Source: Tabrizicola thermarum
GTDB taxonomy: Bacteria; Pseudomonadota; Alphaproteobacteria; Rhodobacterales; Rhodobacteraceae
Assembly: GCF_003574395.1 (NCBI RefSeq)
Contig: NZ_QMJY01000081.1
Coordinates: 62,001-126,000, forward strand
Direction of reading: 5' to 3'
Length of the DNA stretch: 64,000 nucleotides
In this document: positions 1-64,000 of the stretch, in pieces
How positions within the stretch are numbered: position 1 is the stretch's first letter
Layout: every line of letters starts with the position of its first letter
Position numbers and translations under genes: made by a program
Notes under the pieces: generated by a model
Database searches by the model: none
Seen by the model: only the letters and a program-made list of their open reading frames with translations
Told to the model about the DNA's origin: nothing

Positions 1-1
1 C

Positions 2-1072
2 ATCGAGGTCAAACGCCAGATGGACGGCGAGGGCAACCTGATCCGGGTGATGACCGTTCACGGCGCCAAGGGCCTTGAAGCCAATATCGTCATCCTCGCC
101 GAATGCGCCGACACCACCACACCCGAACGCGGCCAGATCGTCACTCTCGGGGACGGGAAGGCGGTGTGGAAGGTCGGCAAGGACGAAAGCCCCGCCCCGA
201 TTGCCGCCGAGCGCGCCCTGCGGGCCGAACGCGATGCGGCCGAACGGCTGCGGCTTCTTTATGTGGCGATGACCCGGGCGCGCTGCTGGCTTGTGGCGGC
301 GGGGTCGGGAAAGGTCAGCAAGGACACGACCTGGCACCGGCTGATCAGCGCTGCCGTTGCCGCGAAAGACGCGACCACCCTCGAGGGCGGCATCCTGCGG
401 CACAGCTACGGCGATTGGCCACCTCCGCTGCGCAGGGAGAAGATCGAGATCCCCCTTCCCACCCTGCCCGACTGGGCGAACCGGCCCGCGCCGCCCGACC
501 CGCGGCCCCCTGCGGTCCTGTCCCCGTCCGACCTTGGCGGCCCCAAGGCGCTGCCCGGCGAACCGACCCTGCCCGAAGCCGAGGCCCGCGCCCGCGGCAC
601 CGCGCTGCACCTCCTTCTCGAACGCCTGCCCGGCCTTGATCCGGCCGCCTGGAGCAGCCATGCCGAGGCCCTTGTTCCCGACGCCGCCTACCGCGCTGCG
701 GTTCTGGCCGAGGCAGAACGTGTCCTGCGCCACCCCGACCTTGCGGCCCTCTTTGCCGCAGACAGCCTGACCGAAGTCGCCGTCACCGCCCCCTGGCAGG
801 GCCGCATCCTTGCTGGGTCGATCGACCGGCTGATCCTGGGCCCCGACCGCATCCTCATCATCGACTACAAGTCGAACGCACTGGTCCCCGACCGGCCCAA
901 GGACATCCCCGAAGGCATCCTTCGCCAGCTTGGCGCCTATGCCTACATGCTGGCGGCAATCTACCCCGACCGCCGGATCGAGACGGCGATCCTCTGGACC
1001 AAGACGCCGCGCCTGATGCCCGTCGATCCCGAGATCGTGAGGGCGGCCCTCGCCTGCACCACGATCCCTTGA
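2..1072 (+). CDS. addA: Double-strand break repair helicase-nuclease AddA, C-terminal part
   Basis: This is the 3' end of the alphaproteobacterial AddA subunit, which with AddB unwinds and resects DNA double-strand ends for recombination. The reading frame is already open at base 2, so the start lies outside the window. The first visible residues carry a superfamily 1 helicase motif (VMTVHGAKGLE) and then the arginine-finger motif (YVAMTRAR). The C-terminal third is the RecB-type PD-(D/E)XK nuclease, with the core GSIDRLIL followed by IIDYKSN, where Asp and the D-Y-K triad would bind metal. About 356 codons are visible; the family is roughly 1100 residues. It ends 57 bases before trxA, a neighbour often seen with addA in this family. 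Confidence 0.93.
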   Translation: MEVKRQMDGEGNLIRVMTVHGAKGLEANIVILAECADTTTPERGQIVTLGDGKAVWKVGKDESPAPIAAERALRAERDAAERLRLLYVAMTRARCWLVAAGSGKVSKDTTWHRLISAAVAAKDATTLEGGILRHSYGDWPPPLRREKIEIPLPTLPDWANRPAPPDPRPPAVLSPSDLGGPKALPGEPTLPEAEARARGTALHLLLERLPGLDPAAWSSHAEALVPDAAYRAAVLAEAERVLRHPDLAALFAADSLTEVAVTAPWQGRILAGSIDRLILGPDRILIIDYKSNALVPDRPKDIPEGILRQLGAYAYMLAAIYPDRRIETAILWTKTPRLMPVDPEIVRAALACTTIP

Positions 1073-1129
1073 CCTTCCCGTCCCGGCTTCTTACCCTTTC
1101 CGTCAGACAAATCCCGCAGGAGAACGATC

Positions 1130-1456
1130 ATGGGCGCTGCCACCGTCGCAGTCACCGACGCCACCTTCGATGCCGAAGTCCGCAAGTCGCCAATTCCGGT
1201 CGTGGTGGACTTCTGGGCCGAATGGTGCGGCCCCTGCCGCCAGATCGGCCCGGCGCTGGAAGAACTTGCCACCGAATACGCAGGCAAGGTGAAGATCGTG
1301 AAGGTCAACGTGGACGAAAATCCGGACAGCCCCGCCACTCTTGGTGTGCGCGGCATCCCGGCCCTGTTCATGTTCAAGGACGGCCAGGTCGTGTCGAACA
1401 AGGTCGGCGCCGCGCCGAAGGCCGCGCTGGAAAACTGGATCAAGTCGGCGATCTGA
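1130..1456 (+). CDS. trxA: Thioredoxin 1
   Basis: A cytosolic 108-residue thioredoxin, the usual length, that reduces protein disulfides. The redox motif WCGPC is at residues 32-36, preceded by VVVDFWAE. The conserved cis-proline region [11 protein letters not shown] follows. AGGAGAA lies 7 bases before the ATG and makes the start clear. It is followed by a GC-rich hairpin, so it probably ends its own transcript. No unusual residues are seen. Confidence 0.97.
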
Positions 1457-1479
1457 TCGTCCTTGCGTTCCATTGCCCG

Positions 1480-1510
1480 ACGCCCGGCCTTGCCAGAGGT
1501 CGGGCGTTCT
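1480..1510 (+). terminator. Probable terminator hairpin after trxA
   Basis: Arms ACGCCCG (1480-1486) and CGGGCGT (1501-1507) pair perfectly and can extend inward through CCT/AGG. A short T-containing tail follows. It sits 24 bases after the trxA stop and just before the bciA start. The T run is weak, so it may only attenuate. Confidence 0.5.
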
Positions 1511-1523
1511 GCATTCTGGCACC

Positions 1524-2474
1524 ATGGCCAGTCTGAACGTCCTTCTTCTCGGCGGCACCGGCACGATCGGCCGGGCGACGGCGCGGGCCTTGCGGGCCGA
1601 TGGGCACCGCGTCACCGCGCTGATCCGACCCGAGGCTGATGCCGACCTGCTGCCCGGCTGCACCATCCTGAGGGGGCAGGTTCAGCCCGACCCCCTCGCC
1701 GCCGCCCTGTCCGGCATCGACGCCGTCGTCTCCTGCCTCGCCAGCCGCACCGGGGCACCGAAGGACGCCTGGGCCGTGGACCACGCCGCCAATTCCACCG
1801 CGCTGAAGGCCGCGGTCGCAGCCAGAGTGCGCCACTTCACGCTCCTCTCCGCGATCTGCGTTCAGAAACCGCTGCTGGAGTTTCAGCGCGCCAAGCTGGC
1901 CTTCGAGGCCGAATTGCAAGCCGCCCCTCTTGACTGGACCATCGTCCGCCCGACGGCCTATTTCAAATCGCTCTCCGGTCAGGTTGCCCGCGTCCGCGAC
2001 AACCGCCCGTTCCTCGTCTTCGGCGACGGCAGACTGACCGCCTGCAAGCCGATCTCGGACGCCGATCTTGGACGCTACCTGAGCCTCACCCTCTCCGACC
2101 CCGCCCTGCGCAACCGCATCCTGCCCATCGGTGGCCCCGGCCCGGCGATCACTCCGCTGGACCAGGCCGCAATGCTGGAACGCCTCACCGGCCAGCCCGT
2201 CCGCATCAGGCATGTCCCCGTCGCGCTGATGACCACGATCGTCGCGGTGCTGACGGCCCTCGGCACCCTGTCGCCGCGCCTGAAGGCCAAGGCACAGCTG
2301 GCCCGCATCGGGCGCTACTATGCCACGCAATCGATGCTGGTCTGGAACCCCGCCACGCAATCCTACGACTCGGACGCCACGCCCGAGTTCGGCACCGACC
2401 GGCTGGAGGACCACTACGCCGCCATGCTGCGGGGCGAGGTGGCGGATGACCGCGGGGCGCACGCGATCTTCTGA
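1524..2474 (+). CDS. bciA: Divinyl (proto)chlorophyllide a 8-vinyl reductase, BciA type
   Basis: NADPH-dependent reductase of the C8 vinyl group during (bacterio)chlorophyll synthesis. The 316-residue protein starts with the Rossmann motif LLGGTGTIGRATARAL. It carries the stretch LLSAICVQKPLLEFQRAK, which I recognise from plant DVR and bacterial BciA proteins, then VRPTAYFKSL, LPIGGPG and the C-terminal GRYYATQSMLVW. These match the family far better than generic NmrA-like reductases. The ATG is chosen because the Rossmann fold begins seven residues later; the frame is open upstream but overlaps trxA. It lies between trxA and pnp with no photosynthesis cluster around it, as can occur in Rhodobacter species. 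It implies present or ancestral phototrophy. Confidence 0.93.
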   Translation: MASLNVLLLGGTGTIGRATARALRADGHRVTALIRPEADADLLPGCTILRGQVQPDPLAAALSGIDAVVSCLASRTGAPKDAWAVDHAANSTALKAAVAARVRHFTLLSAICVQKPLLEFQRAKLAFEAELQAAPLDWTIVRPTAYFKSLSGQVARVRDNRPFLVFGDGRLTACKPISDADLGRYLSLTLSDPALRNRILPIGGPGPAITPLDQAAMLERLTGQPVRIRHVPVALMTTIVAVLTALGTLSPRLKAKAQLARIGRYYATQSMLVWNPATQSYDSDATPEFGTDRLEDHYAAMLRGEVADDRGAHAIF

Positions 2475-2543
2475 CCGCGCCCCTGCATCCGTTCTTTCAT
2501 TCGCAACGGTTTTCCTGTATGGCCCCGCCATCTGAGACGTGAG

Positions 2544-2584
2544 GCCCGCCCCCGGGGCACATGCAAAGGATGCGGGGGAGGGGC
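2544..2584 (+). promoter_or_regulatory. Strong stem-loop in the pnp leader
   Basis: GCCCGCCCCCG (2544-2554) can pair with CGGGGGAGGGGC (2573-2584), giving about ten G-C pairs with one bulge around an 18-base loop. It lies 64 bases before the pnp start codon. In enterobacteria pnp is autoregulated through an RNase III-cut leader stem. A similar role here is inference from position and structure only. Confidence 0.4.
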
Positions 2585-2647
2585 GGCAATGGGGCCGCCA
2601 GATAGCGGGGATGACGGCAGGGGCCGCATCTCCAGAGGAAACGATAC

Positions 2648-4789
2648 ATGTTCAATGTGACCAAGAAATCGATCCAGTGGGGCAGCGAGACGCTCACTCT
2701 GGAAACGGGGAAAGTTGCGCGCCAGGCCGATGGGTCGGTGATCGCGACGCTGGGCGAGACCCAGGTGATGGCCAACGTGACCTTTGCCAAGACGGCGAAG
2801 GAAGGTCAGGACTTCTTCCCCCTGACCGTTCACTACCAGGAAAAATACTACGCAGCCGGCAAGATCCCCGGCGGCTTCTTCAAGCGCGAGGCGCGGCCCT
2901 CGGAAAAGGAAACGCTGGTTTCCCGCCTGATCGACCGCCCGATCCGCCCGCTGTTCGTGGAAGGCTTCCGCAACGAAGTGCTGGTGATGTGCACCGTGCT
3001 GTCCTGCGACCTCGTGAATGATCCCGACATCGTGTCGATGATCGCAGCCTCGGCGGCGCTGACCGTCTCGGGCGTGCCGTTCATGGGTCCGATCGGTGCG
3101 GCCCGCGTCGGTTTCGTCGACGGAAAGTATGTGCTGAACCCGTCGATGGACGACATGACGCAGCTGCGCATGAAGCCCGAACAGCGCCTTGACCTGGTCG
3201 TCGCCGGGACCAAGGACGCCGTGATGATGGTGGAATCCGAGGCTTACGAGCTGACCGAAGAGGAAATGCTGGGCGCCGTGGTCTTCGGCCACGAACAGAT
3301 GCAGCCGGTGATCGACCTCATCATCGACTTCGCCGAACATTCGGCCAGGGACCCCTTCGACTTCACCCCGCCGGACTATTCGGCGCTGTACGCCAAGGTA
3401 AAGCAGGCCGGTGAGGCTCAGATGCGCGCCGCCTTCGCGATCCGCGACAAGCAGGAACGCACCACTGCCATCGAGGCCGCGGTCGAGGCGATCAAGGCCG
3501 CGATGACCGAGGAAGACCGGGCCGACCCGAACCTTTATCCGGCGATCAAGAAGCTGGAATCTGCGGTTCTGCGCGGCGACGTGGTGAAACATGGTCGCCG
3601 GATCGACGGCCGCGATACGAAAACCGTCCGCCCGATCGTCTGCGAAACCGGCGTGTTGCCGCGCGCGCATGGCTCGGCCCTGTTCACCCGGGGTGAAACG
3701 CAAGCCCTGGTCGTCACCACGCTGGGCACCGGCGAGGACGAGCAGATCATCGACGCGCTGAACGGCAACTACCGGTCGAACTTCCTTCTGCACTACAACT
3801 TCCCGCCCTATTCGGTCGGCGAAGTGGGTCGTGTGGGCTCGCCCGGCCGGCGCGAAATCGGCCATGGCAAGCTTGCCTGGCGCGCCCTGCAGGCGGTTCT
3901 CCCGGCCCCGACCGACTTCCCCTACACCATCCGCGTGGTCTCCGAGATCACCGAATCGAACGGCTCCTCCTCCATGGCCTCGGTCTGCGGTGGCTCTCTG
4001 TCGATGATGGACGCGGGTGTGCCGCTGAAGGCGCCGGTGGCGGGTGTGGCCATGGGTCTGGTGCTGGAAGAGGACGGCGACTGGGCGGTCCTGACCGACA
4101 TCCTGGGCGACGAGGATCACCTCGGCGACATGGATTTCAAGGTCGCGGGCACCGCGAACGGCATCACCAGCCTTCAGATGGACATCAAGGTCGCGGGCAT
4201 CACGCCCGAGATCATGAAGCAGGCCCTGGCCCAGGCCAAGGACGGCCGTATGCACATCCTGGGCGAGATGGCCAAAGCCATCAGCGCGCCGCAGGGCTTC
4301 AGCGAATACGCGCCGAAGATCGAGACGATGCAGATCCCGACCGACAAGATCCGCGAAGTGATCGGCTCGGGCGGCAAGGTCATCCGCGAGATCGTGGAGC
4401 AGTCGGGCGCCAAGGTCGACATCAACGACGACGGCCAGATCAAGATCGCCTCGAACGACGCGGGCGCCATCAAGAAGGCCTACGACATGATCTGGTCGAT
4501 CGTGGCCGAACCCGAAGAAGGCCAAGTCTACACCGGCAAGGTGGTGAAACTGGTCGACTTCGGCGCCTTCGTGAACTTCTTCGGCAAGCGCGACGGTCTG
4601 GTGCACGTGTCCCAGATCGCCAACAAGCGCCTGAACCACCCGAACGAGCTTCTGAAGGAAGGCCAGGAGGTCAAGGTCAAGCTTCTGGGCTTCGACGACC
4701 GCGGCAAGGTCCGTCTTGGCATGAAGATGGTCGACCAGGAGACCGGTGAGGAAATCACCGAGAAGAAGGAAGAAGCCGCCGAGGGCTGA
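2648..4789 (+). CDS. pnp: Polyribonucleotide nucleotidyltransferase (PNPase)
   Basis: Phosphorolytic 3'-5' exoribonuclease of the RNA degradosome, 713 residues, full length. Two RNase PH-like domains are visible: the first near residues 1-145 ([20 protein letters not shown]), the second near 310-540 ([39 protein letters not shown]). Then come a KH domain ([15 protein letters not shown], about 560-580) and an S1 domain ([17 protein letters not shown], about 625-695). AGAGGAAA lies 8 bases before the ATG. The usual upstream partner rpsO is not between bciA and pnp. A strong terminator follows the stop codon. Confidence 0.98.
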
Positions 4790-4812
4790 GGCTTTCTGCT
4801 GGCGTGAATGTG

Positions 4813-4844
4813 AAGGCCCCGGGGGTAACTCCCGGGGCCTTTTC
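4813..4844 (+). terminator. Rho-independent terminator of pnp
   Basis: Perfect 11-bp stem AAGGCCCCGGG / CCCGGGGCCTT (4813-4823 and 4831-4841) with a 7-base loop, followed by Ts. It begins 24 bases after the pnp stop. Confidence 0.9.
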
Positions 4845-4899
4845 CATCCTATGTTTCACCTGTGCCATGCCGATCCGATGGCCAGGAAAACGGAGTGGG

Positions 4900-5490
4900 A
4901 TGATGCAAGCCGTGCTCAACCGTCGGCTGGTTCTCGGCGCAACCCTTGCCGCCGTGCTGCCCCTGCGCGCCCGTGCCCGCAGCGCCGAAGACTGGGTCGT
5001 CCCCGAGGAATACCTGCCCCGCCCCGTCCGATTTGCCGAACCGCAGGACGTGGGCTCTATCATCGTCGATCCCGACTATTTCGTGCTGTATCTTGTCCGC
5101 TCTCCGACGCGCGGCATCCAGTATTCCGTCGGGATCGGACGCGGCAACCTGTATGAATCCGGCGCCTTCACGCTGGGCGCGAAACGGGAATGGCCCAGCT
5201 GGACACCCACCCGCGCGATGATCGACCGTGACCCCAAGCGCTATGCGAAATATGCCGACGGAATGCCGGGCGGACCCGACAACCCGCTGGGGGCACGGGC
5301 GCTCTATCTCTTCGACGAGGCGGGCAACGACACCTTCCTGCGCATCCACGGCACGCCCGAGCCCTGGACCATCGGCTCGGCGGTCTCGAACGGCTGCGTG
5401 CGGCTGGTGAACGAGGACATCATCGCGCTTTACGACGAGGTCGAGCTGGGCGCGCCGGTCTATCTGTTACCGAAATCCGACGCGTCCTGA
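4900..5490 (+). CDS. Exported L,D-transpeptidase (YkuD/ErfK family)
   Basis: Cell-wall enzyme that would form L,D cross-links or attach peptides to peptidoglycan in the periplasm. The N-terminus ([20 protein letters not shown]) looks like a twin-arginine-like or Sec signal. The YkuD domain covers about residues 50-190. Its catalytic signature is His150-Gly and SNGCVRL with Cys166 and Arg168. The two adjacent ATGs at 4900 and 4903 both follow GGAG; the second has the better spacing (7 bases). An upstream in-frame ATG at 4804 is rejected because it would run through the pnp terminator. The 3' end overlaps ureG convergently by 31 bases. Confidence 0.9.
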
Positions 5491-6122
5491 CCACCCGGAC
5501 CGGCCCTCACCTCCAGGCCCCCCAGCTCGGCCAGAAGGCCAACGATCCGGTCCAGACCCTTGCCGCTCTTCAGGTCCGACAGCACGAAGGGCCGCCCCGC
5601 CCGGGCCTTCGCCGCATCGGCTTCCAGCATCCCCAGATCGACCCCCACATAGGGCGCAAGGTCGGTCTTGTTCACCACCAGAATATCCGACCGCATCAGC
5701 CCCGGCCCCTTCTTGCGCGGAATGTCCTGCCCTGCCGCCGTGTCGATCACATAGATCGTCAGGTCCGCCAGTTCCGGCGAAAAGGTCGCCGCCAGATTGT
5801 CGCCGCCGCTTTCGATCAGGATCAGGTCCAGATCTGCATGCACCGCCCGCAGGTCCGCCACCGCCGCAAGATTGATGCTGGCATCCTCACGGATCGCGGT
5901 ATGCGGGCAGCCCCCGGTTTCCACCCCACGGATCCGGTCCAGCGGCAGGACCTGGGCGCGCATCAGGAACTCTGCATCCTCGCGGGTGTAGATGTCGTTG
6001 GTGATGACCGCCATGGACAGTTGCGGCGCCAGCACCCGCGCCAGAGCCGCCGTCAGCGTGGTCTTGCCCGCACCGACCGGGCCGCCTATCCCGACGCGCA
6101 GGGGTCCGTTGGGGGATGTCAT
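5460..6122 (-). CDS. ureG: Urease accessory GTPase UreG
   Basis: SIMIBI-class GTPase that delivers nickel into urease together with UreD/UreF/UreE. The 220 residues show a P-loop GPVGAGKT at 14-21, the metal-binding CPH motif in [13 protein letters not shown], the switch stretch [10 protein letters not shown] and the guanine-specificity motif NKTD. ATG at 6122 overlaps the ureF stop by 4 bases; an upstream in-frame ATG would start deep in ureF. It is the last gene of the urease operon. Confidence 0.97.
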
Positions 6123-6745
6123 GACCGGAAGATCCTCGTTTCCATGTGTTCCTGCGCCATCGCCGCGATGTCCGCGCCCGGGGTGAAGGTGCAAAGCGCC
6201 TCCTCCCCCGCGCCCGAGGCCCGCACTGCCGCATCCGCGATCACCGGGGCGATAGCCGCCAGCACCCGTTGCGCCTCACCCTGCCCCAGCGGCATGAACC
6301 GCACCGCGACCGACAGAAGCTGCACCGCCAGCGCCTGTAGATACAGGCCAAGGACTTCGGCTTCCGGGACATCCAAAGCAGCGGTCTCGCGGGCAACGGC
6401 GAGTATATACGGCAGGTCCACCGGTCCCGCCTTTGTCATCGCCCCGAATCCGCGCCCGAGTTCCATCGCCTCCAACCGCCGCCCGACCGAGGGCAGATAG
6501 GCCTCGTAAAGGTCCGCCAGGGCGTCAAGATCGGCGCCGGGTCGGCGGCCCATCGACAGGAACACCGCATCCGCAAAGCCCGAGCCGCGGCTGATGACCG
6601 ACCCAACCCAGTCCTCCATCCCCGCTCCATCCCGCACGGCACCCGAAGCAATCGCCCATTCCAGGCCCTGCGAATGCGCGAAGGACCCGATGGGAAAGGC
6701 GGGCGACAGGATCTGCGTCAGGCGCAGGCGGTCAAGCTCAGCCAT
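6119..6745 (-). CDS. ureF: Urease accessory protein UreF
   Basis: Helical chaperone that joins UreD and UreG in the urease activation complex. The 208-residue protein has the family start ([20 protein letters not shown]) and the C-terminal pattern [12 protein letters not shown] chose ATG 6745 because the conserved region begins a few residues later; it overlaps the ureE stop by 8 bases. Two copies of the dispersed GTAT-type motif (6337 and 6403) lie within it and use the codons CTA and ATA. Confidence 0.95.
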
Positions 6746-7226
6746 GATGCGCAAGGGGAAAGCCATGCGGCCCGTGGTCATGCCCCAGCGTCCGACCATG
6801 CCCATAGGCCCCGCCTTCCGGCCGGAACGGGGCGATCACCCGCGTCAGGCTGGCCCCCAGGCCGACCAGCATCGCCTCCAGCACATGATCCTGCCGGATC
6901 ACCAGATGGTCCGCCTGCACCTCGCACGGCGTATGCCGGTTGCCGATATGCCAGGCCAGCCGCACAAGGTTCGGCCCGGTCACCCGCACCACAGGCTCAT
7001 CCGCCGCCCGCACTTCGACCAGCCGCCCGTCATCGGTCTGCAAGGCATCTCCCGGTTCAAGGTTCGTCGTCTGCGCCAGATCGACCATCACGGCCTCCCC
7101 GGCATCCGTCACCAGCCGCTTTCGCCGCAGAAACCGTTCGTCATAGGACAGCGTGACCACGGCGGCAGCCGGGCCATGCCATTGGCCTTTCGGCAGATGC
7201 GTGCGGGCGGGCAGGGGAAAGGCCAT
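6738..7226 (-). CDS. ureE: Urease nickel metallochaperone UreE
   Basis: Dimeric nickel chaperone, 162 residues. An N-terminal peptide-binding domain (LSYDERFLRRKRLVTDAGE) is followed by a metal-binding domain with NLVRLAWHIGNRHTPCEV, whose His is the interface nickel ligand. A moderately His-rich tail ends the protein ([15 protein letters not shown]). The ATG is one base beyond the ureC stop (TGA C ATG). It sits between ureC and ureF, the normal place. Confidence 0.95.
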   Translation of the reverse strand: MAFPLPARTHLPKGQWHGPAAAVVTLSYDERFLRRKRLVTDAGEAVMVDLAQTTNLEPGDALQTDDGRLVEVRAADEPVVRVTGPNLVRLAWHIGNRHTPCEVQADHLVIRQDHVLEAMLVGLGASLTRVIAPFRPEGGAYGHGRTLGHDHGPHGFPLAHHG

Positions 7227-7227
7227 G

Positions 7228-8937
7228 TCAGTACAGGAAATAGCGTTGCGCGAGGGGGAGTTCGGCCGCCGGGGCACAGGTCAGCAACTCCCCATCCGCC
7301 CGCACTTCGTAGGTCTCGGGATGCACCTCGATCATCGGCATCGCGCTGTTCAGCTTCAGATCGGCCTTTGTCACCGTCCGAGTGCCTGACACCGCCACAA
7401 GGTCCTTGCGCAGCCCGAGCTGCCCGTCAATCCCCGCCGCCTCCGCCGCCGCACTGACAAACAGCACCGACCCCCGCTCCAGCGACCGGCCGAAGGCCCC
7501 GAACATGGGCCGCGAAAACACCGGCTGCGGCGTCGGGATGCTGGCGTTGGTGTCCCCCATCTGCGCCATCGCAATCGTCCCGCCGACCAGCACCATCTCG
7601 GGCTTGGCACCGAAGAACGCCGGAGACCACAGCACCAGATCGGCCCGCTTGCCCACCTCGACACTTCCCACATGCCGCGAAAGCCCCTGCGCCAAAGCCG
7701 GGTTGATCGTGTATTTCGCGATGTATCTACGGACGCGGACATTGTCGTTGTCCCCCGTCTCCTCGGCCAGCCGCCCGCGCTGCTGCTTCATCTTGTGGGC
7801 GGTCTGCCAGGTGCGGGTGATGACCTCGCCCACCCGGCCCATCGCCTGACTGTCCGACGAGATGATCGAAAACGCCCCCATGTCGTGCAGGATATCCTCG
7901 GCCGCGATCGTCTCGCGCCGGATGCGGCTTTCCGCAAAGGCCACGTCCTCGGGGATCGACCGATCCAGATGGTGGCAGACCATCAGCATGTCCAGATGCT
8001 CTTCGATGGTGTTCACCGTGTAGGGCATCGTCGGGTTGGTGGACGAGGGCAGCACGTTCGGCTGGCTGACCACCTTGATGATGTCGGGCGCATGGCCCCC
8101 ACCCGCACCTTCGGTGTGGAAGGCATGGATCGTGCGGCCCTTGATCGCGGCCAGAGTATTCTCCACGAACCCGCTCTCGTTCAATGTGTCGGTATGGATC
8201 ATGACTTGCACGTCCATATCGTCCGCGACCGAAAGGCAGCAGTCGATGGCGGCAGGGGTCGTTCCCCAATCCTCGTGCAATTTCAACGCACAAGCACCCG
8301 CATTGACCATCTCGACCAGCGCCTCGGGGCGGCTGGCATTGCCCTTGCCTGCCAGACCGAAGTTGATCGGGAAAGCGTCCAGCGCCTGCAACATCCGCCC
8401 GATATGCCAGGGTCCCGGCGTGCAGGTCGTGGCCAAAGTCCCATGCGCCGGGCCGGTGCCACCGCCGAGCATCGTGGTGATCCCCGAATGCAGCGCATCG
8501 TCGATCTGACCCGGCGCGATGAAGTGGATATGCGCGTCGATCCCACCCGCGGTCAGGATGCGCCCCTCGCCCGCGATGACCTCGGTGCCGGGGCCGATGA
8601 TGATCGTCACACCGGGCTGGGTATCGGGGTTCCCGGCCTTGCCGATGGCGTGGATGAACCCGTCGCGCAGGCCGACATCGGCCTTGTATATACCCGTCCA
8701 GTCCACGATCAGCGCGTTGGTGATCACTGTATCCACAGCCCCGCCCAGGCGTGGCACCTGGGACTGCCCCATCCCGTCGCGGTTCACCTTGCCGCCGCCG
8801 AACTTCACCTCCTCGCCGTAGGTCGTGAGGTCCCGTTCGACCTCGATAATCAGATCGGTGTCACCCAGGCGAACCCGGTCGCCCGTGGTCGGGCCATACA
8901 TCGCGGCATAGTCTTGGCGGGCAATCCGGTGGGCCAT
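7228..8937 (-). CDS. ureC: Urease alpha (catalytic) subunit
   Basis: Hydrolyses urea to ammonia and carbamate at a binickel site. Full-length 569 residues. Nickel ligands are visible: His136 and His138 (DAHIHF), carbamylated Lys219 ([10 protein letters not shown]), His248, His274 and Asp362. The mobile flap Cys321-His322-His323 (MVCHHLD) is intact, so the enzyme should be active. It is nine bases downstream of a small unknown gene. Two copies of the dispersed motif (7723, 8686) force AGA and ATA codons. Confidence 0.98.
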
Positions 8938-8946
8938 GGCGTTCCT

Positions 8947-9255
8947 TCACGGGGTTCCGGGGCCGCGACGGGCAAGGCGCTTTGCGTTCGCGCTGGTGCG
9001 GCGGCTGATGGGCTTCAGGGCAACGTCGGCGATGGCAGCGGGTGATTTGCCCTGCATGACGGCACGAGTGGCCGAAAAGGCTGACTGCTGCACGGCGTCC
9101 ATCTTCTCGCTGACCATGCGGGCATTCTCGGACGGCGAGACGCGCCACATCCCGGCCATGCCCAGCAGGCGCATGGCGATCACCATCTGCGCCTCTGCCA
9201 GCATGGTCGCGGTGCGGATCGACAGGGTCATCATCTGCAAGGGGGTCGGGAACAT
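8947..9255 (-). CDS. Small conserved protein inside the urease operon
   Basis: A 102-residue protein of unknown function between ureB and ureC. It looks largely alpha-helical, rich in Met and Ala in the first half (MTLSIRTATMLAEAQMVIAM) and basic at the C-terminus (RRTSANAKRLARRG). Its heptad-like pattern is reminiscent of phasin-type proteins, but I see no decisive motif. No signal peptide or membrane segment is evident. Tight spacing on both sides (32 and 9 bases) shows co-transcription with urease. Small genes at this position are familiar from other Rhodobacteraceae urease operons. Confidence 0.75.
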   Translation of the reverse strand: MFPTPLQMMTLSIRTATMLAEAQMVIAMRLLGMAGMWRVSPSENARMVSEKMDAVQQSAFSATRAVMQGKSPAAIADVALKPISRRTSANAKRLARRGPGTP

Positions 9256-9287
9256 CGGGTTTCCTTTCGGCGCTGTGTCAGGACAGC

Positions 9288-9593
9288 CTACAGCGGTCCC
9301 ATGACAGCTGCGTTGAACCCATAGACATGGCGACGGCCAAGGATCGGAACAAGGCGCACCTCGCGCGATTGACCGGGTTCAAACCGCACCGCCGTGCCTG
9401 CCGGAATGTCCAGCCGCTGCCCCCGCGCGGCCTCGCGGTCGAAACTCAGGCCCGGGTTGGTCTCGGCAAAGTGGTAATGGCTGCCCACCTGCACCGGGCG
9501 GTCTCCGGTATTGGCCACCATCAGCACGGTGACGGGCGCTCCCGCGTTCAGCTCGATCTCGCCCTCGGCGGCGAAGATTTCCCCCGGGATCAT
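9288..9593 (-). CDS. ureB: Urease beta subunit
   Basis: Structural subunit of urease, 101 residues, normal length. Diagnostic segments are MIPGEIF at the start, [18 protein letters not shown] in the middle and [10 protein letters not shown] at the end. It is three bases downstream of ureJ and 32 bases upstream of the small unknown gene. Confidence 0.97.
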
Positions 9594-9596
9594 CGC

Positions 9597-10142
9597 CTAG
9601 CCCGCCACGGCCAGAGCAAGGCCCGCCACAGCCACTCCGGCGCCAAGCGCGCGCGGCAGCATGGGGATGCGCCCGATGGCCAGCCCGCACAGGTGCAGGC
9701 CCAGCGAGGACAGCACGAACCCTGCCGCAAAGGGCGCGAAGTCCCCCGTCGCCTCGGCCCCATGCGCCAGCCCATGCGCCAGCCCGAAGACCGCCGTTCC
9801 CGCCACCGCAGCCCCCAGCGGCAGCCGCAGGGCAATGGCCGACGCCACCCCGAACACGACCAGCGAGGCCAGAATCGCCGGCTCCACCAGCGGCATCTGC
9901 ACACCCATCACCCCGGCACTCCCGCCCACCGCCAGGGCGGCGACAAAGGCCAGCGGCAGCGCCCACAGCGCCCGCCCGCCAAGGCTCGCCGCCCATAGAC
10001 CCACGGCGAACATCGCCAGCAGATGGTCGCTCCCGGTCAGGGGATGCAGGATGCCTGAAGCAAACCCGCCCGCGTGATCCCCGGTATGGGCCAGGGCAGG
10101 CAGGGGCAGCAGGATCAGGGCGGCAAGCAGGATACGCGACAT
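9597..10142 (-). CDS. ureJ: HupE/UreJ family nickel permease
   Basis: Inner-membrane protein, 181 residues, with a cleavable signal-like N-terminus followed by about six hydrophobic segments. The family signature HPLTGSDHLLAM, with its metal-binding Asp and His, is near residues 33-44. A second His-rich stretch (GLAHGLAHG) lies near residue 120. It probably imports nickel for urease. It sits between ureA and ureB, 12 bases from ureA. Confidence 0.93.
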   Translation of the reverse strand: MSRILLAALILLPLPALAHTGDHAGGFASGILHPLTGSDHLLAMFAVGLWAASLGGRALWALPLAFVAALAVGGSAGVMGVQMPLVEPAILASLVVFGVASAIALRLPLGAAVAGTAVFGLAHGLAHGAEATGDFAPFAAGFVLSSLGLHLCGLAIGRIPMLPRALGAGVAVAGLALAVAG

Positions 10143-10154
10143 GGGATGCCTCTC

Positions 10155-10457
10155 TCAGCGGATCGGATGGTGGACGGTCACCAGCTTGGTGCCATCGGGA
10201 AAGGTCGCTTCGACCTGAACGGAGTGGATCATCTCGGGCACGCCTTCCATGCATTGATCGCGGGTGATGACATGGGCGCCCGCCTGCATCAGGTCCGAGA
10301 CACTGCGCCCGTCACGCGCGCCCTCGACGACGAAATCGGTAATCAGTGCAACGGCTTCGGGGTGGTTCAGCTTGACGCCCCGCGCAAGGCGGCCACGGGC
10401 GACCATCGCGGCCAGCGAGACCAGCAGCTTGTCCTTCTCGCGCGGGGTCAGGTTCAT
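10155..10457 (-). CDS. ureA: Urease gamma subunit
   Basis: Smallest structural urease subunit, exactly 100 residues. Family features include [11 protein letters not shown] at the start, [11 protein letters not shown], and [20 protein letters not shown] near the end. ATG 10457 overlaps the ureD stop by 4 bases (ATGA). Confidence 0.98.
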
Positions 10458-11299
10458 GGGTTCACTCCCTGCATCTGCCAGACGCGCGGCAAGGGGCGGC
10501 CCGTCAGCCGCGCCAGCACCGCGCCGAGGTAAATCTTCAGCGGCCAGGGCTCCGCCCCCACGGCGCGCATCAGGCAGCGCCCGTTCCAGCCCGAGACCCC
10601 TGCCGTCACCCCTTCGGGCACCGGAACCGACCGGACCGCATCCACCGCCGCCTCGCGCCCCTGCCCACACAGCGCCAGCGTCGCAAAAGCCGATCCGCCG
10701 CGCATCACCGCCGCCCCATCGGCCAGCGCCAGCGCGCCCTCGTCCAGCCGCAACTGCTCCACCCACAGTGGCCGCCCGCGCAAGCTGACCCGCCGACGGT
10801 CGGTCAGCCGCGAGGCCCGCGGACGTTCCCCCATCGCCCGACGACCCAGCACCACCATCTCGCACATCAGGCAGGACGCACCGTCGCCAAGCTCGATCTC
10901 CGTCCGCCGCTCCAACTCTGCCCCTTCGAACAGGATCGTCTCCTGCGGCGCCCAGACCAGCTCCGCCCCCGCCCCCGCCGTCATCGCCACGGTCAGCGAG
11001 GCCGGACCTTCCAGCGCGAGGTAAGCCCGCTCCGCCGTTTGCGTCGTCGCCTGCACCCGCGCGCCGCCGCCCAGGGCCAGCGAGAACCCGATCCGGTCGC
11101 CCGAGGTCAGCCCGCCCGAAGTGTTCAGGAACACCACCTCCGGCCAGTCCGGCGCCGAGCGGGGCAGCATCGCCCGGGCCGAGCCCTCCTGCCGAAGGTC
11201 CTGCAGACAGGTCACCGCCCCCCGCAGCCCAAGCCCGACCGAGGCCTGACCAAAGGCCCGCTGGCGGATCGTGCGAAGGGCAAGGCTGTCTCGCGGCAT
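10454..11299 (-). CDS. ureD: Urease accessory protein UreD
   Basis: Scaffold of the UreDFG activation complex, 281 residues. Conserved stretches include [23 protein letters not shown] and [16 protein letters not shown]. It is the first gene of the urease operon. The promoter should lie in 11300-11356, between this start and the terminator of the peroxiredoxin gene. I could not identify a convincing NtrC- or sigma54-type site there. Confidence 0.95.
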
Positions 11300-11356
11300 G
11301 ATGCCCCAGTTCTAGGGACAGCACAGGCGCACCCGCAAACCGGAACGCGCGGTCAG

Positions 11357-11392
11357 CAAAAGGGGCCGAGCCCACACATCGGACTCGACCCC
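11357..11392 (-). terminator. Rho-independent terminator of the peroxiredoxin gene
   Basis: On the minus strand GGGGTCGAG pairs with CTCGGCCCC (nine pairs, one G-U), and TTTT follows directly (plus-strand 11358-11361). It lies 48 bases beyond the peroxiredoxin stop and separates that gene from the urease operon. Confidence 0.85.
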
Positions 11393-11440
11393 ATTTTTGC
11401 ATATTTTTCAGGCGATCCGCCCGGAAATCGGGCGGCTTGT

Positions 11441-12091
11441 TCAGGCCTTGGCGAACCGCAGATAGGGCAGCTTGATGTCCAGCTCGCCGAACCGCTCCTT
11501 GGCCTGCTCGTTGTTCAGCGCCAGAGCCACGATCACATCCTGCCCCGGCACCCAGTTGGCGGGCGTCGCCAGCGGCACGCCGTCGGTCTTCTGCACCGCA
11601 TCCAGCGCCCGCAGGATTTCCGCGAAGTTGCGCCCGATCGACATGGGGTAGGTCATCGACAGGCGGATCTTCTTGTCCGGCCCCACGATATAGACCGTCC
11701 GCACCGTGGCCGAATTCGCGGGCGTCCGCCCCTCGGTCGGCAGATAGTAATCGGCGGGCAGCATGTCATAGGCCTTGGCCACCGTCAGGCTGGTGTCGTC
11801 GATGATCGGGAAATCGGCGGGGGCACCGCCGAAGGCCTCGATGTCGCGCTTCCACTTCTCGTGGTCCTGCACGCTGTCCACCGAGACGCCGATCACCTTG
11901 GTGTTGCGCTTCTTCCACTCTGCCGCCAATTGCGCAACGGCGGCGAATTCCGTGGTGCAGACCGGGGTGAAGTCGCGCGGGTGGCTGAAGATGATGCCAT
12001 AGCTGTCGCCCAGCCACTCGTGGAACCGGATCGTCCCGGCGGTGGACTCGGCGGTGAAGTCGGGGGCGATGTCGTTGATGCGGACAGCCAT
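11441..12091 (-). CDS. 1-Cys peroxiredoxin (Prx6 type)
   Basis: Thiol peroxidase reducing hydrogen peroxide and organic hydroperoxides, 216 residues. The peroxidatic Cys45 lies in [12 protein letters not shown]. The long C-terminal domain ([20 protein letters not shown]) is typical of the Prx6/AhpC-TSA 1-Cys branch, and there is no CXXC resolving motif. ATG 12091 follows AAGGGTTTCC; a longer in-frame start exists but adds a non-conserved leader. It is monocistronic, with a terminator behind it. Confidence 0.94.
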
Positions 12092-12240
12092 CTGGAAACC
12101 CTTTCGGTTGAACTTCTGTCTGGCGCCGAACATAGGCACATCGGAACAGGGTTTCATCCCCCCGCGTGACGTCTGCGACATTTAGGAAACCCGTTCTGCA
12201 AGATGCCCGCTTTCCCGTGCCGACTTCCCGGACGACGCAG

Positions 12241-13266
12241 CTAGTCGAAGGTGCCCGTCACCCGCCCGAACAGCATGAAGGCCCGCGCCGTGCGGGTATC
12301 GGCCAGTTCGGCCAGCTCGGCATCCGTCGCATTCGGCTCGAAAGCGGCCACGGTCTTGTCGAAGGCGCGCAGGAAATGGTGCGCCGCATCGCGAAAGACC
12401 GGGTCCGACTTCATCCGAGCGGCTGTCAAGGCCAGCGCCGACCGGTCGCGGATGCCCCCCAGCGCGGCGATGGACCTGCCCCGCTCGCCTGCGGCAAAGC
12501 GCCGCCAAAGCTCGGGATGGCACATGTCCGGTTTCAGGTCATCCATGTAGATGCCGTCCTGGCTGAGAAGCGTCAGAACATCCTGCGCCGCCCGGATCAG
12601 CTTGGCCGAGGTCCGGTCCTCCAGCGCCAGCCGCAGCGCGCGAAAGCCCTCCTTGTCCTCGGGCGTTTCCGGGAATTGCAGCGCCCGGATGAAATGCGCC
12701 ACCGACAGCGGTGGTCGGAAATCCTCGGCCGGGGTGCCCAGCGCCAGCGTCGGCTGCTCGACCGCGGGCTCGGGCCGGGGCTGCACCAGCGCCGCCTTGC
12801 GGTCGGCCGAGGGCACCACATGCGCCGCGTCCCGGCGCGAGGTGAAGCTGGCCGACGCCGCTTCCGCCTGCCTGGTCGGGGCGGCGATCTCGTCGATCTT
12901 CCGCTCCGCCGACGGCCTCAGGCCCGGGGTCTGCGCCTGCACCTGGCTGGACCGCATGGCTTCGATCGTGGCCTGCAACCGCTTGGCCTCGGCCCGCAGC
13001 TCGCGCACCGACCGCAGCGTGATGACCACCGCCCAGATCAAGGCGATGGGCAGGACGACCATCAAGAGGGTCATGAGAACGCCCAGCGCCCGCGTCTCGC
13101 TTCCCGGCGGGGTGATCAGCACATAGACCAGGATCAAGACGACCCAGACGACGCTCAGCGCGATGCCGCCGATCTCCAGCCCGCGGTTCGGGCGATCGTT
13201 CAGCTGCGCCAGGGGGCCAGAGCCAAGTCCGTTGTCACCTCTGCGCGGTTCGATCACCGGTTTCAC
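12241..13266 (-). CDS. Conserved inner-membrane protein of unknown function
   Basis: 341 residues. Two transmembrane helices are clear near residues 32-52 and 62-84 (IGGIALSVVWVVLILVYVLI; LLMVVLPIALIWAVVITL). A short coiled coil (RELRAEAKRLQATIEAM), a proline-rich linker and a soluble alpha-helical C-terminal domain of about 150 residues follow. I do not recognise an enzymatic motif. It lies 18 bases downstream of greA and may share its transcript. The gap of 149 bases to the peroxiredoxin gene should hold that gene's promoter. Confidence 0.85.
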   Translation of the reverse strand: MKPVIEPRRGDNGLGSGPLAQLNDRPNRGLEIGGIALSVVWVVLILVYVLITPPGSETRALGVLMTLLMVVLPIALIWAVVITLRSVRELRAEAKRLQATIEAMRSSQVQAQTPGLRPSAERKIDEIAAPTRQAEAASASFTSRRDAAHVVPSADRKAALVQPRPEPAVEQPTLALGTPAEDFRPPLSVAHFIRALQFPETPEDKEGFRALRLALEDRTSAKLIRAAQDVLTLLSQDGIYMDDLKPDMCHPELWRRFAAGERGRSIAALGGIRDRSALALTAARMKSDPVFRDAAHHFLRAFDKTVAAFEPNATDAELAELADTRTARAFMLFGRVTGTFD

Positions 13267-13284
13267 CTCGGTGCCTTCCCCGGA

Positions 13285-13755
13285 TCAGATATAGCGGATC
13301 GACAGGATTTCGTAGGACCGGGTTCCGCCCGGGGTCTTGACCTCGACCGTATCCCCTTCTTCCTTGCCGATCAGCGCCCGCGCCAGCGGCGAGCGCATGT
13401 TCAGAAGCCCGTTCTCGATATCGGCCTCGACCTCGCCGACGATCTGGTAGGTCTTTTCCTCGTCCGTCTCTTCATCCACCAGCGTGACGGTCGCGCCGAA
13501 CTTGATCGGCCCCGACATCTTTGACGGGTCGATCACGTCGGCAAGCGACAGGATACCTTCCAGCTCCTTGATCCGGCCCTCGATGAAACCCTGCTTTTCG
13601 CGGGCGGCGTGGTATTCGGCATTTTCCGACAGGTCGCCATGTTCGCGCGCTTCGGCGATGTCCCGGATGATGGCCGGACGATCCACCGTCTTCAGCTGCT
13701 TGAGTTCCGCATCCAGCGCGTCGAAACCGCGCCGGGTCATCGAGATCTTTTCCAT
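13285..13755 (-). CDS. greA: Transcription elongation factor GreA
   Basis: Stimulates transcript cleavage by backtracked RNA polymerase. 156 residues. The N-terminal coiled-coil hairpin includes [18 protein letters not shown] with the acidic tip residues. The C-terminal FKBP-like domain ends with [20 protein letters not shown] is 7 bases before ATG 13755; the in-frame ATG two codons earlier is too close to it. The 280-base gap to the divergent ETF-QO gene contains no recognisable gene. Confidence 0.97.
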
Positions 13756-14035
13756 CGACATTCCACAGTAAAAGAAGAAGTCACGGATCGAGGCACGATC
13801 CATGACTTCGGTCCAGGCTGGCTTCACCTCACCCGATGAAGCCCTGAATTGCAAGGGGGGATGCCGCGGACAGGCAGCGTCCGGTCGGGGCCGGGACAGA
13901 AAGTTTCGCGTGGCGATGTGCCTCTGGCGTGATGTTGCGTCACGGTTGACCTTGGGTCGCCGCTACGGCAACAGGGAAGCCGCGAAATGCCAGCGTTTCA
14001 GGGCAGGGTGGGACAGCCCCGGGGAAGGACAAGCG

Positions 14036-15682
14036 ATGACCGCAATTCAGCGCGAGAAGATGGACTATGACGTGGTGATCGTCGGCGCGGGGCCTGCGGG
14101 CCTGTCGGCGGCGATCCGGCTGAAGCAGCTGGACCCGGAGCGGTCGGTCGTCGTGCTGGAAAAGGGCTCGGAGGTCGGCGCGCATATCCTGTCGGGCGCG
14201 GTGCTGGACCCCTCGGGCCTGGATGCCCTGCTGCCCGACTGGCGCAACATGGACGCGCCGATCAAGGTGCCGGTCAGGGAGGACAACTTCTATCTCCTCG
14301 GCCCCGCTGGTCAGGTGCGCATCCCGAACTGGCCGATGCCGCCGCTGATGTCGAACCACGGCAATTACATCGTCTCGATGGCGAACGTCTGCCGCTGGAT
14401 GGCCGGCGTGGCCGAGGGTCTGGGCGTGGAAATCTTCCCCGGCATGGCCTGTTCGGAACTGGTGTTCGAGGATGACAAGGTCGTCGGCGTCGTCGCCGGC
14501 GAATTCGGCCGCGACCCCGAAACCCGCGAACCGGGCCCCTCCTACGAACCCGGAATGGAACTGCGCGGCAAGTATGTCTTCCTCTCCGAAGGCGTCCGCG
14601 GCAGCCTCGCCAAGCAGGTGATCGAGAAATACCAGCTGTCGAAAGGCCATTGCCCGCAGAAATTCGGCCTCGGCATGAAGGAAATCTGGGAGATCGACCC
14701 TGCCAAGCACCGCGAGGGCACCGTCACCCACACGATGGGCTGGCCCCTGGGCAAGAACGCGGGCGGCGGGTCCTTCATCTATCACCTGGACAACAATCAG
14801 GTCTATGTCGGCTTTGTCGTCCACCTGAACTACGAGAACCCCCATCTCTACCCCTACATGGAGTTCCAGCGCTTCAAGCACCACCCGATGGTGGCGGACC
14901 TCCTCAAGGGCGGCAAACGCATCGCCTACGGTGCCCGCGCGATCTCCGAGGGCGGCTGGCAGTCGATCCCGAAGATGGTCGCCCCCGGCGTGGCGCTGCT
15001 GGGCTGCTCGGCGGGGCTCGTGAACGTCCCCCGCATCAAGGGCAACCACAACGCCATGCTGTCGGGCAAAGCCGCCGCCGAGGCCGCGCACGCCGCCATC
15101 ACCGCGGGCCGCGCGCAGGACGAACTGACCGCCTACGAGACCGAGGTCCGCACCGGCGCCATCGGGAAAGACCTGAAAAAGGTCCGCAACGTCAAACCCT
15201 TGTGGTCGCGCTATGGCCTGACCGCCAGCCTGTTGGGCGGCGGCCTCGACATGTGGCTCAACACCTTCGGCCTCACTGCCTTCGGAACGCTGCGCCACGG
15301 CAAGACCGACGCCGCCGCCACCGGCCTTGCCAAGGACCACAAGCCCATCGACTACCCCAAACCCGACGGAAAGCTCTCGTTCGACCGGCTCACGAACGTC
15401 GCCTTCTCCTTCACCAACCATGACGAGAACCAGCCCGCCCACCTTGTCCTGAAGGACCCGAGCATTCCGATCCAGGTCAACCTGCCGAAATACGCCGAAC
15501 CCGCCCAGCGCTACTGCCCGGCGGGCGTCTACGAAGTGCTCGGCGAAGGCAGCGACGCCACCTTCCGCATCAACTTCCAGAACTGCGTCCACTGCAAGAC
15601 CTGCGACATCAAGGACCCCTCGCAGAACATCACCTGGACCACGCCGATGGGCGGCGGCGGGCCGAACTACCCCAACATGTGA
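14036..15682 (+). CDS. Electron transfer flavoprotein-ubiquinone oxidoreductase
   Basis: Membrane-associated FAD and 4Fe-4S enzyme that passes electrons from ETF (fatty-acid and amino-acid oxidation) to ubiquinone. 548 residues. FAD motif VVIVGAGPAGLSAAIRL near 13-29. The ubiquinone/membrane region contains GMKEIWEIDP. The C-terminal iron-sulfur domain has QRYCPAGVYEV and NCVHCKTCDIKDP, giving four Cys ligands. GGAAGG precedes the ATG by 7 bases. A GC hairpin follows the stop. Confidence 0.96.
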   Translation: MTAIQREKMDYDVVIVGAGPAGLSAAIRLKQLDPERSVVVLEKGSEVGAHILSGAVLDPSGLDALLPDWRNMDAPIKVPVREDNFYLLGPAGQVRIPNWPMPPLMSNHGNYIVSMANVCRWMAGVAEGLGVEIFPGMACSELVFEDDKVVGVVAGEFGRDPETREPGPSYEPGMELRGKYVFLSEGVRGSLAKQVIEKYQLSKGHCPQKFGLGMKEIWEIDPAKHREGTVTHTMGWPLGKNAGGGSFIYHLDNNQVYVGFVVHLNYENPHLYPYMEFQRFKHHPMVADLLKGGKRIAYGARAISEGGWQSIPKMVAPGVALLGCSAGLVNVPRIKGNHNAMLSGKAAAEAAHAAITAGRAQDELTAYETEVRTGAIGKDLKKVRNVKPLWSRYGLTASLLGGGLDMWLNTFGLTAFGTLRHGKTDAAATGLAKDHKPIDYPKPDGKLSFDRLTNVAFSFTNHDENQPAHLVLKDPSIPIQVNLPKYAEPAQRYCPAGVYEVLGEGSDATFRINFQNCVHCKTCDIKDPSQNITWTTPMGGGGPNYPNM

Positions 15683-15726
15683 CGCCGCCCGGGGCGCGTC
15701 TCACGAAAGCTTGTCCAGATCCCCGG

Positions 15727-15748
15727 GGCCCGGCCGCAAGGTCGGGCC
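15727..15748 (+). terminator. Hairpin after the ETF-QO gene, possible terminator
   Basis: GGCCCGGCC and GGTCGGGCC form nine pairs (one G-U) around a GCAA tetraloop. There is no T run, so termination may be Rho-assisted. It separates ETF-QO from the TPR gene. Confidence 0.5.
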
Positions 15749-15810
15749 TCGCCACATTGCACGACGAGGCCAGCCGGGCTACCTTCGCCCCGACCGTGAA
15801 GGAGAGGCCC

Positions 15811-17538
15811 ATGCGTTCCCTGTTTTCCCGCACTCTGACCGCCCTCGTGTTTGCGGCGGTCCTGGGCAGCCCCTTGCAGGCAGAGGACGCGGCGGACAGC
15901 GGCGCCTATCTTGCCGCCCGCATCGCCGAGGCGGAAAACGACTTCCGCGCCGCAGCCAGCTGGTATGGCCGGGCAATGCTCGCCGATCCCGGCAATCCCG
16001 CGCTTCTGGACGGCGCGCTGCTGGCCGAAATCGGCGCAGGCAACCTTCTCTCGGCCATCGAAGTTGCCACAAAGCGCAAGGAGATCGGCTCCAGACTTGG
16101 CCTCGACCCCAGCCAGCTTGCCGAACTCGCCCTTCTCGCCGACGAAGCCAACCGCGAGGATTACGCCGCCATCCAGGCCGCTGCGACAGCCGGACGCGAC
16201 CTGGGCGATCTGGCAAACCAGCTGGTCCTCGCCTGGGCCAAGGTCGGCGACGGCAAGATGTCCGAGGCGATCGAGGCCTTCGACGCCCTGACGCAGAAAA
16301 AGGGTTACGAGGCGTTCGGCTACTACCACAAGGCGCTCGCCCTGGCCTCGGTCGGCGATTTCGAAGGCGCCGACGAAATCCTGTCCGGCAAGGCCGCAGG
16401 TCCCATCACCGTGATGCGGCGCGGGGTCTTTGCCCATGCCCAGATCCTCAGCCAGCTGGAACGCAACGCCGACGCGCTGGCGCTTCTCGACCGCAGCTTC
16501 GGCCCCGGCCCCGACCCGATCGTCGATGCCGTCCGCCGCCGGTTGCAGGCGGGCGAGCCGCTGCCCTTCGACACCGTCCGCACCGCAAAGGACGGGATTG
16601 CCGAGGTCTTCTACACGATCTCGACCGCGCTCAACGGCGAGGCGGACCCGGTCTACACGCTTGTCCATCTTCGCGTGGCCGGCTATCTGCGCCCGGACCA
16701 TGCCGATGCGCTTCTGCTCACGGCCGATGTGCTGGAAAACCTCGGCCAGCACGATCTGGCCACGCAGACCTACACCAGCTTCAAGCCCGACGACCCCGCC
16801 TTCGTCGCCGCCGAGATCGGTCGCGCCGGGGCGCTGCGCGCGCAAGGCAAGGTTGATGCCGCCATCGAGGCCTTGCAGACACTTGCCCGCAGCCACGGCG
16901 ATCTGGTCCAGGTGCAGTTCGCCCTGGCCGATGCCCTGCGCAGCGCGGAACGTTTCGACGAGGCCAAGGTCGCCTATTCCGCCGCCATCGACCTGACCAG
17001 CGCAGCGGGACGGGAAGACTGGGTGCTCTACTTCTATCGCGGCATCTGCCACGAACAGTCCAAGGACTGGGCCCCGGCCGAGGCCGATTTCCGCAAGGCG
17101 CTGGAACTGAACCCGAACCAGCCGCAGGTGCTCAACTACCTCGGCTATGGTCTGGTGGACCGGGGCGAAAAGCTGGACGAAGCCCTTGGCATGATCGAAA
17201 AGGCCGTCGCTGGCGACCCCGAACAGGGCTACATCATCGACAGCCTCGCCTGGGCCTATTTCAAGCTCGGCCGCTACAAGGAGGCGCTGGAGCCGATGGA
17301 GCGCGCCTCGCTGCTCGAGCCCGTCGATCCCATCGTCACCGACCATCTGGGCGACGTCTACTGGATGAACGACCGCAAGCTCGAGGCCCGCTTCCAGTGG
17401 CGCCGCGCCCTGTCGTTCGGACCGACCGACAAGGACAAGACCCGCATCCTGCGCAAGCTGGAGGTCGGGCTCGATGCCGTCATGGCCGAAGAGGGCTCCG
17501 CAGGGGCTTCGGTCAAGGCTGCCGAGAATGGCAACTGA
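15811..17538 (+). CDS. Exported tetratricopeptide-repeat protein
   Basis: 575 residues with an N-terminal signal ([20 protein letters not shown] then A-E-D). Most of the chain is made of helical TPR-like units; the clearest are [20 protein letters not shown] and [20 protein letters not shown] near residues 425-500. It is probably periplasmic or membrane-tethered and acts as a protein-interaction scaffold. AAGGAGAGG lies 3-11 bases before ATG 15811. Its stop codon lies inside the start of ispE (11-base overlap), so the two are translationally coupled. The partner is unknown. Confidence 0.9.
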
Positions 17539-18379
17539 GCCGGTCCGCGAGCTTGCACCGGCAAAGCTGAACCTCTGCCTTCATGTCACCGGACGCCGGG
17601 CCGATGGCTATCATCTGCTCGACAGTCTGGTGGTCTTCGCCGACATCGCCGACGAAGTGCAGGTTGCGCCCGGCACCGGGTTGACGCTGCGCCTGACCGG
17701 GCCGGAATCCGGCGGTTTGCAGGCCGAGCCGGACAATCTGGTGCTCCGCGCCGCGCGCCTGATGGGTGTTGCGGATGCACAGCTTCTTCTGGACAAGCGT
17801 CTGCCTGTCGCTTCGGGCATCGGCGGTGGTTCGGCAGATGCGGCTGCGGCCCTGCGCGCGCTGGCGCGGTTCGGCGGCCAGCCGCTCCCCGCTTCGGACA
17901 GGGTGCTGCGGCTAGGGGCCGATGTGCCGGTCTGCCTGTCAGGCCGCCCGGCGCGGATGTCCGGGATCGGCGAGGAACTGGCGCCCCTGCCGCCCCTGCC
18001 GCCGCTCTGGGTGGTTCTGGCGAACCCGCGGGTTCCGGTTCCGACCCCGCAGGTCTTCGCCGCGCTGACCGCCCGCGACAGTCCGGCGCTGCCAGACCTG
18101 CCCGGCGAAGCGCTGGCAACCGCGCGCGGCTTCGCCGACTGGCTGGCCGGGCAGACCCGCAACGATCTTGTCGCTCCCGCCTTGCGCGTCGCCCCGATCC
18201 TTGAAGCGGTGCAAGATGCCCTCGCCGCGACGCCGGAGTGCCTTCTGGCCCGGATGTCCGGCTCGGGCGGCACGCATTTCGGCCTGTTCCCCACCGCCGC
18301 CAGCGCCCGATCCGCCGCCAGCGCGCTGTCGTTGCGGCATCCCGACTGGTGGGTCGCCTGCGGGGCCATCCTGCCCTGA
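17528..18379 (+). CDS. ispE: 4-diphosphocytidyl-2-C-methyl-D-erythritol kinase
   Basis: GHMP-family kinase of the MEP isoprenoid pathway. 283 residues. Substrate-binding motif [21 protein letters not shown] with the catalytic Lys13; ATP loop [18 protein letters not shown] near 92-109; third motif [14 protein letters not shown]. The start is fixed by the conserved N-terminus. It complements dxs and ispA elsewhere in the window. Confidence 0.96.
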
Positions 18380-18404
18380 CGACGCGGGATCTGTCTGAAC
18401 GAAA

Positions 18405-18423
18405 GGTGGGCAAACTGCCCACC
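18405..18423. repeat. Short perfect palindrome, REP-like
   Basis: GGTGGGCA-AAC-TGCCCACC is an 8-bp perfect stem with a 3-base loop, followed by CTACGGG. It lies between the convergent genes ispE and fdsD. The same kind of sequence is common between genes in many proteobacteria. Here it may act as a repeat element or a transcription barrier for both genes. No T run is present. Confidence 0.6.
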
Positions 18424-18539
18424 CTACGGGCCGGACGCTCTTGCCAGACCACGAGCCTGAAGCGTTAAGAAATTCTGAACGCCCGCAGCCAACTTGTTGA
18501 AATCATGTAGATCTTCTTTCTGTCCGCGCGTGGGCAGGC

Positions 18540-18767
18540 TCAGGCCGCCTCTGCCTGGGGTCGCCGGATCGCCCCCGCCGCCTCGCGCACCAGAGGCCGC
18601 AGCCCCGCCCCGCCGGCATCCAGGATCTCGAACAGCTGCCGCCGCATCCGGGGGTCCCAGAAATCGTTGATATGGGCGGCCAGCAGCGCGACCCCCTCAT
18701 CATGGGGCTTCGATTCCATGAACTTGGCGATGTCGTTCGCCATCCGGGTGATCTTTTCAACCGACAT
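18540..18767 (-). CDS. fdsD: NAD-dependent formate dehydrogenase delta subunit
   Basis: Small 75-residue FdsD protein, needed for assembly of the soluble molybdenum formate dehydrogenase. The family start MSVEKITRMANDIAKFM and the core HINDFWDPRMRRQL are present. It overlaps fdhD by 11 bases and is the last gene of the fds operon. Confidence 0.93.
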   Translation of the reverse strand: MSVEKITRMANDIAKFMESKPHDEGVALLAAHINDFWDPRMRRQLFEILDAGGAGLRPLVREAAGAIRRPQAEAA

Positions 18768-19554
18768 GGGCTGCCTCCGTAATCCGATCCGTATGCGAGA
18801 AGACCTCGAACGTCTCTCCCTTCGCCAGGGCGATCAGCGTGATCCCCGCCTGTTCCGCCAGCTCCACAGCCGCGACCGTGGGTGCCGAGACCGCGATGAC
18901 CACAGGTGCCCCCAGCATGGCGACCTTCTGCACCATGTCCGTGGACACGCGGCTGGTCAGCACCACCGCACCCTGCGGGGCGATCCCCTCCCGCAGCATC
19001 CCGCCCACCAGCTTGTCCAGCGCGTTGTGCCGCCCGACATCCTCGCGCGCCAGCACAACCCGACCGTTCCAGAACGCCGCCCCATGCACTGCGCGCGTCG
19101 CGTCATGCAGCCGCTGCTCCCCCGGCAGGGCCGCCACAGCCGCCAGCACCTGCGCGGGCGTCATCCGGAACGGCGACGGCGGCACCACCGGCACCTCGCG
19201 CAGCGCCTGGTCGATGCTGTCGATCCCGCACAGCCCGCAGCCCACCGGACCAGCCATGACCCGCCGCCGCGCCGCCAGCCGCGCCTCGGCCTGCGGAGCC
19301 AGCCAAAGCTGCACGTCAATGCCCCGCGCCAGCGCCTGAACCTCGACCGTCAGGATTTCCTGCGGCGCCGCGATGCCTTCGGTCAGGGCAAACCCCCGGC
19401 CGAAGTCCTCCAGGTCCGCGGGCGTCGCCATCATCACCGCCTGCGTCGTCCCGTTGAACGACAGCGCCACGGCCACTTCCTCGGGCAAGATCCGTTCGCC
19501 CGGCGTCACCGAGGCGCCGAACATCAGCCGAGGTGTCGCCCGCGCGCCCTTCAT
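18757..19554 (-). CDS. fdhD: Formate dehydrogenase sulfurtransferase FdhD
   Basis: Transfers sulfur from a cysteine desulfurase to the molybdenum cofactor before its insertion into FdsA. 265 residues. The catalytic Cys pair lies in GCGLCGID (Cys106 and Cys109). Conserved AREDVGRHNALDKLVG and SRVSTDMVQK segments are present. ATG 19554 overlaps the fdsA stop (ATGA); the longer in-frame start would sit inside fdsA. Confidence 0.95.
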   Translation of the reverse strand: MKGARATPRLMFGASVTPGERILPEEVAVALSFNGTTQAVMMATPADLEDFGRGFALTEGIAAPQEILTVEVQALARGIDVQLWLAPQAEARLAARRRVMAGPVGCGLCGIDSIDQALREVPVVPPSPFRMTPAQVLAAVAALPGEQRLHDATRAVHGAAFWNGRVVLAREDVGRHNALDKLVGGMLREGIAPQGAVVLTSRVSTDMVQKVAMLGAPVVIAVSAPTVAAVELAEQAGITLIALAKGETFEVFSHTDRITEAAHVG

Positions 19555-22427
19555 TCCGCAGCCAGGATCCGGCGCGACCGGGCGGCCTGGGCCTCGTATT
19601 CCTTCTGCCACTCCGTCGGCCCGTTCGACGGGCTGACCTGCACCGCCGTCACCTTGTATTCCGGGCAGTTCGTCGCCCAGTCGCTGAAGTCCGTCGTGAC
19701 GACGTTCGCCTGCGTGCCGGGGAAGTGGAAGGTCGTGTAGACCACGCCCGGAGGCACCTTGTCGGTGAGCGTCGCCCGCAGCGTCGTCTCGCCCGAACGG
19801 CTGGCCAGCCGCACATAGTCGCCCTCGCGGATGCCCCGGTTCTCGGCGTCGTGCGGGTGGATCTCCAGCACATCCTCGTCATGCCAGACCACATTCGCCG
19901 TCCGCCGCGTCTGGGCGCCGACGTTGTACTGGCTCAGAATCCGCCCCGTGGTCAGCAAAAGCGGGAAGCGCGGCCCGGTCTTTTCGTCCGTCGCCACATA
20001 TTCGGTGCGGATGAACTTGCCCTTGCCGCGCACGAACCCGTCGATATGCATCAGCGGCGTACCCTCGGGCGCCTTTTCGTTGCAGGGCCACTGGACGCTG
20101 CCGAGCGTCTCCAGCTTCTCGTAGGTCACGCCCGCGAAGGACGGCGTGGTCATGGCGATTTCTTCCATGATCTGGCTGGGATGCGTGTAACCCCAGTTCG
20201 CCCCCATCGCGTTGGCAAACATCTGGGTGACTTCCCAGTCGGCATAGCCCTGCTTCGGCGCCATCACCTTGCGGACCATGTTGATCCGCCGCTCGGCATT
20301 GGTGAACGTCCCGTCCTTTTCGAGGAAGGTGGAGCCGGGGAAGAATACATGCGCGTAATTCGCCGTCTCGTTCAGGAACAGGTCGTGGACGATCACGCAT
20401 TCCATCGCCGCCAGCCCCGCCGCGACATGTTTCGTGTCGGGGTCGGATTGCAGGATGTCCTCGCCTTGGCAGTACAGGCCCTTGAACGACCCTTCCACGG
20501 CAGCGTCCAGCATGTTCGGGATGCGCAGGCCCGGCTCGGGGTCCAGCGTCACGCCCCAGGCCTTCTCATAGATCGCGCGGACTTCCGGGTTCTTCACATG
20601 GCGGTAGCCCGGCAGTTCATGCGGGAAGGACCCCATGTCGCAGGACCCCTGCACGTTGTTCTGCCCCCGCAGCGGGTTCACCCCCACACCGCGCCGCCCG
20701 ATATTGCCGGTCAGCATGGCGAGGTTGGCGATGCCGATGACGGTGGTGGAGCCCTGACTGTGCTCTGTCACCCCAAGCCCGTAGTAGATCGCCGCATTGC
20801 CTCCGGTCGCATACAGCCGCGCGGCCGCGCGCAGCTCTGCCGCCGGGACGCCCGTGACAAGCTCCACCGCCTCGGGGCTGTGGCGCGGGTCGCTGATGAA
20901 CTCGGCATAATCCTGGAACTCGTCCCAGTCGCAACGGCTGCGGATGAACGCTTCGTTGTAAAGCCCTTCGGTCACGATCACATGCGCCATGGCAGAGACC
21001 ACGGCCACGTTCGTCCCCGGCGTCAGCGCCAGATGATGCGCCGCCTTGTAATGCGGGCCTTCCACCGTTTCCGTCCGCCGCGGATCGACGACGATCAGCT
21101 TCGCGCCCTTGCGCAGCCGCTTCTTCATCCGGCTGGCGAACACCGGGTGCCCCGCATGGGGGTTCGCGCCGATGACCATGATGACATCGGCTTCTTCAAT
21201 CGAATCAAAGTCCTGCGTCCCGGCGCTGGTCCCGAAGGTCTGCCCCAGCCCATAGCCTGTGGGCGAATGGCACACCCGCGCGCAGGTGTCGGTGTTGTTG
21301 TTGCGGAACACCGCCCGGGCCAGTTTCTGCACCAGATAGGCTTCCTCATTGGTGCAGCGGCTGGAGGTGATGACCCCCACCGAATTCCGCCCGTATTTCG
21401 CCTGGATGCCCTTCATCTTGGCGGCGGCGAATTCCATCGCCTCGGCCCAGGAAACCTCGCGCCAGGGCTCCTCGATGGTCTCGCGGATCATCGGCTTCAG
21501 GATGCGGTCCTTGTGGGTGGCATAGCCATAGGCGAAGCGGCCCTTCACGCAGGAATGTCCCCGGTTGGCCTTGCCGTGCTTGTAGGGCGTCATGCGCACC
21601 AACTCGTCGCCGCGCATCTCGGCCTTGAACGAACAGCCCACCCCGCAATAGGCGCAGGTGGTGATTATCGACCGGTCGGGCGTCCCGATCTCGATCACCG
21701 ACTTCTCCTGCAAGGTCGCCGTCGGGCAGGCCTGCACGCAGGCGCCACAGGACACGCAGTCGCTGGCCAGGGCATTGTCCGACTTCGCCCCGAAGGACAC
21801 GCGGCTGTCGAAGCCCCGTCCCTCGATGGTCAGCGCGAAGGTGCCCTGCACCTCCTCACACGCCCGCACGCAGCGCGAGCACACGATGCATTTCTGCGGG
21901 TCATAGCTGAAATAGGGGTTGGAATCGTCCCGCGGTATATACAGCGGGTTCGCCTCGCCACTGGTATTGCGCGGCTTGAAGTGCGTATCTACAGCCTCAT
22001 ACCGCACATCGCGCAGGCCCACGGCCCCGGCCATGTCCTGCAACTCGCAGTCGCCGTTGGCGCTGCACGTCAGGCAGTCCAGCGGGTGGTCCGAGATATA
22101 CAGCTCCATCACCCCGCGCCGGAGCTGTTTCAGCTTGCCGGTCTGGGTGTGGACCTTCAGCCCCGGCGCAACCGGCGTGGTGCAGGAGGCCGGCGTCCCG
22201 GCCCGACCCTCGATCTCCACCAGGCACAGCCGGCAGGAGCCGAAGGCGTCAAGGCTGTCCGTCGCACACAGCTTCGGGACGGAAATCCCGATCTCGGCCG
22301 CCGCGCGCATGATCGAGGTCCCTTCCGGCACCGTCACGTCGAACCCGTCGATCGTCAGCGTGACCATCTGCTTCGATTTCACGGCAGGGGTGCCGAAATC
22401 GCGGTCGGGGATGATGAAGTCTTTCAT
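19551..22427 (-). CDS. fdsA: NAD-dependent formate dehydrogenase alpha (molybdenum) subunit
   Basis: Catalytic subunit oxidising formate to CO2. Its length of 958 residues matches my recollection of the R. capsulatus enzyme. The cofactor chain can be read directly. A 2Fe-2S site has Cys54, 65, 68 and 82. A NuoG-like cluster has His114, Cys118, 121 and 127. Two ferredoxin-type clusters have Cys180/183/186/190 and 224/227/230/234. The cluster next to the cofactor has Cys258/261/265/293. The molybdenum ligand is Cys386 in RVCHSPTGYGL, so it is a cysteine and not a selenocysteine enzyme. The bis-MGD domains fill the rest. It overlaps fdsB and fdhD by 4 bases each. Two dispersed-motif copies (21935, 21985) lie near residues 146-165. 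Confidence 0.98.
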   Translation of the reverse strand: MKDFIIPDRDFGTPAVKSKQMVTLTIDGFDVTVPEGTSIMRAAAEIGISVPKLCATDSLDAFGSCRLCLVEIEGRAGTPASCTTPVAPGLKVHTQTGKLKQLRRGVMELYISDHPLDCLTCSANGDCELQDMAGAVGLRDVRYEAVDTHFKPRNTSGEANPLYIPRDDSNPYFSYDPQKCIVCSRCVRACEEVQGTFALTIEGRGFDSRVSFGAKSDNALASDCVSCGACVQACPTATLQEKSVIEIGTPDRSIITTCAYCGVGCSFKAEMRGDELVRMTPYKHGKANRGHSCVKGRFAYGYATHKDRILKPMIRETIEEPWREVSWAEAMEFAAAKMKGIQAKYGRNSVGVITSSRCTNEEAYLVQKLARAVFRNNNTDTCARVCHSPTGYGLGQTFGTSAGTQDFDSIEEADVIMVIGANPHAGHPVFASRMKKRLRKGAKLIVVDPRRTETVEGPHYKAAHHLALTPGTNVAVVSAMAHVIVTEGLYNEAFIRSRCDWDEFQDYAEFISDPRHSPEAVELVTGVPAAELRAAARLYATGGNAAIYYGLGVTEHSQGSTTVIGIANLAMLTGNIGRRGVGVNPLRGQNNVQGSCDMGSFPHELPGYRHVKNPEVRAIYEKAWGVTLDPEPGLRIPNMLDAAVEGSFKGLYCQGEDILQSDPDTKHVAAGLAAMECVIVHDLFLNETANYAHVFFPGSTFLEKDGTFTNAERRINMVRKVMAPKQGYADWEVTQMFANAMGANWGYTHPSQIMEEIAMTTPSFAGVTYEKLETLGSVQWPCNEKAPEGTPLMHIDGFVRGKGKFIRTEYVATDEKTGPRFPLLLTTGRILSQYNVGAQTRRTANVVWHDEDVLEIHPHDAENRGIREGDYVRLASRSGETTLRATLTDKVPPGVVYTTFHFPGTQANVVTTDFSDWATNCPEYKVTAVQVSPSNGPTEWQKEYEAQAARSRRILAAE

Positions 22428-23929
22428 TCTGCGGCCTCCCGCTGCCGGGCGAAGTCATCGGGGAAATGGGTGATCGCGCTCAGCACCGGATAGGGCGTGA
22501 AGCCCCCAAGCGCGCAGAGCGAGCCGAATTTCATCGTGTTGCACAGATCGGTCAGGATCGGCATCGCCGAGGCATCGCCCCGGGCCAGCCGGTCAATGGT
22601 CTCCACCCCGCGGGTCGAGCCGATCCGGCAGGGCGTGCACTTGCCGCAGGACTCGATCGCGCAGAACTCCATGGCAAAGCGCGCCATCTGCAACATGTCA
22701 ACCGTGTCGTCGGCGACGGTCAGGCCGGCATGGCCGATGAGGCCGTCCTTCGCGCCGAACTCCTCATACCCGAAGGGCGTGTCGAAGAGCGACGGCGGGA
22801 ACCAGGCGCCCAGCGGCCCGCCCACCTGCACCGCCTTGACCGGCCGGCCACTGGCGGTGCCGCCCCCGATCCCGTTGACGATCTCGCCCAGGGTCAGCCC
22901 GAAGGCCACCTCATACAACCCGCCGTATTTCACGTTCCCGGCGATCTGCAACGGGATCGTCCCGCGCGACCGGCCCAGCCCGAAGTCCTTGTAGAAGGCC
23001 GCGCCCTTCGCCAGGATCACCGGCACCGAGGCCAGCGAGATCACGTTGTTCACCATGGTCGGCCGCCCCAGGAACCCCTGTAGCGCCGGCAGCGGCGGCT
23101 TGGCGCGGACCACGCCTCGCTTGCCCTCGAGGCTGTTCAGGAGGCTGGTCTCCTCGCCGCAGACATAGGCCCCTGCACCGACGCGGATTTCCATGTCGAA
23201 GGCCGCGCCCAGCACCCCGGCCTCGCGCGCGATCCGAACGGCGGCCTCCATCACCCGGATCGCCACCGGATATTCGCTGCGTATATACACATAGCCCTTG
23301 GTCGCCCCGCAGGCGAGGCCCGCAATCGCCATGCCCTCGATCAGGCAGAAGGGATCGCCCTCCATCAGCATCCGGTCGGCGAAGGTGGCGCTGTCGCCCT
23401 CATCCGCGTTGCAGACGATGTATTTCCGCTCGCCAGGCGCTTCCGAAACGGTCTTCCACTTGATCCCGGTCGGGAAGCCCGCACCACCCCGGCCCCGCAG
23501 CCCGGACTCCGTCACCTCGGCCACGATCTCGGGCCTGGTCATCCCCTTCGCGCGGTCCAGCCCCACCAGCCCGCCATGCGCGCGGTAGTCGTCCAGCGAC
23601 AAGGGGTCGATCACGCCCACCCGGGCAAAGGTCAGCCGCGTCTGCCCCTTCATCCAGGGCAACTCCTCGACCAGCCCGACCGCCTTGGGATGCGCGGCCA
23701 GATCCCCGAACAACCCCGGCACATCGGCCAGCGTCATCGGCCCGAAGCCCAGCCGACCCCCGGCGGAAACCACCTCGACCAGCGGCTCCAGCCAGACCAT
23801 CCCGCGCGAGCCATTCCGCACGACCTCGATGGAAACCCCGCGCGCCGCGCCCTGGGCCACAATCGCCTCGGCGATCCGGTCAGCCCCCAGCGCCACCGCC
23901 GCCGAATCCAGAGGAACGAAAACCTTCAT
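22424..23929 (-). CDS. fdsB: NAD-dependent formate dehydrogenase beta subunit (NuoF-like)
   Basis: Diaphorase subunit with FMN, NAD and a 4Fe-4S cluster, 501 residues. A thioredoxin-like N-terminal domain of about 130 residues is followed by the NuoF-type core. FMN/NAD binding is seen in GLRGRGGAGFPTGIKW and ADEGDSATFADR. The cluster motif is ESCGKCTPCRIG near residue 420. It passes electrons from FdsA via FdsG to NAD. It overlaps fdsG by 4 bases. A dispersed-motif copy is at 23281. Confidence 0.97.
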   Translation of the reverse strand: MKVFVPLDSAAVALGADRIAEAIVAQGAARGVSIEVVRNGSRGMVWLEPLVEVVSAGGRLGFGPMTLADVPGLFGDLAAHPKAVGLVEELPWMKGQTRLTFARVGVIDPLSLDDYRAHGGLVGLDRAKGMTRPEIVAEVTESGLRGRGGAGFPTGIKWKTVSEAPGERKYIVCNADEGDSATFADRMLMEGDPFCLIEGMAIAGLACGATKGYVYIRSEYPVAIRVMEAAVRIAREAGVLGAAFDMEIRVGAGAYVCGEETSLLNSLEGKRGVVRAKPPLPALQGFLGRPTMVNNVISLASVPVILAKGAAFYKDFGLGRSRGTIPLQIAGNVKYGGLYEVAFGLTLGEIVNGIGGGTASGRPVKAVQVGGPLGAWFPPSLFDTPFGYEEFGAKDGLIGHAGLTVADDTVDMLQMARFAMEFCAIESCGKCTPCRIGSTRGVETIDRLARGDASAMPILTDLCNTMKFGSLCALGGFTPYPVLSAITHFPDDFARQREAAE

Positions 23930-24384
23930 TTCGCCACCTCCGCCAGCACGCCCTCATCCACCCGGCCCACCAGCCGCCCGTCCACCATCGCCGCCGGTCC
24001 GCAGGCGCAGAGGCCCAGGCAGAATACCGGCTCCAGCGTGACGCGGCCGTCCGGCGTCGTCTCGTGCCAACCGATCCCAAGCGCCTTCTTGATCCGGTCG
24101 GCCACCGCATCCGCGCCCATGGTCTGGCAGGCCTCGGCCCGGCACAGCTTCAGCACATGCCGGCCCGCCGGGGCCGAGCGGAAATCGTGGTAGAAACTGA
24201 CCACCCCATGTACTTCCGCCTTCGACAGCATCAGCGCCTTGGCGATCTGCGGCACCGCAGCCTCGGGGATGTATCCAAACGCTTCCTGCACCGCATGGAG
24301 GATCGGCAGCAGCGGGCCCTCCAGCCCCTGATGGGCCTCAAGGATCTCGGCGATCCGGTCGGAATGGTCGTGGGAATCGAGCAT
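23926..24384 (-). CDS. fdsG: NAD-dependent formate dehydrogenase gamma subunit (NuoE-like)
   Basis: 2Fe-2S thioredoxin-fold subunit, 152 residues. The ligand Cys residues are in KLCRAEACQTMG and in PVFCLGLCACGPAA. First gene of the fds structural operon. The 89-base gap upstream contains a good promoter and a LysR-type palindrome, described separately. Confidence 0.96.
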   Translation of the reverse strand: MLDSHDHSDRIAEILEAHQGLEGPLLPILHAVQEAFGYIPEAAVPQIAKALMLSKAEVHGVVSFYHDFRSAPAGRHVLKLCRAEACQTMGADAVADRIKKALGIGWHETTPDGRVTLEPVFCLGLCACGPAAMVDGRLVGRVDEGVLAEVAK

Positions 24385-24413
24385 GCGGGCAGACCTCTGG
24401 CTGGCATCCCAAG

Positions 24414-24442
24414 GTATACGCCCGGCTTGATACGATTTTCAA
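24414..24442 (-). promoter_or_regulatory. Candidate promoter of the fds operon
   Basis: On the minus strand TTGAAA (-35, 24442-24437) and GTATAC (-10, 24419-24414) are separated by 17 bases. This places the start of transcription about 20-25 bases before the fdsG ATG. An overlapping alternative -35, TTGACG, is at 24459-24454. This is the best promoter-like pair in the gap. Confidence 0.55.
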
Positions 24443-24460
24443 TGTCGATATACCGTCAAA

Positions 24461-24479
24461 CGATAGATTGAACCTATCG
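24461..24479. promoter_or_regulatory. LysR-type operator palindrome
   Basis: CGATAG-N7-CTATCG is a perfect 6-bp dyad that contains the T-N11-A core of LysR-type sites (T at 24464, A at 24476). It overlaps the stop codon of the upstream lysR gene. It lies about 20 bases upstream of the proposed fds -35, the normal recognition-site position. Confidence 0.7.
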
Positions 24480-25355
24480 AAACAGCCGCACTGCCTCGTC
24501 CACCAGCGCCTGCAAGACCGGGGTCTGCGGGTCCCGCCGCGCCGCGATCAGGCCCACGGTATGCTCGGCCTCCGGCTCGACGATGGGGATCGACACCAGC
24601 CGCCCATCGGCCACGAACATGTCGGCCAGCTTCTTCGGCACCACGCTCGCCCAGCGCCCGGTCAGCACATGGGCGACCAGCGCCATGGTGGAGTTCGACT
24701 CGATCATCGGCTGGGCATCCACCCCCGCCTCGCCCAGATGCTGGTTCACGATCCGCCGGTTCTGCATGTCGGATGTCAGCAGGCACAACGGCACGCTGGC
24801 CAGATCAGCCCAGCTGACCTGCCGCCGATGCGCGATCTCCGACCCCGGCGCGATGAGCAGCCGGTAGAATTCGGTATAAAGCGGCACCTGAGACACCCGG
24901 CCCAATGGCTCATTGTCCAGATAGGTGATCCCCGCCTCCAGATCCAGCGCCTCGATCCCGGTCAGGATTTCCACGCTGGTCCGCGACAGGATCGACACCC
25001 GGACGTTGGGGTGCTTCTGCGTGAAGGGCCCTGTCAGATCGGCCACCATCGGCAGCGCCGTCGGGATCACCCCGATCCGAAGGTTGCCCGACAGGCCCGA
25101 CCGCACCACCCGCATCTCGTCCTTCAGGGCCCGCACGTCGCCGACAATGCCCAGCGCCCGGTCCAGCACGCGCTGGCCTTCCGGTGTCAGGCCCTGGAAC
25201 CGGCTGCCCCGGAACACCAGCTGCACACCCAGCTGATCCTCCAGCTGCCGGATCGCGCTGGACAGCGAGGGCTGCGTGACCCCGCAGACCTCGGCGGCGC
25301 GACCGAAGTGCCGTTCCTTTGCCAGAGCGATGAACATTTCCAGCTTGTCGATCAT
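24474..25355 (-). CDS. LysR-family regulator, probable activator of the fds operon
   Basis: 293 residues. N-terminal winged helix (MFIALAKERHFGRAAEVCGVTQPSL split as the usual LysR HTH, residues 7-30) and a C-terminal substrate-binding domain beginning near residue 90 (GNLRIGVIPTALPMV). It lies directly upstream of fdsG in the same direction, with a T-N11-A dyad in between. Control of formate dehydrogenase is therefore the natural inference; the ligand is unknown. ATG 25355 is fixed by the family start. It is divergent from the S49 peptidase gene across 60 bases. Confidence 0.92.
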   Translation of the reverse strand: MIDKLEMFIALAKERHFGRAAEVCGVTQPSLSSAIRQLEDQLGVQLVFRGSRFQGLTPEGQRVLDRALGIVGDVRALKDEMRVVRSGLSGNLRIGVIPTALPMVADLTGPFTQKHPNVRVSILSRTSVEILTGIEALDLEAGITYLDNEPLGRVSQVPLYTEFYRLLIAPGSEIAHRRQVSWADLASVPLCLLTSDMQNRRIVNQHLGEAGVDAQPMIESNSTMALVAHVLTGRWASVVPKKLADMFVADGRLVSIPIVEPEAEHTVGLIAARRDPQTPVLQALVDEAVRLFR

Positions 25356-25415
25356 TCCCGAACCCTGCCGCGCCGCGCCCTTGCCCGCAAGCCCTGCACG
25401 GCTTACCTCTGGCCC

Positions 25416-26207
25416 ATGCGCCGCTTCATCCCCTTCCTGCCGAAACCCGCCATCGTCCCTGTGATCCGCCTGTCCGGCACCATCGGCACCGGCACCCGGT
25501 CCCTGAACGACGAGGCGCTGGCGCCCCTGATCGACAAGGCCTTCAGGCTGAAACCCGCCGCCGTGGCGCTTCAGATCAACTCTCCCGGCGGATCGGCGGT
25601 GCAGTCCAGCCTGATCGCCGCCCGCATCCGCAGGCTGGCGGACGAGAAGAAGATCCCCGTCCACGCCTTTGTCGAGGATGTCGCAGCCTCGGGCGGCTAC
25701 TGGCTGGCCTGCGCGGCGGATGACATCTGGGTGGATCACAGCAGCATCGTCGGGTCGATCGGCGTGATCTTCGCGTCCTTCGGCTTTCCCGAGCTGATGG
25801 CGCGGCAAGGGGTCGAACGGCGGGTTGTCACCGCTGGCCGCTCGAAAAGTTTCGCCGACCCCTTCCTGCCGCAGAAGCCCGAGGATGTGGAACGGCTCAG
25901 GGCTCTGCAAACCCCGATCCATCAGGCCTTCATCGACCATGTGAAACGCTCGCGCGGGGCGCGGCTGGATCAGACGGCGGATCTCTTCAACGCCGACATC
26001 TGGGTGGGCCAGCAGTCGGTGGACCTTGGCCTTGCCGATGGCATCGCCCACATGATCCCCAAGCTGAAGGAGCTGTATGGCGACAAGGTGAAGCCGGTCC
26101 CCTTCGGCCGCAAGCGCAGCCTGTTCCAGCGGCTGGGCCTGTCGCTCATCGACGAAACCCTCGGCGCGGTCGAGGATCGGGCGCTCTGGGCGCGCTACGG
26201 CCTCTAG
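25416..26207 (+). CDS. S49 family serine peptidase (SppA/SohB-like)
   Basis: 263-residue protease of the ClpP/crotonase fold. The catalytic Ser92 lies in ASGGYWLA and the general-base Lys144 in TAGRSKSFADPF, both typical of S49 peptidases. There is no obvious N-terminal membrane helix, although the start is hydrophobic and proline-rich. Substrates may be signal-peptide remnants or membrane proteins. The next two genes follow with no gap. Confidence 0.92.
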   Translation: MRRFIPFLPKPAIVPVIRLSGTIGTGTRSLNDEALAPLIDKAFRLKPAAVALQINSPGGSAVQSSLIAARIRRLADEKKIPVHAFVEDVAASGGYWLACAADDIWVDHSSIVGSIGVIFASFGFPELMARQGVERRVVTAGRSKSFADPFLPQKPEDVERLRALQTPIHQAFIDHVKRSRGARLDQTADLFNADIWVGQQSVDLGLADGIAHMIPKLKELYGDKVKPVPFGRKRSLFQRLGLSLIDETLGAVEDRALWARYGL

Positions 26208-26393
26208 ATGCTGTTCAAGATCATCCTCGTCTTCCTGCTGGCCATGGTCCTGATCGCCCTGATCGGCCGTGCCCTGTTCCCCGGCGCCCTGCCCCGCGTG
26301 ATGCAGAAACGACGTGATCCCCCTCGCTGCGGCAAATGCGGGCGCTACCTCATCGGCACGACGACGTGCGACTGCGGAGGGAAGGCGAAATGA
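26208..26393 (+). CDS. Small membrane protein with a zinc-ribbon-like tail
   Basis: 61 residues of unknown function. One N-terminal transmembrane helix (ILVFLLAMVLIALIG) is followed by a basic linker. A cysteine knuckle CGKCGRYL and CDCGG gives four Cys able to bind one zinc. It starts immediately after the peptidase stop codon, and its stop overlaps the SDR start by 4 bases, so all three genes are co-translated. Confidence 0.8.
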   Translation: MLFKIILVFLLAMVLIALIGRALFPGALPRVMQKRRDPPRCGKCGRYLIGTTTCDCGGKAK

Positions 26394-27163
26394 CGGCACT
26401 GGTGACGGGGGCGGGCAAGCGGTTGGGCCGGGCGATGGCGCTGTATCTGGCGCAGCGCGGGCATGATGTCGCCGTCCACTACGCCTCCTCCGCAGACGAG
26501 GCCGAAACCGTGGCTGCCGAGATCCGCGCCATGGGCCGCCGCGCGCAGACCTTCCGCGCCGACCTGCTGATCGAGGCCGAGATGCAGGCCCTGATCCCCG
26601 CCGCCACCGCCGCGCTCGGGCCGCTGACCGTTCTGGTCAACAACGCCTCGATCTTCGAATACGACCGCATCGACACCGCGACCCGCGAAAGCTGGGACCG
26701 GCACATCGAATCGAACCTGCGCGCGCCCTATGTCCTGACGCAAGGCTTCGCCCGCCAGTGCCCCCCGGCCACCACCGACGAGAACGGAGAGCCCCTCGCC
26801 CGGGGCCTGATCGTCAACATGATCGACCAGCGCATCCTGAAGCTGACGCCCGAGTTCAGCACCTACACCATCGCCAAGATGGGCCTCTGGGCGCTGACCC
26901 GCACCGCCGCCCAGGGCCTTGCGCCCCATATCCGCGTCAACGCCATCGGCCCCGGCCCCACGCTTCAAGGCGCGCGCCAGTCGGCCGAACACTTCGCCCG
27001 CCAGCGCGCCGCGACTGTCCTGGAACGCGGCGCGAACCTGCAGGACATCACCGCAGCCCTGGGGTTCTTCCTCGACAGCCCCGCCGTCACCGGGCAGTTC
27101 ATCGCGGTCGACGGCGGCCAGCATCTCGGCTGGAAGACACCCGACGTTCTGGGCGTGGAATAG
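26390..27163 (+). CDS. Short-chain dehydrogenase, pteridine-reductase-like (FolM type)
   Basis: 257-residue NADPH-dependent SDR. The cofactor motif is TGAGKRLG (6-13), the TGX3RXG form typical of pteridine reductases rather than the usual TGxxxGxG. The catalytic set is Asp146, Tyr159 and Lys163. Asp replaces the usual Ser at the same 13-residue distance from Tyr as in PTR1-type enzymes. A role in dihydromonapterin or dihydropteridine reduction is likely but not proven. It overlaps the small gene upstream by 4 bases. Confidence 0.88.
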   Translation: MTALVTGAGKRLGRAMALYLAQRGHDVAVHYASSADEAETVAAEIRAMGRRAQTFRADLLIEAEMQALIPAATAALGPLTVLVNNASIFEYDRIDTATRESWDRHIESNLRAPYVLTQGFARQCPPATTDENGEPLARGLIVNMIDQRILKLTPEFSTYTIAKMGLWALTRTAAQGLAPHIRVNAIGPGPTLQGARQSAEHFARQRAATVLERGANLQDITAALGFFLDSPAVTGQFIAVDGGQHLGWKTPDVLGVE

Positions 27164-27464
27164 CCCATCCCTGCGTCAACTGCGGCAACTTGTCCACTTC
27201 TGATGCCCATGTCACAGGACAGTCATGATTCATTTGGAATTTCAGGGATTTGCGTCGGATGGAAAAAATTTATCAAGTCAAATCAATGTCTTGCCAAAGT
27301 GCCTAAAAAATAGGCAACCCCATGAACCGGGCCGAAAACAAGGAAAATTCCGCTCTCCCGAAATCTTCTCCGCAGAGTTATCCCCAGATTCCGTGGACAG
27401 CTTTGCTATTGCCTCGCGCTTCGGTTGGTGGCAGCCCCAGGGTAGAATCGACAGACTGTAAACC
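27164..27464. other. AT-rich intergenic region upstream of uvrC
   Basis: 301 bases without a gene and clearly richer in A/T than its surroundings, especially 27225-27400. It holds a small hairpin TGCCTA-N5-TAGGCA (27300-27316) and a run of TTGAT/TTGAC direct repeats on the minus strand near 27270-27290. It also holds TTATCCCCA (27378-27386), one mismatch from a DnaA box, with weaker TTGTCCAC-like copies near 27190 and, inverted, near 27393. The uvrC promoter must be here; I could not fix a -10/-35 pair. Confidence 0.6.
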
Positions 27465-29321
27465 ATGGACGACAAACCCCGCAGCGGACATGAGGTGATC
27501 CAGGATTACCTCCGCACTCTCGACGGCTCGCCCGGCGTCTACCGGATGCTGAACGCGGCGTCCGAGGTGCTGTATGTCGGCAAGGCGCGCAACCTGAAGG
27601 CGCGGGTGGCGAACTATGCCCGGCCCTCGGGCCATTCGGCGCGGATCGCCCGGATGATCCATGAAACCGCCTCGATGATGTTCCTGACCACCCGGACGGA
27701 ACTCGAGGCGCTGCTGCTGGAACAGAACCTCATCAAGCAGCTGAAGCCGCGCTACAACGTGCTTCTGCGCGACGACAAGAGCTTTCCGAACATCCTGATC
27801 TCCTCCGAACACCCCTTTCCGCAGATCAAGAAGCACCGCGGCAAGAAATCCGAGAAAGGCGCCTACTTCGGCCCCTTCGCCTCTGCGGGCGCCGTCAACC
27901 GGACGCTCAACCAGTTGCAGAAGGTCTTCCTCCTCCGCAACTGCTCGGATTCCATGTTCGAAAGCCGCACCCGCCCCTGTCTGCAATACCAGATCAAGCG
28001 GTGCAGCGCGCCCTGCGTCGGCAAGATCAGCGCCGAGGGCTATGCGGGGCTGGTCGAGGACGCCAAGCGCTTCCTCGAAGGCAAGACCACCAGCGTGCAG
28101 GCCGACCTCGCCCGCGACATGGCCGCCGCTTCCGAGGCGATGGAATTCGAACGCGCCGCCGCCCTGCGCGACCGGATCAAGGCGCTGACCCAGGTCCAGC
28201 AAAGCCAGGTCATCAACCCGCAGGGCGTCTCCGAAGCCGACGTCGTCGCCCTCCACCTTGAACACGGCCAGGCCTGCGTCCAGGTCTTCTTCATCCGCGC
28301 CAACCAATCCTGGGGCAACCGCGACTTCTACCCGAAAACCGGCGCCGGGGCCGAGGCGCCCGAGATCATGGAGGCCTTCCTCACCCAATTCTACGACGAC
28401 AAGGACCCGCCGCGCCTGATCCTCCTCTCCCACGCGCTCGACAACCCCGACCTCGTGGCCGAGGCCCTGACCGCCCGCGCCGGGCGCAAGGTGGAACTCG
28501 CCGTTCCCCAGCGCGGCGAAAAGGCGGAACTGGTGGAAAATGCGGTCAGGAACGCCCGCGAAAGCCTCGCCCGCCGGATGGCCGAGTCCACCACACAGAA
28601 CAGGCTCCTCCAGGGTCTCGCCGAGGCCTTCGACCTCGATGCCCCGCCGCGCCGGATCGAGGTTTACGACAACTCCCACATTCAGGGCACCAATGCCGTG
28701 GGCGGCATGATCGTCGCGGGGCCCGAGGGCTTTCTGAAATCGCAGTACCGCAAGTTCAACATCAGGTCCGAGGCCGGGGCGAACTCGGACGATTTCGGCA
28801 TGATGAAGGAAGTGCTGACCCGCCGCTTCGAGCGTCTGTTGAAGGAAGACCCCGACCGCAAGACCGACATGTGGCCCGACCTCCTGCTGATCGACGGCGG
28901 GGCAGGGCAGGTCTCCGCCGTGGCCGAGATCATGGCCGAGCTTGGCGTAGAGGACATCCCCGTGGTCGGCGTCGCCAAGGGCATCGACCGCGACGCGGGG
29001 AAAGAGGAATTCCACCGCCCCGGCGAACGCCCCTTCGCCCTGCAACGGAACGACCCCGTCCTCTACTTCATCCAGCGCCTGCGGGACGAGGCGCACCGCT
29101 GGGCCATCGGCGCCCACCGCGCCAAGCGGGCGAAGGCGGTCAGCCTGACCCCCCTCGACGACATCCCCGGCATCGGAGCCGCCCGCAAACGCGCCCTCCT
29201 GCAACACTTCGGCAGCGCCAAAGCCGTCGCGCGGGCGGCGGTGGAAGACCTGCAAGCCGTGGACGGGATTTCGCAGGCGATGGCCAGGACAATCGCGGAT
29301 TACTTCTCGGCGAAAGGCTAG
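27465..29321 (+). CDS. uvrC: Excinuclease ABC subunit C
   Basis: Makes both incisions in nucleotide excision repair. 618 residues. GIY-YIG-type N-terminal nuclease ([24 protein letters not shown] near residues 18-40, in two parts), UVR motif ([20 protein letters not shown], about 222-241), RNase H-like domain ([32 protein letters not shown]) and C-terminal helix-hairpin-helix pair ([20 protein letters not shown]). First ATG after the AT-rich region. Confidence 0.97.
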
Positions 29322-29446
29322 GGGACCGTCCCTTCGCCCTTTCCCTTCCGCAGACATCCCAGTCGGCGGCCTTCGACGCGTCGGCCGGGCGCGTCCCCAC
29401 CCACAGCGACCGACCGACTTGCCAGGCGCCTCCCCTCCCCCTCCGT

Positions 29447-29469
29447 GGGGAGGGGATGGGGGTGGGGGG
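29447..29469 (+). repeat. G-quadruplex-forming sequence
   Basis: Four G-runs (4, 4, 5 and 6 Gs) are separated by loops of 1, 2 and 1 bases. The first two runs also pair with the C-rich stretch just upstream (about 29431-29440) as a hairpin. Similar GGGGAGGGG-type elements recur between genes of many alphaproteobacteria, so this may be a copy of a dispersed repeat. Confidence 0.65.
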
Positions 29470-29523
29470 CATCCGCCCGAACCCGATTCGCGACGGGTGG
29501 TTAACGCGACAGAGGCCATCCGC

Positions 29524-29566
29524 GCGTCTGGACGGAAGCCAGACGCCTGCCAGACAGATGCCAGAC
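29524..29566. repeat. Hairpin plus three phased GCCAGAC repeats
   Basis: GCGTCTGG (29524-29531) and CCAGACGC (29539-29546) form a perfect 8-bp stem with a 7-base loop. GCCAGAC recurs at 29538, 29549 and 29560, exactly 11 bases apart. It lies downstream of both flanking genes, so termination or protein binding are both possible. Confidence 0.65.
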
Positions 29567-29619
29567 GCCGTATCTACAGCCAACCTCTTGATCTAACACA
29601 GCAAACGCCAGATCAGCCG

Positions 29620-30621
29620 CTACTTCACCACGAAACCATGCGCAAACGGATCGCGGTCGTCGATGAAGATCGTGTTGATCCCCGTCTGCCGCGCCCACCC
29701 GGCAATGGAGGGCACGATCGCCTCCCGTCCCGCCACCGTCACCGCCGCCTCGACCCTTCCCTTGAAGATCGACCCGATGATGCTCTCATGATGGAACTCG
29801 TCCCCCACGCGCAACTTCCCCTTTGCCGCCAGTTGCGCCATCCGGGCCGAGGTTCCCGTCCCGCAGGGGCTGCGATCAATCGCTTTTTCCCCATAAAACA
29901 CGGCGTTACGGGCATGCGCCCCCGGCACCGTCGGCTTGCCCGTCCACAGGATATGGCTCAGCCCCCGGATCGCCGGATGCTCGGGATGCACGAACTCATA
30001 CTTCGCATTCAGCGCCGCCCGTAGTTTCGGCGACCAGCCGATCAATTCCCCCGCCGTATGGTCCGCCATGTCGCGGAAGGCCTTCTGCGGCTCGACAATC
30101 GCATAGAAGTTGCCGCCATAGGCCACGTCCACCACGACCTCGCCCAGGCCTTCAACTTCCGCCGTAAGTCCTTCTGCATAAAGGAATCCCGGCACATTCG
30201 TCAGCCGCACTTCCTCGACAAACCGCCCATCCTGTATATACGAAACCTCCACCTTCCCCGCCGGAGCATCCACCGCCAACCGCCCCGGCTCACGCGGCGC
30301 AATCAGCCCGTTCTCGATGCCCATCGTCACCGTCCCGATCAACCCGTGCCCGCACATCGGCAGACAGCCGGAGGTCTCGATGAACAGCACCCCAACGTCG
30401 CAATCGGGCCGCGTCGGCGGATAGAGGATCGACCCCGACATCATGTCATGCCCCCGCGGCTCAAACATAAGTCCGGTCCGTATCCAGTCGTAATCCCTCA
30501 GAAAATGCGCCCGGCGTTCCAGCATCGTCGCACCTTCCAACCGGGGTCCGCCACCAGACACCAGCCGGACCGGATTGCCGCAGGTATGCCCGTCGAGGCA
30601 AGAAAACGTATATACGGCCAT
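29620..30621 (-). CDS. 4-hydroxyproline 2-epimerase (proline racemase family)
   Basis: First step of hydroxyproline catabolism: converts trans-4-hydroxy-L-proline to cis-4-hydroxy-D-proline. 333 residues. The two catalytic cysteines are present: Cys90 in LPMCGHG and Cys253 in RSPCGTGTSA. Having Cys at the second position points to epimerase or racemase, not to the dehydratase, which has Thr there. Context with an FAD dehydrogenase and a DapA-like deaminase supports hydroxyproline. ATG 30621 is chosen from the family start; the frame is open 10 codons earlier. It contains motif copies at 30234 and 30608. Confidence 0.93.
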   Translation of the reverse strand: MAVYTFSCLDGHTCGNPVRLVSGGGPRLEGATMLERRAHFLRDYDWIRTGLMFEPRGHDMMSGSILYPPTRPDCDVGVLFIETSGCLPMCGHGLIGTVTMGIENGLIAPREPGRLAVDAPAGKVEVSYIQDGRFVEEVRLTNVPGFLYAEGLTAEVEGLGEVVVDVAYGGNFYAIVEPQKAFRDMADHTAGELIGWSPKLRAALNAKYEFVHPEHPAIRGLSHILWTGKPTVPGAHARNAVFYGEKAIDRSPCGTGTSARMAQLAAKGKLRVGDEFHHESIIGSIFKGRVEAAVTVAGREAIVPSIAGWARQTGINTIFIDDRDPFAHGFVVK

Positions 30622-30651
30622 GTCGGAACCTCCGCGGGCGTAGGCCCGCAT

Positions 30652-31884
30652 CTAGAAGCGTTGCGGCGAGAACGGGGTCAGGGTGATCGCAGGCGGCGCG
30701 TCGGTCAACAGGTCCGCCACCAGTCGCGCGGTCCCGGCGCTTTGGGTCAGGCCCAGGTGGCCGTGACCGAAGGCATGGACAATGTGCGGCGAAGCCTTGG
30801 ACCGGCCGATGGCCGGCAGGCTGTCCGGCAGCGAGGGACGGAACCCCATCCACGGCCTTCCGCCTTCGGTGTTCAGCGCAGGAAGAAACGCCTTTGCCTT
30901 CCGCAGCATGGCCTCGGACCGCCTGTAGTCGGGCGGCAGCGACAATCCGCCCAGTTCCACCGCCCCGCCGACCCGGATGCCAGTCGAAAGGCGCGAGATG
31001 ACAAAGCCATGGCCGCCGAAGGTGATCTGGCAGCGCAGGTCCAGCGCGTCGGGGGGCAGCGTGGTGTTGTAGCCGCGTTCGGTCTCCAGCGGGATGCGCT
31101 CGCCCAAGGTGGCGGCAATGCGGTGCGAAAACGCGCCGGCGGCGAGGACGACCCTGTCGGTCGTCAGCGTCCCGACCTTCGTTCGTATATACACGCGGCC
31201 GTCCCGAGGGCTGAGGCCGGTGACTTCGGCGGTGTCGATACGGCCGCCCGCAGCGCGGAAGCGGTCGGCGAGGGCCTGTACATACAGCAAGGGGTCGGCG
31301 ATGGACCACCAGCCGGGAGTGAAGGTGCCACGGATGAACCGGGAAGAGAGACCCGGTTGCAGCGCGGCCATCTCTTCCGGCCCCATGTGACGGAAATCGA
31401 TTCCGTGGGCGGTTCGCGCCTCCCAGCCGGGAAGGGAGGCGCGGAACTCGGCTTCGGTCTCATAGACCTGCAGGTTCCCGTCCTTTCTCAGCATTCCCAG
31501 GGTGCCGGTTGTCGCCAGAAACGGTTCCAGCTCAGCCCGGGACAGGTCCATCAGCGCGGTCTGGGCGGCGGTCGAGGCAGCGACGGCACGGGGCGAACAG
31601 GCGCGCCAGAAACGGTAGAGCCATGGCGTGATCTGCACGGCATAGGCCGGCGGGATGGTCAGCGGGCCAAGCGGATCGAGCAGCCATTTCGGGGCCTTGC
31701 GCAGGAGTCCGGGTGAGGCCAGAGGCAGGATGTCCGTGAAGGCAAAGGCCCCCGCGTTCCCGGCCGAGGCGCCCGCAGCGGGGCCTTCGCGGTCAACAAC
31801 CGTGACCGATAGCCCCCGCGCCTGTGCCATCAGCGCGGCAGAGAGGCCGATGACCCCGGCCCCGATGACGACAACCTCGGTCAT
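30652..31884 (-). CDS. FAD-dependent D-hydroxyproline dehydrogenase (DadA-like)
   Basis: Second step: oxidises cis-4-hydroxy-D-proline to 1-pyrroline-4-hydroxy-2-carboxylate, probably donating electrons to the respiratory chain. 410 residues. The FAD motif VVVIGAGVIGLSAALMAQARG starts at residue 4 and is shown here as two overlapping parts of the DAO/DadA fold. The C-terminal GFRPSLPDSLPAIGRS and FGHGHLGLTQSAGTARLV are typical of D-amino-acid dehydrogenases. The start is one base past the stop of the deaminase gene. It carries motif copies at 31185 and 31278. Confidence 0.9.
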   Translation of the reverse strand: MTEVVVIGAGVIGLSAALMAQARGLSVTVVDREGPAAGASAGNAGAFAFTDILPLASPGLLRKAPKWLLDPLGPLTIPPAYAVQITPWLYRFWRACSPRAVAASTAAQTALMDLSRAELEPFLATTGTLGMLRKDGNLQVYETEAEFRASLPGWEARTAHGIDFRHMGPEEMAALQPGLSSRFIRGTFTPGWWSIADPLLYVQALADRFRAAGGRIDTAEVTGLSPRDGRVYIRTKVGTLTTDRVVLAAGAFSHRIAATLGERIPLETERGYNTTLPPDALDLRCQITFGGHGFVISRLSTGIRVGGAVELGGLSLPPDYRRSEAMLRKAKAFLPALNTEGGRPWMGFRPSLPDSLPAIGRSKASPHIVHAFGHGHLGLTQSAGTARLVADLLTDAPPAITLTPFSPQRF

Positions 31885-31885
31885 C

Positions 31886-32845
31886 TCAGGCGGCGTACTT
31901 GCGCGCCTCCGGCTGCCTGGCCCAATCGGCATACCAGGCGTCGAACATCTTCAGTTGCGCCTCGATGAAGCCCTTCTGGCTGGCCGTCAGCTCGTCGCCT
32001 TCGTTGAAATGGTGTAGATACGCGGTCTCGCCGCGCAGGACCATCATGTGCTTGAAGAACAGCACCAGATCCGGCCCGGCATCGACTTCCGACAGGACCT
32101 GCATCGCCTGGTCCAGCTCCCAGGCCAGCCGCCGCGCCTCGGCGTCGCCCTTCCGGGCGGCTTTGCAGAGCGAGACCAGATGCAGCACCTCGCGGGGCAA
32201 CACGTTACCGATCCCGGTGATCGCGCCATCGGCATTGCAGTTGACGTAGCCGTGGTAGACTGCCGTATCTACGCCGATCATCAGTCGAAGGTCCGGCGAG
32301 GCACCGGTGATCGCTTCGGCTGCATAGGACAGGTCGGCATAGCCGCCGAACTCCTTGAAACCGACCAGGTTCGGATGCTCGGCCCGGATCTGGAAGAAGA
32401 GGTCAGCTTTGGTGGAATAGCCATAGTAGGGGCTGTTGTAGATCACGGCGGGAAGGTCGGGCGCAGCCGACAGCACGGTCTTGAAATGCAGCCGCTGGGC
32501 CGCGACGACCGTGCCCCGCGACAGAAGGCGCGGGATGACCATGAGCCCATGCGCTCCGACGTTCTGGGCATGGGCCGCAATGGCGGCGGATGTGGCTGTA
32601 TTTACAGCGCCCGTCCCGACGACCACCCTGATCCCGGCCTTCACCAGACGCTCAACCCCTTCCATCCGCTGCTCGGTGGTCAGAAGTGGCCAGTCGCCCA
32701 TCGACCCGCAGTAGACCACCGCCGACATGCCAAGGCCGACAAGCTCTTTCGCCTTGGCCACCAGCGTATCGAAATCAGGCGAGCGATCCGCCTTGCAGGG
32801 GGTCATGAGGGCCGGAATCGTCCCCGAGAAGATGTCCGATGTCAT
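31886..32845 (-). CDS. 1-pyrroline-4-hydroxy-2-carboxylate deaminase (DapA family)
   Basis: Third step: deaminates the pyrroline to alpha-ketoglutarate semialdehyde. 319 residues with the DHDPS/NAL barrel. The Schiff-base lysine is Lys164 (LVGFKEFGG) and the conserved Tyr is in IYNSPYYG near residues 136-141. Function is assigned from the operon and from similarity to known hydroxyproline deaminases; a lysine-biosynthesis DapA is unlikely here. It contains three dispersed motifs (32014, 32265, 32598). Confidence 0.9.
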   Translation of the reverse strand: MTSDIFSGTIPALMTPCKADRSPDFDTLVAKAKELVGLGMSAVVYCGSMGDWPLLTTEQRMEGVERLVKAGIRVVVGTGAVNTATSAAIAAHAQNVGAHGLMVIPRLLSRGTVVAAQRLHFKTVLSAAPDLPAVIYNSPYYGYSTKADLFFQIRAEHPNLVGFKEFGGYADLSYAAEAITGASPDLRLMIGVDTAVYHGYVNCNADGAITGIGNVLPREVLHLVSLCKAARKGDAEARRLAWELDQAMQVLSEVDAGPDLVLFFKHMMVLRGETAYLHHFNEGDELTASQKGFIEAQLKMFDAWYADWARQPEARKYAA

Positions 32846-32910
32846 GTGCCGGTCCTTTCGCTGCGCTGCGGGTTTCAAGGCTTGAACTACCGGCACCTTA
32901 CACCTTGCAT

Positions 32911-32927
32911 TTTGTCTGTCGACAAGA
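32911..32927. promoter_or_regulatory. Candidate GntR-family operator
   Basis: TTTGTCTGTCGACAAGA contains the palindrome TGTCGACA (32917-32924), and the right half extends to GTCGACAAG. Sites of the form TTGTC/GACAA are common for FCD-type GntR regulators. It is 66-82 bases upstream of the deaminase start and just past the 3' end of the gntR gene, where it could control the three catabolic genes. Confidence 0.5.
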
Positions 32928-32934
32928 ATCTCCG

Positions 32935-33636
32935 TCAGATCGTCACCCGACGCCGGAGGTCGCGGGACATCATGGTCTGAATCTGCTTTACGATCTTGTC
33001 GGCATGGTCCTTTGCAAGCCGGTCGCAGGTTTCGACATCCCGCGCGGCGATGGCGGCGATGATCGCCTCATGCTCCTGTATATACGGATGCGGCAGGCGG
33101 GGCTCGAAGGTGGGATAGTAGTACAGCCGCAGGATCCGGCGGCCTTCGTCCAGCAGGCGCGAGAAGAGTTGCAGGTAATAGGGATTGCGCCCCGCCTCGG
33201 CGATGGCGACGTGGAAATCCCGGTTCAGCAGGATCATGTCGGCGGTATTCCCGGCCTCGACGGCGCGGGCGAAGGTCTCCTGATGCTTGCGGATATTGGC
33301 GAGGTCGTCCTCGTCATGGAACTGCGCGGCCAGCCGCGTCGTCATGCGGTACATCAGCGTCAGCGCGTCAAAGAAGTGGTGCAGGTTCGGAAAATCGATC
33401 TGCGAGACGATGGTCGAGCGGTTCGGCAGCAAGGTCACCAGCCCGTCGGCCGCCAGGCGGACCAGCGCCTCGCGGATCGGCGTGCGCGACATCGCCAGAC
33501 GCTCGGCCAGACCGGCTTCGTCGATCGGCGCGCCGGGCGGCAGCACGAGGTCCAGAATCTCGTCCCGCAACGTGTCGTAGACGAACCGCGCACCGGTGCC
33601 GCGCTTGCGTTCCTGATGTTCATCCATGCCCATCAT
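32935..33636 (-). CDS. GntR-family (FCD/FadR subfamily) regulator of hydroxyproline use
   Basis: 233 residues. Winged-helix DNA-binding domain near residues 15-80 (DEAGLAERLAMSRTPIREAL) and a helical FCD ligand domain with metal-type Asp/His residues (LNRDFHVAIAEAG; HEAIIAAI). ATGs at codons 1, 2 and 4 are all possible. It is the first gene upstream of the catabolic trio, in the same direction, so it is probably their repressor with a hydroxyproline-derived ligand; this is inference. It contains a dispersed motif (33078). Confidence 0.9.
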   Translation of the reverse strand: MMGMDEHQERKRGTGARFVYDTLRDEILDLVLPPGAPIDEAGLAERLAMSRTPIREALVRLAADGLVTLLPNRSTIVSQIDFPNLHHFFDALTLMYRMTTRLAAQFHDEDDLANIRKHQETFARAVEAGNTADMILLNRDFHVAIAEAGRNPYYLQLFSRLLDEGRRILRLYYYPTFEPRLPHPYIQEHEAIIAAIAARDVETCDRLAKDHADKIVKQIQTMMSRDLRRRVTI

Positions 33637-33746
33637 TCCCGTCCCTTGCCGAAGGGATGACTACAGCACCGACTGGCCGCAGCAACCGGATTGTCGGCGC
33701 CAGTCTCGCACAACTGGCAGCCGGTTGTCGCAGAGGCAGCGGGGCG

Positions 33747-34166
33747 CTATGGCTCGACCCCGCCCAGTCGGCAGATGATTTCCCATTCCGCGTCCGAGAC
33801 GGGCTGGACCGAAAGCCGGGTGTTGTTGACCAGCACCATCTTCTCCAGCCCCGGCGTGACCTTGCATTCCTCCAGGCTGATCGGGCGTTTCAACGGTTTC
33901 ACCGCCTTGATCCAGACGCAGTCCCAGCGCGGGTCGTCCGTCGTGCTGTCCGGGCCGCTTTCCCGACAAACCTCAACGATTCCAACTATTTCCTTGCCGA
34001 TATTCGAATGGTAGAAGAACCCGCGGTCGCCGATCTTCATCGCGCGCATGTTGTTGCGGGCCTGGTAGTTGCGCACGCCGTGCCATTCCTCGCCCACCTC
34101 GCCCTTCGCAGCCTGATGATCCCAGCCCCAGACATCGGGTTCGGACTTGAACAGCCAGTAGCTCAT
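33747..34166 (-). CDS. EVE domain protein
   Basis: 139 residues forming a single EVE (PUA-like) domain, related to readers of modified bases. Typical segments are YWLFKSEPDVWGWD at the start, WHGVRNYQARNNMRAMKIGD and FFYHSN. The function in bacteria is not settled. ATG 34166 overlaps the stop of the YciI gene (ATGA), linking it to the gpsA-tsaD operon. Confidence 0.93.
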   Translation of the reverse strand: MSYWLFKSEPDVWGWDHQAAKGEVGEEWHGVRNYQARNNMRAMKIGDRGFFYHSNIGKEIVGIVEVCRESGPDSTTDDPRWDCVWIKAVKPLKRPISLEECKVTPGLEKMVLVNNTRLSVQPVSDAEWEIICRLGGVEP

Positions 34167-34441
34167 CCGATCACCCGCTTCCATTCCTGAACCATGACCG
34201 ACTGGAACAGCCCCGCCTTGGCATAGGGATCCGCCGCCGCCCAGGCATCGGCCTCTGCCTTAGAGGCGACGTCCAGAATCACCAGGCTGCCGCACATCTG
34301 CCCGGCGGCGTCGATGAACGGCCCGGCCTGCTCCACCACGCCGGTCTCCTGTATATACGCCAGATGTGCGGCCCGGTTGTCGGTCCGGGTCTGCAGGGCG
34401 TTCGGCTTGTCGATACAGATCAGGGCATAGCGCATGGTCAT
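34163..34441 (-). CDS. YciI family protein
   Basis: 92 residues with the ferredoxin-like YciI fold: MRYALICIDKPNALQTR, the conserved His in RAAHLAYIQ, then GSLVILDVASKAEADAW. Proposed roles of the family are weak hydrolase or stress functions and are uncertain. It overlaps gpsA and the EVE gene by 4 bases each. One dispersed motif (34348) encodes the Tyr-Ile pair with TAT ATA. Confidence 0.92.
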   Translation of the reverse strand: MTMRYALICIDKPNALQTRTDNRAAHLAYIQETGVVEQAGPFIDAAGQMCGSLVILDVASKAEADAWAAADPYAKAGLFQSVMVQEWKRVIG

Positions 34442-35394
34442 TCCTGTTTCAGTGGCCGGCTCATCAGCTGGCCGATGGCATCATTCAGTGCGATCCGGCC
34501 CGAGGCAAGGGCATCGACCATCGCGGTGATCGGCATGTCCACGCCCCTGGCTTCCGCCAGACGCAGCACTGCACTGGCGGTCGCAACGCCCTCGACGGTG
34601 ATCGACGGATCAAAGCCGGTGCCCTGGCCCAGCGAGAGGCCGAACCGGAAGTTCCGCGATTGCGTCGAGGTGCAGGTCAACACCAGATCGCCCAAGCCGG
34701 AGAGGCCTGCCAGCGTCTCGGGCCGCGCACCCAGGGCCATCGCAAGCCGGACCATCTCGGCATAGCCGCGCGTCATCAAGGCCGCGCGTGCGCTGTCGCC
34801 CAGACCTGCGCCGATCACCGCGCCTGCGGCGATGGCGACGACGTTCTTCAGAGCGCCGCCAAGCTCGGCCCCGGTGATGTCATCGGTGCGATAGAGGCGA
34901 AGGGTCGGGGTGGACAGCAGGTCCTGCAACTCGGCACCACGATCCGTCGCCGCAAGGGTCAGCGCAGTCGGCAGGCCGCGGGCGATGTCCACGGCAAAAC
35001 TTGGCCCGGTCAGGATCGCTGCGACCGACTCTGGCCGCCGGTCCCGGATCAACGCCACCGGGCCGCGCAGACTGGTCAGGTCCACGCCCTTGCAACAGGC
35101 GACCAGAGGGGTGCCCTGGCCGATCTCGGGATAAAGGTCCAGCGCGCCCGCCAAGGTCTGCATCGGTATGGCAAGCAACACCGCCTCCCCGCCGCCGATT
35201 TCTGCGATTTCGGCATGAACAGAGACTGTTTTCGGCAGATCCACACCCGGCAGCACCTTGTCGTTGCGCCGCGTTTCCTGCATCTGCGCAACCGTCCGGG
35301 CATCCCGCGCCCAAAGCCGCACCTGTCGCCCTGCCTGGCCCAGGGCGACGGCCAAGGCGGTGCCAAACGCTCCGGCCCCGAGAATGCCGATCAT
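34438..35394 (-). CDS. gpsA: Glycerol-3-phosphate dehydrogenase [NAD(P)+]
   Basis: Makes sn-glycerol-3-phosphate for phospholipids. 318 residues. N-terminal Rossmann motif [12 protein letters not shown] at 4-15, catalytic Lys in [12 protein letters not shown], and the C-terminal [13 protein letters not shown] block. ATG 35394 overlaps the tsaD stop by 4 bases. Confidence 0.96.
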
Positions 35395-36482
35395 GCCTTG
35401 GCCCCCTTCTTGCCCGAGCCGAGCAGCGCTGGCGCCGCCTGATCGAGCGGCCAGCGCGGACGGGCGATGAAGTCTGGCGCGTCGGTCAGCCCGGCCCGCA
35501 CCCGCTCGATTCCCGCCCAGGCGATCATCGCGGCATTGTCGGTGCATAGTCGCAGCGGCGGGGCCAGGAAGGGGAGCCCGGCTTTTGCCGAAACAGTCTC
35601 TAGACAGGCCCGAATGGCCCTGTTTGCGGCCACCCCCCCGGCCACGGCAAGGGTCGTCGGGCGCAGGTCCGCAACCGTCGCAATCGCCCGCGCGGTCTTG
35701 ATCGCCAGCACTTCGGCCACCGCCTGCTGGAACCCGGCGCAAAGGTCGCGTCGGTCCTGAACCGCTATCCCACCCTTTTCCGCCACCAGCGCATCCCGCG
35801 CCCGCAAGAGCGCGGTCTTGAGGCCCGAGAAGGACATGTCGCACCCCTCGCGGTCCAGAAGTGGCCTTGGAAAGCGGAATCGCTGCGGGTCGCCGAGGGC
35901 CGCCTCGGCCTCGACCGACGGCCCGCCCGGCTGCGGCAAGCCCAACAGTTTTGCCGTCTTGTCAAAGGCTTCGCCCGGTGCATCGTCGATCGTGCCGCCC
36001 AGCCGTTGAAAGCTGTCGGCGCCCTTGACCATCAGGAACTGGCAATGCCCGCCAGAGACCAGCAGCATGAGATAGGGAAACTCCACCTTGTCCGTCAGCC
36101 GCGGCGTCAGCGCATGACCCGCAAGGTGGTTCACCGGCACCAACGGCAGGCCGCGCGCAGCCGCCAGTCCCCGCGCCAGCATCACGCCGGATAGAACGCC
36201 CCCGATCAGGCCCGGCCCCGCTGTCACCGCGATGGCGTCGATCCGGTCCAGACCGATCCCCGATGCGCTCAACGCCGCCTCGACCACCCCATCCAGGCGT
36301 TCGGCATGGGCGCGGGCGGCGATTTCCGGCACGACGCCGCCAAACGCCTCGTGCAGGGCCGTCTGGCCCAGAACCTCCGAGGACAGGATCTCAGGCCTGG
36401 CCGCACCAGACGCGCGCACGACTGCCGCCGCCGTATCGTCGCAGCTGGTTTCGATCCCCAGAAAGGTAAGCGTCCGGTCCAT
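35391..36482 (-). CDS. tsaD: tRNA N6-adenosine threonylcarbamoyltransferase
   Basis: Transfers the threonylcarbamoyl group to A37 of ANN-decoding tRNAs. 363 residues of the Kae1/Gcp family. ASKHA phosphate motif [15 protein letters not shown], metal-binding [15 protein letters not shown], and C-terminal [13 protein letters not shown] and [13 protein letters not shown] 36482 is fixed by the family N-terminus. The divergent hemD start is only 39 bases away. Confidence 0.97.
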
Positions 36483-36521
36483 GGCCCGCCGTTGCGTGGT
36501 GGCTCTTCGGCAGGTAACACC

Positions 36522-37280
36522 ATGGACATGGCGAGACAATCCGAACCGCTTCCCGATGCGGACCATGCTGTCCCGGTGCTGCTGACCCGGCCCCGGGAGC
36601 AGGGCGAGAGCTTTGCCCGCAAGCTCACCCGGCGCCTTGGCAGTCGGGTCCGTCCGGTGATTGCGCCGCTGATGTCACCGGAGTATCTGTCGCCGCCCGC
36701 GCCAGAGGGACCCTTTGCCGCAGTCATCTTCACCTCGGCGCATGGCGTCGAAGGCGCCGTCCGGCTGGGGGTGGAACTGCCCCGGCTCGCCTATTGCGTG
36801 GGCCGCTCGACGGCGGCTGCGGCGACCAGGGCTGGCTTCGAGGCTCGGTCCGCCAATGGCAATGCCGAAGACCTGGTCGCAGCGGTCCGCAAGCAGGCTC
36901 CAAATGGCAGATTATTATATATACGGGGCGTAGATACGTCAGGAGACGTCGCCAATACACTGATTAATCAAGGTTTTCAGACAGTATCTTTACAGGTGTA
37001 TCTACAGAAGCCCATACCATTTCTACGCGAGTCGACCGATCTTCTTTGCCAGACGGTGCCAGTCGTCCTTCCCCTGTTCTCACCGCGCAGCGCCCTGCTG
37101 TTCCGCGATGCGTTGCCGTCCGACGCCCGCGCCGACCTGCACATCGTCGCGATGAGCGAGGCGGTCGCGCAGGCTGCCGCCGATATTCCGCACTCTGCGC
37201 TGATGGTCGCGCGGAACCCGGACGCCCCTGGAATGCTTGACGCTGTCGAAAGCCTGCTTGCCGCACTCCCATCGCCTTGA
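36522..37280 (+). CDS. hemD: Uroporphyrinogen-III synthase
   Basis: Cyclises hydroxymethylbilane for heme, B12 and bacteriochlorophyll. 252 residues with the weakly conserved two-domain HemD fold: [17 protein letters not shown] at the start, [29 protein letters not shown], and [10 protein letters not shown] near residue 187. The middle of the gene (about 36905-37040) is strikingly AT-rich compared with both ends. That part carries two dispersed motifs and codons such as TTA, ATA and GTA. hemC is not in the window. Confidence 0.88.
36905..37040 (+). other. AT-rich island inside hemD
   Basis: About 135 bases of low GC with TTATTATATATAC, GTAGATAC (36930-36937), the palindrome TGATTAATCA (36961-36970) and GTATCTAC (36998-37005). 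The reading frame stays open and the encoded segment still fits the HemD fold. The composition differs from the flanks, so an internal regulatory site, a transferred patch or relaxed codon choice are all possible. Confidence 0.6.
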
Positions 37281-37334
37281 ACCGACCGGCAGCGAGTGCT
37301 TAGGTTGGGGCACGGGATGACAGAGGGCTACCGC

Positions 37335-38489
37335 ATGACCAGACGCAAGGAACCCCAGTCAGACACCGCGGCCGAGACCGTCGTGCCAGAGCCGACCGCG
37401 CCAGGTTCGACCGAAGCGCCACCCCTCGGTCCGGTCGTCGCGGACGACGCTGTTTCGGACGCCCCCGCCGTCGATGATCCCGGCCCGACGCCACCGCCAC
37501 CGGCACAACCTCTGCCGCCGCGCCGTGCAGGCTTTTTCGCCCCGCTTCTGGGCGGTGCTCTTGCCGGTGTTGCCGGATTCGCCCTCTCTCATTTCAACGT
37601 GCTCGGCCTTGCCGCCCCGGGCGCCTCTGCCGATATCGCCCAGCTTAGCGCCCGGATCGAAGAGCTCGCGTCCCGCCAATCCGCCGCGCTGGACCAGATC
37701 GCTGGCAGCATTTCGGCCGCCGAAAGCCGGATTGCCGCCCTGGAGGCGAGGCCCGAGCCCGCGGCACCCGACCTGTCGCGGTTGGACGGGCTGGAAAGGC
37801 GCCTTGCCGCCCTCGAAGCCGTGCCCCCCGATGGGACCGGGTCCAATGCCGCGCTCACCGCCAGGATTGCCGATCTTGAACGGCGCCTGACCGCGATGCC
37901 TTCGACTGAACCGTCGGCCGATCTGCAAAAGCAGCTCGAGGCGGCGCTGGCCCGGTTGGACGCCGCCGAAGCCGCTGCAAAGGCCCGCGCTGCCGAGGCG
38001 GAAGCAGCCGCTGCAGCCGCCAGCCGCGCGAGGGGGCTGGACGCCCTGGCAACAGCCATCGCCGAAGGTCGCCCCTTCGCTGCGGAACTTCAGGCCCTTT
38101 CCGACCCGACGCTTGACGCAACCCTTGCGCCCCTCGCCACCGATGGGGTGCCGACCCTGGCCAGCCTGCAGGCCTCCTTCCCCGATGCCGCCCGCGACAC
38201 CCTGCGTCTTGCGCGCGAGACCAGCGGGGATAGTGGCTGGACCGACAGGCTGATGGATTTTCTCGCCTCGCAGACCGGAGCGCGCCCCGTGACCCCGATG
38301 GACGGCGACACCCCCGAGGCCATCCTCTCCCGCGCCGAATTCGCTTTGTCCGAGGGCCGCGTCGCCGATGCCCTGGCCGAGCTTGATCCGCTGGACCCCG
38401 CCGTGAAGACGCCGCTGGAGGCCTGGATCGCACAGGCGAAAGCCCATGCCGCAGCAACCGCAGCCCTGCAAGCCGCTCGGGGGGAATGA
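37335..38489 (+). CDS. Mitofilin-like membrane protein (COG4223)
   Basis: 384 residues. A disordered proline-rich and acidic N-terminus is followed by one transmembrane helix (PLLGGALAGVAGFALSHF near residues 68-85). A long coiled coil comes next (repeated LEARPE, LERRLAALE, AEAEAAAAAASR), then a helical C-terminal domain. The layout resembles alphaproteobacterial mitofilin-domain proteins next to hemD and hemY-like genes. GAGGG lies 7 bases before ATG 37335; the in-frame ATG at 37317 lacks this. It probably organises the cytoplasmic membrane; this is inference from family. Confidence 0.85.
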   Translation: MTRRKEPQSDTAAETVVPEPTAPGSTEAPPLGPVVADDAVSDAPAVDDPGPTPPPPAQPLPPRRAGFFAPLLGGALAGVAGFALSHFNVLGLAAPGASADIAQLSARIEELASRQSAALDQIAGSISAAESRIAALEARPEPAAPDLSRLDGLERRLAALEAVPPDGTGSNAALTARIADLERRLTAMPSTEPSADLQKQLEAALARLDAAEAAAKARAAEAEAAAAAASRARGLDALATAIAEGRPFAAELQALSDPTLDATLAPLATDGVPTLASLQASFPDAARDTLRLARETSGDSGWTDRLMDFLASQTGARPVTPMDGDTPEAILSRAEFALSEGRVADALAELDPLDPAVKTPLEAWIAQAKAHAAATAALQAARGE

Positions 38490-39937
38490 TGCTCTGGTCG
38501 CTGACAAAGGTCGTTCTCTTCGTCGTCCTGATTGCCGCGCTTGCACTGGCTGCCGGGATGCTGTCGGAAACCGGCGAGACCATGCGCATCATCGTCGCCG
38601 GGTGGGAATTCACCATCGGCCCGGTTCAGGCGGTCATCATCGCACTTCTGACGGTCGTCGCGGTCTGGCTGTTGCTGAAAGTGCTGGGCCTGCTGGGCGC
38701 CACTTTCCGCTTTCTCAACGGCGACGAAACCGCGATCTCGCGCTATTTCGACCGCAACCGCGAACGCAAAGGCTACAAGGCGCTGTCCGAAGGCCTGATG
38801 GCGCTGGCCTCGGGCGAACCCCGCCTGGCCCTGATCCGCGCCCAGAATGCCGAGCGTTTGCTCGGAAAGCCCGAGTTGACCACGCTGCTCGTCGCCCAGG
38901 CCGCCGAAGCCGCAGGCGACCGCAAACGCGCGACCGAGGCTTACAAGACCCTGTTGCAGGACGAGACCACCCGTTTTGTCGGCTTGCGCGGCCTTCTGCA
39001 CCAGAAGCTGGCCGAAGGCGACCGCGAGGTGGCGCTGAAGCTGGCCGAAAAGGCCTTCGAACTGCGCCCCAGACATGCCGAGACACAGGATATCCTGCTC
39101 AGACTGCAAGCGGATGCGGGGGACTGGTCCGGGGCGCGCGCCACGCTGGGGGCCAAGCTGAAGTCGGGCGCGCTGCCCAAGGACGTCTACCGCCGCCGCG
39201 ATGCCGTCCTGGCCTTGCAACAGGCCCGCACCGTGATGGACGATGACGCCAGCATCGAGGCGCGTGAGGCAGCGATCGAGGCCAACAGGCTCTCTCCCGA
39301 CCTGATTCCCGCCGCCGCCATGGCCGCGCGCAGCTATATCGCCAAGGGCGACCGCAAGAACGCCACCCGGGTCCTGAAAAAGGCCTGGGAAGTGATGCCC
39401 CACCCCGACCTCGCCGCCGCCTTCGCCGAGATCGAGCCGGATGAGACCCCGCAGGAACGGCTGAAACGTTTCCGCACCCTGACAAACGCCCGACCCGACA
39501 ACGACGAAACCCGGATGCTTCTGGCCGAGCTTCTGGTTGCCGCCGAAGATTTCCCCGGCGCCCGCCGCGCCCTGGGTGACGTGGCAACCCGGGCGCCGAC
39601 TCAGCGTTCACTGGCGATTCTGGCTGCCATCGCACGCGGTGAAGGGGCTGACGATCTGGTCGTGCGCGATATTGTCGCCCGCGCTATCGCCGCACCGCGC
39701 GGCCCGCAATGGGTTTGCGACAAGTGCCAGGCGATCCACGATGGCTGGCAGCCCGTCTGCGAAAACTGTGGCAGCTTCGATTCCCTGTCCTGGAGGACGC
39801 CGCCCGTCAGCACCACCTCACCCGCACTGGCCGAGTTGCTGCCCCTGATGGACGCCCGCCCCGACCCCGGGTCAGAGCCCACCCCGCCCGAGGAAGAGCA
39901 GCTCCCCCTGGACGAGATCGCCCGGCGCGCAAATTAG
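38486..39937 (+). CDS. HemY-like membrane TPR protein with a rubredoxin-like tail
   Basis: 483 residues of the HemY N-terminal family, found in hem gene clusters. Two transmembrane helices lie near residues 7-25 and 44-68 (VVLFVVLIAALALAAGML; AVIIALLTVVAVWLLLKVL). TPR-like repeats follow to about residue 400. Near the C-terminus CDKC and CENC, 16 residues apart, form a zinc- or iron-binding knuckle. The exact role in heme synthesis is unknown. It overlaps the preceding gene by 4 bases (ATGA). Confidence 0.88.
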   Translation: MMLWSLTKVVLFVVLIAALALAAGMLSETGETMRIIVAGWEFTIGPVQAVIIALLTVVAVWLLLKVLGLLGATFRFLNGDETAISRYFDRNRERKGYKALSEGLMALASGEPRLALIRAQNAERLLGKPELTTLLVAQAAEAAGDRKRATEAYKTLLQDETTRFVGLRGLLHQKLAEGDREVALKLAEKAFELRPRHAETQDILLRLQADAGDWSGARATLGAKLKSGALPKDVYRRRDAVLALQQARTVMDDDASIEAREAAIEANRLSPDLIPAAAMAARSYIAKGDRKNATRVLKKAWEVMPHPDLAAAFAEIEPDETPQERLKRFRTLTNARPDNDETRMLLAELLVAAEDFPGARRALGDVATRAPTQRSLAILAAIARGEGADDLVVRDIVARAIAAPRGPQWVCDKCQAIHDGWQPVCENCGSFDSLSWRTPPVSTTSPALAELLPLMDARPDPGSEPTPPEEEQLPLDEIARRAN

Positions 39938-39976
39938 GGCTACACAGTCCGGATGGGCGGTGCTAATAGCCCGCGC

Positions 39977-40071
39977 AGGGAAGAATGCCGGTGTAGCTCA
40001 GCTGGTAGAGCACGTCATTCGTAATGATGGGGTCGGGGGTTCGAGTCCCTTCACCGGCACCATTCTTCCCT
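39977..40071. repeat. Inverted repeat extending the tRNA-Thr acceptor stem
   Basis: AGGGAAGAAT (39977-39986) directly before the tRNA is the exact reverse complement of ATTCTTCCCT (40062-40071), which starts at the last A of CCA. The precursor RNA could therefore continue the acceptor helix for ten more pairs with only an ACC bulge. Confidence 0.75.
39987..40062 (+). tRNA. tRNA-Thr (anticodon CGT)
   Basis: 76 bases including an encoded CCA. Acceptor arms GCCGGTG and CACCGGC pair perfectly. The D arm is GCTC/GAGC, the anticodon stem CGTCA/TGATG with loop TTCGTAA, and the T arm GGGGGTTCGAGTCCCT. The anticodon CGT is at 40020-40022 and reads ACG (Thr). Confidence 0.96.
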
Positions 40072-40091
40072 GAAACCAGCCGCCACAAGCA

Positions 40092-40127
40092 AAAGCCGCC
40101 GGGCCTTTCGGACCGGCGGCTTTGCGG
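40092..40127. terminator. Bidirectional terminator between tRNA-Thr and the DEAD-box gene
   Basis: AAAGCCGCCGG (40092-40102) and CCGGCGGCTTT (40113-40123) form a perfect 11-bp stem with a 10-base loop. T-rich flanks exist on both strands. It can stop the tRNA transcript and the convergent helicase transcript. Confidence 0.88.
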
Positions 40128-40137
40128 TTTTCGGGCC

Positions 40138-42507
40138 CTAGCGCTTTGGACCTTTCGGCGGCACGAACCGCTTTGACGTGTCCTTGGCATCCGGGCGCGG
40201 TTTGGCTGGTCGGGCCGTCGCACCGGCCCGGTCGAAGGGTTTCTTCGCCCCAAAGCCCTTGCCGCCGCCCGGCTTGCCCGCATCCTCACGCTTCGCATAG
40301 GGCCGGGCACCGTCACCCTTGGGGGCATAGGTCGCCCTCGGACGCTCGCCATCCTCCCGAGGCCGGAAACCTTCGCCTTTCGGCGCGTAGGGCTTGCGCG
40401 CCGGGCGGTCCCCTTCGGCGCGCGGAGCATACTCACCCCGCGGCTTGTAGCCATCGGTCTTGCCTGCGTAAGGCTTGCGGGCCGGACGGTCGCCGTCTGC
40501 GGGGGCTGCCGCCTCGGCGCGCGGACGGTAGTTTTCCGGCTTGCCCTTGTAGCCGCCCTCGCTGGCATGGCTCTTGTAGCCGAAGGCCCGACCCGGCTTG
40601 TCCGCCGATCCGCCATGGCTCTTGAACCCGGCCGAACGCGGGGCAGACTTCTGGTCCGGCGTCCAGCGCGGCTTCTTCGGTGCGTCCTCGGCTTTCTCAA
40701 GGCGCGGCGCACGCTCCTCATTTGCCTTCCGGGCCGGGCGATCGGCCTTCCACTCCGGCCGCGCCTCGGATGGCGTCACGCGCGGGCGGTCATCCTGTTT
40801 CGGCTTCGGCTTGTACTCCCGCGGAGCCGCCTCGGCGGTCTCATCCTCGACCACACGCGGCGGCTTGGGCATATAGGCGGGCTTCTCGCGGCGCTCGGGC
40901 TTTGCAAAGCGCGGCTTGTCGAAATCCGGTTCGCCCTCGACCCGTTCCATCGTCAGGCCCTTGTCCAGCTCGACCGTGCCACCAAACCGCGAGGCCAGCG
41001 CTTCAGAGATCTGCACGAAAGTCTCGTCCTCACGCACGCGGATCGCGCCGATACCGTCCTTGGCAATGCTGCCCGCGTCGCAGATCTTCGGCAGCAGCCA
41101 GCGCGCTTCGGCCCGGCCGGACCGGCCCACCGAAACCCGGAACCAGACCGACGGCCCGAAGTCGCCCCGTTCGCGCGGAGCCGACGGCGGCGGGACCGGC
41201 AGGTCGGTGGACAGCACCTCGGGCGCAGACCGCCCTTCGCGCCACAGCCGCACGAACGCCGCTGCCAGCGCCTCGGCCCCGAACTTGTCCAGCAGCTCAC
41301 CCGCGATCCCGGCCTCTTCCCCGATCGGAGCCGTCAAGGCAGGATGCTCCAGCAGCCGCAGGTCATCCTTGGCCTGCACGTCATCCGCGCCGGGGGCCGG
41401 GCCCCATTCGGCCACGACCTTCGCCCCGGCCAGCAGCCGCTGCGCCTTCTTGTACTCCGCAGGGGTCACGATCAGCGCCGAAACGCCTTTCTTCCCGGCC
41501 CGCCCCGTCCGACCCGACCGGTGCAGCAGGGTCTCCGAGTTCGACGGCAGGTCGGCATGGACCACCAGTTCCAGCCCCGGCAGGTCGATGCCCCGGGCGG
41601 CCACATCCGTCGCAATGCAGACCCGCGCGCGGCCGTCGCGCAGCGCCTGCAGCGCATGGGTCCGCTCCTGCTGGCTCAGTTCGCCCGACAAAGCCACGAC
41701 CTGGAACCCCCGGTTCCCCATCCGCGCAAGAAGGTGGTTCACGTTGACCCGCGTCTTGCAGAACACGATGGCCGTCCGCGCATCGTAATAGCGCAGCACG
41801 TTGAAAATCGCATGTTCCCGGTCGCGCACGGCCACGCTCATCGCGTGATATTCGATGTCGACGTGCTGCTTCGCCTCGCCCTGCGCCTGGATGCGCAGCG
41901 CGACCTTCTGGAACTCGCCCGCCAGCTTCTCGATTTCCTTCGGCACCGTGGCCGAAAACATCAGCGTCCGGCGTTCCGGGGGTGCGGCGGCCAGGATGAA
42001 CTCCAGATCCTCGGCGAACCCGAGGTCAAGCATCTCGTCCGCCTCGTCCAGCACCACGGCGCGCAGGCCCGACAGGTCCAGCGACCCGCGCTCGATATGG
42101 TCCCGCAAGCGGCCCGGAGTGCCGACAACGATATGGGCCCCACGCTCCAGCGCCCGGCCTTCGGTCCGGTAGTCCATCCCGCCGACGCAGGTCGCCAGCC
42201 TGGCCTGCGCACCGGCATACAGCCATTCCAGTTCGCGCGCGACCTGCAAGGCAAGTTCCCGCGTCGGGGCAATCGCCAGCGCGATGGGCTTGTCGGCATA
42301 AAGCAGGACGTCCTGCCCACCCAGGATCTCCGGCGCGATGGCCAGGCCGAAGGCCACTGTCTTGCCCGACCCGGTCTGCGCCGAGACCAGCAGGTCGCGC
42401 CCGGCAACCCCATCCTCCAGCACGGCGTCCTGCACCGCGGTCAAGGTTTCATAGCCTTTTGCGGCCAAAGCCTGCGCCAGCGGCGCGGCCACGTTTTCGA
42501 TCGTCAT
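40138..42507 (-). CDS. DEAD-box RNA helicase with long repetitive basic tail
   Basis: ATP-dependent RNA helicase of the DeaD/CsdA-DbpA type, 789 residues. Motifs in order: SAQTGSGKT (I), PTRELALQ (Ia), GTPGRL (Ib), LDEADEMLDLG (II), MFSATVP (III), IVFCKTR (IV), ATDVAARGIDLPGL (V), HRSGRTGRAGKKG (VI). A DbpA-type RNA-binding domain follows near residues 465-540 (VWFRVSVGRSGRAEARWLLP). From about residue 560 the chain is disordered, Lys/Arg/Pro rich and built from repeats around DRPARKPYA and GYKPR. It probably works in ribosome assembly or mRNA decay in the cold. A 144-base gap without a gene lies upstream. Confidence 0.94.
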   Translation of the reverse strand: MTIENVAAPLAQALAAKGYETLTAVQDAVLEDGVAGRDLLVSAQTGSGKTVAFGLAIAPEILGGQDVLLYADKPIALAIAPTRELALQVARELEWLYAGAQARLATCVGGMDYRTEGRALERGAHIVVGTPGRLRDHIERGSLDLSGLRAVVLDEADEMLDLGFAEDLEFILAAAPPERRTLMFSATVPKEIEKLAGEFQKVALRIQAQGEAKQHVDIEYHAMSVAVRDREHAIFNVLRYYDARTAIVFCKTRVNVNHLLARMGNRGFQVVALSGELSQQERTHALQALRDGRARVCIATDVAARGIDLPGLELVVHADLPSNSETLLHRSGRTGRAGKKGVSALIVTPAEYKKAQRLLAGAKVVAEWGPAPGADDVQAKDDLRLLEHPALTAPIGEEAGIAGELLDKFGAEALAAAFVRLWREGRSAPEVLSTDLPVPPPSAPRERGDFGPSVWFRVSVGRSGRAEARWLLPKICDAGSIAKDGIGAIRVREDETFVQISEALASRFGGTVELDKGLTMERVEGEPDFDKPRFAKPERREKPAYMPKPPRVVEDETAEAAPREYKPKPKQDDRPRVTPSEARPEWKADRPARKANEERAPRLEKAEDAPKKPRWTPDQKSAPRSAGFKSHGGSADKPGRAFGYKSHASEGGYKGKPENYRPRAEAAAPADGDRPARKPYAGKTDGYKPRGEYAPRAEGDRPARKPYAPKGEGFRPREDGERPRATYAPKGDGARPYAKREDAGKPGGGKGFGAKKPFDRAGATARPAKPRPDAKDTSKRFVPPKGPKR

Positions 42508-42651
42508 TGATGTCTTTTCCAAAGGGGGACGGCCAGCGCCCGTAAGAAGCCAAACGGCCCCTGTCCCTTTGGTGCGGGCCTCCTCGCCCACAGTCCCGGA
42601 ATCCTGACCGTGGGGAGCCAGTACCCGAAAGTGGGTCGGCTGTATAGGCCC

Positions 42652-43431
42652 TTACGCGGCAGTCAGCCTACGGATCGCTTCGGCATGAAGACCGGGCGGG
42701 AGGGCCAGCAGACCCTTGGCCTGCGCTTCCGGCGTGTTGAAGCGCAGCGTTGCGCCGGTCTGATCCGTCACCACCGCCCCGGCCCGTTCGGCGATCAGCG
42801 ACCCCGCCGCGATGTCCCATTCCCAGGCGTCGCGCAGGGTCAGCATCCCGTCAAAACGCCCTTCGGCGGCCAGGCACAACCGATAGGCCAGCGACGCGCG
42901 AAAGCTCCGCGTGATTTCGGGCACGCCGCCCGGCCACTTCTCGGGCAGCATGTTCGCCTTTGTCGTCAGGATGTTGGCGCCTTCCAGACGGTCACGCCCG
43001 CTGACGGCGATCGGCTCGCCATCCTTCATCGCGGGCGAAGTCAGCGAAGCCGTGTAAATACGATCAATCGCCGGTATGTACACGACGCCCGCTGTCACCT
43101 TGCCCTGATGCGCCACCGCCAGCGAATGCGCCCAGGTCTCCTCTCCGGCGATGTAGGCCCGTGTCCCGTCGATCGGGTCCACGATGAAGACCGTATCTGC
43201 AGCCAGCCGGTCGGTTGAATCCGGTGTCTCCTCGGACAGCCAGCCGTAGTCCGGCCTCGCGTCCAGCAACTTCGCCTTCAGCATGTCATTGACCGCAAGG
43301 TCGGCCTCGGTCACCGGGCCATGCTCGCCGCCCTTGTCCCAGACCTGCGGGTCCTTGCGCCAATAGCGCAGCGCGATCCGCCCCGCCTCGCGCGCGGCGT
43401 CGGTCAAGAGGGCCAGGTCACGCGCCGGCAA
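42652..43431 (-). CDS. Inositol-monophosphatase-family phosphatase (CysQ-like)
   Basis: 259 residues of the lithium-sensitive Mg-dependent phosphatase family. Metal sites are WLSEET, FIVDPIDGTRAYIAG and the C-terminal AWEWDIAAG. Closest in pattern to 3'(2'),5'-bisphosphate nucleotidase CysQ, which removes PAP from sulfate assimilation; inositol phosphatase activity is an alternative. Its start overlaps the end of the PmbA-like gene by 14 bases. Two dispersed motifs lie 12 bases apart (43054, 43074). Confidence 0.9.
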   Translation of the reverse strand: MPARDLALLTDAAREAGRIALRYWRKDPQVWDKGGEHGPVTEADLAVNDMLKAKLLDARPDYGWLSEETPDSTDRLAADTVFIVDPIDGTRAYIAGEETWAHSLAVAHQGKVTAGVVYIPAIDRIYTASLTSPAMKDGEPIAVSGRDRLEGANILTTKANMLPEKWPGGVPEITRSFRASLAYRLCLAAEGRFDGMLTLRDAWEWDIAAGSLIAERAGAVVTDQTGATLRFNTPEAQAKGLLALPPGLHAEAIRRLTAA

Positions 43432-44761
43432 GGGTCATCCCGTCGATCAGGATCGAGGGCACCCGCGTCGACAGATGCGCCCGCGCGTCGTTGGCGGGCA
43501 CGATCCGCAACAGCATGTCGCGCAGGTTCCCCGCAATGGTGCATTCATGCACGGGATAGGCCAGCTGGCCGTTTTCGACCCAGAACCCGCTGGCCCCGCG
43601 CGAATAGTCCCCCGTCGTCGGGTTGATCGTCGAGCCGATCATCGAGGTGACCAGCAGCCCCGTTCCCATCTGCTTCAACAGATCGTCCCGGCTGACAACC
43701 CCTTGCGTCAGGTCGATATTCGTCGTCGACGGCGACGGTGGCGCGGACGTCCCCCGCGAGGCATTGCCCGTCGAGGCCATCCCCAGCTTCCGCCCCGTTG
43801 ACAGGTCCAGGACCCAGCCCGTCAGCACTCCATCCGCCACGATCTCGCGTCGCCGGGTCGCCAGCCCCTCGCCATCGAAGGGCCGGGACGAGCCGATCCG
43901 CGGTCGCAGCGGGTCCTCGATCAGCGACACACCGGCGGGGAGCACCTGTTTCCCAAGCAGATCCCGCGCCCAGCTTGATCCGCGCGCAATCGACGTCCCG
44001 TTGATCGCCGACAACAGATGCGACACCAGAGAGGCGGCGACCCTCTCGTCGTAAACCACCGGATAGGTCCCGGTCTTCGGCTTTACCGAACCGACCCGCG
44101 CCAGGGTCCGCTCGGCCGCCAGCCGCCCGATCTCCTGCGCGGAGGGCATGTCCGAGGCGTATATGCGCCCCTCGCCCGCATGATCCCGCTGCATCTCGGT
44201 GCCCTGGCCGGTGAAGGCCACGGCCGACAGCGAGGTGGAGGTGCGCCCATACCCACCGGAAAATCCGTTCGTCGCCGCAAGGTGGATGGCCCGCTGACTG
44301 TAGGCCGCCGAGGCCTCGACCTGCGTGATTCCCGTGACTTCCAGCGCCGCCGCCTCGACCGCCCGGGCCGAGGCTTCCAGCACGGCCGCCTCCGGCTCGC
44401 CTGCCGGATCAGCCAGGTCCAGCGCCGACAGATCCCAGCCGGATGCCAGCTGACCAGCCTCTGCCAGCCCCGCTGTCGCATCCTCCGGCGCTTCCCGCGC
44501 CATCGCCACCGCCCGTTCGGCCAGGGCCCGGATCGTCGCATCCGATGTATCCGAGGCCGAAACACAGGCCTGCCGCCGCCCGATCAGCACCCGCAGGCCG
44601 ATCTCCACCCCTTCGGACCGCTCCGCAGTCTCCAGCGCGCCCTTGCGGATTTCGATCGACACCGCCGTGCCTGCGACCGCCAGCGCATCGGCACTGTCGG
44701 CCCCGGCCTTGCGGGCGGCGTCCAGAAGGGAATGGCTCAGGTCGGCAAGTCTGGGGGTCAT
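43418..44761 (-). CDS. pmbA: TldD/PmbA family metallopeptidase-like protein
   Basis: 447 residues. PmbA (TldE) partners TldD in processing unfolded peptides such as microcin precursors. Characteristic segments are GVEIGLRVLIGRRQACVSASD, read here in parts near residues 50-70, SAINGTSIARGSSW, the NASRGTSAPPSPSTTN stretch and GFWVENGQLAYPVHECTIAGN at the C-terminus, which is typical of the family. Like other PmbA proteins it lacks the HExxxH zinc motif of TldD. ATG 44761 is chosen over a start 13 codons earlier from the family N-terminus. Confidence 0.93.
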   Translation of the reverse strand: MTPRLADLSHSLLDAARKAGADSADALAVAGTAVSIEIRKGALETAERSEGVEIGLRVLIGRRQACVSASDTSDATIRALAERAVAMAREAPEDATAGLAEAGQLASGWDLSALDLADPAGEPEAAVLEASARAVEAAALEVTGITQVEASAAYSQRAIHLAATNGFSGGYGRTSTSLSAVAFTGQGTEMQRDHAGEGRIYASDMPSAQEIGRLAAERTLARVGSVKPKTGTYPVVYDERVAASLVSHLLSAINGTSIARGSSWARDLLGKQVLPAGVSLIEDPLRPRIGSSRPFDGEGLATRRREIVADGVLTGWVLDLSTGRKLGMASTGNASRGTSAPPSPSTTNIDLTQGVVSRDDLLKQMGTGLLVTSMIGSTINPTTGDYSRGASGFWVENGQLAYPVHECTIAGNLRDMLLRIVPANDARAHLSTRVPSILIDGMTLAGA

Positions 44762-44839
44762 CGCAAGGTCCCGAAAGGTCTGCCGATCAGGTAGCCCCAC
44801 CCGCGACCCTTCGCAAGGTCGCGGGCCATTTCACTGCCG

Positions 44840-46351
44840 TCACTGCAACCGCTGGCCGTTGGCGAACAGCCCGCCGTCCTTGAACTCGATCTCCGAGGTC
44901 AGCTCATCCGGCCCGGCCCCGGGGCGCGTAAACATCGCCAGCCCCATGCGAAAGCCCATGGCGTCGTCCTCGCTCAGGATGCCCAGCGCGATCAGATTCT
45001 CGACCAGCTTGTTCACCCCCTTGATCCCGATGCTGATCTTGCCATCCGGGCGCGGCATCCCGCCGAAGGTCGTCATGTCGGCGTTGTCGAAGGTCAGCCC
45101 GCCGGCGGCCGAAACCTCGGCCCCCGCGGCCTTGGCCAGCACTTGCGTGATGTCCAGGCTGTGCAACTCGCCCGGAGGCTCCACGCCATCCATCTGCACC
45201 GACGGGTCCATGATGTCCTTCTTCCAGAAGCCGGTCCCCTTAAGATCGACGATCACCGTGGCCGGCTCCCGCGAGAGCGACCCCGCCGGGTCAAACAGGC
45301 CCCAGATATCCTCGGACACGGTGAAATCGACCAGCTTGGTCAGGAAGGTGAAATCCTGCGGGCTATCGGATTTCGACACCGGCATCATCACTCTGAACCC
45401 GCTTTCGGCAAAGGCCAGATCGACCTGCGGGAACGGGATCTCGGCCCCCGAGACGGTGAACTTCGCTCCGGTCAGCGAGGTTCCATAGTCCAGCCGTGTC
45501 TTGTCCATCGCCACGTTGAACCCGCCGCCCGCCGCCGTGGCCGTGATCCTGGTCGGCCCCTTCGCCTCGGTGACGTCCAGATCGGCCTGCATCGCGCCGA
45601 AGCTCATGGTCGAATCCAGCGTGAAGCCGGAATTCAGCGCCGCGGCCATGTTCGCCATCATGTCGGCGCCCAGGAAGTTGCCCTTGGTCGTGCCGGCCAG
45701 ATCGGACAGCGACACGGTGCCCCGGCCCTGCCCGCCGCTCCCGGAGGTGTCGCTGCCCGACAGGTTCAGCACCATGCCCTTCGCGGCATAGCTCATGTCC
45801 AGACGGGTGGTCTCGCCGTCCCGCGCAACGACATATTTCGCCGTCGCCCCGGTCATCACCATGTCGGCCTGGGTGTCCAGCACCTTGCCGTCTTCATCGG
45901 TGATCTCGTCCAGCTTGATCGTCACGCTGGGCGCGGTGAAGTCATAGCTTGTCTCGGTCGCGCTGCCGCCTGCGATGATGGTCATCCCCGGCTGATTGAC
46001 CGTCAGCGTCATCGACCCCGGACCCTCGCCCGTCGCCGGGAAATCCAGCGCGAGCGGATAGCTTTCCGGCATCGCCACAGTGACCGTGCCGTCACCGTTG
46101 TCCGTGAAGCTCAGCTTGTCGAAACGGATCGACGCGCTGCCCCCCAACTGGTCCTTCTGCGTCACCGACACATCCGTCACCTCGACCACAGAGCCGCTGT
46201 CGGTGGTGTTTCCAACCGTCAGCTCCTGCCCGGCCGAGGTCAGCATCGCCTGCCAGCTTTCCCACACCTCCCGCGGGGTGACGTCGGCTGTCGCCGCCGT
46301 AGCAAGGAATATCAGGGCAATCGCCGAGGAACAGGTAAGGGCACGGGTCAT
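44840..46351 (-). CDS. Exported DUF2125-type protein
   Basis: 503 residues with a clean signal peptide (CSSAIALIFLATAATA then D). The mature part is beta-rich with many Thr, Ser, Gly and Asp and repeated patterns such as GSASIRFDKLSFTDNGDGTV. The overall look matches the alphaproteobacterial DUF2125 family, which has no known function. It is probably periplasmic or outer-membrane associated. It stands alone, 78 bases before the PmbA-like gene and divergent from the hydratase gene. Confidence 0.85.
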   Translation of the reverse strand: MTRALTCSSAIALIFLATAATADVTPREVWESWQAMLTSAGQELTVGNTTDSGSVVEVTDVSVTQKDQLGGSASIRFDKLSFTDNGDGTVTVAMPESYPLALDFPATGEGPGSMTLTVNQPGMTIIAGGSATETSYDFTAPSVTIKLDEITDEDGKVLDTQADMVMTGATAKYVVARDGETTRLDMSYAAKGMVLNLSGSDTSGSGGQGRGTVSLSDLAGTTKGNFLGADMMANMAAALNSGFTLDSTMSFGAMQADLDVTEAKGPTRITATAAGGGFNVAMDKTRLDYGTSLTGAKFTVSGAEIPFPQVDLAFAESGFRVMMPVSKSDSPQDFTFLTKLVDFTVSEDIWGLFDPAGSLSREPATVIVDLKGTGFWKKDIMDPSVQMDGVEPPGELHSLDITQVLAKAAGAEVSAAGGLTFDNADMTTFGGMPRPDGKISIGIKGVNKLVENLIALGILSEDDAMGFRMGLAMFTRPGAGPDELTSEIEFKDGGLFANGQRLQ

Positions 46352-46456
46352 AGCTTATGCCTTTCGGGTTGAAATCGCTCGCCGCAACCTTTCAATCTCG
46401 CCCCGACAGCGTCAAGGGTTTCCGAGGCGCGGGTCAGGAAACCGGACGGGGGATGC

Positions 46457-47074
46457 ATGATAAGAGTCGAACATGTCGGCGAATGCTGCACGATCACGCT
46501 GGCGCGCCCGGAAAAGGCCAATGCGCTGACGGAAACCATGCTGGAAGGTCTGGCCTCTGCCGTCACCCGGACCACCGCCAAGGTCCTGATCCTGACTGGC
46601 GAGGGGAAAGTCTTTTCCGCCGGGGCCGACCTTGACGGCATGAAGCAGGGCCTTGGTCTGTCTCCGGCATGGGAGGCCGCCTCGGGCGCCGTCGCCGCCT
46701 TCCCGGGTCTGTCCATCGCCGCCCTGAACGGCACTCTCGCGGGCGGGGCGATGGGCGTGGCGCTGGCCTGCGACCTGCGGGTCAGTGTGCCCTCGGCCAG
46801 TTTCTTCTACCCCGTCATGCGCCTTGGCTACCGGCCGCAACCCTCGGACCCCGGCCGCCTTGCCGCGCTGGTCGGCCCCTCGCGCGCCAGGATGATCCTC
46901 CTTGCCGCACAGCGGATCGACGCCGAAACCGCCCTCGCCTGGGGCCTGATCGACCGCATCTGCCCGCCCGAGGCACTGATCGACACCGCGATGTCGCTGG
47001 CAGAGGCGGCATTGGCCGCCGATCCGGGGCATGTTGCCGCCCTGAAGCGCATGACCAACGGAGACGCGCCATGA
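46457..47074 (+). CDS. Short enoyl-CoA hydratase/isomerase family protein
   Basis: 205 residues, shorter than the usual 255-260 of crotonases because the C-terminal helices are reduced. The CoA/oxyanion segments are visible: ARPEKANALTETM, FSAGADLDGM and LNGTLAGGAMGVALACDL. In the next catalytic block (LGYRPQPSDPGRLAALVG) the glutamates of true hydratases are missing, so isomerase or another activity is more likely. It overlaps the agmatinase-type gene by 4 bases. Confidence 0.88.
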   Translation: MIRVEHVGECCTITLARPEKANALTETMLEGLASAVTRTTAKVLILTGEGKVFSAGADLDGMKQGLGLSPAWEAASGAVAAFPGLSIAALNGTLAGGAMGVALACDLRVSVPSASFFYPVMRLGYRPQPSDPGRLAALVGPSRARMILLAAQRIDAETALAWGLIDRICPPEALIDTAMSLAEAALAADPGHVAALKRMTNGDAP

Positions 47075-48015
47075 CGAACGCCTACGACACGGGCCGCCTG
47101 AACCTGCCCTTTGTCGGCATCGCGACCTTCGGCAAGAACCCCTACCAACCCGACTGGTCCGCCATCGACGCCGACTTCGCGGTGCTCGGCGCGCCCTTCG
47201 ACTTCGGCACCCAGTTCCGCGCCGGAGCCCGCTTCGGTCCGCGCGGCATCCGCGAGGCCTCCACCCTCTTCTCCTTCGGCCATGCCGGGGCCTATGACCA
47301 CGAAGACGACGTGACCTATCTCGAAGGCGTCCGCATCCTTGACATCGGCGATGCCGACATCGTCCACACCGACACCGAAACCTCGCACGCCAACATCGAA
47401 AAGGGCGTCCGCGCCATCCTTGCCTCCGGGGCCGTCCCCGTGGTGCTGGGCGGAGACCATTCCATCAACATCCCCTGCATCCGTGCCTTCGCGGGCCGCC
47501 CCCTCCACATCGTCCAGATCGACGCCCACCTCGATTTCGTCGACGTACGCCACGGCGTCCGCCACGGCCACGGAAACCCCATGCGCCGCGCCGCCGAACA
47601 GGATCACGTCAAGGGCATCACCGCGCTGGGCATCCGCAACGTCAGTTCCACCGCCAAGGACGGCTATGACGCCGCCCGCGCGATGGGCGACGACATCCTG
47701 TCGGTCCGGCAGGTCCGCAAACTGGGGATCGAGGCCACCCTCGCCCGCATCCCGCGCGGCATCGACTATTATCTGACCATCGACATCGACGGCTTCGACC
47801 CCTCCATCGCGCCGGGCACCGGCACCCCGTCGCACGGCGGGTTCCTCTACTATGAAGTGCTGGAGCTGATCGACGGCCTGACCAGGCAGGGCAACATCAT
47901 CGGCATCGACCTCGTGGAAGTCGCCCCGGATTACGACCACTCCGGCACTACCGCGATCCTCGCGGCGCAGATCCTGCTGAACACCATCGGGCGCATCGCC
48001 CATAACCGGAGGTAA
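47071..48015 (+). CDS. speB: Agmatinase/ureohydrolase family enzyme
   Basis: 314 residues of the arginase superfamily. Manganese ligands lie in VLGGDHSI, QIDAHLDFVD and TIDIDGFDPSIAPGTGTPSHGG. The family includes agmatinase, guanidinobutyrase and guanidinopropionase. The sequence fits the SpeB branch, but the substrate is not certain. It would release urea, a substrate for the urease encoded earlier in the window. The start ATGA overlaps the preceding stop. Confidence 0.88.
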   Translation: MTNAYDTGRLNLPFVGIATFGKNPYQPDWSAIDADFAVLGAPFDFGTQFRAGARFGPRGIREASTLFSFGHAGAYDHEDDVTYLEGVRILDIGDADIVHTDTETSHANIEKGVRAILASGAVPVVLGGDHSINIPCIRAFAGRPLHIVQIDAHLDFVDVRHGVRHGHGNPMRRAAEQDHVKGITALGIRNVSSTAKDGYDAARAMGDDILSVRQVRKLGIEATLARIPRGIDYYLTIDIDGFDPSIAPGTGTPSHGGFLYYEVLELIDGLTRQGNIIGIDLVEVAPDYDHSGTTAILAAQILLNTIGRIAHNRR

Positions 48016-48018
48016 GCC

Positions 48019-49311
48019 GTGGAAAGCGTCCAGGACTGGCTGCAACATGCGACCGATACCGCTTTGCGCTGGCTCTCCTCGCCCGCCGCCCTGATGCAAT
48101 TCGGCCTGTTGATCGCTGCGTACATACTCGCCCGCCTGCTCGCGGGCCGCCTGATCCCGGCCATCGAGAAGGCCCTGACGCCAAAGGCCGACTCCACTCA
48201 CATCCTCGCGCGCCTCCGCCGCTTTGCGCTGCAATTCCTGCCGATCCTCCTTCCCCTCCTCGCCTACACGCTGACCGCCTTGGGCGAGGGGCTCACCCGC
48301 GCCGCCTTCGGCAGCGGCGAAGTCATCGCCTTCGGCAAGCGCGTCTTCCTGTTCCTCGCCGCGCTGGAGCTTGTCCGCCGCATCCTGCCCCCCGGCCTTT
48401 TGAAGCTGATGGGCCGCTACATCCTCCTCCCCGTCATGGCGCTGAACGCGCTGGGCGTCCTGGATGACGTCACCGCTTACCTCGATGCAGCCCAGGTCAA
48501 CCTCGGCGAGATCCGTTTCACCGCGCTTGGCCTGATCCGGGGCGTGATCGCCGGGGCGCTCCTGTTCTGGCTCGGCTCATGGTCCAACCGCCAGTCTGCG
48601 GGCTACATCAAGGCACAGCCGGACCTTCGCCCCGCCACGCGGGAACTGGCGATCAAGGCCTCCGAGATCGCCATCTTCGGCGCGGCCTTCCTGCTGCTGA
48701 TGTCGATCATGGGCATCGACCTGACCGCCGTCGCCGTCCTTGGCGGTGCGCTGGGCGTGGGGATCGGCCTCGGCCTGCAACAGATCGCCGCCAACTTCGT
48801 CTCTGGCATCATCCTGCTGCTCGAAGGCCAGACCACCGTCGGCGATTATGTCGAACTCGACGGCGGCGAGAAGGGGACCATCGTCAAGATGACCGCCCGC
48901 GCCTGTGTGCTGGAAACCTTCGACGGAAAATGGATCGTCGTTCCGAACGAACATTTCATCACGTCCCGCGTGGTCAACTACTCCGACCAGGGCAGCGCCA
49001 ATCGCTATGAGGCCGCGTTTTCAGTATCTTACGACACGGACATAAACATCGTGCCCGATTTGATCGAGCGCGCGGTCGCGAAACTCCCCTTCGTCCTGCA
49101 ATCCCCCGACGGCCCGGACTGCGAATTGCGCGGGTTTGGAGAGTCCAGCATCGACTTTGCCGTGGAATACTGGGTCTCGGGCATCGACGACGGCAAGAAC
49201 AAGTATGGCTCTGCGGTCCTCTTCGCGATCTGGAACGCGCTGAAAGAGGCCGGGATCCAGATGCCCTACCCCCACCGCGTCGTCGAACTGCGCCATGCCC
49301 CCGGCACCTGA
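48019..49311 (+). CDS. MscS-family mechanosensitive channel
   Basis: 430 residues. About five hydrophobic helices precede the MscS core. The pore helix is Gly/Ala rich (LGGALGVGIGLGLQQIAANF near 239-258), then comes the beta domain (GDYVELDGGEKGTIVKM; IVVPNEHFIT). The channel releases solutes on osmotic down-shock. It starts with GTG; GGAGGTAA sits 4-11 bases upstream and no better ATG is nearby. The end overlaps the flavoprotein gene by 17 bases. Motif copy GTACATAC is at 48120. Confidence 0.92.
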   Translation: MESVQDWLQHATDTALRWLSSPAALMQFGLLIAAYILARLLAGRLIPAIEKALTPKADSTHILARLRRFALQFLPILLPLLAYTLTALGEGLTRAAFGSGEVIAFGKRVFLFLAALELVRRILPPGLLKLMGRYILLPVMALNALGVLDDVTAYLDAAQVNLGEIRFTALGLIRGVIAGALLFWLGSWSNRQSAGYIKAQPDLRPATRELAIKASEIAIFGAAFLLLMSIMGIDLTAVAVLGGALGVGIGLGLQQIAANFVSGIILLLEGQTTVGDYVELDGGEKGTIVKMTARACVLETFDGKWIVVPNEHFITSRVVNYSDQGSANRYEAAFSVSYDTDINIVPDLIERAVAKLPFVLQSPDGPDCELRGFGESSIDFAVEYWVSGIDDGKNKYGSAVLFAIWNALKEAGIQMPYPHRVVELRHAPGT

Positions 49312-50470
49312 CGCTCTCGTCATCGGCGCGGGCCCCGCTGGCCTGATGGCGGCCGAAGAGCTTGCGAAGACCGGCGCGCAAGTGCTTGTCGTCGAAGCCA
49401 AACCTACCGTCGCCCGCAAGTTCCTGATGGCCGGGAAATCCGGCCTGAACGTCACCAGGGACGAGCCGTGGGAAACCTTCGTCACCCGCTACGACTGCCC
49501 CCACCTGCGCCCGATCCTGGCCGATTTCGGCCCCGAACAGGTGCAGGACTGGTGCCGCGCTCTGGGGCAGGACGTATATACAGGCTCCTCCGGCCGGGTC
49601 TTTCCCGTGGCGATGAAGGCCTCGCCCCTCCTCCGTGCCTGGCTCCAGCGTCTCGCAGCCCAGGGCGTCGAAATCCGCACCCGTTGGCGCTGGACCGGCT
49701 TTGACGGCAGCGCCTTCCGCTTTGATGCGCCCGATGGCCCCCGGACCCTGATGCCGAAAGTGACCGTCCTCGCCCTCGGCGGCGCCAGCTGGCAACGGCT
49801 CGGCTCTGACGGCGCCTGGGTCCCCTGGCTGGAGGCAAAGGGCGTCCGGATCACCCCCTGGCGGCCCGCCAACATGGGGTTCCGCGTCGACTGGTCGCAC
49901 CATATGACCCCGTTTTTCGGCTGCCCCGTCAAAGGCATAGCATTGATCGCCGGGCCAAGGCGCGAACGTGGCGAGTTCATCGTTTCGGCACGGGGCGTCG
50001 AGGGCGGTGGTATATACAGTATCTACAAGTATCTGCGCGATGCAGCTACACTTCACCTCGATCTGTTGCCTGACCTGACGCAGGATGACATTGCCCGAAG
50101 GCTGGCGAAGATGAAGCCCGGCGACAGCGCGACCAATCGACTGCGCAAGCTCGGCCTCGACCGCACCCAGATCGCGCTGGTGATGGAGTTCGCGCGCACC
50201 GACCCCTTCGCGCACATCAAGCACCTGCCCATCCCCCTGCAAGGCCCCCGCCCCCTGGACGAGGCAATCAGCGTGGCCGGCGGCATCGCCTGGGATGCGC
50301 TCACCCCCGATCTGGAACTGGAAGCCCTGCCGAACACCTTCGCCGCCGGGGAAATGCTGGACTGGGAGGCCCCGACGGGCGGCTACCTCCTGACCGCCTG
50401 CTGGGCCACAGGCCGCTGGGCGGGACAGGCCGCGGCACGTCGTTTGCAGGAAACCCCGCCCCGGACCTGA
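49295..50470 (+). CDS. HI0933-family flavoprotein (TIGR03862-like)
   Basis: 391-residue FAD-dependent oxidoreductase of the BaiN/HI0933 type. FAD-binding ALVIGAGPAGLMAAEELAKTG starts near residue 7 and is read here in two pieces. Diagnostic ARKFLMAGKSGLNVT, LALGGASWQRLGSDG and the C-terminal GEMLDWEAPTGGYLLTACWA are present. The substrate is unknown. Its last codons (PPRT and the stop) lie inside an inverted repeat. Three dispersed motifs (49574, 50010, 50019) fall in the gene; the last two are nearly adjacent. Confidence 0.9.
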   Translation: MPPAPDALVIGAGPAGLMAAEELAKTGAQVLVVEAKPTVARKFLMAGKSGLNVTRDEPWETFVTRYDCPHLRPILADFGPEQVQDWCRALGQDVYTGSSGRVFPVAMKASPLLRAWLQRLAAQGVEIRTRWRWTGFDGSAFRFDAPDGPRTLMPKVTVLALGGASWQRLGSDGAWVPWLEAKGVRITPWRPANMGFRVDWSHHMTPFFGCPVKGIALIAGPRRERGEFIVSARGVEGGGIYSIYKYLRDAATLHLDLLPDLTQDDIARRLAKMKPGDSATNRLRKLGLDRTQIALVMEFARTDPFAHIKHLPIPLQGPRPLDEAISVAGGIAWDALTPDLELEALPNTFAAGEMLDWEAPTGGYLLTACWATGRWAGQAAARRLQETPPRT

Positions 50471-50519
50471 TCCGGGGCCTCCTGCAACCCGCGAGGTCCC
50501 GAATCAGGTCCGGGGCGGG
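50455..50519. repeat. Large inverted repeat shared by two convergent gene ends
   Basis: A 22-base arm at 50455-50476 (core GCCCCGGACCTGAT) pairs with 50498-50519 with a single mismatch, around a 21-base spacer. It contains the stop codons of both convergent genes, so both proteins end in Pro-Pro-Arg-Thr. It can act as a transcription barrier and looks like a dispersed REP-type element of this group. Confidence 0.8.
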
Positions 50520-50959
50520 TGGTCCCGATGCAGCGCCTCGAACCAGGGCAAGACCTGATCGCGCAGTGTCACCACGGCCACGTCCAGACACTCCGGCCGC
50601 TCCAGCACGTCGATGAAGGCCAGCGTCCCCGGATCGCCCACTGCCTGCTCGAAGAAATCGGCCAATGTCACGTCCTCGCCGCCCGGCCAGTCGGGATGAT
50701 CCGTCACCTCGCCGTCCGGAGTCACGAACCGCAGCACGATCCGCACGTCCCAGCCATATCGATCCCGTTGAAGGTGCACCGCCGACTTGCCCGCCGACGT
50801 CACCCGGCTCCAGGTCGATTTGGTCAGCGCATAGCCCGCAGGCGCCAGCACCCCGTCCAGCGCCGCCACGATCCGGCCCCAGGCTTCCTCCCGCCGCGCC
50901 GGAAAGGCCGGGTCATTGGCGGCCAGATGCTGGCGGGCGGAAAGGTCCGGGTCGTCCAT
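50504..50959 (-). CDS. Conserved hypothetical protein downstream of pheS
   Basis: 151 residues, no recognised enzymatic motif, no signal or membrane segment. It is an alpha/beta protein with HLAANDPAFPARREEAWGRI at the start, a beta pair (WDVRIVLRFVTPDGEVTD) and an acidic helix; it resembles DUF4304-like small proteins. It begins directly after the pheS stop (TGA ATG contiguous), so it is co-transcribed. The last four residues come from the inverted repeat. Confidence 0.8.
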   Translation of the reverse strand: MDDPDLSARQHLAANDPAFPARREEAWGRIVAALDGVLAPAGYALTKSTWSRVTSAGKSAVHLQRDRYGWDVRIVLRFVTPDGEVTDHPDWPGGEDVTLADFFEQAVGDPGTLAFIDVLERPECLDVAVVTLRDQVLPWFEALHRDHPPRT

Positions 50960-52042
50960 TCAGGCCGACAAGCCCCCGGCCAGGTCCGGCACGTCCAGCG
51001 CCGAAAACCCGTAATGCCGCAGCCAGCGCAGGTCGGCCTCGAAGAAGGCCCGCAGGTCCGGGATGCCGTATTTCAGCATCGCGATCCGGTCGATCCCCAT
51101 GCCGAAGGCAAAACCCTGCCATTGCGTCGGGTCCACCCCCGCCGCCTGCAACACCTTGGGATGCACCATGCCAGAGCCGAGGATCTCCATCCACTTGTCG
51201 CCCTCGCCGATCTTCAGCTGGCCGCCGACGTTGGAATAGCGGATGTCCACCTCGGCCGAGGGTTCCGTGAACGGAAAATGCGACGCGCGGAACCGCAGTT
51301 CCACCTTGTCCACCTCGAAGAAGGCGCGGCAGAACTCCTCCAGGCACCATTTCAGGTTCGCCATGCTGATGTCGCGGTCGATCGCCAGCCCCTCGACCTG
51401 GTGGAACATCGGCGTATGGGTCTGGTCCATGTCCATCCGATAGACCCGGCCCGGCGCGATCACCCGGATCGGCGCACCGCGTTCCTTCATCGCCCTGATC
51501 TGCACCGGAGACGTATGGGTCCGCAGAACATGCGGCGGGCGGTTGTCGCCCGGGGCGCGATGCATGAAGAAGGTGTCGTGCTCCTGCCGCGCGGGGTGTT
51601 CCGGCGGGATGTTCAGCGCGTCGAAGTTGTACCAGTCGCTTTCGACCTGCGGCCCCTCGGCCACGGAAAAGCCCATGTCGGCAAAGATCGCCGTCAGCTC
51701 TTCCATCACCTGGCTGACCGGATGCACCGTCCCCCGCGGCCTGGGCCGCCCCGGCAGGGTCACGTCCAGCCATTCGGTCTTCAGCCGCTCATCCAGCGCC
51801 GCATCGGCCAGCGCCACCTTCCGCGCGCGCAGGGCGGCGTCGATCTCGTCCTTCAACGCGTTCAGACTGGCCCCGGCGGCCTTCCGCGCCTCGGGGTCCA
51901 TCTTGCCCAGACCCGCCATCAGGGCCGAGATCTCGCCCTTCTTGCCCAGCGCCGCGACGCGGACCTCTTCCAGCCCGGCCTCATCCGCCGCACCGGCCAC
52001 CGCCGCCAGATACCTGGCCTTGAGCGTGTCGATCCCGTCCAT
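50960..52042 (-). CDS. pheS: Phenylalanine--tRNA ligase alpha subunit
   Basis: Catalytic alpha subunit of the class II synthetase, 360 residues. N-terminal coiled coil, then motif 1 area ([20 protein letters not shown] in part), motif 2 ([26 protein letters not shown]) and motif 3 ([18 protein letters not shown]). pheT is not adjacent and not in the window; the next gene is the small unknown protein. ATG 52042 follows from the family start. Confidence 0.96.
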
Positions 52043-52099
52043 CACCCGTCTCCCGCAAACCGCCCCTCTGCTAGCGGCGAAGGCCCCGCAATGCAAGGT

Positions 52100-52810
52100 T
52101 CAGAAGATCGACCGCCGCCCCCGGACCTCCAGCATCCGCCGCGACCGGCCGATCTGCCCGTTCTGCGCGGTCAGGGCCACCGGAGGCTCTTTCAACCGTT
52201 TCTCGATCACCACAAGGCTGTCGTAGAACCGGATTCCCCCGATCTCCCGCGCCAGCGGGTGCAGCGGGAACCCGACATCGTCCTCGGTGTACCAGGAATG
52301 CATCCGGTCAATCAGGTCCTTGGCGAACTCGATGAAACTTGCGGGCTCACGGAACCCGCCGCCAAAGCCCGGCCAATAGCTCGTGTGCACATCCTCGACG
52401 ATATACATCCCCCGGTCGCGCAGACGGGGCCAGAGATGGCGGAAGCTGGTGATCTGCTGGTGCATCTTGTGACCGCCATCGTCGACGATCAGGTCAAAGG
52501 GGCCGTAAGCGGCACCAACCCGTTCCAGAAAGGCAGGATCGGCCTGATCGCCGATCTCGACCTGCGTTCCCGGCAGCTCCAGCGCCTTGCAGGCCGGGTC
52601 GATGTCCAGGAACAGCAGCCGCGACTGCGGCCCGAGGAACCCCTGCCACAGCGGCAGCGACCCGCCCTTGTAGATGCCGATCTCCAGAAACGACAGGTCG
52701 CGTCCCTGCCGATCGGCCAGAAGCTCGTCGTAGATCTCCAGATAATGCTCCATCTTGAACAGCATCCGGTTGCCGGTTCGGGCCGGGAAGTCCCGGAAAT
52801 ATCGCGTCAT
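52100..52810 (-). CDS. Class I SAM-dependent methyltransferase, CmcI/macrocin-O-methyltransferase-like
   Basis: 236 residues. SAM-binding motif FLEIGIYKGGSLPLW near residue 40, acidic loop LFLDIDPAC, and a DDGGHKMHQQITSF segment typical of metal-dependent cephalosporin-hydroxylase or macrocin-type methyltransferases. The substrate is unknown. It is a stand-alone gene between pheS and a regulator. ATG 52810 is preferred over a longer frame without conservation. Confidence 0.85.
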   Translation of the reverse strand: MTRYFRDFPARTGNRMLFKMEHYLEIYDELLADRQGRDLSFLEIGIYKGGSLPLWQGFLGPQSRLLFLDIDPACKALELPGTQVEIGDQADPAFLERVGAAYGPFDLIVDDGGHKMHQQITSFRHLWPRLRDRGMYIVEDVHTSYWPGFGGGFREPASFIEFAKDLIDRMHSWYTEDDVGFPLHPLAREIGGIRFYDSLVVIEKRLKEPPVALTAQNGQIGRSRRMLEVRGRRSIF

Positions 52811-52880
52811 CACCGGGCCTCTCCCGCTTGCTGTCCCGAACCAGTGTCGCGGCTTCGCAGGCCCCGGTCCAGCCACAAGG

Positions 52881-53660
52881 CTACATGATCGGCGCGTCGC
52901 TTGTTTCGAAGACCAGCGTCGGCAAGGCACCCGTCGCGTCGGCGTCCGGAGCCGCCCGGGTAGCGATCAACCGCTGGCTCCACACCGTCTTCTGCCCGGC
53001 CTGAGCAACCAGCCGCAGCCGCAGATGCGCGCGGTCCTCGCTCCAGGCCCCCTCGATGTGCAGGTCAAGGCCCTCGGGGATCGGTTCGCCCGCAGTGTCC
53101 CGCAGCAGGTATTCGGCCGCCATCCGGGCAATCGCGCCGGCCAGGTCGCGGGCGATCCCGACCTCGGTGCCTTCGGGCAGGGCGCCAAGCCGCAGCCGGA
53201 ACGGCTGGGCCAGGCCGGACCGCGTCCCGGCGCCGACCCCGAACCGCTGCGCCAGCCGCTGCCGTTCCTCGGCCAGCCAGTCGCGGAACGCCGCGTCCAT
53301 GATGTCGATCCCTTCCAGGAAGTCGCGGCCCTGGCTCATGGCCAGCCGCACGGCGTCGGGATCCTGCTGGATGTCGGTGACAAACCCCGTCAGCCTCACG
53401 CAGTCGCGGTCGCTTTGCAGGTGCCCTGCCAGCGGACCCAGGGCCTTGCGCACTTCGGTCAGCGCCTGCCGCAGACTGCCCGAGGCCTGCTCCTGCCCGC
53501 GATCCGACCAGAGCCGCATCTCCAGCCAGCGGCGCGGACGGCAGTGGTCGGGTGTCTGGCACAAGAGCGCCAGGATCGCCCGTGACTTGGCCCCCCGTGG
53601 CGTAAGGTCCCGCCCCGCTGCGTCCTGTATCTGGAACTGTCCGATCAGCCGGATGAACAT
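52881..53660 (-). CDS. BTAD/SARP-type transcriptional regulator
   Basis: 259 residues. An OmpR-like winged-helix domain (FIRLIGQFQIQDAAGRDLTP; GAKSRAILALL) is followed by a bacterial transcriptional activator segment (SGSLRQALTEVRKALGPLAG; CVRLTGFVTDIQQD). There is no receiver, NACHT or kinase domain; the C-terminal 100 residues are unassigned. It is divergent from the PLP-enzyme-like gene with a shared 318-base control region, so that gene is its most likely target. ATG 53660 begins the conserved domain. Confidence 0.85.
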   Translation of the reverse strand: MFIRLIGQFQIQDAAGRDLTPRGAKSRAILALLCQTPDHCRPRRWLEMRLWSDRGQEQASGSLRQALTEVRKALGPLAGHLQSDRDCVRLTGFVTDIQQDPDAVRLAMSQGRDFLEGIDIMDAAFRDWLAEERQRLAQRFGVGAGTRSGLAQPFRLRLGALPEGTEVGIARDLAGAIARMAAEYLLRDTAGEPIPEGLDLHIEGAWSEDRAHLRLRLVAQAGQKTVWSQRLIATRAAPDADATGALPTLVFETSDAPIM

Positions 53661-53978
53661 CGCCGTCGCCTCGCATGTCGCTGCGGTTTTCCTGTGCGGC
53701 GACTGTCGGACAGCCAGCGTGAAATTTACGTCAATCGACCCGGGCCCCAGTGCCGAAGCGAGAGAAAATCGTGAAATCGCGGGAAAGGCGGGCCGTGAAA
53801 CCGCCGCGATCACGGCTGATTCGCCGCAGCCCGACCCGCCTGGCCCGCAGATTTCCGGGGATATCGGCGTTTCACGGGGAATTAACGCGCAGTTTTCCCC
53901 CTTGACGTCAGGGTCAGACAGGGATGGCGGCAAACCCTGCCCAGGTCCAGACCCCGGACACCGCAGAAAGGCCGCATC
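53661..53978. other. Divergent control region of the BTAD regulator and PLP-like gene
   Basis: 318 bases with no gene. Seen here: the palindrome CTGTC-G-GACAG (53703-53713), close upstream of the regulator; a TTGACGT element on the minus strand (53728-53734); and TTGACGTCA on the plus strand (53902-53910). The two TTGACGT copies face away from each other and each could be a -35 element, but no convincing -10 partner is visible. Confidence 0.5.
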
Positions 53979-55139
53979 ATGCCCAGACCCGCTCTTGCCC
54001 AGACCGAAAAGCCTGCGTCCGATGGTCTTGCCCGGCTTCTGGCCGGCGGCCTGTTACCGGCCTGCCCCAACCCTCCCGCCGACCGGCTTCGGCCCGGAGC
54101 CGACTTTGCCAGCCTGAATGCGCTGGGACTGACCGCACAAACCGAACCCGACGCAGCTGTCGGGCCGACGATGCCGGACCTTGCGCTGGAACAGCGGATC
54201 GCGGCGCAACTGTGCCTGCCCAAGGCCGTGATCTACGCCTCGGGTACGGACGCCATCCGGTACACGGTCGCTGCCCTCCTGCGTCCGGGAGATCAGGTTC
54301 TGGTCGATGCCGGGTCCGATCCCGCCATGTTCGGGACTGTTCTGGCAAGCCGCGCTCACCTCCACCGCTTCCCTTCGGGCTCGGTCGAGGCGGTGGAACG
54401 ACGCCTCCGGCGCCTGTCCCGCCAGCCGCATCACGGGCGGCTGGTGATCGCTGTTCCCGCAGTCTCGGCCCTTGGGTCGCGCGTGTCGGACATCGCCGGT
54501 CTCTGCGACCTCGCCCGCCAACACGGCGCCCTTCTGATCGTCGATGCGTCGCAGGACTTCGGCACCATGGGCCTCAACGGCGGGGGAGTGCTGGAGATCC
54601 AGAACTGTCTCGGCCGGGCGGATGTCGTGCTGGGCAGCCTGTCGCGCTGCTTCGGAAGGCCGGGCGGCTTCGCCGCGTTCCGCGATCTCGACCCGTCAAG
54701 AGCCGCCCGACACGCGCCCCGTCTGTCGTCGGGGGCTGTCGCAGCATTGACCTCGGCCGCCGCAAAGGTCCTCGGCGCGCCGGGCCGCGACCTGCGCCGC
54801 AATCTGCTCGGCGTCTCGCTTCGGCTGCGCAATCACCTGATGGCCGATGGCACGCGGGTGCTTGGCTCGGCGTCGCCCTTCGTGCCGGTCCTGCTCCCGC
54901 CGCCGACCGCGCTGCCCCGCACTGCGCTGCTGGAAAGCGCCGGACCGCGCGTCACGCTTTTGCTGCCGCCGACCGTCGCACCGCAAGCTCCGCGCTGGCG
55001 GATCGAGCTTGGCACCCGTCACACCCTGTCAGACATCGACGATCTCGCCGACCTGATCCGAGACGTCAGCCGCGCCTTCGACAGGCGACCGTTCCGGGCC
55101 CGGTCAGGCCTCTATCCCTTCACCGATGCGGTGACATAG
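53979..55139 (+). CDS. Alpha-oxoamine-synthase-like protein lacking the PLP lysine
   Basis: 386 residues with the overall pattern of 5-aminolevulinate or serine palmitoyl synthases. [15 protein letters not shown] corresponds to their SGxxAN block, [19 protein letters not shown] to VDEAHxxGxxG, and [16 protein letters not shown] to GTLxKAFGxxGG. The catalytic lysine is replaced by Arg223. The PLP-stacking His region (NHAS) reads SDPA, with Asp114, and the His after VDEA is replaced too. The conserved Asp189 remains. It therefore looks like a pseudo-enzyme, or an enzyme without PLP chemistry. The 3' end overlaps ubiG convergently by 28 bases. Confidence 0.82.
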
Positions 55140-55849
55140 TTGCAGCTCAGATCCCGGTCCGACAGGCTCCACCGCCAGGTCACCGGGTTGAACACCATCC
55201 CCTTGCGATCCACCGGGCGCAGCCCCGCCTTTTCGATCAGCGCATACAATTCGTCCGGGGTGATGAACTTCTGCCAGTCATGCGTGCCCTTCGGCAGCCA
55301 GCGCATCACCCATTCCGCGCCGATGATCGCCATCATGAACGACTTCGGGTTCCGGTTCAGCGTGGAACAGATCATCAGCCCGCCCGGTTTCAGCAGCTGC
55401 TGACAGGCGGTAAGGTAAGCCTGCGGATCGGCCACATGCTCCACGACTTCCATGTTCAGCACCACGTCGAACCGCTCGCCCGCTTCGGCCAAGGCTTCGG
55501 CGGTCGTGTGGCGATAGTCGATCTCCAGCCCCGACTGCCGAGCGTGCGCCTGGGCCACCGGAATGTTGCGTGCCGCAGCATCCGCCCCCACAACCTCGGC
55601 CCCCAGCCGCGCCATCGGCTCCGACAAGAGCCCGCCCCCACAGCCGATATCCAGAATCCGCAGCCCCTTGAACGGGGCCGACCCCGCCAGGTCCCGCCCG
55701 AACTCGGCGGCGATCTGCGCGCAGATATAGTCCAGCCGACAGGGGTTCAGCATGTGCAACGGCTTGAACTTGCCGTTCGGGTCCCACCACTCGGCCGCCA
55801 TGGCCTCGAACTTGGCCACTTCGCCGGGATCAACCGTATCCACCGCCAT
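55112..55849 (-). CDS. ubiG: Ubiquinone biosynthesis O-methyltransferase
   Basis: Performs both O-methylations of ubiquinone synthesis. 245 residues. Start region [22 protein letters not shown] motif [19 protein letters not shown] near residue 65, [14 protein letters not shown] and the UbiG-specific [16 protein letters not shown], with [15 protein letters not shown]. Divergent from the aminopeptidase gene, 55 bases apart. Confidence 0.96.
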
Positions 55850-55866
55850 TCTTGTCTCCTTTGCCC

Positions 55867-55896
55867 TTCGACTCCGGGCATTCCCGACGCTATATA
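55867..55896 (+). promoter_or_regulatory. Candidate promoter of the aminopeptidase gene
   Basis: TTCGAC (55867-55872) and TATATA (55891-55896) are separated by 18 bases. The start codon is only 9 bases after the -10 element, so transcription would begin almost at the ATG. Confidence 0.5.
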
Positions 55897-55904
55897 GGGT
55901 GAAT

Positions 55905-56876
55905 ATGGATCAGAGATCAGGTCAAAAGCGCGCAGTCGAGTACCTATACCCGCCGATCGACCCTTTCGATCAGCGCGTGATCGACGTGGGCGATGGCCAC
56001 CGGGTCTATGTCGAACAATGCGGCCGTCCCGACGGCATCCCCGTCATCGTCTTCCACGGCGGCCCGGGCGGAGGCTGCTCTCCCGCCATGCGCCGCTACT
56101 TCGACCCCCGCGTGTTCCGCGTCATCCTGTTCGACCAGCGCGGCTGCGGCCGCTCGCGCCCCCATGCCTCGGTCACCGCCAACACCACCTGGCACCTCGT
56201 CCAGGATGTCGAGACGATCCGCACCTCGCTTGGCATCGACCGATTCATCGGCTTCGGCGGCAGCTGGGGCGCTACCCTGGCGCTGATCTACGCCATCACC
56301 CACCCCGACCGCGTCGCCCAGCTTGTCCTGCGCGGAGTGTTCCTGGCCACCAGGGCCGAGCTCACCTGGTTCTACGGCGGCGGGGCAGGGGCTTTCTTCC
56401 CCGACCTGTGGTCCCGCTTTGTCGAAGTCATCCCCGAGGCCGAGCGGTCCGACCTCATCGCCGCCTACCACCGCCGCCTGTTTTCGGGAAACCTTGTCGA
56501 GGAAACCCGTTTCGGCCGCATCTGGGCCAACTGGGAAAATGCGCTCGCCTCGATCCAGAACGAAGGCGCGCTGGGCGAAAGCCCCTCGGACTATGCCCGC
56601 GCCTTTGCCCGCCTGGAAAACCACTATTTCCAGAACGCAGGCTTCCTCGAACGCGACGGCTGGATCCTGCGCGAGCGTCCGCGGATCGAGCATATCCCGA
56701 CGACGATCATCCAGGGCCGCTACGACATGATCTGCCCGCCGCAGTCCGCCTGGACGCTGGCCAGGGGCTGGCCGAAATGCGAACTGAAGATGGTCCCGAT
56801 GGCCGGCCACGCCCTGTCCGAACCCGGCATCTCCGAGGCCCTTGTGCGGGTCATGGACAGCCTCCGTCAACCCTGA
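55905..56876 (+). CDS. pip: Prolyl aminopeptidase
   Basis: Alpha/beta-hydrolase of family S33 removing N-terminal proline, 323 residues. Oxyanion region [20 protein letters not shown] (in part), nucleophile elbow [12 protein letters not shown] near residue 116 with Ser, acid [10 protein letters not shown] and the last His in [10 protein letters not shown]. Cytosolic. No Shine-Dalgarno is visible before ATG 55905; the gene may be leaderless. Confidence 0.94.
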
Positions 56877-56882
56877 CAGGCC

Positions 56883-57269
56883 CTAGCGGCCCCCGTTCTC
56901 CCGGCCAATTCCCAGAAGCCGCTGCATCGCGGTCCGCAACTCGTGCGTGACGGTCGACCTGACAAAGGGCAGTTCCAGCACGCGAAACTGCGCCGGGACG
57001 TCGCTGCCCTCGTGGCCCATAAGCACCACCATCGCCCGCATCGCCTCCAGCCTCTCGACCAGACCCGTCCGCGCCAGCGCCAGCGGCGACAGGTTCAGGA
57101 AGGCAATGTCCACCCGATGGTCGCGCAGGATTTCCGCCGCCCTCTCGGGCGTGCTTGCCATCAGCATCCGCGTCCCAGGCATCGCGTCATCCACCATGGT
57201 CAACAGGTCCTCTGCCACCAGGGCAACGGGTTCCAGGACCAGGCACGTCAGTTTGATGTCATTTTCCAC
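56883..57269 (-). CDS. Degenerate receiver-domain-like protein
   Basis: 128 residues with the size and alternating pattern of a response-regulator receiver: LTCLVLEPVALVAEDLLTMV, VDIAFLNLSP and a final helix. The phosphate-accepting Asp position reads Asn59, and the acidic pair of the first strand is reduced, so normal phosphorylation is unlikely. No output domain. It ends 6 bases from the convergent aminopeptidase stop and is divergent from the Crp/Fnr gene. Confidence 0.75.
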   Translation of the reverse strand: MENDIKLTCLVLEPVALVAEDLLTMVDDAMPGTRMLMASTPERAAEILRDHRVDIAFLNLSPLALARTGLVERLEAMRAMVVLMGHEGSDVPAQFRVLELPFVRSTVTHELRTAMQRLLGIGRENGGR

Positions 57270-57303
57270 AGCTCCAATGGAACGCTTTCGGGCCCGCCCG
57301 CAT

Positions 57304-57330
57304 TAACCTGTGTTATGTTTGCAGAGGTTA
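57304..57330. promoter_or_regulatory. Inverted repeat between the receiver-like and Crp/Fnr genes
   Basis: TAACCT-N15-AGGTTA lies in the 70-base divergent region. It could be an operator or part of the leader of the Crp/Fnr gene. It is not a canonical FNR box (TTGAT-N4-ATCAA). Confidence 0.4.
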
Positions 57331-57339
57331 CTGCCGAAG

Positions 57340-58065
57340 ATGATCGATTGCGCCGCCTGTCCGTTGCAGAAACGCTCGATGTTCCTGCCCTTCACGCCCG
57401 AAGAGATCGTCTTCATGCGAGCGTTCAAGCACGGCGAGGCAACTTTCCAGCCTGGCGAAACTCTCCTGTCGCAGGGCGAACGCTCCGACCGCCTGTTCAC
57501 CGTGCTGGAGGGCTTTGCCACCCGGTCGATCCAGCTGGAAGACGGCCGCCGCCAGGTGGTGAACTTCGTCTTCCCGGGCGATTTCCTCGGCCTTCAGGCC
57601 GGGATCATGGGCGAAATGCGCCATTCGGTGCAGGCCACGACACCGATGCGGGTCTGCGTCTTCCAGCGCAGCCGGCTGTGGGACCTGTTCCGCGACAAGC
57701 CGGACCGCGCCTACGACCTGACCTGGATCGCCGCGGTCGAGGAGCACTTCCTCGGCGAAACCATCGCCACTCTCGGCCAACGCGACGCGACCGAACGTGT
57801 CGCCTGGGCCCTGGCACGGATCTGGCAGCGGCTGTCTGCTCTGGGACTTGGCACAAGCGACGGCGTCCATCTGCCCTTCCGCCAGCATGAACTCGCCGAC
57901 GCGCTCGGCCTGTCCACCGTCCACACCAGCCGCACCGTCTCGATCCTGCGCGGCATGGGCCTTCTAGTCTGGAAGCGCGGCCGGCTGAACATGCTCGACC
58001 CCGAACGCATGTTCACCCTTGCGGGCCTGCCGATGGAGCGTGAGGAACGCCGTCCGCTGATCTGA
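57340..58065 (+). CDS. Crp/Fnr-family transcriptional regulator
   Basis: 241 residues. N-terminal cyclic-nucleotide-binding fold (VVNFVFPGDFLGLQAGIMGE near 86-105), dimer helix, and C-terminal helix-turn-helix (ELADALGLSTVHTSRTVSILR). Two Cys at the start (DCAACPLQ) and one in MRVCVF do not make the complete four-Cys cluster of FNR, so oxygen sensing is not assured. ATG 57340 is chosen; a GTG ten codons earlier is in frame. Target genes are unknown. Confidence 0.9.
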   Translation: MIDCAACPLQKRSMFLPFTPEEIVFMRAFKHGEATFQPGETLLSQGERSDRLFTVLEGFATRSIQLEDGRRQVVNFVFPGDFLGLQAGIMGEMRHSVQATTPMRVCVFQRSRLWDLFRDKPDRAYDLTWIAAVEEHFLGETIATLGQRDATERVAWALARIWQRLSALGLGTSDGVHLPFRQHELADALGLSTVHTSRTVSILRGMGLLVWKRGRLNMLDPERMFTLAGLPMEREERRPLI

Positions 58066-58095
58066 TCCCGATCAAGGATGCGGGCCGATCCGCAG

Positions 58096-60012
58096 CTACG
58101 CCCGCTTGCCCACCACCGCGACGCCCAGCGCCTCAAGCACCTTCGCCTCGATATGCGCCGCGTCCAATCCCGCGACCCGATACATCGCTTCGGGGCTGGC
58201 CTGGTCGATGAAGATGTCGGGCAGGACCAGGCTGCGGAACTTGAGCCCCCGGTCGAACACCCCTTCCTCGGCCAGAAGCTGCGCCACATGGCTGCCGAAC
58301 CCGCCGATCGCGCCTTCCTCGACCGTCAGCAGCGCCTCATGATCCCGCGCCAGCTGCAGGATCAGCTCCCGGTCCAGCGGCTTGGCAAAGCGCGCATCCG
58401 CCACCGTCACCGACACGCCCCGCTGGCCCAGGGCCTCTGCCGCCTTCAGACTTTCCGCCAGCCGGGTCCCGAAGGACAAGAGGGCCACGCGCGAGCCTTC
58501 CCGGACCACCAGGCCCTTGCCGATCTCCAGCGGGACCCCGCGCGCGGGCATCTCAACCCCCACGCCCTCGCCGCGAGGATAGCGGAAGGCAATCGGGCCG
58601 TCGTCGTGCGCCGCCGCCGTTGCCACCATATGCACCAGCTCGGCCTCGTCCGCCGCGGCCATCACCACAAAGCCCGGCAGGTTCGCCAGAAAGGCCACGT
58701 CGAAGGCCCCCGCATGGGTCGCCCCGTCTGCGCCCACCAGCCCCGCCCGGTCGATGGCAAAGCGCACCGGCAGCCGCTGGATCGCTACATCGTGCACGAC
58801 CTGATCGTAGCCGCGTTGCAGGAAGGTCGAGTAGATCGCACAGAACGGCTTCATTCCGCCCGCCGCCAGCCCCGCGCTGAAGGTCACCGCGTGCTGCTCG
58901 GCAATCCCCACGTCGAAACACCGCTTCGGAAAGCGCCCGGCGAACAGGTCCAGCCCCGTCCCGTCCGGCATCGCCGCCGTGACGGCGACGATCTTGTCGT
59001 CCCGCTCCGCCTCGGCGATCAGCGACTGCGCGAAGACCTTGGTGTAGCTCGGCGCATTCGACGCCGCCTTGACCTGCACGCCCGTCAGCACGTCGAACTT
59101 GCCCGTCGCATGGCCCCTGTCCCGCGCCGCCTCGGCCGGGGCATAACCCTTGCCCTTCTTCGTCAGCACATGCAGCAAGACCGGCCCGGTCGCCCGCGCC
59201 TTCAGCGTCCGCAACACCGGCAGCAACTGGTCCAGATCATGCCCGTCGATGGGTCCGACATATTCGAACCCCAGCGACTCGAACAGCGTCCCGCCCACCG
59301 CCATGCCCTTCAGCATGTCCTTGGCCCGCTTCGCCCCCTCTTGCAGCGGCGAGGGCAGAAGGCCCACGATCCCCTTCGCCACCTGCTTCAGGTCCTGCAT
59401 GGGTGCGGCGGCATAGATGCTGCTCAGATAGGCCGACAGCGCCCCGACCGGCGGAGCGATCGACATCTCGTTGTCGTTCAGGATCACGAACAGCCGCTTC
59501 TTCAGATGGCCCGCGTTGTTCATCGCCTCGAAGGCCATGCCCGCGCTCATCGCCCCGTCGCCGATCACAGCGATCGCATCGCCCGGGTCGCCGCCCAGAT
59601 CGGCCGCCATGGCGAACCCCAGCGCCGCACTGATCGAGGTCGAGGAATGCGCCGCCCCGAACGGGTCATAGGGGCTTTCCGACCGCTTGGTGAACCCGCT
59701 CAGGCCCCCCTCCTGCCGCAGCGTGCGGATCCGGTCCCGCCGCCCGGTCAGGATCTTGTGCGGATAGCACTGGTGACCGACATCCCAGATCAGCTTGTCG
59801 CGCGGCGTGTCGAACACGGCATGGATCGCCACCGTCAGTTCGACCACCCCCAGCCCCGCCCCCAGATGCCCGCCGGTCTGCGACACCGCCGAAATCGTCT
59901 CGGCCCGCAGTTCGTCTGCCAACTGACGAAGCTCCCGGTCGCTCAGCGCCTTCAGGTCCGAAGGCAGCGTCACCCGGTCAAGCAGAGGGGTCTTGGGTCG
60001 GTCGGTCATCAT
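58096..60012 (-). CDS. dxs: 1-deoxy-D-xylulose-5-phosphate synthase
   Basis: First, rate-controlling enzyme of the MEP pathway, TPP-dependent, 638 residues. [17 protein letters not shown] with the catalytic His, TPP motif [18 protein letters not shown], then the transketolase-type pyrimidine domain ([15 protein letters not shown]) and the C-terminal domain ([15 protein letters not shown]). Two tandem ATGs at 60012 and 60009. Last gene of the HDAC-xseB-ispA-dxs operon, 16 bases after ispA. Confidence 0.97.
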
Positions 60013-60028
60013 GCCTGCATTTGCCGGG

Positions 60029-60898
60029 TCAACTGTCCCGCGCGATAACGAAGCGCGCCGCGGCGATCAAGTTGGCCGCCGCAGCCCCATACCCGAAGAC
60101 AGCCGCCTCGGCCTCGGCCACCAGCTCCGCCGCCCGGGCCCGCGCGCCCTCAAGCCCCAGCAGCGAGACGAAAGTCGCCTTTCCCGCTTCGGCGTCCTTG
60201 TGCAGCCGCTTGCCTGTCCTGGCCTCGTCGCCCGTCACGTCAAGAATGTCGTCGGCGATCTGAAAGGCCAGCCCCAGCGCCGCCGCATATCGCCGCAGGG
60301 GGCCAGGGTCCGCCCCCGCAATCACCGCCCCCGCCTCCGCCGCAAAGCCTATCAGCGCCCCGGTCTTGCCCGCCTGCAACACGGTGATCTCCTCCAGCGT
60401 CAGCGCGCGCCCTGCGGTTTCGGCCGCGATATCCAGCGCCTGACCCAGCACCATCCCGTCAATCCCCGAGGCCTTCGCCAGCCCCGCAACCAACGCCATC
60501 CGAACTTCGGCAGACCCCAGCGCCGGATCGCACAACAGCTCGAAGGCCAGCGTCTGCAGGGCATCCCCCGCCAGAACCGCCGTCGCCTCGTCCCACTTCC
60601 TGTGAACCGTCGGCTGCCCGCGCCGCAGGTCGTCGTCGTCCATGCAGGGCAGATCGTCATGCACCAGCGAATAGGCATGCAAGGCCTCGATGGCCGCCGC
60701 CGCGCTCACCGCCCGGGCCTCTGGAACCCCCAGCATCCGCGCGCCTTCCAGCACCAGAAACCCGCGCAACCGCTTGCCCCCGCGCACCGCATAACGCATC
60801 GCCTGCGTCACCGGCTGGTCCGCGCGCCCTTCCAAGGCAGACAACAACCGTGCCTCAACCAGCCCGGCATCCGCCGCCAACCTTTGCGGGAAATTCAC
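60029..60898 (-). CDS. ispA: Farnesyl diphosphate synthase
   Basis: Short-chain trans-prenyltransferase, 289 residues. First aspartate-rich motif [16 protein letters not shown] near residue 80-95 and second [11 protein letters not shown] near 222-232. Start GTG 60898 overlaps the xseB stop (GTGA), the only choice that fits both the family N-terminus and the operon. It supplies FPP for quinones, bactoprenol and, if present, carotenoids and bacteriochlorophyll tails. Confidence 0.95.
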
Positions 60899-61134
60899 AT
60901 CCCCTCCGCCGGAGTCGTGCCCACCGCCCGGCCTTCCTGCGCCCGGATCAGCTCCACCTTCTCCTCGGCCTCGGCCAGCTTCTTCGCGCAATGCGCCTTC
61001 AGCGCCGCCCCCCGCTCATACAGCGCGATCGACTGCTCCAGCGGCACCTCGCCGCGCTCCAGGGCGCCCACGACCTGCTCCAGCGCGGCCATCGCCTCCT
61101 CGAAACTCATCGCCTCAACGGCCTTGTCGCTCAT
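60895..61134 (-). CDS. xseB: Exodeoxyribonuclease VII small subunit
   Basis: 79 residues, coiled-coil protein binding XseA. The family core SFEEAMAALEQVVGALERGE and LEQSIALYERGAAL is clear. Overlaps the HDAC-like gene and ispA by 4 bases each. The xseB-ispA-dxs linkage is widespread in proteobacteria. Confidence 0.96.
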   Translation of the reverse strand: MSDKAVEAMSFEEAMAALEQVVGALERGEVPLEQSIALYERGAALKAHCAKKLAEAEEKVELIRAQEGRAVGTTPAEGM

Positions 61135-62039
61135 CGGCCCCGCTCCTCCAGCACGCCCACATGCGCCGCGACGCTTGCCGCCAGCGCGTCCAGATCATAG
61201 CCCCCCTCCAGCGAGGACACCACCCGCCCCCCCGCGAAATCGCACAGCCGGTCGGTCAGCCAGCGATAGTCCTCCGCCTGCCATTCCAGCCCGGCCAGAG
61301 GATCGTCGGCATGGGCATCGAACCCGGCGGAAACAAGCAGCAGCTCCGGGTTCCAGGCCGCGAGGGCCGGGAAAACCGCGCCCTCATAGACCTCCCGCAT
61401 CGCCTTGCCGCCCGAGCCCGCCCGCAGCGGAACGTTCAGCACCTGCCCATGCGCCCCCCGCTCCTCGGGCCGCCCGGTCCCGGGATACAGGGGCATCTGG
61501 TGGCTGGAGACGAACAGACACCGCCCCTCGTCCCACAACAGATCCTGCGTCCCGTTGCCGTGATGGACGTCGAAATCCACGATGGCGACGCGGGCCAGCC
61601 CGTGATGATCCAGCGCCCGCTTCGCCCCGATGGCCACGGTTCCGAACAGACAGAACCCCATCGCCGCCTCGCGCTCGGCATGGTGCCCGGGGGGACGCCC
61701 GGCCACGAAGGCCGTCTTCGCCTCCCCGCGCAACACCGCATCGACCGCCGCACAGATCCCGCCCACCGCCCGCATCGCCGCCTGATACGACCCCGGCGAC
61801 AGGAACGTGTCCCCGTCCAGCTGCGTCCAGCCCTCGCGCGGGACCGCGGCCTTCACCCGCTCCAGATACCCCGCCGGATGACAGCGCAGCACCTCGGTTT
61901 CCTCCCCGGACGGACAGTCCCGCCGCTCCACCGGCAGGCCGGCAAGCCCCCGCTCCACCGCCGCCAGCCGCTCCACCCGTTCCGGGTGCCCCGGCGGGGT
62001 CACATGACGCGCGCAGTCGGAATGCGTGAATACCAGCAT
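61131..62039 (-). CDS. Histone-deacetylase-family amidohydrolase
   Basis: 302 residues of the class II HDAC/acetylpolyamine amidohydrolase fold. The catalytic His pair is in RPPGHHAERE (119-120), zinc ligands Asp157 and His159 in VDFDVHHGNGT and a further Asp in SAGFDAHADDPLAG. The Tyr/Gly loop SLEGGYDLDAL is present. Substrate could be acetylpolyamines, acetoin-type compounds or protein lysines. First gene of the isoprenoid operon. ATG 62039 is the family start. Confidence 0.93.
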   Translation of the reverse strand: MLVFTHSDCARHVTPPGHPERVERLAAVERGLAGLPVERRDCPSGEETEVLRCHPAGYLERVKAAVPREGWTQLDGDTFLSPGSYQAAMRAVGGICAAVDAVLRGEAKTAFVAGRPPGHHAEREAAMGFCLFGTVAIGAKRALDHHGLARVAIVDFDVHHGNGTQDLLWDEGRCLFVSSHQMPLYPGTGRPEERGAHGQVLNVPLRAGSGGKAMREVYEGAVFPALAAWNPELLLVSAGFDAHADDPLAGLEWQAEDYRWLTDRLCDFAGGRVVSSLEGGYDLDALAASVAAHVGVLEERGR

Positions 62040-62071
62040 GGCTTGCTCTTTTCGAAATACTCCACGGGGGT

Positions 62072-62092
62072 GCGGGGGTGTGAAACCCCCGC
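62072..62092. terminator. GC-rich hairpin between petR and the HDAC-like gene
   Basis: GCGGGGG-N7-CCCCCGC forms seven G-C pairs. It lies 13 bases past the petR stop and has no T run on the minus strand. It is a probable transcription barrier. Confidence 0.5.
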
Positions 62093-62104
62093 TGGCTTCA
62101 GCCT

Positions 62105-62797
62105 TCAATCCGGCTGCAACATATAGCCCTCGCCCCGCACCGTCTGCAGATAGCGGGGGGTCTTCGGGTCGTCCTCGATCTTGCGCCGCAGCCGGGTGAT
62201 CTGCACGTCCACCGCACGCTCCTGCGCCGCGTCCTCGCCCTGGTCGGCCACCAGCTTCTCGCGGCTCAGCGGCACCCCCGGCTGCGCCGCAAAGATCCGC
62301 ATCAGCGCCGCCTCGGTCGCCGTCAGCCGCACCGGAACCTCCCCGCGCCACATCTCGCCCCGGTCCAGGTCGTAGCGCACCGCGCCCATGTGCAGGAATT
62401 GCCGCACGGGCTCGGCAGCCTTGGCCACCGGGACGCGCCGCAGGATCGCGTTGATCCGCAGAAGCAACTCCTTCGGCTCGAAGGGCTTCACAAGGTAGTC
62501 GTCCGCCCCCGCCTCCAGCCCCTCGATCCGGTTGGCCGTCTCGCCCCGGGCGGTCAACAGCAGGACCGGAGTCGTCATCGTCTTGCGCAACTCGCGCGTC
62601 AGCGTCACCCCGTCCTCGCCCGGCATCATCACATCCATGACGATCAGGTCGAACTCCAGCCCGCCGAGGATGCGCCGCGCCTGAGAAGCATCGCGCGCGA
62701 CAGAAACCAGAAATCCGTTGCGGATCAGGAACTTCTGCAACAGACCCCGGATACGCTCGTCATCATCGACGATCAGAAGATGCGCATCCGGCACCAT
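62105..62797 (-). CDS. petR: OmpR-family response regulator PetR
   Basis: 230 residues. Receiver domain with acidic pair DDDE (11-14), phosphoacceptor Asp55 (LIVMDVMMPGEDG) and Lys in DDYLVKPFEP. C-terminal winged helix (RLTATEAALMRIF; AVDVQITRLRRKIEDDP; YLQTVRGEGYML). The MarR-type gene just upstream, in the same order as the known R. capsulatus petP-petR pair that is needed for cytochrome bc1, supports the name. No histidine kinase is adjacent. Confidence 0.88.
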   Translation of the reverse strand: MVPDAHLLIVDDDERIRGLLQKFLIRNGFLVSVARDASQARRILGGLEFDLIVMDVMMPGEDGVTLTRELRKTMTTPVLLLTARGETANRIEGLEAGADDYLVKPFEPKELLLRINAILRRVPVAKAAEPVRQFLHMGAVRYDLDRGEMWRGEVPVRLTATEAALMRIFAAQPGVPLSREKLVADQGEDAAQERAVDVQITRLRRKIEDDPKTPRYLQTVRGEGYMLQPD

Positions 62798-63294
62798 CAG
62801 CCGCCCTCCTTCAGCCGGTTGTACTGGCGCCGCATCTCCGGGTCCATCATCGCCTCCAGCACCTGCCGGAAGCCCGCCACCGCCTGCGGCCCCGCCGCGC
62901 GATAGGCCGCCCGCATCCGCGCCCTTTGCGCGTCCGACAATTCCCGTTCCAGCATCTGTCCCTTGTCCGTCAAATGCAGATGCCGTTCCCGTGCATCCAC
63001 CTTGCCCTTTTCACTGCGAACAAGGCCATCCTCGATCAGGGTGCGCAACACACGATTCAACGACTGCTTTGTAACACCAAGGATCGACAAAAGGTTGGAA
63101 ACCGTCGTCCCGGGCGAGCGATGGATGAAATGGATCGCCCGGTGATGCGCCCGGCCATAGTCCATCCCTTCCAGAATCCGGTCCGGGTCGGCCGTGAAGC
63201 CGCGATAGGCGAAGAACATCGCCTCGATGCCCTTCCGCAGCTGTTCGTCGGTCAGGAACAGCAGGTTCTCGCCACCCGGTGTCTCGGCCATCAC
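62797..63294 (-). CDS. petP: MarR-family regulator PetP
   Basis: 165 residues. Winged helix: GTTVSNLLSILGVTKQSLNR as recognition region, DGLVRSEKGKVDARERHLHLT as wing in two parts. Stop and petR start share one base (TGATG), so both are translationally coupled. Two tandem ATGs at 63294 and 63291. It is divergent from ilvE across 135 bases and probably binds there. Confidence 0.87.
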   Translation of the reverse strand: MMAETPGGENLLFLTDEQLRKGIEAMFFAYRGFTADPDRILEGMDYGRAHHRAIHFIHRSPGTTVSNLLSILGVTKQSLNRVLRTLIEDGLVRSEKGKVDARERHLHLTDKGQMLERELSDAQRARMRAAYRAAGPQAVAGFRQVLEAMMDPEMRRQYNRLKEGG

Positions 63295-63327
63295 AGTCTC
63301 CTTTTCCCGGAATTTACGTCAGCCTTG

Positions 63328-63356
63328 TTGACTTTCCAAGCACGAACCCGTAACCC
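63328..63356 (+). promoter_or_regulatory. Candidate promoter of ilvE
   Basis: TTGACT (63328-63333), 17 bases, then TAACCC (63351-63356). The -35 is good, the -10 is poor. It lies in the 135-base divergent region with petP. Confidence 0.4.
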
Positions 63357-63429
63357 TCTTTCGATTTCGCGCAAGAATCTGTCCGATGCGGACCTTTCGG
63401 GCGCAACTTTCGCAAAGCTGGAGGGTCAA

Positions 63430-64000
63430 ATGGCAGGTTATGACGATCGCGACGGGTTCATCTGGATGGATGGCAAGCTGGTGGAATGGCGGTCCGCGAA
63501 CGTCCACATCCTGACTCACGCGCTCCATTATGCCTCGTCGGTCTTCGAAGGCGAACGCTGCTACAACGGCAAGATCTTCAAGGGCCACGAACATTCGCTG
63601 CGCCTTCTGCGCTCGGGCGAGCTTCTGGACATGCCGATCCCCTACAGTGCCGAACAGATCGACGCCGCCAAGGAAGCGACGCTCAAGGCCAACAACCTGA
63701 CCGACGCCTATGTCCGCGCGATCGCCTGGCGCGGCGCGGGGCCGGACATGGGGGTCGCCTCGCTCCAGAACCCGGTCCGCCTGGCCGTCGCCTGCTGGAC
63801 CTGGGGCAGCTACTATGGTGACGCCAAGTTCAAGGGCGCGAAACTCGACATCGCCAAGTGGAAACGCCCCTCGCCCGAGACCATCCCCTCCGAGGCCAAG
63901 GCCGCCGGCCTCTACATGATCTGCACCATGTCCAAGCACGCCGCCCAGGCCAAGGGTTGCTCTGACGCGATGATGTTCGACTATCGCGGCTATGTGGCCG
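63430..64000 (+). CDS. ilvE: Branched-chain amino acid aminotransferase, N-terminal part
   Basis: PLP enzyme of fold type IV for valine, leucine and isoleucine synthesis. About 190 codons are visible before the window ends; the family has about 290-310. Start MAGYDDRDGFIWMDGKLVEW, then THALHYASSVFEGERCYNG, and the probable PLP lysine in PSEAKAAGLYM. GGAGGG is 4 bases before ATG 63430. Confidence 0.95.
   Translation, partial: MAGYDDRDGFIWMDGKLVEWRSANVHILTHALHYASSVFEGERCYNGKIFKGHEHSLRLLRSGELLDMPIPYSAEQIDAAKEATLKANNLTDAYVRAIAWRGAGPDMGVASLQNPVRLAVACWTWGSYYGDAKFKGAKLDIAKWKRPSPETIPSEAKAAGLYMICTMSKHAAQAKGCSDAMMFDYRGYVA

Follow-up and report, generated by a model that had tools for sequence, protein, structure and literature searches.

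In the window, by which we mean the whole 64,000-nucleotide stretch of Tabrizicola thermarum DNA analysed here, a regulator of predicted SARP/BTAD type and a divergently transcribed protein with the fold of the alpha-oxoamine synthases (AOS) appear to form a self-contained regulatory module, the target of which would be a maintained, non-catalytic AOS-fold protein (Table 1). We give this reading a probability of roughly 0.6. Since the protein has lost the PLP lysine and both active-site histidines and is still under selection, its probable mode of action is binding, not catalysis.

Table 1. Features of the regulator/AOS locus, in positions of the window.
Feature	Position	Strand	Remarks
AOS-fold protein without PLP lysine	53979..55139	+	386 aa; 3′ end overlaps ubiG by 28 bp
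Arg223 codon, PLP-lysine position	54645..54647	+	column alignment
Asp114 codon, position of the PLP-stacking His	54318..54320	+	column alignment
Gln192 codon, position of the third conserved His	54552..54554	+	column alignment
Short regulator, predicted SARP/BTAD type	52881..53660	-	259 aa: winged helix, BTAD, tail of ~100 aa; no TPR domain
Predicted operator TTGACG-N5-TTCACG, upstream of the regulator gene	53718..53734	-	repeat pattern
18-bp element TTCACGGGGAATTAACGC (predicted operator TTCACG-N5-TTAACG), upstream of the AOS gene	53871..53888	+	
ubiG, conserved convergent neighbour (context)	55112..55849	-	

The alpha-oxoamine synthases are a textbook family of PLP enzymes. The 386-aa protein of the window matched the Pfam model Aminotran_1_2 (E = 1e-15; 58.3 bits against a cut-off of 19.7) as well as the NCBIfam models for SPT, BioF, KBL and ALAS, all of the latter far under their equivalog cut-offs, and its closest solved relative by sequence was the KBL structure 1fc4 (E = 1e-27). 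The same structure ranked first among PDB matches (TM 0.74) for an AlphaFold model built on the 16 orthologs (mean pLDDT 78). By Pfam, NCBIfam, and sequence and structure comparison, both the AOS sequence profile and the AOS fold are present, and the protein is confirmed as a relative of the AOS branch of fold-type I PLP enzymes. When aligned with SPT-, KBL- and ALAS-type relatives, it carries Arg223 (GSLSRCFG) in the column of the PLP lysine, Asp114 in that of the stacking His and Gln192 in that of the third active-site His. The earlier note, which had described an AOS-like protein with Arg223, Asp114 and a third histidine gone, was therefore borne out by the Pfam match, the match to 1fc4 and the column alignment. 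The Asp that serves the PLP ring nitrogen is retained as Asp189 and is invariant in all 16 orthologs, while Arg341 aligns with an Arg of SPT and KBL, a position taken by Cys in two Lys-less orthologs (L017, L018). As to the structure prediction of the PLP pocket proposed in that note, the model recovered the fold, with pLDDT above 75 in most blocks between residues 71 and 370, but was weak over residues 191-210, which adjoin the active site; its first 40 residues were weak as well.

Among the 16 orthologs, the lysine was kept in seven (G016, G017, G018, G027, G015, G005 and G021) and replaced in nine, by Arg in G000, G010, G019 and G024, Asn in G009, Pro in G003, Ala in G004, Glu in G028 and Gln in G013. 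Conservation of Arg223 had been raised as a check, with intact lysines taken as the sign of a recent point mutation; intact lysines do occur, but the nine replacements and the multiple changes on the AOS tree rejected a single recent mutation and pointed to repeated loss. Sequencing error was likewise rejected, since the five members of the main Lys-less clade come from separate assemblies and show four different residues there. Six of the seven Lys-keeping orthologs also retain both histidines, with Pro at the stacking-His site of G021, and G019 combines Arg at the lysine site with both histidines. The loss of His nevertheless tracked that of Lys (both kept, Lys only, His only and neither: 6-1-1-8 for H114, Fisher p 0.009; 7-0-3-6 for H192, p 0.011, in tests that ignore the relatedness of the genomes). 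In a tree of 33 rows from which the Lys and two His columns had been removed, G000, G010, G009, G003 and G004 formed a single Lys-less clade (support 100/99), and the presence or absence of Lys required a minimum of six changes, three of them in the genus by our own reading of the tree; these three losses are a minimum because the tree supports the grouping of G028, G013 and G024 only poorly.

An AOS ortholog (E up to 1e-20) was present in 16 of 32 Tabrizicola genomes, and in 11 of the 23 with completeness of at least 90% and contamination of at most 5%. The regulator gene was found in 23 of the 32, counting strong matches and leaving out weak ones in G012, G014, G020 and G029, and all 16 AOS genomes are among them, so that the linked pair suggested by the earlier note recurs in other genomes; in G027, the regulator lies on a different short contig from its AOS gene. 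Seven genomes have the regulator without AOS, including G025 with a short form, and nine have neither gene. In 15 orthologous loci, ubiG and pip stand beside the AOS gene, the sixteenth (G027) being a 4.6-kb contig; dxs is next in line in 13 of the 15, with no dxs match in the stretches of G017 and G018. Between pip and dxs (56883-58065), the window carries two genes, one small and response-regulator-like and the other FnrL-like; in the neighbourhoods of relatives examined, matches to the two came from G010, G003 and G007 alone. The link to ALA or heme that had been drawn for this locus found no support: the AOS gene lies between ubiG and the regulator, the genome's two ALA synthases are on other contigs, and the AOS and regulator genes of relatives flank PAP2 and S8 genes. 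In its favour is the one point that the genome carries reaction-centre genes.

Specifically, a larger locus in relatives comprises a regulator with a TPR tail, a PAP2-family protein, an S8 protease and AOS. Genes for an S8 peptidase and a PAP2-family protein sit between AOS and regulator in G028, G015, G005, G024 and G021, as well as in G027, in two pieces; in G015, both score over the Pfam cut-off. Only fragments of the two middle genes remain in G013, and in nine genomes, that of the window included, the stretch contains no S8 or PAP2 match. The regulator/AOS pair of the window is thus a reduced form of this four-gene locus. The PAP2-family protein has what we take to be a VHPO-like motif arrangement, and His-Gly-Ile or His-Gly-Thr repeats follow one another at its N-terminus. 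This run is coded by a tandem DNA repeat, the number of which varies between species (L034:9578-10870 (-); L035 ~2690-3977 (+)), and the repeat-bearing protein showed a weak match, under the cut-off, to the His-Xaa-Ser repeat protein HxsA4.

Beyond the genus, 46 of 248 genomes of the family gave a match to the S8 peptidase. Among the best 17 S8 loci of other genera, PAP2 and regulator were both present in 15, while L070 had PAP2 only and L081, near a contig end, had neither; AOS adjoined the S8 gene in one, L072. Adjacent S8 and PAP2 genes also occur on plasmid p1 of Paracoccus albus, where the next gene is annotated as hypothetical, and on plasmid pP72_b of Phaeobacter inhibens, together with a winged-helix gene. 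The S8 peptidase, PAP2 and BTAD/TPR regulator genes therefore constitute a recurrent family-wide module (L034:7418-12525; L069-L085), to which the relatives' locus adds AOS, and from which the window differs by its lack of S8 and PAP2 and by its short regulator. We found no paper in the open-licence literature that names this module.

The locus-linked AOS of other genera were Lys-less in all three genomes in which they were found (Pro in G175 and G424, Met in G373). G327 and G326 have a BTAD-like match close by and no S8 or PAP2; the first has Arg at this position and the second retains Lys. Lys-less copies with S8 and PAP2 present (G028, G024, G373, G175 and G424) mean that the lysine was lost in full and reduced loci alike, and the loss of S8 and PAP2 does not explain that of Lys. 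As the lysine is kept in seven of the 16 orthologs, six of them with both histidines, and in G326, some members of the group still have an enzymatic role. More distant AOS of Sphingomonas, Mycobacterium and Bradyrhizobium retain Lys, and no S8, PAP2 or regulator match lies beside them (loci of up to 8 kb on each side). Several further arrangements were seen in these searches. In G175 (L072:1-2100), the Lys-less AOS and S8 are separated by an ORF that resembles, by eye, an M15-type peptidase ending in a peptidoglycan-binding segment. A Burkholderiales MAG (L159:3277-8547) has a Lys-keeping AOS, a LuxR-type regulator (by eye), and S8-like and PAP2-like proteins adjoining. Paired Lys-keeping AOS genes occur in G354 and Rubellimicrobium mesophilum (L171:8164-11706; L158:5472-10391), one of each pair in a common subclade, and an AOS-like protein of an Opitutaceae MAG (L168:4353-5222) has Ser at the lysine position and a long branch. 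In the open-licence literature, no title found suggested a bacterial AOS without the lysine, either next to a regulator or in general.

The strength of selection bears most directly on whether the Lys-less gene is maintained, or is a relic of a dispensable enzyme drifting under weak constraint and on its way out, which we consider rather unlikely. Codon models (IQ-TREE, GY+F3X4; omega fixed at 1 with kappa held for the neutral comparison) gave the five-member Lys-less clade an omega of 0.208 over 381 codons and 0.17 over the core, and strongly rejected neutrality (lnL -5337.8 vs -5530.2 with omega = 1, a cost of 192 log-likelihood units). For comparison, omega was 0.148 for Lys-keeping AOS (five sequences, full length; 0.12 for six sequences, core), 0.18 for G028, G013 and G024 together with the Lys-keeping G005, 0.127 for the regulators of the Lys-less clade, and 0.04-0.06 for the neighbours ubiG and pip; the regulator value in the Lys-keeping set (0.024, tree length 19) was saturated and was discarded. 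The reading frame is uninterrupted in all 16 orthologs (381-413 aa), the single stops listed in seven matches lying at the 3′ ends. Moreover, 143 positions of the window protein are invariant in the five Lys-less copies vs 134 in six Lys-keeping ones, a comparison which the fewer rows favour slightly; invariance was lost at Lys, the stacking His and their neighbours, and the C-terminal domain remains conserved. The Lys-less AOS protein is thus under clear but moderate constraint, and the linked losses described in the earlier note stand, Lys and both His having been lost together in a clade under purifying selection. What speaks for decay is that no AOS match was found in 16 of the 32 genomes, nor in 12 of the 23 more complete ones, that omega exceeds that of the neighbouring genes, that remnants of S8 and PAP2 adjoin the Lys-less copy in G013, and that the lysine position drifts through R, N, P and A within a single clade. 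Against it, besides the cost of neutrality, the intact frames and the invariant positions, stands the loss of Lys in loci where S8 and PAP2 are still present. The looser constraint on Lys-less copies (0.21 vs 0.15 for Lys-keeping ones and 0.04-0.06 for ubiG and pip) also counts against the module that we favour, as do the presence of the regulator without AOS in seven of 23 regulator-bearing genomes, the retention of Lys in part of the group and the rarity of AOS beside S8 in the other genera (one of 17 loci).

The divergent gene had been called a BTAD regulator, a label that fared unevenly. Its product fell under the cut-off of Pfam Trans_reg_C (16.7 vs 26.2 bits), leaving BTAD weak in Pfam, but a Foldseek search with its model returned as top PDB chains the AfsR SARP structures 8hvr (E 2.4e-4) and 8k60 (3.0e-4), followed by EmbR (E ~0.01), although TM was only ~0.4 over the whole chain and the tail was modelled poorly. 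We accordingly predict, from the model, a winged helix followed by BTAD, as in SARP/BTAD proteins. A 350-aa ORF reaching 53933 was rejected, as the starts of orthologs give 259 aa from an ATG (MFIRLIG), and because the start was set in this way the divergent intergenic stretch is ~318 bp rather than 45 bp. Regulators are 253-266 aa in the nine reduced-locus genomes, including that of the window, and 539-541 aa in full-locus genomes, where they carry a TPR-like tail just under the Pfam cut-off that recalls the TPR domain of AfsR. In G019 (L028:1052-1968) and G007 (L041:132-1735), the regulator gene is spread over two frames, by decay or assembly error.

The promoter region which the two genes were said to share is a divergent control region with predicted regulator sites. 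Both predicted operators have the form TTNACG-N5-TTNACG, an 11-bp direct repeat of SARP type, and SARP regulators bind repeats spaced 11 bp, according to the parts available of two sources (PMC10936776, PMC5930380). The element upstream of AOS is identical over its 18 bp in all 16 orthologous loci, a further point against decay, and occurs as a single copy in the window's genome, even at two mismatches. Across 47 loci, the pattern was matched 59 times at the 11-bp period vs 0-8 times at 15 other periods, a count inflated by related loci, and across 19 loci (18 of other genera and the diverged G020 locus) 21 times vs 0-2. In 12 of 17 loci, the repeat lay 86-126 bp upstream of the regulator match on the same strand, the misses being L073, L080, L083, L085 and L174; L070 and L081 had no regulator to test. 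The whole genome contains four exact repeat sites, two of them at the window locus (one for a reversed-pattern control); the other two, at or between gene ends, look like chance, and a wider regulon was rejected on this search. In G022 and G025, both without AOS, the AOS-side repeat survives at one or two mismatches and was therefore not made for AOS alone. Of five genomes with the long regulator only, G030 and G031 have the repeat, and none was found in the stretches of G006, G007 and G026. By eye, there was no clear -10 element 8 bp from the 3′ repeat, the spacing usual for SARP targets, upstream of either gene. Taken together, the spacing and placement of the repeats suggest that the regulator may bind both. 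The predicted fold and the 11-bp direct repeats upstream resemble those of AfsR, EmbR and PimR, but no NOD domain was found in the regulator, the host is an alphaproteobacterium, and the repeats adjoin S8 protease, PAP2-family and AOS-fold genes rather than an antibiotic cluster.

The protein could also be a silent subunit of an active AOS, one that dimerises with, and tunes, a Lys-bearing AOS made elsewhere, in the manner of SPT1/LCB1 of eukaryotic serine palmitoyltransferase. According to an excerpt of PMC6148460, SPT1 lacks the lysine, the equivalents of His159 and His234, and also Asp231. The window protein is like it in retaining the AOS fold, together with the C-terminal domain, without Lys and both His, and three further AOS-family matches exist in the genome, two of them ALA synthases over the cut-off. 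However, no active AOS is linked to the gene within the window, the other AOS of the genome are only 26-29% similar to it, and the equivalent of the Asp absent from SPT1 in that excerpt is kept here as Asp189. SPT1 furthermore has a known active partner and membrane helices, whereas the neighbour here is the gene of a DNA-binding regulator, and we regard a silent subunit as improbable. Lysine-independent PLP or other catalysis, with another residue as base, is very improbable: Asp189 is retained, Arg341 is aligned with the Arg of SPT and KBL, and the PDB title of SPT K265A with a bound PLP-myriocin aldimine indicates that the fold can hold PLP without Lys, but both active-site His are lost too and the replacing residue varies (R, R, N, P and A in one clade), unlike a new catalytic residue.

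Under the favoured reading of a regulatory module, the SARP/BTAD-type regulator would bind two 11-bp direct-repeat operators, that of its own gene and that of the AOS-fold gene, and would thereby control both. The AOS-fold protein would descend from a PLP enzyme that is a member of the four-gene locus in relatives and would act through a ligand or a partner protein, for which the regulator itself would be the most economical choice, closing a feedback loop; the protein may be a sensor, as the earlier note proposed. We infer that the protein is without activity and feeds back on the regulator, as a first guess at its role to which an SPT1-like partnership and slow decay are the main rivals. A precedent is offered by the MocR/GabR regulators, such as EnuR, in which, by the portion available of PMC8739950, an aminotransferase-type fold without enzyme activity is the sensor for a winged-helix regulator. 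The pairing of such a fold with a predicted winged-helix regulator is shared. In MocR/GabR, by the same portion, the DNA-binding and aminotransferase domains form one chain, in contrast to the two genes of the window, and EnuR conserves and needs the PLP lysine that the window protein has lost; the window regulator is moreover of SARP/BTAD type. It is a doubtful extension that the locus represents a split relative of the MocR principle, in which a SARP-type regulator would control, and be tuned in trans by, an AOS-fold pseudoenzyme acting as ligand sensor or anti-activator, the pseudoenzyme having arisen repeatedly in Rhodobacterales at the S8-PAP2-regulator locus and the loop having outlived, in some lineages, the enzymes it once served.

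One Lys-less AOS branch, SPT1/LCB1, is described in the literature surveyed. The predicted operator provides a direct handle on the regulator/S8/PAP2 module of many genera of the family, a description of which we did not find in the literature. In addition, a bacterial AOS branch with repeated loss of the lysine, in which Lys-keeping and Lys-less orthologs occupy one locus in one genus, represents a natural experiment in the passage from enzyme to binding protein.
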